From: Owenweeksia sp.
GTDB taxonomy: Bacteria > Bacteroidota > Bacteroidia > Flavobacteriales > Schleiferiaceae
Length of the DNA: 41,974 nt
Direction of reading: 5' to 3'
Assembly (NCBI GenBank): GCA_028277105.1
Contig: JANQHO010000003.1
Location: 1-41,974, forward strand
Part shown: one piece after another, positions 1 to 41,974 of the stretch
Numbering within the stretch: position 1 is the stretch's first letter
How the letters are laid out: each line of letters begins with the position of its first letter
Translations under genes and position numbers: made by a program
Notes under the pieces: generated by a model
What the model was told of the DNA's origin: nothing
The model's input: only the letters and a program-made list of their open reading frames with translations
Database searches by the model: none

Positions 1-307
1 CAATATTGCGGATAGTGCCATTGGGAGAGCGCCACATTTTTTTTAATCCAAATTCCTTTACCCGAGTTTCGTCAGGGGTAATGGTAGCACATTTAATCCC
101 TACATTGTATTCTTTTATGGCCTCGGCTGCTTCAACTGTAATTTGGTCATTTGTTTCATCGCGCTTCTCAATACCCAGGTCGTAGTATTTAATATCTATA
201 TCCAGGTAGGGCAGGATAAATTTTTCTTTTATGAACTTCCAAATAATACGGGTCATTTCATCCCCGTCTAATTCTACTACCGGGTTTTGTACTTTAATTT
301 TAGCCAT
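1..307 (-). CDS. icd: NADP-dependent isocitrate dehydrogenase, N-terminal part (cut by window start)
   Basis: The ATG is at 305-307 on the minus strand and the frame stays open to base 1, giving about 102 residues. The start reads [20 protein letters not shown], and CATITPDE and [12 protein letters not shown] follow. These are hallmarks of the homodimeric eukaryote-like NADP isocitrate dehydrogenase, which oxidises isocitrate to 2-oxoglutarate and CO2 in the TCA cycle. The substrate-binding segment SPNGTIRN is present; the metal-binding C-terminal half lies outside the window. The gene sits 74 bp downstream of dnaX on the same strand but has its own candidate promoter box at 357-364. Confidence 0.93.
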
Positions 308-356
308 AATAAATTTCAGGTGAAGCTCTTATTAAACATGCGTGAATGAGGAGTTG

Positions 357-364
357 CAAAAGTA
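357..364 (-). promoter_or_regulatory. Candidate -7 box TACTTTTG for icd
   Basis: The minus strand reads TACTTTTG, an exact match to the Bacteroidota -7 consensus TAnnTTTG, about 50 nt upstream of the icd ATG. The octamer and the CA that follows it are the same as in the rpsF promoter. No convincing -33 TTG was seen at the expected distance, so the call rests on the -7 box and its position. Confidence 0.45.
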
Positions 365-381
365 AAAACATTCTACCACTC

Positions 382-2127
382 TTATTCCAGATCGAGATCA
401 AGCCTTTGCTTCAGTTCGAGCAAATGAGGGTTTTTTTCGGCCATATACTGGAACTTTTCTTGTGGGCTGTACGGCTCCAGGCTTTTGGCACTTTCTGCCA
501 CCTTTATATCAAACACCAGCGAAAAATTATTCAGCTTTTCCCTCAAGAATTTCAGTAGCTGGGGCTTTTCTTCTTCAAAAAGAGAGAATTGGGTTTCATT
601 ATCCAGGGTGATTTCTACTGTGTAGTTTTCTTTAAGAACCAGCTTTTTATTGGCGAGGCTGCTGAAGAGGCGCTTTTTCTGAAGTTTTTTTAACATTAAA
701 AGATATTCCTGCCAGAGATTGGCCAATCTGTTATCGTTGAAATCATCTTTGGGCATATCAGGCCTGGGAGCAGTGTAATCTTCCTGTTCTTCTTCAACCA
801 TTTTTTCCTCCAGCTTACCCATCAGGGTATTGCTGATGGAGAATCGGCTTTTCTTGGTTTTGAGCTTATTGTTTAATACCGGTACAGGTTGATCAGTTGC
901 AGACTTATCTATTTCTTTAGCAAGGGTTTCCGTCTCTGGTTTTTTCGATTCAGGTTTGTGAGTATTTTCTTTAATAGCAGGCTTTTGTGGCACTGGAGTG
1001 GCTTTTTCCACTGCTTTTACCGGAGGGTCTACAGGCTGGTGCTCAGGCTTTTTTTTTTCGCGGCTGTTTTCACCGGTCAGCAACTGAGCCGTTTGAAGCA
1101 GGCAGAGCTCCACCAGTAAACGGGGGTTGTTACTGCTCTTATAGCGAACATCGCATTCGGCCAGCAATTTCAAGGCTCTCAGTAAAAAAAGGTCATCAGT
1201 GGCCCCGGATTGTTCGAGGTAGCGTTTCCTGGTATTCTCACCTACTTCGAGAAGGTTAAGAGTAGCGGGATCTTTACAGACCAGCAGGTCTCTGAAGTGG
1301 GAGGCCAGGCCATTGATAAATAGGTGACCGTCAAAACCGTTGTCCAGTATCTCGTCAAAAATATTGAGCAAACCGGCTGTATTGTTTTGCAGTAAAAAAT
1401 CAGTGGTGCGGAAATAATAATCGTAATCCAGTATTCTCAGATTATCGATCACGTCTTTATAGGTAATGTTATTACCGGAAAAAGAAACAATGCGATCAAA
1501 GATAGAAAGGGCATCTCTCAAGGCACCGTCAGCTTTCTGGGCAATAATGTGCAAGGCTTCATTTTCTGCCGTTATACCTTCCTGTTCTGCTACTTTTTTG
1601 AGGTGATTACTGATATCCTCTACCGCAATCCTTTTGAAGTCAAATATTTGACAGCGGCTCAAGATGGTAGGGATGATCTTGTGCTTTTCAGTAGTAGCTA
1701 GTATAAAGATGGCGTGTTTAGGGGGTTCTTCCAGGGTTTTAAGAAAGGCGTTAAAAGCTGCCTGGGAGAGCATGTGTACTTCGTCTATGATATACACTTT
1801 ATAATTTCCTGCTTGTGGAGCGAAACGGACCTGATCTATCAGGTTGCGTATGTCATCTACGCTATTGTTAGAAGCAGCATCGAGCTCAAAAATGTTAAAA
1901 GAAAAATCCTGCTTGGGATCGGCTCCGTCTTCCGTATTGATCATTCTCGCCAGAATACGGGCACAGGTAGTTTTACCTACACCTCTGGGTCCGGTAAATA
2001 ACAAAGCCTGGGCCAGATGATTTTTTTCAATAGCATTGTAAAGGGTATTGGTCACGTGTTGCTGGCCAACTACCTCGTCAAAATTCTGGGGCCTGTATTT
2101 GCGTGCTGATACGATGAAATTTTCCAT
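382..2127 (-). CDS. dnaX: DNA polymerase III subunit gamma/tau
   Basis: Clamp-loader ATPase of the replisome, 581 aa. Residues 46-53 are the Walker A motif GPRGVGKT, DEVH at 115-118 is Walker B, and an SRC motif follows near 160, as in AAA+ clamp loaders. Domain III ends near residue 350. A Lys/Pro/Glu-rich linker (about 355-430) and a tau-type C-terminal domain follow. The four-cysteine zinc module that normally lies between Walker A and B in E. coli DnaX is absent: the sequence runs from ARMIN directly to FNIFELDAASNN. I recall this as usual in Bacteroidota. An A10 run in codons 357-360 sits at the domain III/linker boundary and may generate a short gamma form. The gene is divergent from rpsF. 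Confidence 0.96.
   Translation of the reverse strand: MENFIVSARKYRPQNFDEVVGQQHVTNTLYNAIEKNHLAQALLFTGPRGVGKTTCARILARMINTEDGADPKQDFSFNIFELDAASNNSVDDIRNLIDQVRFAPQAGNYKVYIIDEVHMLSQAAFNAFLKTLEEPPKHAIFILATTEKHKIIPTILSRCQIFDFKRIAVEDISNHLKKVAEQEGITAENEALHIIAQKADGALRDALSIFDRIVSFSGNNITYKDVIDNLRILDYDYYFRTTDFLLQNNTAGLLNIFDEILDNGFDGHLFINGLASHFRDLLVCKDPATLNLLEVGENTRKRYLEQSGATDDLFLLRALKLLAECDVRYKSSNNPRLLVELCLLQTAQLLTGENSREKKKPEHQPVDPPVKAVEKATPVPQKPAIKENTHKPESKKPETETLAKEIDKSATDQPVPVLNNKLKTKKSRFSISNTLMGKLEEKMVEEEQEDYTAPRPDMPKDDFNDNRLANLWQEYLLMLKKLQKKRLFSSLANKKLVLKENYTVEITLDNETQFSLFEEEKPQLLKFLREKLNNFSLVFDIKVAESAKSLEPYSPQEKFQYMAEKNPHLLELKQRLDLDLE
1049..1058 (-). promoter_or_regulatory. A10 slippage / frameshift site in dnaX
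   Basis: The minus strand reads CGC GAA AAA AAA AAG CCT GAG, a run of ten A ending in the heptamer A AAA AAG in the correct phase for a -1 tandem slip. After a -1 shift the next codons are GCC TGA, so translation stops after one extra residue. In the +1 phase a stop comes after five codons (CTG AGC ACC AGC CTG TAG). The resulting product of about 361 aa would hold domains I-III only, equivalent to gamma. The E. coli dnaX signal is also A AAA AAG followed by a near stop, and Thermus uses transcript slippage on an A run. I saw no clear downstream hairpin or upstream SD-like stimulator. Confidence 0.5.
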
Positions 2128-2132
2128 CAGGG

Positions 2133-2140
2133 CAAATATA
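2133..2140 (-). promoter_or_regulatory. Candidate -7 box TATATTTG close to the dnaX start
   Basis: The minus strand carries TATATTTG five bases upstream of the dnaX ATG (2125-2127). If it is used, transcription would begin at or very near the start codon, giving a leaderless or near-leaderless mRNA. No -33 TTG is evident, so an upstream promoter remains possible. Confidence 0.3.
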
Positions 2141-2208
2141 TGATGACTAATGCTAGCTTACTATTATTGTTAATAATTAGAAAGGGCTGATCTTTAACGC
2201 AAAACTTT

Positions 2209-2238
2209 TTTGGGAAATGGTATAAATGACTACTTTTG
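2209..2238 (+). promoter_or_regulatory. Promoter of the rpsF-rpsR-rplI operon
   Basis: TTTG at 2209-2212 and TACTTTTG at 2231-2238 are separated by 18 bp, matching the Bacteroidota pattern TTTG-N17-20-TAnnTTTG. Transcription should start near 2243-2246, leaving a leader of about 40 nt before the rpsF ATG at 2283. No GGAGG-type ribosome binding site is present, which is normal in this phylum. Confidence 0.7.
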
Positions 2239-2282
2239 CACTCCTTTTTAAAGTTCTATCTAATTAATTTAAACGAAGACAG

Positions 2283-2618
2283 ATGAATCATTACGAAGCC
2301 GTTTTCATCATTAATCCCGTCTTATCTGATGAACAGGTAAGGGAAACGGTTGAAAAATTCAAGGGTCTCCTTGAAGCAAAAGATGGCAAAGTGCTGCACG
2401 AAGAAAACTGGGGATTGCGCAAGTTGGCTTACCCCATACAGCACAAAAGAAGTGGTTTCTACCACTTATTGGAATTCCAGGCTCCTGGTGAAATTATCAG
2501 CGATGTAGAAGTGGAGTTGAAACGCGATGAGCGTATCATGCGTTTCCTGACCGTAAGAATGGACAGGGATCATGTTGAATTTGCAGAGAAGAGAAGAAAG
2601 AAATTACAAAACGCTTAA
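2283..2618 (+). CDS. rpsF: 30S ribosomal protein S6
   Basis: The protein of 111 aa begins MNHYEAVFIINPVLSDEQV and contains the S6 signatures ENWGLRKLAYPI and SGFYHLLEFQAPGE, then RDERIMRFLTVRMD. It binds S18 and the central domain of 16S rRNA in the small subunit platform. It is the first gene of the classic S6-S18-L9 operon, with rpsR starting 11 bp after its stop. Length and architecture are normal for Bacteroidota S6. Confidence 0.97.
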   Translation: MNHYEAVFIINPVLSDEQVRETVEKFKGLLEAKDGKVLHEENWGLRKLAYPIQHKRSGFYHLLEFQAPGEIISDVEVELKRDERIMRFLTVRMDRDHVEFAEKRRKKLQNA

Positions 2619-2629
2619 AGAATTGAACT

Positions 2630-2917
2630 ATGAGTGAATTAGAAACTGGAACAAACCAATCAGAGATAAGGTATTTACAGCCGTTGAGCATAGATACCGG
2701 TAAAAGGGAAAAATACTGCCGCTTTAAGCGTTACGGTATTAAGTACGTTGACTACAAGGATACTAACTTCCTGAACCAGTTCGTAAATGAGCAAGGTAAA
2801 ATCTTACCTCGCAGAATCACCGGAACTTCATTGAAATATCAACGCAAGGTAGCCACTGCTATTAAAAGGGCCCGTCACCTGGCCTTGATGCCTTACGTAA
2901 CCGATAACCTTAAATAA
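2630..2917 (+). CDS. rpsR: 30S ribosomal protein S18
   Basis: Small basic protein of 95 aa with [17 protein letters not shown] and the diagnostic [20 protein letters not shown] segment, followed by [13 protein letters not shown]. It pairs with S6 on the 30S platform. The N-terminal extension of about 20 residues before the core is typical of this phylum. It lies between rpsF (11 bp) and rplI (9 bp) and is clearly co-transcribed with them. Confidence 0.97.
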
Positions 2918-2926
2918 ACAATAGCC

Positions 2927-3382
2927 ATGGAAGTAATATTAAAGCAAGATGTTGAAAATTTAGGCTATAAGGATGATGTGGTAATGGTAAAAAACGGCTA
3001 CGCCCGTAACTATCTCATACCACAAGGTTATGCGGAACTGGCTACTGCCGGGGCCAAAAAAATGTTGGCTGAGAATTTAAAGCAACGCAAACACAAAGAG
3101 GCCAAGGAGATCGAAGATGCCCAAAGTATGGCCGAAACACTTAAGGACGTAAACATTAAGATCGTTACCAAGGTTGGTAAAGGCAATAAATTATTTGGTT
3201 CTATCAATAATGCCAACCTGGCTGAAGAGTTGTCTAAAAAAGGCTATCATATCGATCGCAAATACATCAACATTCAGGGTGGTACCATTAAGGCTACCGG
3301 TCCCTATACCGCTAAAATCCGTTTGCATCGCGAAGTAGTGATCGATCTTGGATTTGAAGTAATAGGAGAATCAGGTCAGTAA
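2927..3382 (+). CDS. rplI: 50S ribosomal protein L9
   Basis: 151 aa, beginning MEVILKQDVENLGYKDDVVMVKNGYARNYL-type, with the conserved GYARNYLIPQGYA loop of the rRNA-binding N-domain, a central connecting helix (about 45-75) and a C-domain with GKLFGSI-like KLFGSINNANLAEEL. It is the last gene of the operon. The terminator at 3410-3435 starts 27 bp after its stop. Confidence 0.97.
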   Translation: MEVILKQDVENLGYKDDVVMVKNGYARNYLIPQGYAELATAGAKKMLAENLKQRKHKEAKEIEDAQSMAETLKDVNIKIVTKVGKGNKLFGSINNANLAEELSKKGYHIDRKYINIQGGTIKATGPYTAKIRLHREVVIDLGFEVIGESGQ

Positions 3383-3409
3383 GAAACTGACAAACAACAG
3401 TATTTTGAG

Positions 3410-3435
3410 AGTCCCGCCTCTGGCGGGACTTTTTT
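3410..3435 (+). terminator. Intrinsic terminator after rplI
   Basis: Perfect 9-bp stem AGTCCCGCC / GGCGGGACT (3410-3418, 3422-3430) with loop TCT, followed by a T run to 3435. It lies just downstream of rplI. On the minus strand the same hairpin follows the DUF3052 gene by a few bases, but there the tail is not U-rich. Confidence 0.9.
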
Positions 3436-3823
3436 ATGGGCGCAATTTCAGGGGAATTACCAGTTTTAAACCCGACCAGAACTGGTCAACAGCACAAACC
3501 TTAACGTCTACCAGACCGTTTTCAAGGGCAATATCCCTAATGATATCTTCATTGAGTTCCGTGGGCTTTTTAGAGCTTTTCTTGTACCAGCTTACCCATA
3601 TCATTCCTTTTGATGTAATACACTCCCGGGCAAACAGTAGCACTGTTAAATAATCGTTGACTTGATTGGAAAAAATATGGATAAGATCACAATCCTGCTC
3701 ACTTGCGGTCATTTCAAAATCCTTCGGTAGTTCAATGAGATCGAAATAGTTTTCAGGAGCGTTGATAAGGTGATATTTAAAACCCTCTTTGTAACCTAGC
3801 TTCTCAAAAACGGCTTTACTCAT
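3434..3823 (-). CDS. DUF3052-like protein
   Basis: 129 aa, soluble, no signal peptide. The start FEKLGYKEGFKYHLINAPENY, the central LIHIFSNQVND and the WVSWYKKSSKKPTELNEDIIRD motif match the DUF3052 family as I remember it, in which the C-terminal VDQFWSGLKL segment is also conserved. The function is unknown. The ATG overlaps the last 8 bases of the upstream MacB-like permease gene (ATGAGTAA), implying translational coupling. It ends close to the rplI terminator in a convergent arrangement. Confidence 0.7.
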   Translation of the reverse strand: MSKAVFEKLGYKEGFKYHLINAPENYFDLIELPKDFEMTASEQDCDLIHIFSNQVNDYLTVLLFARECITSKGMIWVSWYKKSSKKPTELNEDIIRDIALENGLVDVKVCAVDQFWSGLKLVIPLKLRP

Positions 3824-5060
3824 GGCGCAAACTCTCTATAGGATCCAGCCTGGATGCTTTATAAGCCGGGTATATTCCCGAAACAAGACCTACGATAAAA
3901 CATATACCAACTCCCAGACCCATCCAGGCCCAGGGAATAATAAAACTGCCTCCTACCAGCATAGAAGTTCCATTTCCTATGAGAATGCCGAGTATTATTC
4001 CGGCCAACCCTCCCAGTATGCATATAACAATAGCCTCTGTTAAAAACTGGCTTCTGATGGTGACTTCCTTGGCACCTACGGCTTTTCTAACACCGATTTC
4101 ATTAGTACGCTCAGTAACCGATACCAGCATGATGTTCATCAGGGCGATAGCTGCCCCCAACAAAGTGATAATACCAATAATAATAGCGGCATAAGTAACA
4201 TAGCTCAGGTTGTCAATCAAAGTTTCACTGAGGTTATCGCTTTTGGTGATGTGAAAATCGTTTTCCTGTTTTGGTTTTAGCTTTCGTACGATCCTCATTA
4301 TCGCGGTAGCCTCAGAGGTGGATTGATCGAGCATTTCCCCATTGAGGGCCATCACGTTAATGGCAAAGCTCTGGTTAGGGGAACTGAAGGAGGAACGGGC
4401 ATTGGTAATCGGAATAAACACCGACTTGTCGCCCCCAAATCCAAAGGCATTCCCTTTGGGTTTCATCAAACCAATGATGCGGTAGCGCTTATTGCCAATT
4501 TCTATCACTTCCCCCAGGGGATTGGTCTTGGGAAAGAGTTTGTTTTTTATTTCCTGGCCGATCAAGGTAACCGGGGTGGCATTTTTCACTTCGTCTTCAG
4601 TTATGTTCCGTCCCGATTCTATCTCATAGCCCCCTGTTTCTATATAGTTCTCATCCATCGCCCAAACGGTGATGTTGGGGTCTGTTTTGATATTGCGGTA
4701 TTTCACTTCGGCAGTGCCTGAGGCCAGATAAGAAACACTGACCAGGGCTGGTTCATCGGCAAACTTTTTCTTAAACTCCAGGGCCTGGTAATAAGTGATA
4801 TTCTGATATACTTTAGGCCTTTTGCCTTGACGGCCGATTTGAATATTAGGCCCGGTATTTTGAATGGTATAGGTATTGGCTCCGAGCAAAGCAAACTGCC
4901 CGGTAAGGGCGCCTTTAATGGCATCGATAGCCGTTAGTATACCCACCAGTGCGGTGATGCCTATAGCAATGATAAGGCTGGTGAGAATAGTTCTCAGCAA
5001 CTGACCTTTGATCGATTGCAGGGCAACTTTGATATTTTGAACTAAAAGCTTCCGGTTCAT
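3816..5060 (-). CDS. MacB/FtsX-type ABC transporter permease
   Basis: 414 aa. One N-terminal TM helix (about 19-45, ILTSLIIAIGITALVGILTAI) is followed by a large periplasmic MacB_PCD domain (about 50-285) and three C-terminal TM helices of the FtsX domain, with the motif ERTNEIGVRKAVGAKEVTI between the first and second of these. This is the type VII ABC transporter layout, used in lipoprotein handling, macrolide or peptide export and mechanotransmission. No ATPase gene is adjacent, so the partner must be encoded elsewhere. The gene overlaps the DUF3052 gene by 8 bp. Confidence 0.9.
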   Translation of the reverse strand: MNRKLLVQNIKVALQSIKGQLLRTILTSLIIAIGITALVGILTAIDAIKGALTGQFALLGANTYTIQNTGPNIQIGRQGKRPKVYQNITYYQALEFKKKFADEPALVSVSYLASGTAEVKYRNIKTDPNITVWAMDENYIETGGYEIESGRNITEDEVKNATPVTLIGQEIKNKLFPKTNPLGEVIEIGNKRYRIIGLMKPKGNAFGFGGDKSVFIPITNARSSFSSPNQSFAINVMALNGEMLDQSTSEATAIMRIVRKLKPKQENDFHITKSDNLSETLIDNLSYVTYAAIIIGIITLLGAAIALMNIMLVSVTERTNEIGVRKAVGAKEVTIRSQFLTEAIVICILGGLAGIILGILIGNGTSMLVGGSFIIPWAWMGLGVGICFIVGLVSGIYPAYKASRLDPIESLRHE

Positions 5061-5372
5061 TTCAGGGTCTAAAGTATGAATTGTCTATTTAAATTTTTGG
5101 AGTTACAGAACGGATAATAGTAGCTTAACCGAAGGCAAAGCAGTGCAGAGAGAGTTTTGTCTGCCTGATCAGCTGTGCTCTTGGCGTGAGTGTTAAAAAG
5201 GTTGACAAGAATTAGCCCAATGGACTACCAAAAAAGAACATACACTTACATAAATTTTTGTTTTAGGATTAAGTTTATATTTATGTTGTGGCCGTTTCGG
5301 GGATATGTCCATCCGCTTTCCAACTCTTGGGGTGTTTTTTTAAGAGGTTCAAAATTCAAAAAATTAAAGTTC

Positions 5373-5404
5373 ATCGCGGCCTAAACGAAGTGAAGAGCCG
5401 CGAT
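5373..5404. repeat. Hairpin, 8-bp perfect stem
   Basis: ATCGCGGC (5373-5380) pairs perfectly with GCCGCGAT (5397-5404) across a 16-nt loop (5381-5396). It is GC-rich within an AT-rich intergenic stretch and is followed by TTATTATT. It could be part of a structured RNA, an intergenic repeat or a weak terminator. Confidence 0.6.
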
Positions 5405-5427
5405 CTTATTATTGCAATCGAGATTGA

Positions 5428-5468
5428 ATGCCGGGTCTGTCGCTCACCTACCGAAGTAGGCCCGGCAT
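5428..5468. repeat. Nested hairpin (8-bp outer, 5-bp inner stem)
   Basis: ATGCCGGG (5428-5435) pairs with CCCGGCAT (5461-5468). Inside it, CCTAC (5447-5451) pairs with GTAGG (5456-5460) around a CGAA loop, and the inner stem abuts the outer stem on the 3' side, leaving an 11-nt bulge on the 5' side. A degenerate echo, TTCTGTGCCTGCCTCCACCCGG-like, lies at about 5504-5525, suggesting a repeat family. Confidence 0.6.
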
Positions 5469-5586
5469 GAAGTAAAATATAAAGCAATTCTCAAGAAATG
5501 TCGGTTCTGTGCCTGCCTCCACCCGGAAAGAGCTATGAATTACAAACCCCGAACCTCAAACCTTAAACCAGAAACCTACTCCTACC

Positions 5587-5594
5587 TACCTTTG
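5587..5594 (+). promoter_or_regulatory. Candidate -7 box TACCTTTG
   Basis: An exact TAnnTTTG match 20 bp upstream of the ATG at 5615. A -33 TTG at 17-20 bp is not obvious (the region is AAACC-rich). It would give a very short leader for the phosphodiesterase gene. Confidence 0.4.
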
Positions 5595-5614
5595 CCATAT
5601 GAAGAATCAAAGGC

Positions 5615-8089
5615 ATGGCCAGTAAAAAATTGCTATTGATAGGTTGGGATGCCGCAGACTGGCAACTCATTAATCCCCTGATCAAACAGGGGAAGATGCC
5701 TGCCTTGCAAAGAATGATCGAAAAGGGAGTAAAGGGCAACATAGCTACCCTTAACCCATCCCTTAGCCCTATCTTATGGACCAGCATCGCCACCGGAAAA
5801 CGCGCTTACGATCACGGTATTTTAGGCTTTGTACAACCCACTGCCGATCTGCAGGAAGTAGAGCCGATTACCTCCACCTCACGCAAGACTAAAGCCATCT
5901 GGAATATTCTCAATGAAGCCGGTTATACCACTAATGTGATCAATTGGTGGCCCTCCCATCCGGCCGAAAAACTAAAGGGAGTAACCCTTACCAATCACTT
6001 TCATCAAAAAGCCCCGGCTTTTGGAGCAGGGTGGCCCTTGGATTCATCTGTTGTATATCCCAATACTTTTTATGAAAGCCTGAAAGAACTGCGCCTTCAT
6101 CCGGCAGAGCTAAGCCTAGCCCATATTTTACCCTTTGTACCGGAGGCCCATAAACTGGATCCCGAAAAGGATACTGTGCTTAAGAACCTCATGCGCATAT
6201 TGGCGCACAACAGCTCCATCCATAATGCCGCTACTCATTTACTGGCGGAAACCGAATGGGATTTTACCGCGGTTTATTATGAAACGCTCGATCATATCAG
6301 CCACCTGGCTATGAAATACCATCCACCCAGACAGGAAGGAGTAGATGAAAGGGAGTATGAGCGGTATAAGAATATAGTGGAAGCCGCTTATCGCTTCAAA
6401 GATATGATGTTGGAACGCTTACTCGATCTGGCCGGAGAAGACTGTAATGTGATCCTATTGTCTGATCACGGTTTTCAGTCGGGCCAACAAAGGCAAGTCG
6501 AATTACCCGATATCCCGGCTTCACCTGCTCTGGAACATCGCAAATACGGCATTTTTATAGCTTCTGGACCGGATTTTAAACCAGGACAGGATATTTACGG
6601 TACTTCTTTGTTGGATATCGCCCCCACAATTTTACATTTATTCGACCTTCCCGTAGGAAACGATATGGAGGGAAAAGTACTGACCGACAGCCTGAAAGAA
6701 AAAACTCCCGTAGGCCATATTCCTTCCTGGGAACTTACCCCGGGTAAAGTGGAGTTTACTGATTCCCGGCTGGAAAACAATACCAGCATATTGCAACAAC
6801 TAGAGCAACTGGGCTATATCGATCTCAACCAAAGCGATAAAGTTCGCTATGTACAGCGGGAGTTGCGTTACAATTTATGTCAGAGTCTGACAGACGGCAA
6901 CAAGCTGTTCCGGGCTCAGGAGGAGTGTGAATTGCTCTTTAAAGATTTTCCCGATTTCAGAACTGCCTTGTTGTTGGGGGATATTTTTATAAAAAGAGCT
7001 GATTTTAAAAGTTTTGAGGATCTTAAACAGAGACTTGGCACAGAAGTAAAGGGTCATCCCTCTTTTAAGTATTTAAGCGGACTCTCAGAGCTTTACCAGG
7101 GTAAGGTTAGCCAATCGCTGGGATACTTTTTAAAGATCGAAGAAGAAGGTGGCCATAGTCTGCAGTTGTACAACGAAGTAGGCCGGGCCTTTTTGTTGTC
7201 CGGTGAATTGAGAGCGGCTGAAAGATATTTTGACCGATCCTTGGCCCTAGACGCTGAAAACGCCCCGGCCCTGACCGGAAAGGCTCAGTGTGCCGTTGAG
7301 AAAAATGATTTCAGTCAGGCCATATTGTTACTGGACAAAAGCCTGCAGCAACTTTTTTACCAGCCCAACGCTCATTATCTTATGGCGGTTGCCCTGAGAG
7401 GACTCAAAAAGGAAGATGAAGCGGTAAAGGCTTTACAGCTTTGCCTTTCCCAGGCTCCCAAACACCGGAAAGCCCTTGTCTTAAAACAAGAGTTTTTTAA
7501 AAGCAGAGAAATAAGAGAGGAAATAACCATAGTAACCGGCTTTCCCCGCAGTGGTACCAGCCTGATGATGAAAATGCTCGAAATGTCAGGCTATCCCGTT
7601 TTTACGGATGAAGTGCGCGTGGCCGATCAGCACAATCCTGCAGGATACCTTGAGCACGAAATGGTGAAAAAACTGGCGGGTAATACAGACTGGTTGAAAC
7701 AGGTCATGAACAAAGCAGTAAAGGTAGTTCTACCTTTGTTGCGTTACCTGCCTGCGGATTACAGCTATCGCCTGATCTGGGTAAAACGCCCCCTTACAGA
7801 GGTGATCCTGTCCCAGGAAGTGATGAAAGGCAAAGACCGCCAAACCGTTATGCAGAATTTCCCTTTTCAACTGGCGGCCGATTTCCAAAAAGAAGAAGAA
7901 AGAATGTTACAATGGCTGCAATCACAGCCCAACTTTGCCATACTCCAGCTTGAATATTACGATTGCCTCAGTAAACCAGAGGAAGTTTTAGGACAAATAC
8001 GACAGTTCCTGGATGTTCAGTTAAACGTTGAAGAAGGAAAAAAGTCAGTTAATAAAGACTTACATCGCAATAAATTGGGGGAGTACTAA
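5615..8089 (+). CDS. Phosphodiesterase (AP superfamily) - TPR - sulfotransferase-like fusion
   Basis: 824 aa, no signal peptide. Residues 1 to about 370 form an alkaline-phosphatase-superfamily type I phosphodiesterase/nucleotide pyrophosphatase domain: metal Asp in IGWDAAD (D12), candidate nucleophile Thr in LWTSIATGK (T56), YYETLDHISH and SDHGFQ (D284, H285). Residues about 410-625 are TPR-like helical repeats (YNEVGRAFLLSGELRAAERY, then ALTGKAQCAVEKNDFSQA). The C-terminal part (about 635-824) has the PAPS-binding P-loop TGFPRSGTSLMMKML (F643-S649) and resembles bacterial sulfotransferase-family proteins. Substrates are unknown. It could modify or remodel a sulfated or phosphodiester-linked glycan or lipid in the cytoplasm. 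The start follows a -7 box by 20 bp. Confidence 0.85.
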   Translation: MASKKLLLIGWDAADWQLINPLIKQGKMPALQRMIEKGVKGNIATLNPSLSPILWTSIATGKRAYDHGILGFVQPTADLQEVEPITSTSRKTKAIWNILNEAGYTTNVINWWPSHPAEKLKGVTLTNHFHQKAPAFGAGWPLDSSVVYPNTFYESLKELRLHPAELSLAHILPFVPEAHKLDPEKDTVLKNLMRILAHNSSIHNAATHLLAETEWDFTAVYYETLDHISHLAMKYHPPRQEGVDEREYERYKNIVEAAYRFKDMMLERLLDLAGEDCNVILLSDHGFQSGQQRQVELPDIPASPALEHRKYGIFIASGPDFKPGQDIYGTSLLDIAPTILHLFDLPVGNDMEGKVLTDSLKEKTPVGHIPSWELTPGKVEFTDSRLENNTSILQQLEQLGYIDLNQSDKVRYVQRELRYNLCQSLTDGNKLFRAQEECELLFKDFPDFRTALLLGDIFIKRADFKSFEDLKQRLGTEVKGHPSFKYLSGLSELYQGKVSQSLGYFLKIEEEGGHSLQLYNEVGRAFLLSGELRAAERYFDRSLALDAENAPALTGKAQCAVEKNDFSQAILLLDKSLQQLFYQPNAHYLMAVALRGLKKEDEAVKALQLCLSQAPKHRKALVLKQEFFKSREIREEITIVTGFPRSGTSLMMKMLEMSGYPVFTDEVRVADQHNPAGYLEHEMVKKLAGNTDWLKQVMNKAVKVVLPLLRYLPADYSYRLIWVKRPLTEVILSQEVMKGKDRQTVMQNFPFQLAADFQKEEERMLQWLQSQPNFAILQLEYYDCLSKPEEVLGQIRQFLDVQLNVEEGKKSVNKDLHRNKLGEY

Positions 8090-8124
8090 GTTTTTCAGAT
8101 TTTTGAAGCTTGTTTACGAAACAC

Positions 8125-8985
8125 ATGAATAAAGAAAAATTAGAAAAAGCCATTTTGAAATATACCGGGGTAGCCGCTGCCCTGTTGGGAGGAAATGCTG
8201 TTAAAGGGCAGGTGATCTATACCGATATCCCCGATACTACCCTGGATGAAAATGGCGAGTTCTACGATTTTAATATAGATCTGGATACAAGTGGGGTAGT
8301 GGATTTCCGCATCACTCAATTGGTAGACAGTACCCGTTTCATGATCAATGGGGTGGTGATACAGGATATAGGTACAGCTTCCAATGAGGTAGCCGGCATA
8401 GATTACGGCAATTACAATTATCCCTTTAAACTCAATTTGGGCGATACTATAGGGGATGGCCATCAGGTTTTTAAAGGACTGGGACAGAACAATCTCGGTT
8501 ATATGGCTTTCGAAGTGCTGGACACTACTTATCCCAACAGCAATTTTGCCGGTGGGGTAACCGATGGTTTCCTGGGTCTGCGTTTCAGGGGCGACTTTGA
8601 TGATACCATCCGTACCTTTTATGGCTGGATACGCCTGGATGTGGCAGCCGATCTCAAATCAGTCACCATTAAGGATTTTGCTTACCAATCCCAATTCGAC
8701 TCCTCCATTACAGCCGGGCAGGGTGCTCAGATCGGATTACAGGAGAATATAAGGGAACAGGCCGAGCTTACCCAGCGAGGTATGGAGTTGTTTATCCGCT
8801 TACCGGAGTATTTTACTGCCGGAGGGAAGCTCGAGATATTGAATATGTCTGGTCAGTTGATAAGGGAAGAGGATTTTGAAGGCAGGGAACATCATTATCC
8901 TCTGGGTGATCTTCCCAAAGGTGTTTTAGTAGCTGTATTGACGACCAATGGCCAGCAAAACAGCAAAAAGATAGTGGTTTACTAA
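8125..8985 (+). CDS. Secreted protein with T9SS-type C-terminal sorting domain
   Basis: 286 aa from the ATG at 8125. An upstream in-frame TTG at 8110 is less likely. The N-terminus MNKEKLEKAILKYTGVAA ends in a cleavable-looking segment before QVIYTDIPD, as in many Bacteroidota secreted proteins. The body is Asp-rich and beta-type (IDLDTSGVVDFRITQL). The last 70 residues (LEILNMSGQLIREEDFEG, then LPKGVLVAVLTTNGQQNSKKIVVY) have the shape of a type A T9SS sorting domain that sends cargo across the outer membrane. It follows the fusion gene by 35 bp and may be co-transcribed. The function of the body is unknown. Confidence 0.75.
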   Translation: MNKEKLEKAILKYTGVAAALLGGNAVKGQVIYTDIPDTTLDENGEFYDFNIDLDTSGVVDFRITQLVDSTRFMINGVVIQDIGTASNEVAGIDYGNYNYPFKLNLGDTIGDGHQVFKGLGQNNLGYMAFEVLDTTYPNSNFAGGVTDGFLGLRFRGDFDDTIRTFYGWIRLDVAADLKSVTIKDFAYQSQFDSSITAGQGAQIGLQENIREQAELTQRGMELFIRLPEYFTAGGKLEILNMSGQLIREEDFEGREHHYPLGDLPKGVLVAVLTTNGQQNSKKIVVY

Positions 8986-10187
8986 ATCTTTTCCGACATT
9001 TCCACGATCCGGTCAGCAATGGACAGGCAGGAAGTGGCAGCCGGTGAAGGCGCATTGAGTACATGCACGGAACGATGCCCGTATTCTACCTTGAAATCAT
9101 CGACCAGCGAACCGTCTTTTAGCAAGGCCTGAGCTCTAACCCCAGCTCTTGCGGGTTGAATATCATCCATAGTAAGAGAGGGTATCATCTTCTGCAAAGC
9201 CTGGAGAAAGAGTTTTTTGGAGAAGGCTCTCTTGTATTCTTCCAACCCTTGTTTGTAGTGTTTGCCGAAAAGCTTCCAGGTTCCGGGGAAGGTAAGTGCC
9301 TGTACCGAGTCTTTCCAATTAAAAGAAGTGCGGGAATAGCCCTCTCGTTTAAAGCTGAATACTGCATTAGGCCCGCACTCTACCGAACCATCTATCATAC
9401 GGGTAAAGTGCACTCCCAGGAAAGGGAAATCCGGATCGGGAACAGGGTAGATGAGGTGCTTTACCTTGTGCTTTCCTTTTTTACTCAATTCGTAATAATC
9501 GCCCCTGAAACCGACAATCTGCAGATCCAGTTCATTGCCTTCCTTTTTGGCTAGCCGGTCAGATTGCAAACCGGCACAAAAGATTCTCCGGTCACAGTAG
9601 AATTTACCTTTGTTGGTAATGAGCCCACCTTGGCCATCTTCATCAAATGACTCTGTTACTTTGGTAGAGAGGAAAACCTCGCTTTCAGGGTTAATTTGAG
9701 TGAGGAGTTCCCCAAATTTTTGACATACCGCTACATAATCGATAATTCCGGTTACTGGTACCCGGATAGCTTCTACTCCTTCTGTAAATGGTTCGATCTC
9801 TTTTATACGGTTCGGCCCTATTTTCTCAATCCCTTCAATATTGTTTTCAATTCCCCGCTGAAAGATCTTTTCCAGTAAAGGCTTTTCAGCCTCTTCCGTA
9901 GCCAGGATGATCTTACCGCAGATGTCATGGGCAATATGGTGTTCTTGAGCAAAAGCTACGATCTGCTTTCGGCCGTCAACGCAGTTACGCGCTTTAAAGG
10001 AACCCGGTTTGTAATAAATACCGGAGTGGATAACACCTGAGTTGCGGCCGGTCTGGTGAGCGCCCAGAAAAGCCTCCTTTTCAAATACGGCTATTTTATA
10101 GTGCGGATATTTCTTTTGGAACTTATAGGCTGTGGCCAGACCGACAATGCCGCCACCAGTAATACCTAGATCGTAATGTTTATCCAA
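8982..10187 (-). CDS. lhgO: L-2-hydroxyglutarate oxidase
   Basis: 401 aa FAD-dependent enzyme of the DAO superfamily that oxidises L-2-hydroxyglutarate to 2-oxoglutarate. The dinucleotide fold GGGIVGLATA is at residues 11-20. GRNSGVIHSGIYYKPGSFKARNC-type and VPVTGIIDYVAV segments are diagnostic of the LhgO/L2HGDH family, and VRAQALL and NAPSPAATSCL sit near the C-terminus. The start codon is TTG (10185-10187): a TAA lies in frame just upstream and no ATG precedes the FAD motif. The 3' end overlaps the convergent T9SS gene by 4 bp. Confidence 0.92.
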   Translation of the reverse strand: MDKHYDLGITGGGIVGLATAYKFQKKYPHYKIAVFEKEAFLGAHQTGRNSGVIHSGIYYKPGSFKARNCVDGRKQIVAFAQEHHIAHDICGKIILATEEAEKPLLEKIFQRGIENNIEGIEKIGPNRIKEIEPFTEGVEAIRVPVTGIIDYVAVCQKFGELLTQINPESEVFLSTKVTESFDEDGQGGLITNKGKFYCDRRIFCAGLQSDRLAKKEGNELDLQIVGFRGDYYELSKKGKHKVKHLIYPVPDPDFPFLGVHFTRMIDGSVECGPNAVFSFKREGYSRTSFNWKDSVQALTFPGTWKLFGKHYKQGLEEYKRAFSKKLFLQALQKMIPSLTMDDIQPARAGVRAQALLKDGSLVDDFKVEYGHRSVHVLNAPSPAATSCLSIADRIVEMSEKI

Positions 10188-10206
10188 GAGTGTAGTGATT
10201 TAGCCG

Positions 10207-10214
10207 CAAAAATA
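10207..10214 (-). promoter_or_regulatory. Candidate -7 box TATTTTTG for lhgO
   Basis: Minus-strand TATTTTTG matches TAnnTTTG and lies 19 bp upstream of the TTG start of lhgO, just downstream of the DUF5777 gene end. No -33 TTG is clear. Confidence 0.4.
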
Positions 10215-10221
10215 CATCGAC

Positions 10222-11130
10222 TCAGTGAATATTGAACATACGGGAGATATTGAACCCGAAGTGAATATCACCATCCATCCAGCTACCGGGTGTTTGGGCA
10301 AATACAAAAGGTTCTGCTACTGCCCTTGAATTGGTAAAAAAGAGCTGGAAAACATGCCCCCCGGTTTCGATATCAAAACCCAATGATAAGGCTCCCCTGT
10401 AATTTTCTTGAGTCCCTTCAGCCAGATTGGTAAAAGCATTAGGGTTGAGCGGATGAACATATTCTACACTGATAGCGTGCTGCGGGCTTATTTTGTAACG
10501 GGCAGCCATCCCTATGGAAATAATATCGTTATTGTCTGAAATACGGTCTACCAGGTTAAAATGTGTGAGAGCCGGCACTAATTCCATTGAAAACTCTGGC
10601 GAAAATTTCCGGGCGACCACCAATTGATGAACATAGTTAAAGCGTTCTGATTCATTACGGGGTAATCCATCATCGGGAAAACGCTCTGCCGTGTAAAACA
10701 ATCCGGAGTAGCCGGTAATGGAAACCGGAAAATTGACTTTGCCCTTACTTTGCCTGGCCAGGCGGTATTTTACAAAACCGTCATAGGTGCGAGGAGTGGC
10801 AGAAGCATAACCCAATCCCAGGTTGAGCCAGTCCAATGGGCTGTAGTCCACAGTAAGGCGTACTTCTGCTACATTCAAACCAAAAAAATTGTAGAAATAA
10901 TCATCGTTAAAAGAACCAAAGCGGTGCAGAATGAGAAATTGCATTTCCCCTTTGGCCGTTAATTCGTTTGACTGTAAATTGACAATACGGGTTCCCTTGA
11001 AGGTGGCAAAGGTGTATTCCGTTTGAGGCCCTTGTTCGTCCTCCAACATTTTGAGCAAGTCGTCCTGCCCAAAACCGCTAAAGGCAAAAAGTAAAAAGAA
11101 GCCTGTCAGAAGGCTTCTTTTCAGAGGCAT
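10222..11130 (-). CDS. DUF5777 family outer-membrane beta-barrel protein
   Basis: 302 aa from the ATG at 11130. MPLKRSLLTGFFLLFAFSGFG is a signal peptide, so the earlier in-frame start at 11145 is not preferred. The motif FKGTRIVNLQSNELTAKGEM, alternating beta strands (EVRLTVDYSPLDWLNLGLGYASAT) and a C-terminus near FGFNISRMF are characteristic of DUF5777 proteins, which are predicted barrels. The ATG follows the YceI stop by 1 nt (TGATATG), so the two are translationally linked. It is the last gene of a four-gene operon that begins with two haem-motif lipoproteins. The function is unknown, but the context suggests a role with periplasmic redox or lipid-like ligands. Confidence 0.8.
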   Translation of the reverse strand: MPLKRSLLTGFFLLFAFSGFGQDDLLKMLEDEQGPQTEYTFATFKGTRIVNLQSNELTAKGEMQFLILHRFGSFNDDYFYNFFGLNVAEVRLTVDYSPLDWLNLGLGYASATPRTYDGFVKYRLARQSKGKVNFPVSITGYSGLFYTAERFPDDGLPRNESERFNYVHQLVVARKFSPEFSMELVPALTHFNLVDRISDNNDIISIGMAARYKISPQHAISVEYVHPLNPNAFTNLAEGTQENYRGALSLGFDIETGGHVFQLFFTNSRAVAEPFVFAQTPGSWMDGDIHFGFNISRMFNIH

Positions 11131-11131
11131 A

Positions 11132-11680
11132 TCATTCCTTATCATATTCCATCTTTACAGTAATTTCCAACACATCGGAAATATTATTGCGCTTGGAAGC
11201 CGGAATCTTTACCCCGTAATCTTCAGGCTTGAGCTTAAAAGTAGATAGGAGCTTTACAGTTCCTTCAGATACCGTAAAAGTGGCTTTTTCAGAAATTTTT
11301 CTATCTACCCCATGGATATCCATGGTACCGGCAAAAGCTACTTCATAGCTACCTTCTTTTTCCAGTTGGGAGAAGTCAAAATTTTCAATACTTCCTTTGA
11401 AAGAAGCATTGGGGTATTTTCCGCTTTCCATGTAGTTTTCGTTGAAGTGCTCCTGCATTAAAGCCTTTTCAAATTCGAAACCCTTAATGGGCAGGAGAAA
11501 GGCAAAATTGCCCGTTTTTGTATCAATTACACTGGAAACTTGTTTGTTTTCCGCTTCAATGTCCTCAACCTGGGCGTTAGAATAAAATTTAATGTAACCG
11601 GTACGGGTCATATATTTTTGGGCAGAGCCTGTAAAAGCTGCAAAAACGGCAATAACTAATAAGAGGTTCTTTGTTTTCAT
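11132..11680 (-). CDS. YceI family periplasmic protein
   Basis: 182 aa from the ATG at 11680 (MKTKNLLLVIAVFAAF, signal peptide; an in-frame start at 11713 would overlap the upstream gene's end). It shows the YceI lipocalin-like beta barrel pattern: TGYIKFYSNA, GKYPNASFKG, and GTMDIHGVDRKISEKATFTV. Family members bind isoprenoid or polyprenyl-like ligands in the periplasm. It starts 29 bp after a haem-motif lipoprotein gene and is followed at 1 nt by DUF5777. Confidence 0.88.
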   Translation of the reverse strand: MKTKNLLLVIAVFAAFTGSAQKYMTRTGYIKFYSNAQVEDIEAENKQVSSVIDTKTGNFAFLLPIKGFEFEKALMQEHFNENYMESGKYPNASFKGSIENFDFSQLEKEGSYEVAFAGTMDIHGVDRKISEKATFTVSEGTVKLLSTFKLKPEDYGVKIPASKRNNISDVLEITVKMEYDKE

Positions 11681-11709
11681 AATCAGAGGGTTTTTATTCA
11701 TTAATACTT

Positions 11710-12084
11710 TCAATTATTGCGGGCTCCTTTGTTTACCCAGCGTTTAATCTTTTCAATTTCACAATTTGGCAAAGGCCCTCCCGGAGGCATTATCGGTCCG
11801 GAGCTTCCCGTTATCCTTCCAACAAGCCTGCCATCCGTGGCGGTGAGTTGCGCATCGTCATAAGTGCTGAAGTCCAGACCCGATTGCGGGTTATTCCCCA
11901 CGTGGCAACCGGAAGTAGCACAATTATCTTGCAGAATAGGCAGAATAACGGCTGCAAAAGTGGTTACGCTGGTATCACACTGGGTTTGCTGGAAATTTTG
12001 GTAGAGTTCTTCCCTGTTATCATAGTAGCAAGATGACATTAAAACAGGTATTAACACTATAAATAGGGGTTGGTGTAGCTTCAT
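11710..12084 (-). CDS. Cytochrome c-like lipoprotein (CX4CH haem motif)
   Basis: 124 aa from the ATG at 12084. The lipobox LMSSC near residue 19 predicts a lipoprotein. The motif ILPILQDNCATSGCHVG has a CX4CH haem-attachment arrangement like many Bacteroidota planctomycete-type cytochrome c domains. PIMPPGG supplies a candidate distal Met ligand, and CEIEKIKRWVNKGA is the usual tail. It is a diverged paralogue of the gene just upstream (shared MPPGG-x2-P-x-C-x-IEKI-x2-W block). Probably a periplasmic electron carrier or haem sensor; no substrate can be named. Confidence 0.75.
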   Translation of the reverse strand: MKLHQPLFIVLIPVLMSSCYYDNREELYQNFQQTQCDTSVTTFAAVILPILQDNCATSGCHVGNNPQSGLDFSTYDDAQLTATDGRLVGRITGSSGPIMPPGGPLPNCEIEKIKRWVNKGARNN

Positions 12085-12097
12085 GATCGACTTTACA

Positions 12098-12478
12098 TTA
12101 TTGAGGCATACTGTTAGTAAACCAAATTTCAATCTTCTCAATATTACAATCTGGCATTTTGCCTCCCGGAGGCATCACAGGTACTGATGGATCATTTTTA
12201 ACCCGGAGTAATAAATCAGTATTTAGCAAAGCATCTCTTACTTGGTTGTAGGTTTCCAGGCTGAGTCCCACCTGGGGGTTGGGGCCACCATGACAATTGA
12301 TGCAGTTATTGTCAACAATAGTTTTAATACTATTATTATAGGTTAGATTATGCGAATTACAACTAGTGTCACCGGGATTCAGAGTATCGGGCGGGGCGGG
12401 AAAAGGGTCGTGCTGACATGACAAGACCGCTATTAAAAGACATACAATCGCACAGGTGAATTTTATTAAATTGCCCAT
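12098..12478 (-). CDS. Cytochrome c-like lipoprotein (CXXCH haem motif)
   Basis: 126 aa. Signal with lipobox AVLSC (Cys about 21), then NCINCHGG, a canonical CXXCH haem-binding motif, and VMPPGGKMPDCNIEKIEIWF. The architecture equals that of the next gene downstream, 13 bp away, so the pair looks like a tandem duplication in which one copy uses CXXCH and the other CX4CH. It is the first gene of the operon with YceI and DUF5777, with a candidate promoter at 12517-12546. Confidence 0.75.
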   Translation of the reverse strand: MGNLIKFTCAIVCLLIAVLSCQHDPFPAPPDTLNPGDTSCNSHNLTYNNSIKTIVDNNCINCHGGPNPQVGLSLETYNQVRDALLNTDLLLRVKNDPSVPVMPPGGKMPDCNIEKIEIWFTNSMPQ

Positions 12479-12516
12479 AGTATTAAAGGGTTTTCACCCT
12501 GAAACGTGATTTATGC

Positions 12517-12546
12517 CAAATTTAATGTTTTAACATGAAAAGCGAA
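12517..12546 (-). promoter_or_regulatory. Candidate promoter of the haem-lipoprotein/YceI/DUF5777 operon
   Basis: On the minus strand TTCG (12546-12543) is followed after 18 bp by TAAATTTG (12524-12517), fitting the TTTG-N-TAnnTTTG pattern with one mismatch in the -33 element. It is 38 bp upstream of the first ATG. Confidence 0.5.
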
Positions 12547-12617
12547 CCTGTAAGAATTATTCATAAAAGAAGATCAATAGGCATGCTGCTTTTATATTCC
12601 TCTAAAATAGTACATAA

Positions 12618-13004
12618 ATGAAAAAAATTATCTGGATAGTATTAGCGTTGGCGCTGGTAGCAGGGGCGTCCTATTTTTATGTGTTTCACAAACCGCACCG
12701 CAACATCCATAAAGAAAAAGCGGCTTTTGACCTGTCGGCTGAAGCCCTTAAAACAGCCTATGCCAGTAATGTGGAAACAGCTAATGCTCTTTACCTGGAC
12801 CAGGTGGTAAAAGTTTCAGGTAAAGTGATAAAAAAGGACGGCAGCAACCTTAAGCTGGATCAGGGCATCTATTGTACCATGGCCGAGGGCTATGAACCTT
12901 CCACCGGTATGGAAGGGATGAAAGTAGTTGTAAAAGGGCGTGTAGTAGGCTACGATGAACTTTTTGAAGAGGTGAAAATGGACAATTGTGAATTGGTTCA
13001 ATAA
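12618..13004 (+). CDS. OB-fold (tRNA_anti-like) membrane-anchored protein
   Basis: 128 aa. An N-terminal TM anchor or signal (residues 4-22, IIWIVLALALVAGASYFYV) is followed by HKPHRNIHKEKAAFDLSAEAL and an OB-fold-like domain (DQVVKVSGKVIKKDGSNLKL, then MKVVVKGRVVGYDELFEEVKMDNCELVQ). This matches the tRNA_anti-like family as I recall it, which in Bacteroidota is often found beside DUF5777/YceI genes. It is divergent from the haem-lipoprotein operon with 139 bp between starts. Its 3' end overlaps the convergent MFS gene by 7 bp. Confidence 0.7.
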   Translation: MKKIIWIVLALALVAGASYFYVFHKPHRNIHKEKAAFDLSAEALKTAYASNVETANALYLDQVVKVSGKVIKKDGSNLKLDQGIYCTMAEGYEPSTGMEGMKVVVKGRVVGYDELFEEVKMDNCELVQ

Positions 13005-14278
13005 ACATGTGGGGTACGTTTTACCCGCATCATCAATAAGAAACCGATCACAAAGAAAATAGAAAGCGAAAGAGCGCTCATTTTCATGTCTCCCGTAAGG
13101 TCGATCAGATAACCGTAAACAATGGTTCCCAGTACAATAGCAACCTTTTCACTGACATCGTAAAAGCTGAAAAAACTGGCGTGCGACTGCGTTTCAGGTA
13201 GTAATTTGGAATAAGTGCTACGGCTAATAGCCTGGATACCGCCCATTACCAGACCCACTATACCGCCTATAGCATAAAATTTATACTCTACCAGGGGATC
13301 GGTTTTAGTTAAGGTATAAGCCAGGAAACATACTATGGACCAAATCACTATACTGATCTTTAAAGCTCCCAGATTACCGAATTTTTTTGACAGGAAGGAA
13401 AACAGATAAGCCCCTCCTATGCCTACAAATTGTATGATAAGTATAGTGGCTATCAATTTCGATGAATCCAGCTGCAGCTCCTCATCACCGTAAAGGCTGG
13501 CCAATAAAATAACAGTTTGTACTCCCATGTTGAAAAAGAAAAAACTGTAAAGAAACCTTCTCAGCGACTGGTGATCTTTAAGTTGCAGGAAAACACTGCG
13601 TAACTCCTGGTAGCCCTTCCAGAGATATTTGCCTTCTTCTGGCTTGCGCTGGTATATATTATCTGGTAAGCGCCTGAAGGAGATCTGGGCAAAGCCCGCC
13701 CACCAAAGACCTACGGTTAAAAAACTGATGCGTGAAGCTTCCCCGGCCCCGCTCAAACCAAAGGCCTCCGGCACGGTGATCATAGCTAGGTTAAAGATCA
13801 GCAAAATAGAAGAACCGATATAACCCAGGGCAAACCCTTTGGCACTCAGACCGTCCTGCCTTTCGGGCGGGGCTATTTCCGGTAGAAAAGCATTGTAAAA
13901 AACCAAACTGCCCCAAAAACCTATACTGGCCATAATGCTGAGACCCAGTCCCAGAAAAACGTTAGATCCGTCAAAAAAGAAAAGGGAACTGCAGGAAATG
14001 GCTCCCAGATAGCAAAAGATCTTTAAAAAGAGCTTTTTCTTGCCCGTATAATCGGCAATGCCCGAAAGCAGGGGAGAGATAATGGCTACAATCAGAAAAG
14101 AAACGGATAAAGAATAACTGTAGAGAGTAGAACTGGGAAAAGTATAACCCAGAAAGCTTATTTCACTATTTGCCGCATTGCTGAAGTAAATGGGAAATAC
14201 CGCGGTACTGATCACCAGTGAATACACAGAATTGGCCCAGTCGTAAAAAGCCCAGGCATTTTGAGTTTTCTTGTCCAT
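12998..14278 (-). CDS. MFS transporter, UMF1 family
   Basis: 426 aa from the ATG at 14278 (MDKKTQNAWAFYDWANSVYSL). The longer ORF start at 14365 would run into nrnA's promoter and start. AFYDWANSVYSLVISTAVFPIYF is the signature of the Atg22-like/UMF1 MFS family. I count about twelve hydrophobic segments, with an SGIADYTGKKK loop after the second and GGIQAISRSTYSKLLPE in the C-terminal half. An inner-membrane permease of unknown substrate. It is divergent from nrnA with 67 bp between starts. Confidence 0.88.
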   Translation of the reverse strand: MDKKTQNAWAFYDWANSVYSLVISTAVFPIYFSNAANSEISFLGYTFPSSTLYSYSLSVSFLIVAIISPLLSGIADYTGKKKLFLKIFCYLGAISCSSLFFFDGSNVFLGLGLSIMASIGFWGSLVFYNAFLPEIAPPERQDGLSAKGFALGYIGSSILLIFNLAMITVPEAFGLSGAGEASRISFLTVGLWWAGFAQISFRRLPDNIYQRKPEEGKYLWKGYQELRSVFLQLKDHQSLRRFLYSFFFFNMGVQTVILLASLYGDEELQLDSSKLIATILIIQFVGIGGAYLFSFLSKKFGNLGALKISIVIWSIVCFLAYTLTKTDPLVEYKFYAIGGIVGLVMGGIQAISRSTYSKLLPETQSHASFFSFYDVSEKVAIVLGTIVYGYLIDLTGDMKMSALSLSIFFVIGFLLMMRVKRTPHVY

Positions 14279-14331
14279 AGGGCAGCGAATATAGAGAAAA
14301 GCAGTGGGCCTGTACATCAGACTAAGCTGAT

Positions 14332-14339
14332 TATATTTG
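14332..14339 (+). promoter_or_regulatory. Candidate -7 box TATATTTG close to the nrnA start
   Basis: An exact TAnnTTTG octamer ending 6 bases before the nrnA ATG at 14346, implying a leaderless or nearly leaderless transcript if used. No -33 TTG is evident. The same arrangement occurs at dnaX. Confidence 0.35.
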
Positions 14340-14345
14340 TGCGCT

Positions 14346-15362
14346 ATGAAATTGCCCTCCCACATTAACGGCCCTGCTCATAAATTAATTGATGAAAGCG
14401 GAAAAATAATCGTAACCTGTCACGTAAATCCCGATGGAGATGCTATAGGGAGTGCGCTCGGGCTTTCACTGCTTTTGCAAAAAAGAGATAAAGACGTAAA
14501 GGTTATTGTACCCAATCAATATCCCGATTTTTTGAAATGGATGAAAGGCAGTGATGCGATCATTATCTACGAAGAAGATCCCGCTATTGCTGATGAACTA
14601 TTGGAACAGGCTGACCTGATCTTTCACCTGGATTATAACTCACTCAAACGAAGCGGTCCGATGGAATCAATACTGGCTAAAGTGAGAGCAAAAAGGATAA
14701 TGATCGATCACCACCCGGAGCCAGATGATTTTCCCGAACTGCGCTATTCCGATACTGCCATGTCCTCAACCTGTGAAATGGTATACCACTTTATCGAAAG
14801 TATGGGTTGGGAAAAGTATCTCGATACCGATGCAGCGGAATGTCTTTACACAGGTCTTACTACCGATACAGGAAGCTTTAAGTACAGTACGTCACCCGAT
14901 ACCCTTAAAGTGGCAGCTTCATTAGTGGCACTAGGGGTTAAACCGGAAGTTATTGCCTCCCGGGTTTACGATACCAATACAACATCCAAGCTAAAATTGC
15001 TAAGCCGGGCTTTGGAGCGGATGGATATTATAGAACGCTATAAAACAGCAGTAATAAGCCTCAGCGAGGAAGATTTGATTACATTTAACTTTCAGCGGGG
15101 TGATACGGAGGGTATAGTAAACTATGGTTTATCCGTTTTAGGTATGATGTTCAGTGCCTTTTTTTATCCCCGTGACGGTATGATCAAGATCAGTTTGCGA
15201 AGCAAAGGTGATTTTGATGTCAACGCTTTTGCCCGCAAACATTTTAATGGCGGTGGTCATAAAAATGCAGCAGGTGGCATGTCTGAGTTGAGTTTGGAAG
15301 AAAGCCTGAAAAAGTTTTACAAAATTCTGCCTTCTTACGAAGAAGAATTGCACAATGCTTAA
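14346..15362 (+). CDS. nrnA: DHH-DHHA1 phosphoesterase, NrnA-type (oligoribonuclease / pAp phosphatase)
   Basis: 338 aa from the ATG at 14346 (a TTG at 14337 in frame is less likely). Metal-binding motifs are HVNPDGDAIGSAL (H26, D30, D32), a central Asp in FHLDYNS, IDHHPEP (the DHH signature) and TGLTTDTGSFKYS. The DHHA1 substrate motif FNGGGHKNAAGG lies near the C-terminus. NrnA-type enzymes degrade nano-RNA and dephosphorylate 3'-phosphoadenosine 5'-phosphate. The gene overlaps gldI by 8 bp. I recall the nrnA-gldI neighbourhood from other gliding Bacteroidota. Confidence 0.88.
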   Translation: MKLPSHINGPAHKLIDESGKIIVTCHVNPDGDAIGSALGLSLLLQKRDKDVKVIVPNQYPDFLKWMKGSDAIIIYEEDPAIADELLEQADLIFHLDYNSLKRSGPMESILAKVRAKRIMIDHHPEPDDFPELRYSDTAMSSTCEMVYHFIESMGWEKYLDTDAAECLYTGLTTDTGSFKYSTSPDTLKVAASLVALGVKPEVIASRVYDTNTTSKLKLLSRALERMDIIERYKTAVISLSEEDLITFNFQRGDTEGIVNYGLSVLGMMFSAFFYPRDGMIKISLRSKGDFDVNAFARKHFNGGGHKNAAGGMSELSLEESLKKFYKILPSYEEELHNA

Positions 15363-15897
15363 TATTTTGAAATATACCTTTTTAATAGCCATTGCTCTTT
15401 TGATATATGGGTGTCAGTGCTCCGGACAGGAAGAGTCTGTTTTGCCTAACCGGCAAAAGCAAGAAGACCGCATTAAAGCTACCCGCGATTTTCTCCAAAA
15501 AGAACGCGCATCTATAGAAGCATACATGAAAGATAATCAATTGGAGATGCAGCCCAGCGGTACCGGCTTGTTTTATAAGGTATTAAAAGACTCGGTGGCT
15601 GGCAAAAATGCCAGCAGCAGTGATCGGGTAGAAATAGAATACCGCATTTCCAATATGTACGGAAAGGTGTATTATTCTTCAGAAGAAAGCGGAACCCGTA
15701 CCTTTACTATTGATCGTGAAGACGTAGAAATAGGCCTGCACGAAGCAGTAAAATTTCTGGGGCTTGGCGATAAGGGCCTATTTATTTTACCTTCGCACTT
15801 GGCCTTTGGCGTAGCAGGCGATCAGAAGAGAATTCCACCTGTAACTCCATTGGTTTACGAAATAGAAATAATTAATATTCAAAAATCGAAATCCTAA
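15355..15897 (+). CDS. gldI: GldI-like FKBP-type peptidyl-prolyl isomerase lipoprotein
   Basis: 180 aa. Lipobox LLIYGC (Cys about 20), then a coiled segment ([25 protein letters not shown]) and an FKBP-type domain ([13 protein letters not shown], then [54 protein letters not shown]). The length and domain order match GldI, the periplasmic FKBP lipoprotein needed for gliding in Flavobacterium. It starts within the end of nrnA (8-bp overlap) and is followed at 5 bp by a second PPIase gene, so three PPIase genes lie in a row. Confidence 0.75.
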
Positions 15898-15902
15898 TTT
15901 CC

Positions 15903-16979
15903 ATGAGAAATGCACTAATGACGGCTCTGATCTTTGCCGGTATCCTCAGCAGCTGTAACTCCCAAAGTGGTGTAACGGTAAACGGTGAAAAGGTAGAGCT
16001 CGAAGATGGCCTGTACACTAAAATTACCACTAACAAAGGCGACATACTGTTAAAAATGCACTATGAAAAAACACCTATGACAGTTGCTAATTTCACGGGC
16101 CTGGCCGAGGGGAAAATTAAAAATAACGCTAAAGCCGAAGGTGAACCTTTTTACGATGGCCTCAAATTCCATCGCGTCATACCAGATTTCATGATACAGG
16201 GAGGTGACCCTCAGGGTAATGGCTCCGGAGGACCAGGCTATTCTTTTACCGATGAGTTTCATCCCGATTTGAAACACAATGGCCCCGGTGTGTTATCTAT
16301 GGCTAACAGCGGCCCTAATACCAATGGCAGCCAGTTTTTTATTACCCATAAGGAAACGCCTTGGCTGGATGGCAGGCACAGTGTATTTGGACAGGTAGTG
16401 CAGGGGCAGGACGTAGTCAATAAAATTGTCCAGAACGACATCATGGAAAAAGTAGAAGTGATAAGGGTAGGTAAAGAATTAAAGAATTACGATCCCGCCA
16501 AAGCTTTTGAAGAAGCTAAAGCAGAACAGGAAAAAAAGAAAGCTGAGGAGGCCAAAGAGAAGGCTAAAGCAGTGGAAAAATACACTAAGGATGCCCAAAA
16601 AACCGCCAGTGGCCTGCACTATAAAGTTTTAAAAGAAGGTGAGGGCCCAAAACCCGAACAGGGACAGATCGTAAGAGTACACTATGCCGGTTACTTGCCG
16701 GATGGAACCTTATTTGACAGTAGCATTAAAGAAATAGCCCAGAAAAACGGTAAATACGATGAGCGCAGTGAGCCTTATGATCCTTTTGAAGTAGCCTACG
16801 GCCCCCAGGCCAGGGTTATCCGTGGTTGGGTAGAAGGCCTGCAACTGATGAAAGTAGGCGATAAATATCAGTTGATCATACCACCAGATCTCGCTTATGG
16901 CAAAGGAGGCGTGCCCGGGCTTATTCCCGCTGATTCATGGTTGATCTTTGACGTAGAAATAGTAGGAATAAAGCAATAA
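15903..16979 (+). CDS. Dual-domain cyclophilin-FKBP prolyl isomerase, lipoprotein
   Basis: 358 aa. Lipobox ILSSC (Cys about 18). Residues about 35-190 form a cyclophilin: [21 protein letters not shown]-type active site, [14 protein letters not shown], and [14 protein letters not shown] with the Trp and His of the family. A charged Lys/Glu/Ala coiled coil (about 200-230, [18 protein letters not shown]) links to an FKBP (about 240-358: [44 protein letters not shown]). This is the cyclophilin-FKBP order of dual-family immunophilins. Probably a periplasmic foldase for outer-membrane or T9SS clients. Its TAA overlaps the next ATG by 1 nt. Confidence 0.9.
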
Positions 16980-17911
16980 TGGAAAAGGGTATTTACGCAA
17001 AGTTCAAGACTACTCACGGTGATATTACCGTAAAACTTGAACATGAAAAAACCCCTCTTACGGTGGCTAACTTTGTAGGCCTTGCCGAGGGTAAATTGAA
17101 AAATTCTTCTTCAGGAGAAGGAAAACCATATTACAATGGTTTGAAATTTCACCGGGTGATAGCTGATTTCATGATACAGGGTGGTGATCCCACCGGCAGC
17201 GGGGCCGGGGGGCCGGGCTATGCCTTTCCCGATGAATTTCATTCTGAATTGAAGCACGATGGCCCCGGTGTTTTATCTATGGCTAATGCAGGCCCTAATA
17301 CCAATGGCAGCCAATTTTTTATTACCCATAAGGAGACACCCTGGTTGGATAATAAACACTCGGTTTTCGGCAAAGTGACTGATGGACAAGCCGTGGTAGA
17401 CAGTGTGCGCCAGGGTGATGCCATGCAAAAAATTGAGATACTGAGGATAGGGGAAGAAGCTGAAAATTGGGATGCCGTAGCGGTATTTGATGAAAAGATG
17501 CAAAGCATAAGGGATGAGGAAGAAAAAAGAAGAACTGAAAAGCTGAAAGAGATAGCTTCCCTTATAGAAGGCTTTGAAAAGACACCCAATGGCGTATACT
17601 ACAAAATCACTGAGGTAGGTAACGGAAAAAAAGCTGAAAACGGTTATACCGTACATGTGCATTACCAGGGCCGATTAACTAACGGAACCATATTTGACGA
17701 CAGCAATAAAAGAGGAAACCCCATTGATTTTGTATTGGGGGCCGGCCAGGTAATACGGGGTTGGGACGAGGGTATAGCCCAACTGAAAGAAGGTGCAGAA
17801 GCCACTTTGATCATTCCACCGGAAATGGGCTACGGCAGTGCCGGGGCCGGAGGTGTAATACCGCCTGATGCCTGGCTGGTTTTTGATGTGAAACTCGTGA
17901 AAGTAGGATAA
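16979..17911 (+). CDS. Dual-domain cyclophilin-FKBP prolyl isomerase, cytoplasmic paralogue
   Basis: 310 aa with no signal or lipobox (starts [20 protein letters not shown]). Cyclophilin domain about 1-160 ([50 protein letters not shown]), a short charged linker ([14 protein letters not shown]) and an FKBP domain about 205-310 ([56 protein letters not shown]). Strong similarity to the preceding gene shows a tandem duplication that produced a lipoprotein and a cytosolic copy. ATG overlaps the previous TAA (TAATG), so they are translationally coupled. The linker is shorter than in the lipoprotein copy. Confidence 0.9.
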
Positions 17912-17915
17912 AAAT

Positions 17916-17941
17916 AAACCCCCCGCTCAGCGGGGGTTTTT
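17916..17941. terminator. Bidirectional intrinsic terminator
   Basis: 7-bp stem CCCCCGC / GCGGGGG (17920-17926, 17930-17936), loop TCA, preceded by AAA and followed by TTTTTG on the plus strand. The minus strand ends in GGTTTATTTTT, so it can serve both the PPIase operon and the convergent hydrolase gene ending at 17991. Confidence 0.9.
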
Positions 17942-17990
17942 GTTTAGAAATATGAGAATAAGACAATTTAGCATTGGCTTCCAGTGATTT

Positions 17991-19013
17991 TTATTCTATA
18001 TAATTTTCAATAAATGAAATCACTTTTTGATTGAACAGTTCCGTTTCTTCATAGTGGGGGGAATGAGCCGATTTCTGAAAAACGTGAAAGAACTCATCTG
18101 CTAGTTCCATTGATACCTTGGCTTCATAAGCTAATTCTACAGGGAGTATTCCATCAGCTTTTCCCCACAACAATAATTTGGGAATATCAATTTCGCCTAA
18201 ACGGGATGTAAAATCGTAATGCCAAACGTCCATTTTTTTGATCACGTGTTTATTTTGAGCAAGAAGGGCAATGAAATCCGTTTCGGAAAATAGGATTTGG
18301 TCAAGCCCTACCAGGCCTTCCCGGTTGGCATCATCATAGAAATATCCCCCTGCTTTAGTCACATTTTTGCTGTGCTGAATAATTACATCTGTATTTCTCC
18401 AGCTAGATTTACCCTGATAGTATCCTTTGATCTGCTTCCATTCCTTGGTATCTTTTCCCCTTGAAATGTGGTTATCTGCAACATTCAAAACATAATCTCT
18501 TGAATACTGGTAGGCTGTTTGCCCTAAATTGTGACCTCCGTCAACCTCTATCCAGCCTGAGATTTTGGACCGAAGATTCGGATTCAAAAGATAGGCTGTT
18601 CCCAATGTTCCTCCCCAACTATGTCCCAGTAAAACAATTTTTAGTGGATTGTATACAGCCTGGACGTATTTCACAACAATATCCAGGTCTTCTACAAACT
18701 GATCTAAAGTGAGTAAGGCGTCATCACTGTGACCAATGCTATTGCCCGAAGCCCTCTGATCGTAGTAAACCATTGCATACCTGTTTTCAATATCTGAAAA
18801 GAAGTTGTTGTGAATATCAATAAAGCTGCTCCCTCCCGGACCGCCATGCAGGAAGATGATGAAAACATCGGATTTCAGATTTCCTCTTACCCATACGGGC
18901 ATGTCTGCCTCTTTGTGACGGATGAAAACATAATCATCTTCCAGGGGCTCTTTTTCGCAAGAGCCGATCGTAGTAATTATCAATAGATGTAATAAGATTT
19001 TGTGCATGTTCAT
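17991..19013 (-). CDS. Alpha/beta hydrolase lipoprotein (proline iminopeptidase-like)
   Basis: 340 aa from the ATG at 19013. Lipobox TTIGSC, then VFIIFLHGGPGGSSF (oxyanion HGGPG motif of prolyl iminopeptidase-like hydrolases), YYDQRASGNS, nucleophile elbow LLGHSWGGTLG (Ser), a late Asp in LLWGKADGILP and a catalytic His in FQKSAHSPHYEE. The triad is therefore complete. The ATG overlaps the stop of the upstream outer-membrane gene in an ATGA, which implies coupling. Surface or periplasmic hydrolase; the substrate cannot be deduced. Confidence 0.85.
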   Translation of the reverse strand: MNMHKILLHLLIITTIGSCEKEPLEDDYVFIRHKEADMPVWVRGNLKSDVFIIFLHGGPGGSSFIDIHNNFFSDIENRYAMVYYDQRASGNSIGHSDDALLTLDQFVEDLDIVVKYVQAVYNPLKIVLLGHSWGGTLGTAYLLNPNLRSKISGWIEVDGGHNLGQTAYQYSRDYVLNVADNHISRGKDTKEWKQIKGYYQGKSSWRNTDVIIQHSKNVTKAGGYFYDDANREGLVGLDQILFSETDFIALLAQNKHVIKKMDVWHYDFTSRLGEIDIPKLLLWGKADGILPVELAYEAKVSMELADEFFHVFQKSAHSPHYEETELFNQKVISFIENYIE

Positions 19014-19576
19014 TTGATCTGATAGGAAACGGAGAGGTCGAAGCCTGTTCGGAGTAGCCACATATCATTAAAAGGATATTGGTAAAACATTCTTCCCCCA
19101 ATTGAAGGAGTTAAAAAATCACCGTTATCCAAACTGAAATTTTTACCATACCTGATCCCAAAAGAGGGCGCAAAATGGAACCAACCCGATTTCTTTTTGA
19201 TGAAAGCTCCCTGCCTGTATTTATAGACTGGGCTATCTGCCAGTTGATAAAGCAAGCCCGTTCCAAGAGAAGCTTCCCAATAGTTGAGCTTTTTAGTATT
19301 TCTTCTGTAAATGATCTCAGGTAAAACGAAATAGTTTCTGGTATGACCTTTATGGCGATAGCCTATGAAATTTATTCTGGCTACCAGTTGATTTTTTGTT
19401 TTGTTCAAGGCTATTTCACTGAAAAGAACAATTCCCGGGTGGGTTAATAGTTCCCCGAAATAGCCTATTCCAATTGAAATTTGGGGTATACTGTTCAGTT
19501 CTGTCTGTGCTTTTGTTTTTATGACAAAAAAGACAGCTAGAATAAAAGCTAATACCAACTTTGTACTTATTCTCAT
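19010..19576 (-). CDS. Probable outer-membrane beta-barrel protein, unknown
   Basis: 188 aa. The signal peptide ends near VIKTKAQ. The rest shows alternating aromatic/hydrophobic strands (ISIGIGYFGELL, VARINFIGYRHKG, NYFVLPEIIYRR, SLGTGLLYQLAD, APSFGIRYGKNFSL, GGRMFYQYPF) and ends in FDLSVSYQIK, as in small outer-membrane barrels. No domain recognised. It is coupled to the downstream hydrolase gene by an ATGA overlap, so the two may act together at the cell surface. Confidence 0.55.
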   Translation of the reverse strand: MRISTKLVLAFILAVFFVIKTKAQTELNSIPQISIGIGYFGELLTHPGIVLFSEIALNKTKNQLVARINFIGYRHKGHTRNYFVLPEIIYRRNTKKLNYWEASLGTGLLYQLADSPVYKYRQGAFIKKKSGWFHFAPSFGIRYGKNFSLDNGDFLTPSIGGRMFYQYPFNDMWLLRTGFDLSVSYQIK

Positions 19577-19617
19577 TTCAATTTTGGATAGGCTAGTGTG
19601 GAGGAATTCCTGAGCTT

Positions 19618-20668
19618 CTAATATTTATTTTTCTTTCTTTCCGACTGTATTGCCCGGTACATTTTTCCAAGCTCTTTATTTTTACGCCTTTTCTCTGCCA
19701 CAGTGCTTGAGAAATGCTCCTGTTCCCGTTTTATTTTGAGGTAATTCTCGTAAACTTCCCCGGATATTTCCCCTTCATCAACAGCCTTTATTACAGCGCA
19801 GCCGCTTTCTTCAATATGTGTGCAATCTTTGAATTTGCACTTTTCTGCCAGATATTCAATGGCTTCATAGGTTTTTAGTATTATCAGTCATTCCCACTTC
19901 CCGCATACCCGGTGTATCTATTACGATACTTTTATTAGGGAGTATGACCAGTTCCCGGTGGCTGGTAGTGTGTTTCCCTTTATTGGTGATTGAACTAATA
20001 GAATTTATCTTCTGTATTTCTACTCCTGATAATTGATTGACAATACTGGATTTCCCTACTCCTGACGAACCGAGAAAGCAATAAGTCTTAAATTCTTTTA
20101 ATGATCTTCTGAGCTCATCAAATCCACTCAATGTTTTACTGCTGATTGGTATAACCGGGATTTCTTTGATTCTGTTGCGGATGACTTCAACCAGGTTTTT
20201 AACTTCCTCATCGCTTATGAGGTCTGTTTTGGTCAACAGTATTAGCGGTTTTATTCCGGAAGAGTGACACAGGGTTAAATATCGCTCCATCCGTTTCAGG
20301 TTAAAATCCTGTCCAACCGACTGGACGATAAAAGCATGGTCAATATTGGTAGCAATGATCTGGATTTCCCCGTATTTGCCCACGGCCTGCCTTTCCAGTT
20401 TTGATATCCTGGGAAGAATACCCTGAATAAGGGCTGTTTCAGTATCCGTAACGATTAGTTTGACCCAATCTCCTACAGCAGGAAAATCTTCGCGGCTCCG
20501 GGCAGAATATCTCAGATTCCCTGTTATTTCGGCCGTGAATACCCCTGTGTCAGTTTGTACAAGGTATCTTTCTTTATGTTCCGTAATAACACGTCCTAAT
20601 TCAAAACCTGATAAGTCATCAGGGGATATCAATTTTGTCATTTCTCCGGCAAAACCGAGCTCTTTCAT
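19618..20668 (-). pseudogene. rsgA: Ribosome small-subunit-dependent GTPase RsgA, frameshifted
   Basis: Circularly permuted GTPase that helps 30S maturation. The first frame (20668 to 19865, 267 aa) has the OB-fold and all G motifs in permuted order: LLTKTDL (G4), SSKT (G5), GSSGVGKSS (G1), TTSHRE (G2), DTPGMREVGM (G3). It then stops at DNTKNL. The next frame continues as YEAIEYLAEKCKFKDCTHIEESGCAV, the CX4CXHX5C zinc domain, and the C-terminal helix to a TAG at 19618-19620. Removing one A from the A5 run (19872-19876) restores one frame. Without it the zinc domain is lost. Either a real inactivating mutation or a homopolymer consensus error. Confidence 0.85.
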
Positions 20669-20745
20669 TGTTGATCTAATAAAGTTTTCAGAATTACAGC
20701 CTTATCCAAAGGTTGCTGTAACAACATCTTCTTGAGATGATACAT
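20665..20745 (-). CDS. Possible 26-aa leader ORF overlapping the rsgA start
   Basis: A minus-strand ATG at 20745 opens a short frame (MYHLKKMLLQQPLDKAV, then ILKTLLDQQ) whose TGA overlaps the rsgA ATG as ATGA. It could be a coupled leader peptide or the tail of a decayed upstream gene, since the frame extends further 5' without a start. No similarity recognised; may be chance. Confidence 0.2.
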   Translation of the reverse strand: MYHLKKMLLQQPLDKAVILKTLLDQQ

Positions 20746-20880
20746 CCGTTTCTTTCGCAAGATACCTCTGGTTTTGATAATCCCAACCCGATATTATTGA
20801 AATTAAAACTATTCTATTGGCGAGTGAAGAAGCATAGGCAAACCATCATATCAACAGAATACGGCCACAGCTATGGATAA

Positions 20881-21897
20881 TCACTTTGGAGAATGATCGG
20901 GGTTAGTTAGATCGGTATCATAGTGTTTCAGTTCAGTTACCCGCTTGCCGTTGTTTTTGTGGCGCTCATAAGTTACTTTGATCTTATAGTAATTCCCCAT
21001 AATAAAAGGACAGGAAGAGATACATTTACTGCAATTTTTCGAAAATTCGAGGGCGCATTTTTCACTGTCTATGAATTTCGGATAGCCGTCATCCAATATT
21101 TTGGTCTGTTCGTAAATAGCATTGCCCGGGCAGGAGCGAACACAATGATTGCAGGTATCACAAAACTCCCTGACCCATAAGTGCTCATTATCAGCCAAAG
21201 TTTTTAAAGGCAGGTTATCAATATCCACAAAAACGGCCGCCAATCGTAGCGAAGGCCCGAATTCAGGAGTGATTAAGAGCCCGTTTTTGCCCACAACTCC
21301 CATTCCGGCATCCTGGGCAACAGGAACGGTCATTATATCTCCGCCAATAGCAGGGGAGGCATGGCAATTAAACCCCTTGTCCCTGAGAAAAGCCGCAATT
21401 TTATTGACGGCAACCCCCAGTCCGGAATAGGTTCGCCAGATCTCTTTAGTAGCTGCTTCCGAAGGATTGGTTTTGATGTCTTCCCGGTTCATTTCCATGG
21501 CTATCATAATGGCATTATCATACAGGATCTCAAAATCTTTATAAATAAAATCGGGATTGACTTTGGTGTAACCGAGCTTTGAAACCCCTAAGGAATAAGC
21601 GTAGTCTTCCAGTTCCTTCAGCGTAGCGGCATCAATAGTTTTCTTGCCCGTTTTTGGATTTTGAGTGATCTCTTTGGCGCTCCTTCTCATCTCTTTTACG
21701 GAGGTGAGCAATGCTGCTCCAACCGTTTTAAACCCTTTTAACTTATCTTTCATACTGCCGTACTGTATCAAAAGTAAAGGGATAATGACAGCAGGGCGGG
21801 CTTTTTTACTGCTTTTAACGGGCTTGTCGCTTTTCTTTATCCAGTGCGAGGCACTGAGGAAGAAGGGCGTTTTTCGCATGAGTTTGTAGAGTTTCAT
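20881..21897 (-). CDS. Two-[4Fe-4S] protein, reductive dehalogenase / QueG-like C-terminal domain
   Basis: 338 aa. The basic N-terminus (1-60) has one hydrophobic stretch but no clear signal. The middle (about 85-240) resembles the catalytic scaffold of epoxyqueuosine reductase and reductive dehalogenases (ELEDYAYSLGVSKLGYTKV, PVAQDAGMGVVGKNGLLITPEFGPSLRLA). Two cluster motifs follow: CDTCNHCVRSCPGNA and C-x8-CSKCISSCPF. The GxVGKNG / GPSLRLAAV block is shared with corrinoid-dependent family members, but I cannot confirm corrinoid binding. It follows the DUF2147 gene by 33 bp on the same strand, possibly read through from the efflux operon. Confidence 0.7.
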   Translation of the reverse strand: MKLYKLMRKTPFFLSASHWIKKSDKPVKSSKKARPAVIIPLLLIQYGSMKDKLKGFKTVGAALLTSVKEMRRSAKEITQNPKTGKKTIDAATLKELEDYAYSLGVSKLGYTKVNPDFIYKDFEILYDNAIMIAMEMNREDIKTNPSEAATKEIWRTYSGLGVAVNKIAAFLRDKGFNCHASPAIGGDIMTVPVAQDAGMGVVGKNGLLITPEFGPSLRLAAVFVDIDNLPLKTLADNEHLWVREFCDTCNHCVRSCPGNAIYEQTKILDDGYPKFIDSEKCALEFSKNCSKCISSCPFIMGNYYKIKVTYERHKNNGKRVTELKHYDTDLTNPDHSPK

Positions 21898-21930
21898 ATT
21901 CCCTTACTTTATAGTTTATTTAGTGGCGAT

Positions 21931-22353
21931 CTATTTTTTCTCCCAATAAAACGTTTTACTCATAAAAAGTACTTTCCCGTTTACCTGTAATTTTTTCGGG
22001 TTAAGGGGAATAAACTCAGCATCAATCTCAATCCCCCTGGAGGGAGAGATCAATATACCTTTCCACGATCCGGATTTAGGGTTAAACTTCACTTCTTTCA
22101 TGACTTGCTTTCCGATATAGTCTTTTTTAGAAGATCGGGTAATGATGGCTGAATAGACGTTATTTGATTCTTTCTTTACTTGAAAATAAGACTCATCCAT
22201 TTTTTCACTGTACCAGGTTCCCAGTATATCATCTGCATTGGCATTGGTTCTCGCTTCAACAGAGTAAATGATACCCTCAGTAAGATAATGTGTTACTCCA
22301 ATTGAAGATAAAATAACGGAAGCTAGAGTTGTGGCTTTGAATATTCTTTTCAT
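21931..22353 (-). CDS. DUF2147 domain protein, secreted
   Basis: 140 aa with an N-terminal signal-like helix (MKRIFKATTLASVILSSIGV). The segment ADDILGTWYSEKMDESYFQV, the central KKDYIGKQVMKEVKF-x-PKSGSWKGILISPSRG and the final FMSKTFYWEKK fit the DUF2147 pattern (lipocalin-like small beta barrel). It starts 19 bp after the last ABC-2 permease gene and is likely part of the same transcript. The function is unknown. Confidence 0.7.
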   Translation of the reverse strand: MKRIFKATTLASVILSSIGVTHYLTEGIIYSVEARTNANADDILGTWYSEKMDESYFQVKKESNNVYSAIITRSSKKDYIGKQVMKEVKFNPKSGSWKGILISPSRGIEIDAEFIPLNPKKLQVNGKVLFMSKTFYWEKK

Positions 22354-22372
22354 TGTTTTAGTGTTTAGAGAG

Positions 22373-23494
22373 TTACATTGTTTTTTTATAATTGAGAACT
22401 GCCCAGGTGTTGAAGAAAACAGCCATGAGACTGATGATCAAAAATTGAGTTTTAAGAGCAGCAAATCCACTGCCTTTTAGCACCACCAATCTTACCACGT
22501 CAATGAAGTAGGTCACGGGATTGGCTATGGCAATCCATTTGGCCCATTCGGGCATACTATCTACCGGTGTGAAAAGCCCGCTCATCAACAGAAAAACCAT
22601 CATACAAAAAAAGGCCAGCGACATGGCTTGCTGTTGGGTGTTGGAATAGGTGGAAATGATCAAACCTATACCGAGTAGCGCTATGAGGTAAATAGCCAGG
22701 AAAACATATAAAGTAAGCAACGATCCCAGGGGTACGATACCGTACACCAACCAGGCTACCCCGAACAGGCCCAGGGTAAAAACAAAAATACCGATCGCCC
22801 AGAATGGAATGAGCTTACCTAAAATAAAATGATGTTTTTTGACAGGAGTGACGTTGATCTGTTCAATGGTACCTACTTCTTTTTCTTTTACAATATTCAA
22901 GGCACACATATAGGCTCCTACCATAGTGACCAGTATTACCAATATTCCGGGTACCATAAAGGAAGGGTAATTCAAAAAAGGATTAAACCAATTTAAGCTG
23001 GACACTTCTATAGTAGCAGTATTAACGGAGTTATTAGAAGTGATCCAATCCAGGCGAATGTCTCTGTTAAAGCTGCCGATAATGCGGTTCAGGTAAGCAC
23101 TTCCAACGGTGGCATTGGTGCCATTGATTGCATTTACAGCGATGAACAGATTGGCTTGCTTATCTACTACCAGGCTTTTTTCAAAATCTTTTGGTATTTC
23201 CATTATCAGATCGGAATTATTCCGCTGGAACTGTTCATAGGATTCATCAAAGGAAACATTGAAGTCATTCAACTCAAAATAACCGGAGGCTATGATCTTG
23301 TTTTTCAGCTTTTGGGAGTTGGGGCTTCTGTCGTGATCGACCAGCGAAATACGGATATTCTTGATCTCATAATCTGCTGCCAAAGGCATAACCAGCAGCT
23401 GAATAATGGGCATGGCAATGATCATTCTCAAAATGTTGGAATTCCGGAATATTTGCCGGAACTCTTTCTGCAGTAAAAACCGAAGTGTTCTCAT
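22373..23494 (-). CDS. ABC-2 type permease, YbhR/YbhS-like (second)
   Basis: 373 aa. One N-terminal TM helix, a periplasmic domain of about 130 residues (SLVDHDRSPNSQKLKNKI) and five to six C-terminal TM helices with the cytoplasmic NIVKEKEVGTIEQINVTP motif typical of ABC-2 exporters. It overlaps the upstream permease gene by 4 bp (ATGA). With the paralogue it should form the heterodimeric membrane part of a drug/cation exporter. Confidence 0.88.
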   Translation of the reverse strand: MRTLRFLLQKEFRQIFRNSNILRMIIAMPIIQLLVMPLAADYEIKNIRISLVDHDRSPNSQKLKNKIIASGYFELNDFNVSFDESYEQFQRNNSDLIMEIPKDFEKSLVVDKQANLFIAVNAINGTNATVGSAYLNRIIGSFNRDIRLDWITSNNSVNTATIEVSSLNWFNPFLNYPSFMVPGILVILVTMVGAYMCALNIVKEKEVGTIEQINVTPVKKHHFILGKLIPFWAIGIFVFTLGLFGVAWLVYGIVPLGSLLTLYVFLAIYLIALLGIGLIISTYSNTQQQAMSLAFFCMMVFLLMSGLFTPVDSMPEWAKWIAIANPVTYFIDVVRLVVLKGSGFAALKTQFLIISLMAVFFNTWAVLNYKKTM

Positions 23495-24597
23495 GCCAGT
23501 CGGATTTTAAATTTCTTGATGCTGATGGTCAGTAATACCAGGGTCATTACGGTGAGTACCAGCAGTTCCTTCCAGATAGCTTCTATACCCATGCCTTTTA
23601 TCATCACTGATTTGGTGATGGTATAATACCATTTGGAGGGGACGAGATTGGAAATGTATTGCAGGGCCAGGGGCATGTTTTCGAGGGGAAACATAAAGCC
23701 GGTAAGCATCATGGTTGGTATAAGCATTCCCATTAGCGATATAAGCATCGCAGCCTGTTGTGAGTCGGTGGAATTGGAAATAAGCAAGCCCAGGGAAAGG
23801 GCCGTCAGTATTAATAAAGAACTGGCAAAGTACAAGAGGAATATACTTCCTTTAATGGGCATGTCCATCAGGGTGGTACTCAATATTAAGATGACGGTGA
23901 GGTTGATCAGTGATAAAAAGAAGTAGGGGACAGCTTTGGAAAGAACAACTAAAATGGGATTAAAGGGTGAAACCAGGAGCAGCTCCATAGTTCCCGTTTC
24001 CTTTTCCTTTACGATGGAAATGGAAGTCATCAGCACACAAACCAGCAGGAGGACCAGGGCTATTACTCCCGGAACAAAATTGGTCGTTCCCTTTAATTCG
24101 GGATTGTAGATCATCCTTACATCTGTTTTAATAGACATGAATTGGGCTTGTCCCTCTTGCAATTCTTTTTGGTAATCCATTAGTATACTGGAGGCGTAAT
24201 TGGTCAGCGTGGTAGCTGTATTGGGATCTGAGGCATCGGCAATAAGCTGTACCTGGGCTTTATTAAAATGATTCAAGTCATTTTGGAAGTTGGCAGGGAA
24301 AATAACCGCGAGCCTGATTTTGCCCTTTTTGAACTCCTGTTCTATTCCCTTGTGGTTAAGAATATTCTTCTCGATATTAAAACTTGGACTGGCCTCAAAC
24401 CTTTGTAGTATGTTTTGGGTAGCGGCATCCCGTGCGTGATCGCAGATCAAAACTTTAGAATTCTTGATCTCGTTGGTAAGGGCAAAACCAAACAAAATGA
24501 TTTGTGCTACAGGCATGCCAAATAGCAGGAGTAAGGTTTTCTGATCGCGGAAAACGTGGTAAAACTCTTTTCGGACAAATGTGATGAACTGTTTCAT
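23491..24597 (-). CDS. ABC-2 type permease, YbhR/YbhS-like (first)
   Basis: 368 aa with the same layout: N-terminal TM (LLLLFGMPVAQIILFGFAL), periplasmic domain (KVLICDHARDAATQNILQRF), then SIVKEKETGTMELLLVSPF and five C-terminal TM helices. It overlaps the ATPase gene upstream by 4 bp and the next permease by 4 bp. It is a paralogue of the following gene, with clearly different sequence, so the pair is an old duplication. Confidence 0.88.
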   Translation of the reverse strand: MKQFITFVRKEFYHVFRDQKTLLLLFGMPVAQIILFGFALTNEIKNSKVLICDHARDAATQNILQRFEASPSFNIEKNILNHKGIEQEFKKGKIRLAVIFPANFQNDLNHFNKAQVQLIADASDPNTATTLTNYASSILMDYQKELQEGQAQFMSIKTDVRMIYNPELKGTTNFVPGVIALVLLLVCVLMTSISIVKEKETGTMELLLVSPFNPILVVLSKAVPYFFLSLINLTVILILSTTLMDMPIKGSIFLLYFASSLLILTALSLGLLISNSTDSQQAAMLISLMGMLIPTMMLTGFMFPLENMPLALQYISNLVPSKWYYTITKSVMIKGMGIEAIWKELLVLTVMTLVLLTISIKKFKIRLA

Positions 24598-25346
24598 AAC
24601 TGGTCTTCTCTCCGTTTTGCATTTCGGGCCAGTTCATAAAACACATCATCCATGGAATCTGCTGAGAATTGCTGTTTCAGCTTATAAGGCGTATCCAGGG
24701 CCTTGATATAACCGTCTACCATCATGGTAACACGGTTGCAATATTCAGCTTCGTCCATATAATGGGTAGTAACAAAAATGGTGATGCCTTTATCGGAGGC
24801 ATCATATATCAAATCCCAGAACTGACGTCTTGTAACCGGATCTACTCCCCCTGTGGGTTCATCCAGGAACACAATTTTAGGCTCGTGAAAAATGGCCACG
24901 GAAAAGGCCAGTTTTTGCTTCCACCCCAGGGGTAGGGAACCTACCAGTTTGTCAGCTTCACTTTTCAACCCCAGAGTTTCAATCAGTGAGCGCATTCTCT
25001 CCTTTAAATCTTTATCAGGAACACCGTAGATACCACCAAAAAAGCGGATGTTCTCCATAACGGTCAGGTCTTCATATAAAGAGAATTTCTGGCTCATATA
25101 GCCAATGTTTTTTTTGATCTGTTCCGTTTCCTTGTAGATGTCAAAACCGCCTATGGTAGCTGAACCGGAAGAAGGAGTAGAAAGCCCGCACAGCATTCGC
25201 ATAGCCGTGGTTTTTCCGGCTCCGTTTGCTCCGAGAAAACCAAATATTTCCCCTTGGTAGACTTCAAGAGTGATCTGATTAGCGGCTACGAAATCACCGT
25301 ATTGTTTGGTGAGTTTATCGGTTTTGATTACAACTTCATTTGTCAT
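24594..25346 (-). CDS. ABC transporter ATPase, YbhF C-terminal-half equivalent
   Basis: 250 aa. Walker A GANGAGKTT, Q-loop MSQKFSLYEDLTVMENI, Walker B IVFLDEPTGGVDP and H-loop VTTHYMDEAEYC are intact. The ABC signature is degenerate: SLPLGWKQKLAFS replaces LSGGQ, a change I also associate with the second ATPase domain of E. coli YbhF. It starts 1 nt after the stop of the other ATPase gene and overlaps the permease gene by 4 bp. It corresponds to half of the fused YbhF protein. Confidence 0.88.
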   Translation of the reverse strand: MTNEVVIKTDKLTKQYGDFVAANQITLEVYQGEIFGFLGANGAGKTTAMRMLCGLSTPSSGSATIGGFDIYKETEQIKKNIGYMSQKFSLYEDLTVMENIRFFGGIYGVPDKDLKERMRSLIETLGLKSEADKLVGSLPLGWKQKLAFSVAIFHEPKIVFLDEPTGGVDPVTRRQFWDLIYDASDKGITIFVTTHYMDEAEYCNRVTMMVDGYIKALDTPYKLKQQFSADSMDDVFYELARNAKRREDQL

Positions 25347-25347
25347 T

Positions 25348-26262
25348 TCAGCTCATAAGTTTGATGAAACAATCTTCTATAGTGGGCGCAATGCTTTTAA
25401 TTTCTATTTGGGTATGACCCAAATGTTCCATTTCGTTTATTAACTTCTTCTGCATTTCAAATGTGTTACCTTGATGCAGGGTGATGTGATGGTACTCACC
25501 AAAGGAATTACAACTGCTTATGGTGGAGCTTTGGCGTAAATCGGCCAATAACCTGCTCATTTTTTGGGATTTAACGGCATAAAGCTGATCGGGAAACTGA
25601 TTGATGATCTTTCGTGGGCTGTTGATGGAAAGAATCTCTCCATCCTGTATCAGGGCAATGCGGTCACATAAGGTAGCTTCGTCCATGTAAGGAGTAGATA
25701 CCAGAATGGTGATATGCTGTTCTTTTAACCCTTTCAGCATTTCCCAAAACTCTTTTCTCGAAACCGTATCAACCCCTGTAGTGGGCTCGTCCAACAGCAA
25801 CAGGCTGGGGCTCCTGATCAAGGCACAGCACAAAGCCAGTTTTTGTTTCATGCCTCCGGATAGTTTTCCCGCCCTGCGGGTTTTAAAAGGCTCTATCTGT
25901 GTGTAAATATCCCTGATCAATTCGTAGTTTTCCTCTATACTGGTGTTGAACAGGGTAGCGAAGAAGTTCAGGTTTTCTTCTACGGACAGGTCCTGGTACA
26001 GAGAGAACTTTCCGGGCATATAACCTATCCTTTTGCGGATCTCTTTGTAGTCATTTACAGCATCATGACCATTTACAGAAGCTGTTCCTTCGTCCGGTAG
26101 GAGTAAAGTGGCAAGTATCCGGAAGATGGTGGTTTTACCAGCCCCGTCAGGGCCTATCAAGCCAAATAGCTCGCCTTTTTCTACGGAAAAGGAAACATCG
26201 CTTACAGCTTTGACTTTACCCTTGTTATAGGTTTTTACAATATTTTTCAATACGACATCCAT
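25348..26262 (-). CDS. ABC transporter ATPase, YbhF N-terminal-half equivalent
   Basis: 304 aa. Walker A GPDGAGKTT, signature LSGGMKQKLALCC, Walker B LLLLDEPTTGVD and a TPYMDEA switch region in which the usual switch His of the H-loop is Pro (VSTPYMDEATLC). A C-terminal tail of about 80 residues follows the nucleotide-binding domain. It pairs with the next ATPase as the two halves of a YbhF-like motor: this one has a canonical signature but no H-loop His, the other the reverse. It follows the HlyD gene by 4 bp. Confidence 0.88.
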   Translation of the reverse strand: MDVVLKNIVKTYNKGKVKAVSDVSFSVEKGELFGLIGPDGAGKTTIFRILATLLLPDEGTASVNGHDAVNDYKEIRKRIGYMPGKFSLYQDLSVEENLNFFATLFNTSIEENYELIRDIYTQIEPFKTRRAGKLSGGMKQKLALCCALIRSPSLLLLDEPTTGVDTVSRKEFWEMLKGLKEQHITILVSTPYMDEATLCDRIALIQDGEILSINSPRKIINQFPDQLYAVKSQKMSRLLADLRQSSTISSCNSFGEYHHITLHQGNTFEMQKKLINEMEHLGHTQIEIKSIAPTIEDCFIKLMS

Positions 26263-26266
26263 TGCC

Positions 26267-27163
26267 TTAAAATCTTAATTCGCCATACATGCCGATCTTA
26301 TAGGTGCCATTGTTAACCACTTTCACCTTAACGGCATAAACCATATTGGTCCTTTCATCTTTGGTTTGAATGCTCTTGGGGGTAAATTCGGCTTCATCAT
26401 TTATCCAAATAATTTCGCCCTGGTCTTCTGTCATTCCTCCCTGACCATTATCGGTCATAACCCGGACTTTTTGATTGAGCCTTATACCGGGTAACTGATC
26501 CCCGGAAACATAGGCCCTTAGGGTCACAGTGGACAGATCTGCTATTTTATAGAGAGATTTGCCCTGAGCAGTCACTTCTTGTTCTTCGGCATATTTAGAT
26601 AAGACAGTACCTTTTACAGGATTTATAATCCTGCACTTTTTGATCTGATCGTCAACCTGTTCAATTTGCAGCTGCATGGGTACCATATCGTTTTCAATGC
26701 TGCTTCTGGTGATCTCAAGGGTTGATCGTTGGGCGGCAATCTGTTTTTTGAGTACTGCAATGCTGGCATCCATGTCATCCAGTTGTTTTTGCGTGGCCGC
26801 ATTGCCTTTTACCAGGCTGGCTATTCTGATCTTTTCCTTTTCGGCTGTAGTCAGTTGCTCTTTCAAAGAGGCCAGTTGAACGGCAATATCCGGTTGTTTG
26901 CTTTTTAAGGATGCAATTTGCGCCTGTAGTTGTTTCTTTTTGAGGTATAGCTGGGTGCTATCGATATAACCAATGATCTCACCGGCTTTCAGCTCCTGTC
27001 CTTCCTCGATGTTTAAGGCGAGGATCTTTCCGTTGGCTTCTGAAGAAATAATGGTCTCAACAGCTTCAAAGGTTCCTGTGGCATCAAAGTTTTTATCGTT
27101 GGTGTTGCAAGCGGTAAAAACAAAGACCGTACACAGGATTATCACAGGATGTAAACTTTTCAT
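26267..27163 (-). CDS. HlyD-type membrane fusion lipoprotein, YbhG-like
   Basis: 298 aa from the ATG at 27163. Lipobox VFTAC. Then a biotinyl-lipoyl-like hairpin (ISSEANGKILALNIEEGQELKAGEIIGYID), a long helical hairpin (KKKQLQAQIASLKSK to LEITRSSIENDM, about 85-165), the returning lipoyl half CRIINPVKGTVLSKYAEEQEV and a beta-barrel domain (LRAYVSGDQLPGIRLNQKV). Periplasmic adaptor linking the ABC exporter to TolC. The upstream ATG at 27193 would overlap the tolC stop and is less likely. Confidence 0.88.
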   Translation of the reverse strand: MKSLHPVIILCTVFVFTACNTNDKNFDATGTFEAVETIISSEANGKILALNIEEGQELKAGEIIGYIDSTQLYLKKKQLQAQIASLKSKQPDIAVQLASLKEQLTTAEKEKIRIASLVKGNAATQKQLDDMDASIAVLKKQIAAQRSTLEITRSSIENDMVPMQLQIEQVDDQIKKCRIINPVKGTVLSKYAEEQEVTAQGKSLYKIADLSTVTLRAYVSGDQLPGIRLNQKVRVMTDNGQGGMTEDQGEIIWINDEAEFTPKSIQTKDERTNMVYAVKVKVVNNGTYKIGMYGELRF

Positions 27164-27189
27164 ATTAGTTGTTTTTAGTGTTTTATAGT

Positions 27190-28479
27190 TCAATTACCGG
27201 TTGTTGTATTTAGATGGTATTGTGCCATCAGCAGTTGTATTTCATGCATCAGTTGGTTTTGTTTGGCCTGGTCTTCGGCATTCAAATAATTCATGTAGTC
27301 AGCAGTGGTAGCCGTACCAAGTTCTAATTGGGTCTGGGTGGCTTCTTTAATACCTTTTCTCAGCTCAATGATCTCGTCATCCGATGCAATGAGTTTCTCA
27401 AGTTTGCTGATCTCAGAGTTTTGCTGCTGGATATTGAGCTCAGTGTTAAACAGAAAGACCTTTTTCTGAATATCCAGGGTATTCTGCGTGATGGTTAATA
27501 GTTGTTTGTCTTTTCTCAAAGTGTAAAAACTGCTCAGGTTCCAGTTCAGGCGAATACCGCCAATGTAATAGGCTTCAAAGTCGTTGCTGAGTAGATTCAA
27601 TGCCGGCCGGCCATAACCTCCCTGCACAAACAGACTGAATTTGGGTAGAGTGTTATTGGTGATCAATTTGGATTGAAGGTCAATCGCTTTTTGCTGATAG
27701 CTGAAAAGCGATAGTTCAGGACGGCTTATATCATTTGTTGGTAGTACCGGAGCAGGTTTTTCGAGTTGTACATCATCTGTAATCTCCCGGTTGATGAACA
27801 GCGACAGCATATCTGCATATCCTTGCTTTAATGCCCGCAATTCAATCTCTTTTTGATCAGACTGGAGTAACTCTGCCACCAGTAGATCAGTATTACTTTG
27901 AAGGGCAATACCATTACTAACCGCTACTTTGGTTTTTTCAATACCGAGATCGATATCTTTTTTCAGGATATCTATTTGCTGTAGCTGGGCATCAATGAGG
28001 AGAATGCCGAAGTAAAGCTGATTAATCCGTTCCCTGAGCTTGTAAAGTTCAACTTCAATCTTCTGCTCCTCAACTACGGTGTTATTCTTTACAATGGCTT
28101 TTTGATCTTTTACCGTGAAAAGATCGGTGATGGGTTGTTGTGCCTCCCCGTAAATACGGTATTGATCGTTACTCAACTCCGGGATTTCCAGATTGGGCAG
28201 GGAAATGGGCAAGCTTGTCACCTCCGACTGGTAAGTTGCCTGACCAACAATATTGATTTTTGGCAGAAAGCCTTTATTGGCATTTTCCAGGGAAAACTCC
28301 TCTGATTTTTGGAGAAGCATTTTTTGTTTTACGAGTGGGTAATTCTGCTTAGCCCAGGCATAACAGCTGTCTAGTGAAATTACTTGTGGACTACTTTGGG
28401 CCAATACAGGAGAATAACCCAGAAACAGTAACAGAATCATTTTGACTACTAAACCTTTTTTAATCGCTTTGTTTATCAT
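27190..28479 (-). CDS. TolC family outer-membrane efflux protein
   Basis: 429 aa. The signal peptide ends at SPVLAQS. Two OEP repeats follow, each with long amphipathic helices (SLDSCYAWAKQNYPLVKQKMLL, VEEQKIEVELYKLRERINQLYF) and beta strands (FSLFVQGGYGRPALNLLSNDF, YYIGGIRLNWNLSSFYTLRKDKQ). It supplies the outer-membrane duct for the ABC exporter encoded directly downstream and is in turn downstream of tetR by 40 bp. Confidence 0.88.
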   Translation of the reverse strand: MINKAIKKGLVVKMILLLFLGYSPVLAQSSPQVISLDSCYAWAKQNYPLVKQKMLLQKSEEFSLENANKGFLPKINIVGQATYQSEVTSLPISLPNLEIPELSNDQYRIYGEAQQPITDLFTVKDQKAIVKNNTVVEEQKIEVELYKLRERINQLYFGILLIDAQLQQIDILKKDIDLGIEKTKVAVSNGIALQSNTDLLVAELLQSDQKEIELRALKQGYADMLSLFINREITDDVQLEKPAPVLPTNDISRPELSLFSYQQKAIDLQSKLITNNTLPKFSLFVQGGYGRPALNLLSNDFEAYYIGGIRLNWNLSSFYTLRKDKQLLTITQNTLDIQKKVFLFNTELNIQQQNSEISKLEKLIASDDEIIELRKGIKEATQTQLELGTATTADYMNYLNAEDQAKQNQLMHEIQLLMAQYHLNTTTGN

Positions 28480-28519
28480 TTTGTTTTAATCATTTGTTTA
28501 ATTTATGACCAAAAAAATT

Positions 28520-29146
28520 TTATTCTTTTTTAAACATAACAGCAATCCATCCCGGTATCAGTTTTTTACGCTCTAACATCAAATCTTTAAACTGATCTTC
28601 GTTGAGGTTGCCAATGAGTTTTATCATAGGTGAAGCAACAAAAGGGAAGACGGATAGACCCATTATATTGATAAGCAATTGAATCATTGGCAAGTCTTTT
28701 ACCTCTCCTTTTTGTACAGCTTCCTGATATTGTTGAGCCAGGACAGATTGTGTCAATATATCCTGGGTGTTCAGCCTGGTAAAGAGTTCCTGCGGGTTAC
28801 CATGCCGCAACTCACTCATGATGAATAAGGGTATTCCCGGTTCAACCAACAGCAGATCGATGTAGTTGAATACAAAAATTTCTACTTTTTCCCAGAGAGT
28901 AGTGTCCTCATTATTAAATACACCTATCAGGGACTGCATGAACTGGGATAAGGTGTCAAACATGATAAGATTGAACAAGCGCTCCTTACTTCTGAAATAG
29001 TAATTCAATAACGCCAGGTTTATGCCTGCTTCTTCTGCAATATCCCTGGTGCGTGTGGCGGCAAAGCCCTTTTTGTGGAATATGACCCGTGCCGCTTTCT
29101 TAATGCGCTCCTCTGTGCTGTTATCTAATTCTTTTCTTGCAGACAT
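28520..29146 (-). CDS. TetR family transcriptional regulator of the efflux operon
   Basis: 208 aa from the ATG at 29146 (the ORF extends to 29194 but that part spans the palindromic operator). The N-terminal HTH reads IKKAARVIFHKKGFAATRTRDIAEEAGINLALLNYYFRSKERLF, a clear TetR DNA-binding domain. The remainder is a helical ligand/dimer domain. It is the first gene of the operon, with tolC 40 bp downstream, like CecR with ybhGFSR in E. coli. Autoregulation through the palindrome at 29161-29180 is likely. The effector is unknown. Confidence 0.9.
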   Translation of the reverse strand: MSARKELDNSTEERIKKAARVIFHKKGFAATRTRDIAEEAGINLALLNYYFRSKERLFNLIMFDTLSQFMQSLIGVFNNEDTTLWEKVEIFVFNYIDLLLVEPGIPLFIMSELRHGNPQELFTRLNTQDILTQSVLAQQYQEAVQKGEVKDLPMIQLLINIMGLSVFPFVASPMIKLIGNLNEDQFKDLMLERKKLIPGWIAVMFKKE

Positions 29147-29160
29147 TGATCTGTTTTCAA

Positions 29161-29180
29161 GGCAAATATAAATATTTGCC
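29161..29180. promoter_or_regulatory. Probable TetR operator overlapping the tetR promoter
   Basis: Perfect 20-bp inverted repeat GGCAAATATAAATATTTGCC (9-bp arms, 2-bp centre) located 15 bp upstream of the tetR ATG. The minus-strand -7 box TATATTTG (29170-29163) lies inside it, so binding would block the promoter. The size fits a TetR dimer site. Confidence 0.65.
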
Positions 29181-29199
29181 GATAAATTAAACAAAATAT

Positions 29200-29215
29200 T
29201 TAATCAATTGATTAA
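29200..29215. promoter_or_regulatory. Second perfect palindrome upstream of tetR
   Basis: TTAATCAATTGATTAA, a perfect 16-bp palindrome, about 20 bp upstream of the first one and just beyond a possible -33 element (minus TTTG at 29195-29192). It could be a second operator or the main TetR site. Confidence 0.5.
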
Positions 29216-29232
29216 GTAAATTCTGCTCAGAC

Positions 29233-29259
29233 ATGAGCATTATTAGCTCTCATGCTCAT
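29233..29259. repeat. Inverted repeat between the DUF1059 gene and tetR
   Basis: ATGAGCAT (29233-29240) pairs perfectly with ATGCTCAT (29252-29259), with an 11-nt loop. It lies 10 bp after the DUF1059 stop on the minus strand. There is no U tract, so it is at most a weak terminator or mRNA-stability hairpin. Confidence 0.4.
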
Positions 29260-29269
29260 CTCTGTACTA

Positions 29270-29506
29270 TTAATTTTCGGGTAGGGCGTCAAACTCTTTT
29301 CTTTTGCCTTCAAACCATTCATTCATCACTTCCGGTGATTTCATAAGTTCCTGCATTTCGCTCATAGCTTTGAGATGTGCAGTATCACCTTTTTGAAACA
29401 TTTCCGTACCGTGATCTTTGCTCATTTTCGCTATTTCTTCAAAGGTATTGGCGTGGAATTCTTCATCGCAAGCTCCGCCTAATTGTTTACAAGTCATTGT
29501 TTTCAT
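29270..29506 (-). CDS. DUF1059-like small protein
   Basis: 78 aa from the ATG at 29506; the longer frame to 29572 has no plausible N-terminus. MKTMTCKQLGGACDEEFHANTFEEIAKMSKDHG is the conserved DUF1059 core, with the two Cys (CKQLGGAC) and the FHANTFEEI helix. A short acidic helical tail follows (EMQELMKSPEVMNEWFEGKRKEF). The function is unknown. It is on the same strand as tetR, 123 bp upstream of it. Confidence 0.7.
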   Translation of the reverse strand: MKTMTCKQLGGACDEEFHANTFEEIAKMSKDHGTEMFQKGDTAHLKAMSEMQELMKSPEVMNEWFEGKRKEFDALPEN

Positions 29507-29651
29507 AATGATGATTTTTATAATTATTGGATGAAATTTATTATCCCATATCGGTAACCTGAAGATGAACAAATTGGTAAAGCATTCCCAATTGCATCCT
29601 ACGTCTTTATGGATATTGTTAGCTACTGTTTATTCTCCAAATCCTGACGAA

Positions 29652-30368
29652 TTATCTATTGGCTTCTTCAATAATTCCCATGATGTCATCGAATGAGGTC
29701 TGAGGCATATTATTAAAATCCTTAAATCTGTGCTCCCATTCCTTATTCGGGTACTTCTTTTCGATCAGGCGCCTCATGAGTTACATAACAGCGTTTCTAT
29801 GGTTGTATTCTCCGGCAACATTAATTGAAGCAGTTTGAAGTGCACAAAAAAAGCTATACGTATCATTTTTAATATCATCCTGGCATCTTCTATCATCATT
29901 TTTGTTCCAGTTCAGCGGGTCTTTAAAAAGCTTTTTGACATGAGCTATAATCTCCAGATCTTCATTTGAAAAAGGGACATCGGGATCTTTATCTATAAGA
30001 AAGTTGATCTCTCTGTCTGTAATACTAAGACTGTCAAATGTATACCATCCAACTCTGGGTAAATCCGTAGGTTTAAGCATAATTTGAGGAAAACCGGCCC
30101 GCTCGGTAATAACAAATTGGGCTGCAATTTTATGCTTCTTTTGTATGATCAAAAACCCATCTTTTGGCAGTATCTTAAAAAGAGTTGCGCTGTCAATTTT
30201 GTCATATTCTCTGTCTAATACAATTTCAATGCCCGTGAATAGTTTGTCCTCGCATTCCCCAACCAGTTTATCCTGACCCAGAACCAGATGGCAAGGGCTT
30301 TGTGAAAATAATGAGATTGATGTACTCCAGATGATTAATACCAGAACAGGATTAAAATTTACTTTCAT
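29652..30368 (-). pseudogene. Secreted protein of unknown family, split by an in-frame TAA
   Basis: Start ATG at 30368 (MKVNFNPVLVLIIWSTSISLFSQS, signal peptide). The first part stops at TAA 29781-29783 after GEYNHRNAVM. The same frame continues without another stop for 42 more codons (LMRRLIEKKYPNKEWEHRFKD, then FNNMPQTSFDDIMGIIEEANR) to a TAA at 29652. The downstream part reads like the natural helical end of the same protein, and its own ATG would lie 3 nt after the stop. Either a nonsense mutation, a sequencing error, or two adjacent ORFs. The first part contains FSNEDLEIIAHVKKLFKDPLNWNK and a conserved-looking FFCALQTASINVAGEYNHR. No domain named. Confidence 0.55.
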
Positions 30369-30464
30369 AATGCGCATTTTATAGTAGCTACCGTACAAGT
30401 GTATAGTTTGTGGCAGCATTCTAAGTGTTTTACTGCCTTTAAGGAACTTACTTGGATGGTTTTT

Positions 30465-30890
30465 TTATTTTTTTCTGACTTCTTTATACAGTTTAGAACC
30501 GACTATACCTGCTAATAGTAATTCCAGTAGACCGTAGGCAGTTCCAATTGCTGCAAGCCGGAATGGCATGAAGCCATAAGCAACCAGGGCGGCATTAGAC
30601 CAAAAATATGTTAAAAACCAGATTATTAGGGCAACCGTAACTGCTACTCTTAGCTTTGATTTATATTTAGATTGAACAAAGGCATAAATCCAAATCATTG
30701 AAATTCCTAACACAATTGACATGATTGCAAAATATCCCATAGCTCCATCACTTAGAGGTGGTAATGCACGACTTTCCAATACCTCATCCATTTGATTACC
30801 AACCAGAGGAATCATTCCTAATCCGCTGATGATGATTACAATTCCTGCCACGAACCCACTGGTAAATACGCTTTTTAAATTGATATTCAT
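30465..30890 (-). CDS. Small integral membrane protein, unknown
   Basis: 141 aa with four predicted TM helices: VFTSGFVAGIVIIISGLGMI (about 8-28), MGYFAIMSIVLGISMIWIYAF, VAVTVALIIWFLTYFWSNAAL and GTAYGLLELLLAGIVG, with the charged tail KLYKEVRKK. No family recognised. The ATG follows the stop of the 78-aa gene by 1 nt, so they are co-transcribed. Confidence 0.6.
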   Translation of the reverse strand: MNINLKSVFTSGFVAGIVIIISGLGMIPLVGNQMDEVLESRALPPLSDGAMGYFAIMSIVLGISMIWIYAFVQSKYKSKLRVAVTVALIIWFLTYFWSNAALVAYGFMPFRLAAIGTAYGLLELLLAGIVGSKLYKEVRKK

Positions 30891-30891
30891 T

Positions 30892-31128
30892 CTATTTTGC
30901 TTTTTTGAATTTGATGTTGCCTATGTAGCAGTATATTACTTTGCGACCTTGATAATCATCCTTATACATTCCTTTTAGAAGGAAATTGATACCAACTTTA
31001 ATATCAGAAATTGCATCAAATGCTATGAATTTAGAAGTTGGTCGGGGCTCAAAGGTCATTTTTATTCTAGAAAAACCGAAGATCGGTAAAAAAGATATTA
31101 AAACTAGTAGTCGAAACTTTGCTTTCAT
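30892..31128 (-). CDS. Small hypothetical protein with signal-like N-terminus
   Basis: 78 aa from the second of two adjacent ATGs (31131 or 31128): MKAKFRLLVLISFLPIFGFS, then RIKMTFEPRPTSKFIAFDAI and a basic end. Possible signal peptide or N-terminal anchor. No homologue recognised; it may be a degraded fragment, since neighbours on both sides are interrupted. It sits 1 nt before the four-TM gene. Confidence 0.4.
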   Translation of the reverse strand: MKAKFRLLVLISFLPIFGFSRIKMTFEPRPTSKFIAFDAISDIKVGINFLLKGMYKDDYQGRKVIYCYIGNIKFKKAK

Positions 31129-31146
31129 CACTTCATTTTGTCTTAG

Positions 31147-31303
31147 TTATTTGATATTGAGAGAGTCAACCCCAAATTGGGCTGATCCGTTACCTACCGG
31201 TATTTCGTTATTCAAAGGAGATACCATGAAGCCGGGGTCATACCTGCGCAAATGATACATTCATAGCGACTACAAGGAGTAGAACTACCAGGATATTTTT
31301 CAT
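31147..31303 (-). pseudogene. Short secreted-protein remnant with frameshift
   Basis: ATG at 31303 opens MKNILVVLLLVVAMNVSFAQV, a textbook signal peptide, then stops at 31238. One frame over, the reading continues YDPGFMVSPLNNEIPVGNG and SAQFGVDSLNIK to a TAA at 31147. Loss of one base at the GG (31243-31244) would join the two. The whole is only about 50 aa, so it is probably a remnant of a larger secreted protein. Confidence 0.4.
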
Positions 31304-31445
31304 TGATTTAAGCGAATCCGCTCAAGTTTCTATTTTTTCTAAACGAATAGGATATCTAATGTAAAGCTTGTGAAAACAAGAAGCTTGATAAATTTCATAT
31401 TTCAGCCAGGTGGTATGCCGTATTTTTACGACCTAAATCTTTTTT
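31304..31445. other. Intergenic region between divergent genes and fhs
   Basis: No gene. It holds a small hairpin CTTGT-GAAA-ACAAG (31367-31380) flanked by two AAGCTT copies (31364-31369 and 31380-31385). No strong TAnnTTTG box was found for fhs; TATTTTTA near 31420 is the nearest match. Confidence 0.4.
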
Positions 31446-33113
31446 ATGACCGACATAGAAATAGCCCAAAGCGCCAGCCCTCTACACATAAGGGATATAG
31501 CTACCAAACTCAATATAGCGGAAGATCACCTGGAATACTACGGTTCCAATAAAGCCAAGCTACCACTTTCCTTAATTGATGAAGAAAAGGTAAAGCAAGC
31601 CAATCTGGTTTTGGTAACGGCCATTACACCCACCCCACCGGGAGAAGGCAAAACCACTACCTCCATTGGTTTGGGTGATGCCCTGAACCTGATCGGCAAA
31701 AGGACAGTAACAGTATTGCGCGAACCCAGTTTGGGCCCCGTATTCGGCATTAAAGGCGGGGCAGCCGGAGGCGGCTACAGCCAGGTCATCCCCATGGAAG
31801 ACATCAACCTGCATTTTACAGGTGATTTTAATGCGATTGAAAAAGCCAATAACCTTTTAGCTGCTTTGATTGATAATAACATTCAAAGCAAAACCAACAA
31901 ACTGGGGATAGACCCCCGTACCGTACTCTGGAAACGAGTGATGGACATGAACGACAGAGGTTTGCGCAACATTATTACGGGGCTGGGGGGTAAAGCAGGA
32001 GGCGTGCCGACAGAAACAGGTTTTAATATTACCGCTGCGAGTGAGGTAATGGCCATTTTGTGTATGAGCAGCAGCTTTGCCGATCTGCAGGAGCGCCTGG
32101 GCAATATTTATGTTGGTGATACCTATAGTGGAGAGCCGGTATTTGCCCGTCAGCTGAAGGCCCAGGGCGCTATGGCGGTGTTGCTGAAAGATGCCATTAA
32201 GCCTAACCTGGTGCAGACTTTGGAAGGGAACCCGGCTATAGTTCACGGTGGTCCCTTTGCCAATATTGCCCAGGGCACCAATACCATATTCGCCACCAAA
32301 ATGGGATTGAGCCTGGGCGATTATGTGGTAACCGAAGCTGGCTTTGGCGCTGATCTGGGAGCTGAGAAATTTCTGAATATCAAATGCCGGGCAGCCGGCC
32401 TGGCTCCTAAAGCAGTAGTCTTAGTAGCCACTATCCGGGCTTTGAAATACCACGGAGGACAAAGTTTGAATGATCTGACAACCGAAAATACAGCTGCCCT
32501 GAAGGCCGGTATGGGCAATCTTGAAAAGCATTTGGAAAGTATAAAGAGTTTTGGTTTGCCTCCGGTTGTGTCTATCAATGCCTTTAGCAGTGATACGGAG
32601 GCTGAGATCGAATTGTTGATGGAACATTGCCGCTCTTTAGGTGTACCGGTGGCCTTGAGCAAAGGCTGGGCAGAAGGTGGTAAGGGATGTGTTGATCTGG
32701 CGGAATTGGTGGTGGAAGCAACTGAGCAGGATCAGGCCGATTTTAAACCTCTTTACGCTCTTGAGGCCAGCATTGAAGAAAAAATGGCAGCTGTTGCCCG
32801 CACCGTTTATGGAGCTGATGGAGTGGAATTATCGTCCAAAGCCAAAAAACAATTAAAGCGTTTTAACGATCTGGGCTATGGTAAGCTTCCCGTGTGTATG
32901 GCCAAAACCCAGAAAAGCCTGAGTGATAATGAAAGGCTAACCGGTCGTCCCCAAGGATTTACCATCACCATCAGGGAATTTGAAATAGCAGCCGGGGCAG
33001 GTTTCATCATACCAATTGCCGGTAATATGTTGCGCATGCCCGGTTTACCGGCAGTACCTTCTTCCGAGAAGATCTCCATAGATGAAAAAGGCAATGTGAG
33101 CGGGTTGTTTTGA
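31446..33113 (+). CDS. fhs: Formate-tetrahydrofolate ligase
   Basis: 555 aa, full length for the family. It converts formate, ATP and THF to 10-formyl-THF for one-carbon metabolism. ATP-binding TPTPPGEGKTTTSIGLGDAL at about 61-80, followed by REPSLGPVFGIKGGAAGGGYSQVIPM and INLHFTGDFNAI, which are diagnostic. FGADLGAEKFLNIKCR and the C-terminal AGAGFIIPIAGNMLRMPGLP are also present. Monocistronic; divergent from the small-gene cluster at 29.6-31.3 kb. Confidence 0.97.
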   Translation: MTDIEIAQSASPLHIRDIATKLNIAEDHLEYYGSNKAKLPLSLIDEEKVKQANLVLVTAITPTPPGEGKTTTSIGLGDALNLIGKRTVTVLREPSLGPVFGIKGGAAGGGYSQVIPMEDINLHFTGDFNAIEKANNLLAALIDNNIQSKTNKLGIDPRTVLWKRVMDMNDRGLRNIITGLGGKAGGVPTETGFNITAASEVMAILCMSSSFADLQERLGNIYVGDTYSGEPVFARQLKAQGAMAVLLKDAIKPNLVQTLEGNPAIVHGGPFANIAQGTNTIFATKMGLSLGDYVVTEAGFGADLGAEKFLNIKCRAAGLAPKAVVLVATIRALKYHGGQSLNDLTTENTAALKAGMGNLEKHLESIKSFGLPPVVSINAFSSDTEAEIELLMEHCRSLGVPVALSKGWAEGGKGCVDLAELVVEATEQDQADFKPLYALEASIEEKMAAVARTVYGADGVELSSKAKKQLKRFNDLGYGKLPVCMAKTQKSLSDNERLTGRPQGFTITIREFEIAAGAGFIIPIAGNMLRMPGLPAVPSSEKISIDEKGNVSGLF

Positions 33114-33193
33114 ATCGTATTATTTGTCGGCAATTTTGGTAAAAGAGGTATACGTTTCATTCCTCCCATTACAGCAAATGCAATGCTCTTTAT

Positions 33194-33221
33194 TTTGAAA
33201 ATGGATAATTCTTTAAGTTTG
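33194..33221 (+). promoter_or_regulatory. Candidate promoter of the 33242 lipoprotein gene
   Basis: TTTG at 33194-33197 and TAAGTTTG at 33214-33221 with a 16-bp spacer, 20 bp upstream of the ATG. The -7 box is exact and the spacer one base shorter than usual. Confidence 0.5.
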
Positions 33222-33241
33222 AAAATCAAAACAGAACTACT

Positions 33242-34351
33242 ATGAAATTATATGCTATCCCTTTTCTCGCATTAGCCCTGGCTGTTTTTAGCGGGTGTTC
33301 CAAAGATGACGATTCAGGTTCAAAAGGAGACCAGCCTTCAGGACCACCTGTACTTGACGAGGGCAGGACATGCCTGCAATTTGATATTGATGGGACTACA
33401 TGGTATGCTCATACCTTTAATGGTACGGTAACGGGAGATGATTTGAGTATACAAGCAGCAGACGATAAAAATCAAACCTTTGAACTGTCTTTAAGTAAAT
33501 TACCAGGAGGGATTACCACTATTCCGGTAGGTGCTAATGCAGGATTTTTGAAATTTACCAACACCACTGGCGAACTGTTTGATACCCAAATAGGCGGGGC
33601 AGGTAATGTTTTAATAGATCGCTGGGACAAAGAGCGGGTAGAATGCCGTTTTTTATTTCCCGCAGTGCAAAGCCTGGGAAATAATTTTGTAGAGTTGGCT
33701 AACGGTAAATTTCGATTTGATCTGCCGGTTAATGTGAATTTAGAGGTAGAAAACCTCAAAGGCCCATTTGAAAGCTATGTTTTTATAGACCGTCCTTTTA
33801 TGAGAGTAAATGGTTATAGCGACTATTTTTCGGGACCAGAAAGCGATTATGATCTTGAAGTGACAACAACAACAGGAGGGAAGCTGGCTGCAGATAAAAT
33901 CAATTTTGACGGACAGGCCGGAACGAATTTTTATTTTGACCTGGACTTCTCGGGCTTTAACCGTGTAGTTTCCAATGAAAAATTAAAGGTAGAACTGAGG
34001 AGGAAAGGAAGCATTGTTGATATGAAGGAACAAACCTTTGATGTATTACCTGTATTTGGAACTTACAGGCTGCAGGCACTGTCCGGAGCTCAGCCCAGTA
34101 ATGCAACTATTACTATATCACCGCTTACAAATCCTAACCGCCCTAACGATGCTTATGAGATAAGCGGTTTAACCAACCAAACTTTGACTTTCGTTATCGA
34201 AAGCCCGTCCGGAACTATAGAAAATTACGATTCATTTACTTTTAACGGTAGTCCGGTAAACAATATTTACATTTACGATGATAATGCGACTACCCTGCAT
34301 ATAGCTATCCACAATGGCAATGCAAATTTTTATGAGTTGATAAGGCAATGA
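33242..34351 (+). CDS. Lipoprotein of unknown function
   Basis: 369 aa. Lipobox AVFSGC (Cys about 19) followed by the acidic SKDDDSGSKGDQPSG tether, a Bacteroidota surface-export-like pattern. The body appears as successive beta-sandwich modules (CLQFDIDGTTWYAHTFNG, GGITTIPVGANAGFLKFTNTTGE, FELSLSKL) without a recognised catalytic motif. It follows fhs by 128 bp with its own promoter. Possibly a cell-surface binding protein. Confidence 0.65.
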   Translation: MKLYAIPFLALALAVFSGCSKDDDSGSKGDQPSGPPVLDEGRTCLQFDIDGTTWYAHTFNGTVTGDDLSIQAADDKNQTFELSLSKLPGGITTIPVGANAGFLKFTNTTGELFDTQIGGAGNVLIDRWDKERVECRFLFPAVQSLGNNFVELANGKFRFDLPVNVNLEVENLKGPFESYVFIDRPFMRVNGYSDYFSGPESDYDLEVTTTTGGKLAADKINFDGQAGTNFYFDLDFSGFNRVVSNEKLKVELRRKGSIVDMKEQTFDVLPVFGTYRLQALSGAQPSNATITISPLTNPNRPNDAYEISGLTNQTLTFVIESPSGTIENYDSFTFNGSPVNNIYIYDDNATTLHIAIHNGNANFYELIRQ

Positions 34352-34373
34352 TTTTATTAGTTGTAATCAGCTA

Positions 34374-34985
34374 TTATTGAATTTGAAAAATCGTTGAGGT
34401 TTCAATGGTACTGTCGTTTACCGTAGTGGCTTCACATTGACCTAAAAGCTCAAAGGGAACGAAATTGATGAATTCTTTGAGGTTAGTAAAGTACTCGGTG
34501 CCATACTTCTGACTGCCTTTGTAAAATACCTGGTTTATCAACAGGTATTTGCCTTTGAACTCATTTTTCATAAGCTCAAAAAGGGAGTTTAAGTCCGGCA
34601 AAATGTACCAGATGATCTCAGCGAACATAATACAATCGTATTCTTTGTATTGCCTCAGGTCTTTGGTGATATCGGCTACTTCAAAATCCAGACGGGGGAA
34701 TAGCTCCCGGGCTTTGGCAATAGCTGTTTCAGAAACATCAACACTTTTAGGGATAATACCGGTTTCTTTATGGATCCAGTCGGCATAATAGCCTAAGCCA
34801 CAACCACACTCCAGAACACTGCGAACATTGAAATTTTCCAGGTGGATAATACCGGCCATCCGTGAATATTTGTTGGGTTGGATGGATTGGGTCCAGGGGT
34901 CTTCACAATCGCGGTACATAGACTCAAATTCCCCTATAAACTTTCCGTCTTTGATCACGTAATCGTGATATGATTTTTCACTCAT
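34374..34985 (-). CDS. Class I SAM-dependent methyltransferase
   Basis: 203 aa. Motif I is VLECGCGLGYYADWI (about 58-72), followed by the acidic SVDVSETAIAKARELF region (motif II), FEVADITKDLRQY and the post-motif YDCIMFAEIIWYI. The MASMAG-like SRMAGIIHLENFNV lead-in is typical of small-molecule methyltransferases. The substrate is unknown. It lies between the convergent lipoprotein gene (22 bp) and LysE on the same strand. Confidence 0.8.
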   Translation of the reverse strand: MSEKSYHDYVIKDGKFIGEFESMYRDCEDPWTQSIQPNKYSRMAGIIHLENFNVRSVLECGCGLGYYADWIHKETGIIPKSVDVSETAIAKARELFPRLDFEVADITKDLRQYKEYDCIMFAEIIWYILPDLNSLFELMKNEFKGKYLLINQVFYKGSQKYGTEYFTNLKEFINFVPFELLGQCEATTVNDSTIETSTIFQIQ

Positions 34986-35071
34986 TATTAGATATTCTTC
35001 TATGGATTGGTTTCCGAAGTGGAAAGTACGGAATTCTAAAATTATTTATGCCGGTTCCGTTACAGTAGCGC

Positions 35072-35699
35072 CTATAAAAAGATCAGCTTTCCCAATTGTG
35101 CCAGGCCAATGACAACCAGCAGCAGGCTTATCCCTTTGTTGATCTTGGTAGTTATGTTGTTAGCCCTGGCAACTATTCTTTTACTGAGCTGCATATAAAC
35201 CCACAAGGCTGCTATTTTACCTGTAAAAACACCGAGGAAGAAAAGTACTACCAGATGCAGAAGGCCCATTATCAGCTCGATATTGGTATTGGCTGTAAGG
35301 TAAGCAAAGGCCACCAGCCAAAAAACCAATATCAGGCGGATTAAGGACAGAAAGTAGAAGCCCATTCAGAAATCCCCGGTTCTTTTTAGGGGTTTTAGGC
35401 TGAGCAGAATCGGTTTTTTTGAAAAAGAGAAAAAGTCCGGCCAGGATCAAGAGAATAGCGATGGTGTATTGAATGAAAACGTTCTCCTGAATATATTGCT
35501 GCACCGTCATGGTGCAGTGAAGGGCAAAATAAGAGAGGATGATCTCACCCATAGCAGCAGTTAAAATTATGGGTAGGGCAAAGGAGGCTCCCCGGTTTAG
35601 AGTGGTATATACTACAGATAGGTTAACGGCTCCGGGAGGTAGAGCCCCTATAAAAGCAGCGGCAAAGCCGGCCAGGAGATAGATAAAATAATCCATCAA
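35072..35699 (-). pseudogene. LysE family amino-acid exporter, frameshifted
   Basis: The first frame (35699 to 35217) begins MMDYFIYLLAGFAAAFIGALPPGAVNLSVV, the LysE/RhtB signature, and runs through FLNGLLLSVLNP before losing hydrophobic character. The next frame resumes with LILVFWLVAFAYLTANTNIEL and the last helices to 35072. Deleting one C in the CCGCC at 35335-35339 joins them into about 208 aa, the normal size for the family with six TM helices. So the gene is whole except for one base: a recent mutation or consensus error. Confidence 0.85.
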
Positions 35700-35799
35700 T
35701 AACTAGTTGATACTTAAAAGTAAGAAATGCCATCCAATTATAGTGTCTTTAGCAAACTGTGGGCATTTTGAATTTGTATTGCCGCATCTGACCTGTTAT

Positions 35800-35832
35800 A
35801 AAAAAAAAGCAACTGCATAACACAGTTGCTTT
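35800..35832 (-). terminator. Intrinsic terminator of the T9SS gene at 35855-36850
   Basis: The minus strand reads AAAGCAACTG, loop TGTTATG, CAGTTGCTTT, then a run of T (complement of A 35800-35808). 10-bp perfect stem (35806-35815 with 35823-35832), 23 bp after the stop codon. Confidence 0.88.
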
Positions 35833-35854
35833 CATCACTTGAGTTTTTTCTTTT

Positions 35855-36850
35855 TTACTCAATAATCAGTTTTTCAGTATAGGTTTTACCCTGGGTTGCA
35901 TACTGTAGGAGGTACATTCCTTTTTCAAGATCAGAGATATCCAATTTTTGACCTGTCAACTCAGCGCTGAGCACAGCTTTACCATCCAGACTGTAAATGC
36001 TTACGGAAGTAATATCGTTGGCATTATTAAAAGTTATGAAATCAGAGGCCGGATTAGGATAAAAAGAATAGCTATAATCGAATTCTGGTAAACCTATTCC
36101 ACCTGTAACGAGATCTGATTGATCAATATAAGTTGCAGCAGTAAAGTTCAGAATACCATTGAGATAAGAAATTGTATATGAGGCAATACGACTTTTAGTA
36201 GAAGCATTATACCACATATATATAGTATCTGTAGCAGTTCCAATAGGGGTACTCATAAAAGAAAGATCAGTGTTGGTTACTACTCTTATTCTCAGAACAT
36301 TTTGAACAGTAGTATAGGGTAAAATCAGGTTTCCGTAGCCATCTGCTTCAATATCTACAGTTCCATCTGCATCCATACTAGAAGTAACAGCAAGGTTTTC
36401 ATTGGTTCCTGAAAAAGTTTCACTAAAGGTATTGCCATAAGTGATAGGAAACTTCATTAGTTCTCGTGGATTAGTATAAGTAACCCTTAATACGTTGGGC
36501 TGATAATTGCCAACAATAGTCAAATCAGAATTGCTGGTTGAGTAATAATTTTCTGTGGTAGCCCCTCCCTGGGTAGTTGCTCCTACAATGTCAGCTAAGG
36601 GAAACGAGGACGGATCTAAGGCATTAGCGGGATCTATATAGTCTATAGTTATAAGAGAGCCGGCTAAACCCGAAAAATCCCAGTTGGCATTAGCACCACC
36701 CTGGCTTATATTTAAGCTTGGAGAACTTACCGCATAATAGTCATACGAAGAACCTATGGAAGGAATATGGGTTGAGCTGTTAAGGGTAATTTGAGCGTGC
36801 AGCCCCGTTAAAGCTATAATACAACTAAAAGTGAGTAAAGTTTTTTTCAT
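35855..36850 (-). CDS. Secreted protein with T9SS type A sorting domain
   Basis: 331 aa. Signal peptide MKKTLLTFSCIIALTGLHAQ, a beta-rich body (about 20-245; SSYDYYAVSSPSLNISQGGANANWDFSGL) and a C-terminal sorting domain (about 255-331: YSFYPNPASDFITFNNANDI, VSIYSLDGKAVLSAEL, LEKGMYLLQYATQGKTYTEKLIIE), which directs the protein through the type IX secretion system. The YPNPASD motif is diagnostic. The body is unassigned. Its own terminator follows and a possible promoter precedes it. Confidence 0.9.
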   Translation of the reverse strand: MKKTLLTFSCIIALTGLHAQITLNSSTHIPSIGSSYDYYAVSSPSLNISQGGANANWDFSGLAGSLITIDYIDPANALDPSSFPLADIVGATTQGGATTENYYSTSNSDLTIVGNYQPNVLRVTYTNPRELMKFPITYGNTFSETFSGTNENLAVTSSMDADGTVDIEADGYGNLILPYTTVQNVLRIRVVTNTDLSFMSTPIGTATDTIYMWYNASTKSRIASYTISYLNGILNFTAATYIDQSDLVTGGIGLPEFDYSYSFYPNPASDFITFNNANDITSVSIYSLDGKAVLSAELTGQKLDISDLEKGMYLLQYATQGKTYTEKLIIE

Positions 36851-36900
36851 ACTAGTAAGTTTAAATTAATTACAAAAAGATAAAGTTTGATTTGCTAATA

Positions 36901-36927
36901 TAAAGGTAGAAGGGATAAGTAAACCAA
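36901..36927 (-). promoter_or_regulatory. Possible promoter of the 36850 T9SS gene
   Basis: Minus strand TTG (36927-36925), 16-bp spacer, TACCTTTA (36908-36901): one mismatch to TAnnTTTG, about 50 bp upstream of the ATG. Confidence 0.35.
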
Positions 36928-36969
36928 GTAATGGATAAATGAGCGATTTTAATGTATAAATGAATTAGA

Positions 36970-37682
36970 TCATTCATTTTCATAATTATAAAACTCTTCC
37001 CCCACAGGTTCAAAGCTGATGTATTCCATACACAGCTTTTTTATATCGGGCGTGAAATCAGAACCCTTGAAACCATGTTCGGATATAAGATATATAGCTT
37101 CAAACTGATACAGCTCGGTATTTTTGCCCCACGACTGTTCCTCAAAATGAATTTCTAAATCCTCGGTAACGGTTACTTCCCGGGCAACGTTGCCGTTTGG
37201 ATTACCTCCTACATCTCCGTCTGAGAAAAACCAACGTTTTATATGGCCTTTAAGATCCACTATGACCATAATACCATGACTGTGCCCCAGCCTATATCCT
37301 GGTAAACGTGAAGGTGAACCAGGTAATGGTCGCTGTTTTTTATAACAGCCATAATGGCTACTTCCGTGATGTCTTCAAACTTATAGGCGCAGTCCCATTC
37401 TTTATCACAGTCCATATTGCCGAATGCCGTGCCTCCATAAGGGTTTATCCTAAAGGGCATCGTGTTGAAGAAGACATTCATAAAGAAAATACTGTCTGCT
37501 CCATACAGTATTTTTCGCTCCTTGTAATAGCTGCGATCCTGGTTAAGGGTATGGTATGGCAGCACAGCTGTTTTAGCCCCTTTAATAATACTGCCAAAAC
37601 GGGTTTGACCGTAAGTTGGATTCCAATATAACAGAGAAAATATACAGGCAATAGCCCAAACGTTTTTTGATATTTTGTACAT
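36970..37682 (-). pseudogene. Secreted protein of unknown function, frameshifted
   Basis: The first frame (37682 to 37260, 140 aa) has a signal peptide (MYKISKNVWAIACIFSLLYW) and stops at GTVMVLWS. A second frame overlaps it by 10 bp and continues for 99 aa (MVIVDLKGHIKRWFFSDGDV, then GGNPNGNVAREVTVTEDLE). Adding one G to the G4 run (plus-strand C4 at 37285-37288) gives a smooth join, HVYQDIGWGHSHGIMVIVD. The combined protein would be about 237 aa. No family recognised. Confidence 0.6.
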
Positions 37683-37728
37683 ACGAGAAACTTAACAGAC
37701 AATAATATTAAGCAATTATTGGTGTAAA

Positions 37729-38169
37729 TTATTCGACAGAAGTTAACTGTTTAAGGTCTGGCTCCATCCAGTTATGGCGTGCTTTAACAGAAAATAAGCA
37801 CTTCTTACTGTAATATGTAAGGGGATAACTGCTGGAGCTGAGTTCAGAGGAAATGAACTCATTACACACCTGATTTAATGACAGCTGTTTATTGCGGTTT
37901 AGAAATTGCCTGGCTACCAAAAGCCAAAAGCGGGTAATGGTTTCGTGGTAACCTTCATAATCGGTATTAGGGGTGCCAACAGATTCATTGTGCCAGGTAA
38001 TGTTTTCTCTTACCAGTTTAAGGGCAGTTTTATTATCATAATTATGGCAGTACCATATGGCTACAGCCAAATGAGCCTCATGCGTCCACTCAGATTTAGG
38101 TAACTTTCTGGCTTCAAACCTTGCAATCAGAGATATGAATTCCTTTTCGTTAAAATATTCTCTTGCCAT
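37729..38169 (-). CDS. Conserved protein of unknown function
   Basis: 146 aa, soluble, no signal. FEARKLPKSEWTHEAHLAVAIWYCHNY, then NESVGTPNTDYEGYHETITRFWL, are motifs I recall from an uncharacterised family found in several phyla (conserved His in WTHEAHL and GYHETIT could be functional). All-helical prediction. It stands alone, 47 bp upstream of the split secreted gene. Confidence 0.6.
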   Translation of the reverse strand: MAREYFNEKEFISLIARFEARKLPKSEWTHEAHLAVAIWYCHNYDNKTALKLVRENITWHNESVGTPNTDYEGYHETITRFWLLVARQFLNRNKQLSLNQVCNEFISSELSSSSYPLTYYSKKCLFSVKARHNWMEPDLKQLTSVE

Positions 38170-38225
38170 ACCCTAAAAATATGGAGTATATTTTCAAGGT
38201 TGACCTGAGATAATATATACTTTAA

Positions 38226-39002
38226 TTAAGGATTCATAATAATAGGCTGATTTCCACTGCCAATAATCAGTTTGGCATTGGGCGAGCTTGAGAGTTCCCG
38301 GTATGCCTCAATGGTTTTATATTGGATTATTTCAGGGGTTAAACCTTCAGAAATAATGCGGTTAGCATCGCTTATACCCTCGGCTTCTATTTTTCTGCGG
38401 TTAGCCTCCTGTCTTTCTTTCTGCAAAACGAACTCCATGCGTTGGGCTTCCTGTTCGGCCTGTAATTTTTCCTCAATAGCCTGATACAGTCCGGGAGGCA
38501 ACTGAATGCTTTTCATCAAAACGGCTTCAATCATAAACCCCCGGTCGCCTAACAATTTCATCATTTTATCTTTTATTTCATTTTCTATGCCCAAACGGTT
38601 GCCGGTATGCATGTCTTTGGCCATAAACTGAGCGGTAACGTCTGCCGCAGCAGCCCTGAAAACGGGCAGAATAACAATACTTTCATAATCCTGGCCGATA
38701 TTGCCAATTATTGAAGTGGCTTTGGATTGTTCTACATGGTAAAGAATGGAAATTTCAGCTTTTACATTTAAACCCTCTTTGGAAGGGAGGTCCAGGTTCA
38801 CTTCAAGGTTTTGGGTACGAACCGGAACAGTAATTATCCTCGAAACAAAGGGGTTATAAAGACGGGCCCCGGCTTGCAGATTTTTATTGTCTATTTTACC
38901 GAGGGTTCTTTTAACACCTACGGTTCCCTGTCTGATGGTTTTACAACTGCTGAGGCTAAAGGCTAAAAAAAGTGAGAAGATAAAAAGATGGTATGCTTTC
39001 AT
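38226..39002 (-). CDS. SPFH/prohibitin-family lipoprotein
   Basis: 258 aa. N-terminal signal with lipobox SLSSC (Cys about 20), then the SPFH/band-7 domain (about 20-190: QGTVGVKRTLGKIDNKNLQAG, VPVRTQNLEVNLDLPSKEGL, RAAAADVTAQF) and a coiled coil (about 170-225: AIEEKLQAEQEAQRMEFVLQKER). SPFH proteins form membrane-associated rings that protect or organise membrane proteins. Anchoring by a lipid instead of a TM helix would place it in the periplasm. Confidence 0.85.
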   Translation of the reverse strand: MKAYHLFIFSLFLAFSLSSCKTIRQGTVGVKRTLGKIDNKNLQAGARLYNPFVSRIITVPVRTQNLEVNLDLPSKEGLNVKAEISILYHVEQSKATSIIGNIGQDYESIVILPVFRAAAADVTAQFMAKDMHTGNRLGIENEIKDKMMKLLGDRGFMIEAVLMKSIQLPPGLYQAIEEKLQAEQEAQRMEFVLQKERQEANRRKIEAEGISDANRIISEGLTPEIIQYKTIEAYRELSSSPNAKLIIGSGNQPIIMNP

Positions 39003-39106
39003 AATCCGGGGTTTTAGAGGTTATTAATACTATGAACACAAAACATATATCAATATCTGATCCAGAAAAAAACTTTATAAATAAACCTTATTAAACCCGG
39101 AAAGTT

Positions 39107-39469
39107 TTAGGCTCCCTGCGAATCAGCTATTAAAAGGCCGGTGTAGAAGGCTGCAATGGTAAGCCATATGATTTGCGGGATCATCAATCTGGAGGCTACA
39201 AGTGATAGATCCTTAAGTGTTAACGCATAGATCACCGTGACAATTAGAGTAATGATATTGCCTATTTCCCCTACCAGAAGGTTTTTAAAGAAAGCAGTAT
39301 AAAGCGGGTAAAGCCATACAATGATGAGCAAAAAGATACCCCAATAAAAATATTTATTTTGATAACCCTGCAGCCGGTAGATCATCACCAAAACCCAGAT
39401 CATAACAGTCGTAAGTGCGATCCAAACCGGTCCGGCAGCGTATTCTATCCAATTGAGATAACTCAACAT
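39107..39469 (-). CDS. TspO/MBR-like membrane protein
   Basis: 120 aa from the ATG at 39469 (the longer ORF to 39550 overlaps the phosphoesterase gene). About four to five TM helices: AGPVWIALTTVMIWVLVMIYRL, YFYWGIFLLIIVWLYPLYTAFF, IGNIITLIVTVIYALTL, and MIPQIIWLTIAAFYTGLLI. The spacing and the AAGPVW start resemble TspO/MBR tryptophan-rich sensors, but the protein is short and lacks several conserved Trp, so the assignment is tentative. Confidence 0.4.
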   Translation of the reverse strand: MLSYLNWIEYAAGPVWIALTTVMIWVLVMIYRLQGYQNKYFYWGIFLLIIVWLYPLYTAFFKNLLVGEIGNIITLIVTVIYALTLKDLSLVASRLMIPQIIWLTIAAFYTGLLIADSQGA

Positions 39470-39510
39470 TTTCTTGACACTCACCCCATAAAAATAAATT
39501 TTCTTTAAAA

Positions 39511-40638
39511 CTATTGACAACTCATATAGGGATTGGTATTTTTCTCCCAACTCAAAATAGTACTATCCCTTACAGTAGTAGGGCTGCCGGGCATGGCCTG
39601 GTAATAGGGATTCCCTTTATCAAAACCTTTGGAGATCAGCTCTACTTCGCCATTACTCCAGATGTTGATGTGGCTATAGCCGAAAAAGGTGGCAGGACCT
39701 TCGCTACCCCCATTGCCGGCTATGATCTGATAGGTGCCTGTATCATTGGGTTGCATCCGCTGGTAGTCGTGTACATGGGCTGAGAGCATGGCTACTACCC
39801 GTGATTCTTCCAGTTTTGGCCATAAGACGGGGCCTTCCGGTAAACCATCGTGACCTGTTTCGCCCTGACAGTTTATGTAATAGGGTTTGTGGCCTAATAC
39901 AAAAACGTGATCAATAGAAGGATCTTTTTGGTATTCCTGTACTTTGTTAATAATCCAGGGAGTTGGGATCTGCCCTTCTAGCCCCCAGGGATTTTGTTGG
40001 GTAGGGGCATTGTAGGTATCGGTGTTCATTACCACAAAGCCTATGTTGGCACGGGTAAAGGCAAAAGTCATTTGGTTGTTTACACTGTCAGGGCTTTTTA
40101 CATGTTCCCGGTCTGCCGGCATATAAGGAGCCATGTACTGCATCCATATCTGAGTGGCACCTTTAAGTGGCCATTCATCATGACCAGGTACATTGTGATC
40201 TGCCCAATACAACATTTCATGGTTACCGGGTACAGCTACCAATTCAATACCCGACTGGCTGATATTGCTGAAAGCAGTATCCTTATATTGTTGAACCCAG
40301 GCACTGAGCTGGCTGTTTAAAAGCTGCGTAGTAGATTCGGCATAAACCAAATCACCCAAAAAGAAAAACAATTCAGGCTTGCGTTTTAAAACAGAAACCT
40401 CTTTAAAAATGTGTTGCAGCACAGCTATATTGGCTGATGAGGTATTAGTAGCAGCCTTATTGGTTTGGTCGGAGCGTTCTACCCGGTTACAGCCTACAAA
40501 TACAAAATTATAGATGATGGAATCCTGAATGGCTTTTTCAAACTGGGTCTCTGCCCTGGTTTCAACTTCTTTTTTACTATTACCTCTATAGGCAATAACT
40601 CCCAGCAGAAGCAGGGAAATGTATAGGACGGTTTTCAT
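39511..40638 (-). CDS. Calcineurin-like metallophosphoesterase, exported
   Basis: 375 aa. Short hydrophobic N-terminus (MKTVLYISLLLLGVIAYRGN), probably a signal or anchor. Motifs: ELFFFLGDLVYAES (GDxxY), AVPGNHEMLYW (GNHE), FVLGHKPYYIN (GH) and MLSAHVHDYQRM (GHxH-like). The usual first DxH motif is replaced by VFVGCNRVERSDQ, so the first metal site may differ. Probably a periplasmic purple-acid-phosphatase-like phosphoesterase; the substrate is unknown. Confidence 0.8.
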   Translation of the reverse strand: MKTVLYISLLLLGVIAYRGNSKKEVETRAETQFEKAIQDSIIYNFVFVGCNRVERSDQTNKAATNTSSANIAVLQHIFKEVSVLKRKPELFFFLGDLVYAESTTQLLNSQLSAWVQQYKDTAFSNISQSGIELVAVPGNHEMLYWADHNVPGHDEWPLKGATQIWMQYMAPYMPADREHVKSPDSVNNQMTFAFTRANIGFVVMNTDTYNAPTQQNPWGLEGQIPTPWIINKVQEYQKDPSIDHVFVLGHKPYYINCQGETGHDGLPEGPVLWPKLEESRVVAMLSAHVHDYQRMQPNDTGTYQIIAGNGGSEGPATFFGYSHINIWSNGEVELISKGFDKGNPYYQAMPGSPTTVRDSTILSWEKNTNPYMSCQ

Positions 40639-40925
40639 AAGGTTTGGCTTTGGATAAAGTTAGTTATTTGAGAATAATGATTCGACAAAAACTATAAGAA
40701 TATTTACCTGTAAATTTTTTTGATTTTTTCTTCTGTCATTTTGCAGTTAATACTATTTAGCTTTGTGTAACTAAATGTTCAACTAAATCAGCCAGGACGT
40801 TCAGGTCTTCAAAACATTATCAATCCGTATATCCCCATTTCCTGTATACGGTATTCAGGCAAAAGAAGTAGAAGTTTTTTCAATAATGTAGATACACCAT
40901 AAAGCTATGCTTTTCCACTAACATT

Positions 40926-41486
40926 CTACTGGTTTTTCAAACGAGGCCTGATCTGCTCATTATAATCTCTGATGCTTTGCTCAATAATTTCCCTGGCTAT
41001 TTCGGCATTCTGAAAATTATCCACTTCCACTGTTTTGTTTTCCAGCTTTTTGTAGTCTTCAAAGAAGTTGCGTAGTTCAGCAAGGAAGTGTTCAGGTAAT
41101 TCGGAAATATCATTGATATGGCTCACGCTCATATCGTTAGCGGTTACCGCAATGATCTTATCGTCCATATCCCCGCTGTCTTGCATACGCATAGCGCCTA
41201 TAACCTTGGCACTCACCATACAAAGAGGTTCCATGGTGATCTGGGAGAGCACCAAAATGTCCAGTGGATCCTTATCCCCGCAATAGGTTTGGGGAATAAA
41301 ACCGTAGTTAGCCGGGTAGTACATGGAGGAATATAATACCCTGTCCAGTTTCAACAAACCGGTTTCCTTATCTACCTCATACTTGGCCCGGGTGTTTTTG
41401 GGTATTTCTATAATACCGTTAACGATATCCGGTGCCTGATCGCCCGGTTTTACTTTGTGCCAGGGGTTGTTAAGTTCAGTATTCAT
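40926..41486 (-). CDS. ppa: Inorganic pyrophosphatase (family I)
   Basis: 186 aa from the ATG at 41486; the ORF extends to 41519 but [19 protein letters not shown] is a normal start. It hydrolyses PPi to two phosphates. Conserved motifs: [48 protein letters not shown] (metal-binding D residues in GDKDPLD) and the C-terminal [14 protein letters not shown]. The gene follows fabF by 29 bp on the same strand with a small hairpin between. Confidence 0.95.
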
Positions 41487-41488
41487 AT

Positions 41489-41506
41489 ACGCTCTTTTCT
41501 GAGCGT
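41489..41506 (-). repeat. Small hairpin between fabF and ppa
   Basis: Stem ACGCTC (41506-41501 on the minus strand) and GAGCGT (41494-41489) with loop AGAAAA; it ends 2 nt before the ppa ATG. No U tract, so not a terminator; it could influence ppa translation. Confidence 0.35.
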
Positions 41507-41515
41507 TTAAAATAC

Positions 41516-41929
41516 TCACACTTTTTTATAGATCACAATAGAATTATGACCGCCAAAACCAAAGGTATTGCTCATGGCCACGTTTACTTTTTCTTCATCT
41601 GCCTGTTCCCTAATTATGTTGAGGTCCTCAGGTATTTGCGGATCCAGTTCAGCGGTGTTAATGGTAGGAGGGATAATATTCTTTTCAATGGACTTAATAG
41701 ATAAGATACTTTCCACCGCTCCGGCCGCTCCCAGCAGGTGGCCTGTCATGGATTTGGTGGCACTGATTTTTAAATTTTCAGACGACTGACCAAAAATCCT
41801 GGTAATAGCTTTGATCTCACTGAGGTCTCCTACCGGGGTTGAGGTGGCGTGAGTATTGAGATAATCCACTTCTTCCGGAGCTAGGCGGGCTTCCTGTAAC
41901 GCCAGTTCCATGGCTTTGGCAGCACCCAT
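41516..41929 (-). CDS. fabF: 3-oxoacyl-[acyl-carrier-protein] synthase II (FabF), C-terminal part
   Basis: 137 aa seen, from [20 protein letters not shown] to the TGA at 41516-41518. Catalytic HATSTPVGD (His), [19 protein letters not shown] (second catalytic His) and [17 protein letters not shown] (KAS C-terminus) are present. It elongates fatty acids by condensing malonyl-ACP. The true gene continues upstream, but the sequence beyond about 41928 is an inverted copy, so the M codon at 41929 is not a real start: on the plus strand the same block reads [16 protein letters not shown]. Confidence 0.93.
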
Positions 41930-41974
41930 CCCGAAGGTTTGGGTGCTGCCAAAGCCATGGAACTGGCGTTACAG
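41894..41974. repeat. Perfect 35-bp inverted repeat at the contig end (fabF fold-back)
   Basis: Left arm 41894-41928 and right arm 41940-41974 are exact reverse complements; the loop (41929-41939) is TCCCGAAGGTT. The right arm ends on the last base. Reading the plus strand from CAT at 41927 gives [16 protein letters not shown] exactly in frame to the end, whereas the minus strand encodes [12 protein letters not shown]. Thus the last 46 bases are fabF sequence in the wrong orientation. Confidence 0.85.

Follow-up and report, generated by a model that had tools for sequence, protein, structure and literature searches.

In Burkholderia, the BcnA-LcoA pair, a YceI lipocalin and a cytochrome b561, acts in lipid-peroxyl detoxification; its authors propose that b561 re-reduces the lipocalin-bound quinone, and a homologue is cited there as binding ubiquinone-8 (PMC9113575). 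In Shewanella, YceJ-YceI has been proposed to belong to an extracellular electron path (PMC8981235). A barrel encoded with c-type cytochromes is found in the outer-membrane conduits of the Mtr/Pcc type (MtrAB, Pcc), the porins of which have 18–28 strands (PMC4245776) and the periplasmic cytochromes of which carry 5–14 haems.

The locus studied here lies in a 41,974-nt stretch of Owenweeksia sp. DNA (hereafter the window), which forms contig 168 in a genome of 3.9 Mb (98.5% complete), and the nearest named relatives of its DUF5777 protein are Owenweeksia and Cryomorphaceae MAGs. The features are collected in Table 1; on the minus strand, transcription runs from CytA through CytB and YceI to DUF5777 (window 10222–12478). 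An ORF check found the gene positions and the gaps of 13, 29 and 1 nt given in the initial annotation to be exact, and the translations bore out its two MPPGG lipoproteins, one with CXXCH and one with CX4CH. Its assignments of YceI (PF04264; 9.4e-13, 49.2 bits vs cutoff 23.7) and DUF5777 (PF19089; 5.2e-85, 285 bits vs cutoff 23.1) are both above the Pfam cutoffs, as is the match of the divergent OB-fold gene to tRNA_anti-like PF12869 (1.3e-8). The element TAAATTTG is a candidate for the Bacteroidota −7 motif, TAnnTTTG.

Table 1 Features of the DUF5777 locus and its flanks in the window
Feature	Position	Strand	Description
L-2-hydroxyglutarate oxidase (LhgO)	8982-10187	(-)	34 nt downstream of DUF5777, same strand
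DUF5777 outer-membrane protein	10222-11130	(-)	302 aa; predicted 12-stranded barrel
YceI-domain protein	11132-11680	(-)	182 aa; signal peptide; predicted periplasmic ligand carrier
CytB	11710-12084	(-)	124 aa; lipobox SSC, CATSGCH (CX4CH), MPPGG; class I / c6-like cytochrome
CytA	12098-12478	(-)	126 aa; lipobox LSC, CINCH (CXXCH), MPPGG
Candidate -7 element TAAATTTG	12517-12524	(-)	39-46 nt upstream of CytA start
OB-fold (tRNA_anti-like) protein	12618-13004	(+)	128 aa; membrane-anchored; divergent

Several likenesses and differences were found between this cassette and the described systems. First, like BcnA-LcoA, it links a gene of the YceI family with one for a haem electron carrier and presumably has a redox role in the envelope, but it has a c-type, Rieske or cupredoxin lipoprotein instead of b561 and an outer-membrane barrel in addition. 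Cytochrome b561 (PF01292) gave no match in the source genome and none in the operon; the cassette is not a BcnA-LcoA member, and we therefore take that system as a mechanistic lead, a use to which YceJ-YceI of Shewanella may be put by analogy, again without membership. The idea that DUF5777 replaces b561 was rejected, with PF01292 present in 26/67 genomes with DUF5777 vs 16/31 without (p 0.28; 98 genomes, order and class; order alone p 0.06). This non-exclusion among the 98 genomes was counted against the envelope relay proposed below. Second, membership in the Pcc/Mtr family was also rejected: the predicted barrel has 12 strands, each window cytochrome has one haem motif, and a cassette encodes one or two small cytochrome lipoproteins. 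The families of the parts are already known, the function of DUF5777 excepted. In the literature searched, we found no description of a cassette of YceI, redox carrier and DUF5777, and none of the 5.39 million papers searched contains the name ‘DUF5777’.

To see how far the neighbourhood extends, the surroundings of DUF5777 were read in other genomes. Of the 395 genomes sampled from the phylum, 153 carry the family, as against 0/14 control genomes. Dyadobacter, Hymenobacter and Pontibacter are among the genera in which the cassette occurs. The loci read comprised 149 other than the window (115 genomes, 19 family-level groups), 80 from named records and the window itself; two were lost to ORF calling, leaving 228. 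YceI lies within four genes of DUF5777 in 198/228 loci, and a redox carrier is near in 213/228, of which 203 came from ORF calls and ten are cytochromes that the ORF caller had overlooked and that were recovered by re-reading the gaps. In the remaining 15/228, some of which are truncated at the end of a contig, a carrier was not seen; these loci, too, were counted against the relay. In a near/far control over the 228 loci, the 1314 genes within three of DUF5777 were compared with the 786 genes five or more away, giving 202/1314 vs 6/786 for YceI, 209/1314 vs 2/786 for cytochromes, 66/1314 vs 0/786 for OB-fold, 23/1314 vs 0/786 for Rieske and 9/1314 vs 2/786 for cupredoxin. Neighbouring core genes are tightly spaced (median 10 nt, 89% under 60 nt), and their order within the cassette varies between loci. 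No catalytic enzyme and no dedicated electron donor or acceptor is constant in the operon, an observation likewise counted against the relay.

In Pfam, the matches of CytA to cytochrome families all fell below cutoff, and CytB had no match. A PDB search with a profile built from 31 cytochromes of the cassette found cytochrome c6 chains (1.8e-6 at best). The alignment behind this profile keeps the lipobox Cys, the two haem Cys, the His and the M-P in every row (31/31), and CX2CH and CX4CH fall on the same aligned site. Across the 228 loci, CX2-5CH is present in 219/220 cytochrome ORFs, followed downstream by M-P/V in 214 of these 219; 109 ORFs have one CXXCH, 66 one CX4CH and 36 a CX4CH followed by a CXXCH. 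By their sequences, the window and cassette proteins would qualify as class I c-type cytochromes, with CXnCH and a distal Met. The AlphaFold2 model of CytB (pLDDT 81.7) gave no significant Foldseek hit at all, its best c6 match being at E 2.6. CytA is 50–52% identical to dihaem (CX4CH + CXXCH) proteins of the nearest relatives, and since it lacks their extra N-terminal haem domain, it is a shortened, one-haem-motif version of a protein with two haem sites. Cytochrome c assembly proteins are encoded in the source genome.

The carrier beside YceI and DUF5777 is mostly such a cytochrome, monohaem or dihaem, and otherwise a Rieske lipoprotein or a cupredoxin. The Rieske lipoprotein takes the slot in 23/228 loci, two of which also have a cytochrome or more, and the cluster ligand motif is present in 22 of the 23 calls. 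A plastocyanin-like (cupredoxin) carrier occurs in at least six loci, from nine calls of which three are doubtful longer proteins. Pfam confirmed the Rieske and Copper-bind domains, in one representative each. On a FastTree tree of the 228 DUF5777 sequences, the carrier type changed at least 12 times, with at least five changes between Rieske and the rest and two for cupredoxin. Shared descent of one gene order is therefore no explanation, and the conserved element of the cassette is probably one-electron transfer, not haem. What constrains the slot appears to be the transfer of single electrons, presumably at high potential. Cytochrome c6 and plastocyanin are exchangeable one-electron carriers; the cassette resembles them in its c6-like profile and in that a copper protein can take the place of the cytochrome, and differs in that its carriers are lipid-anchored and non-photosynthetic, with Rieske as a third alternative.

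No other finding speaks as strongly for a cassette concerned with electrons as this exchange of carriers. The exchange strengthens the electron half of the reading in the initial annotation, which had envisaged a periplasmic carrier for electrons and for an isoprenoid-like ligand across to the outer membrane; our findings agree with a carrier of electrons and one of ligand acting together at the outer membrane. That annotation had also placed the neighbourhood in other Bacteroidota and called for a gene-neighbourhood survey, naming a lack of co-occurrence in other genomes, or unconserved Cys motifs with no haem bound, as grounds against it. As the genes co-occur in many genomes, at the YceI and carrier frequencies given above and in agreement with the near/far control, and the Cys motifs are conserved, neither ground holds.

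A profile of the YceI family retrieves YceI proteins of solved structure from the PDB, 5ixg at 2.4e-6, and HFNENY and neighbouring positions are nearly invariant among the cassette members. They have the YceI domain in common with the solved proteins and differ in adjoining DUF5777. The source genome has five YceI genes. A Riemerella RNA-seq study of iron limitation lists a YceI gene, to which no tie from the cassette could be made.

DUF5777 had 0 sequence matches in the PDB. Its AlphaFold2 model has twelve strands (pLDDT 94.4), and the closest folds in VIA-align are KdgM, FapF, COG4313 and NanC (Z 17–18); OMPLA, FadL and autotransporter barrels also match (Z 11–16) and were left out of the evidence on function. 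Because many other barrels follow behind the best four, the fold is uninformative on function, and the model is to be read as a predicted small outer-membrane barrel, nothing more specific. Among 79 sequences, 21 positions are invariant. Judged solely from hydrophobicity alternation, many conserved charged residues, including R211, K175 and E255, face the predicted lumen, and an outward orientation is predicted for H69, F71, H259, F261, F293 and R297 (strands 1, 11 and 12). With so charged a lumen, DUF5777 may be a channel for solutes and not a scaffold, which counts against the relay; the conserved residues predicted to face outward at the barrel seam would be suited to contact with protein or lipid.

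Taken together, the recurrence of this gene set across the phylum, often with another kind of electron carrier in place of the haem protein, points to a module for electron movement in the cell envelope that has not been described before. For its working, we tentatively favour, short of full conviction, a relay in which the carriers exchange electrons with a quinone-like YceI ligand, on a platform that DUF5777 would provide in the outer membrane. CytA and CytB, or elsewhere the dihaem cytochrome, Rieske protein or cupredoxin, would be lipid-anchored, high-potential one-electron carriers that trade electrons with the periplasmic respiratory chain. The YceI pocket would hold a lipophilic redox ligand, most likely menaquinone, and ferry it between membrane and carrier, while DUF5777 would be the barrel on which carriers and YceI may assemble, with the OB-fold protein as a putative accessory factor. 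Electrons would most likely run outward to a presumed sink there; a quinone or lipid pool of the outer membrane kept reduced in this way could protect against lipid radicals. Such a relay would resemble BcnA-LcoA in its working, except that c-type, Rieske or copper carriers would play the part of cytochrome b561. If the module does move electrons to the outer membrane, an electron route beyond the inner membrane, so far unsought, would exist in a large group of environmental bacteria, and one small operon would allow the roles of YceI and of outer-membrane redox protection to be tested.

The carriers and DUF5777 might instead form a conduit across the outer membrane, passing electrons to or from extracellular partners in respiration, which we consider unlikely. 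Evidence for such a conduit, and also for the relay, is a DUF5777 branch of eleven loci labelled NrfD/EB_dh in the 228-locus survey. The fuller of these loci (L141, L126, L150, L149, L158) combine DUF5777 with a monohaem lipoprotein, a small cytochrome c, a TAT iron-sulphur protein (closest to DsrO) and an NrfD protein (closest to DsrP). Some add an EB_dh lipoprotein or a hexahaem lipoprotein, the latter with a Cytochrome_C7 match and weak MtrC/MtrF and DmsE-type matches; in L158, a YceI lipoprotein identified by Pfam stands in place of EB_dh, correcting the label given by our custom EB_dh profile. These NrfD, FeS and multihaem neighbours tie DUF5777 to quinol-linked electron transport, solely through gene context. 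The Shewanella proposal for YceJ-YceI points the same way, but a barrel of 12 predicted strands would be narrow beside the 18–28 of the known porin-cytochrome barrels, so that a folded cytochrome carrying electrons inside it is unlikely, and most YceI-type loci encode only 1–3 haems. The lipoproteins themselves bear on both sides. Surface-export signals after the +1 Cys have been tested in Bacteroidota surface lipoproteins (LES) (PMC5080379), and many of the cassette cytochromes have a somewhat similar acidic stretch after the lipobox Cys, with a bias at +4 and +6 to +8 (an acid at +4 in 49% and at +7 in 51% of 162), but this stretch deviates from the tested consensus, with no exact match. A broader and rather doubtful formulation would make the DUF5777 barrels a new outer-membrane electron-transfer class of Bacteroidota, defined by a 12-strand barrel, a swappable lipid-anchored carrier and a YceI quinone carrier, in which the one branch wired to an NrfD/FeS menaquinol module and multihaem lipoproteins would be a respiratory conduit.

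It is similarly improbable that DUF5777 selectively channels a small ion or molecule which the lipoproteins oxidise or reduce, a hydrophobic substrate or product being bound by YceI. The nearest folds include the small-solute channels KdgM, NanC and COG4313, but shared barrel folds prove no function. The lumen positions are charged and highly conserved, and an ECF sigma gene lies within four genes of DUF5777 in 34/228 loci, as for regulated uptake; the operon, however, is without an enzyme, and one-electron carriers by themselves seldom catalyse. Transport of a lipid or isoprenoid to the outer membrane without redox chemistry, the cytochromes being sensors or bystanders, would account for the YceI domain and the barrel, but we regard it as very unlikely given a carrier in 213/228 loci that is repeatedly swapped for one with a different redox cofactor. 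That the genes are neighbours by chance or inheritance, with no function in common, for which nothing but shared ancestry was found to speak, is extremely improbable in view of the 19 family-level groups, the reordered genes and the near/far control that contradicts it.

With the relay still our preferred reading, some observations concern its surroundings. Haem-copper oxidase was found in 153/153 genomes with DUF5777 vs 225/242 without, a weak association uncorrected for kinship; the 17 oxidase-negative genomes were compared with the DUF5777 list by eye, and for order and class also by script. LhgO is possibly co-transcribed with the four-gene operon and is outside the conserved core of the cassette, although it also adjoins DUF5777 in loci L184, L185 and L208. 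The OB-fold gene belongs to the cassette neighbourhood: a family member is near DUF5777 in 77/228 loci and in most of these stands within the operon, flanked by cytochrome and YceI. A role as a specific helper for CX4CH haem was rejected (38/68 loci with OB-fold vs 62/104 without, p 0.64); its presence is associated with that of a cytochrome of any kind (p 0.001, kinship uncorrected).

Family-specific residues directly follow the lipobox Cys in the cassette lipoproteins of many surveyed DUF5777 loci. Many monohaem cytochromes read C-Y-Y-D-N-E-E from this Cys, and dihaem cytochromes read C-x-H-(E/D)-P, with His at +3 (lipobox Cys = +1) in 29 of 39. The post-lipobox sequence of the cassette cytochromes is possibly a sorting or docking signal.

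Downstream of DUF5777, at a spacing of 34 nt in the window, lies a gene for L-2-hydroxyglutarate oxidase, which likewise adjoins DUF5777 at three other loci (L184, L185 and L208). It is possible that this oxidase is an electron donor that was added to the cassette operon in the window's lineage.

Several genomes, G033, G099, G126 and G391 among them, carry two to four DUF5777 genes, with at least one copy in a YceI-type neighbourhood and at least one in an NrfD/EB_dh-type neighbourhood. One locus (L242), from a record titled Euryarchaeota archaeon, has a cassette of the typical Bacteroidota form (cytochrome-YceI-DUF5777); this record is probably a mislabelled MAG.

Features flanking the cassette in the window
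Feature	Position	Strand	Remark
Phosphodiesterase-TPR-sulfotransferase protein	5615-8089	+	824 aa
Protein with T9SS-tail match	8110-8985	+	match weak
L-2-hydroxyglutarate oxidase	8982-10187	-	NCBIfam equivalog match
OB-fold gene	12618-13004	+	
ATG22-like MFS gene	12998-14365	-	
FKBP/cyclophilin-like reading frames	15355-17911	+	three, in tandem

The OB-fold gene converges on its ATG22-like MFS neighbour, with an overlap of 7 nt, and a similarly sized gene occupies that position at L181-L183. Matched by size and position only, genes resembling the first two in the table adjoin the cassette in similar orientation at L181, L182, L184 and L185. Two of the three tandem frames were judged by eye to be cyclophilin-FKBP fusions.
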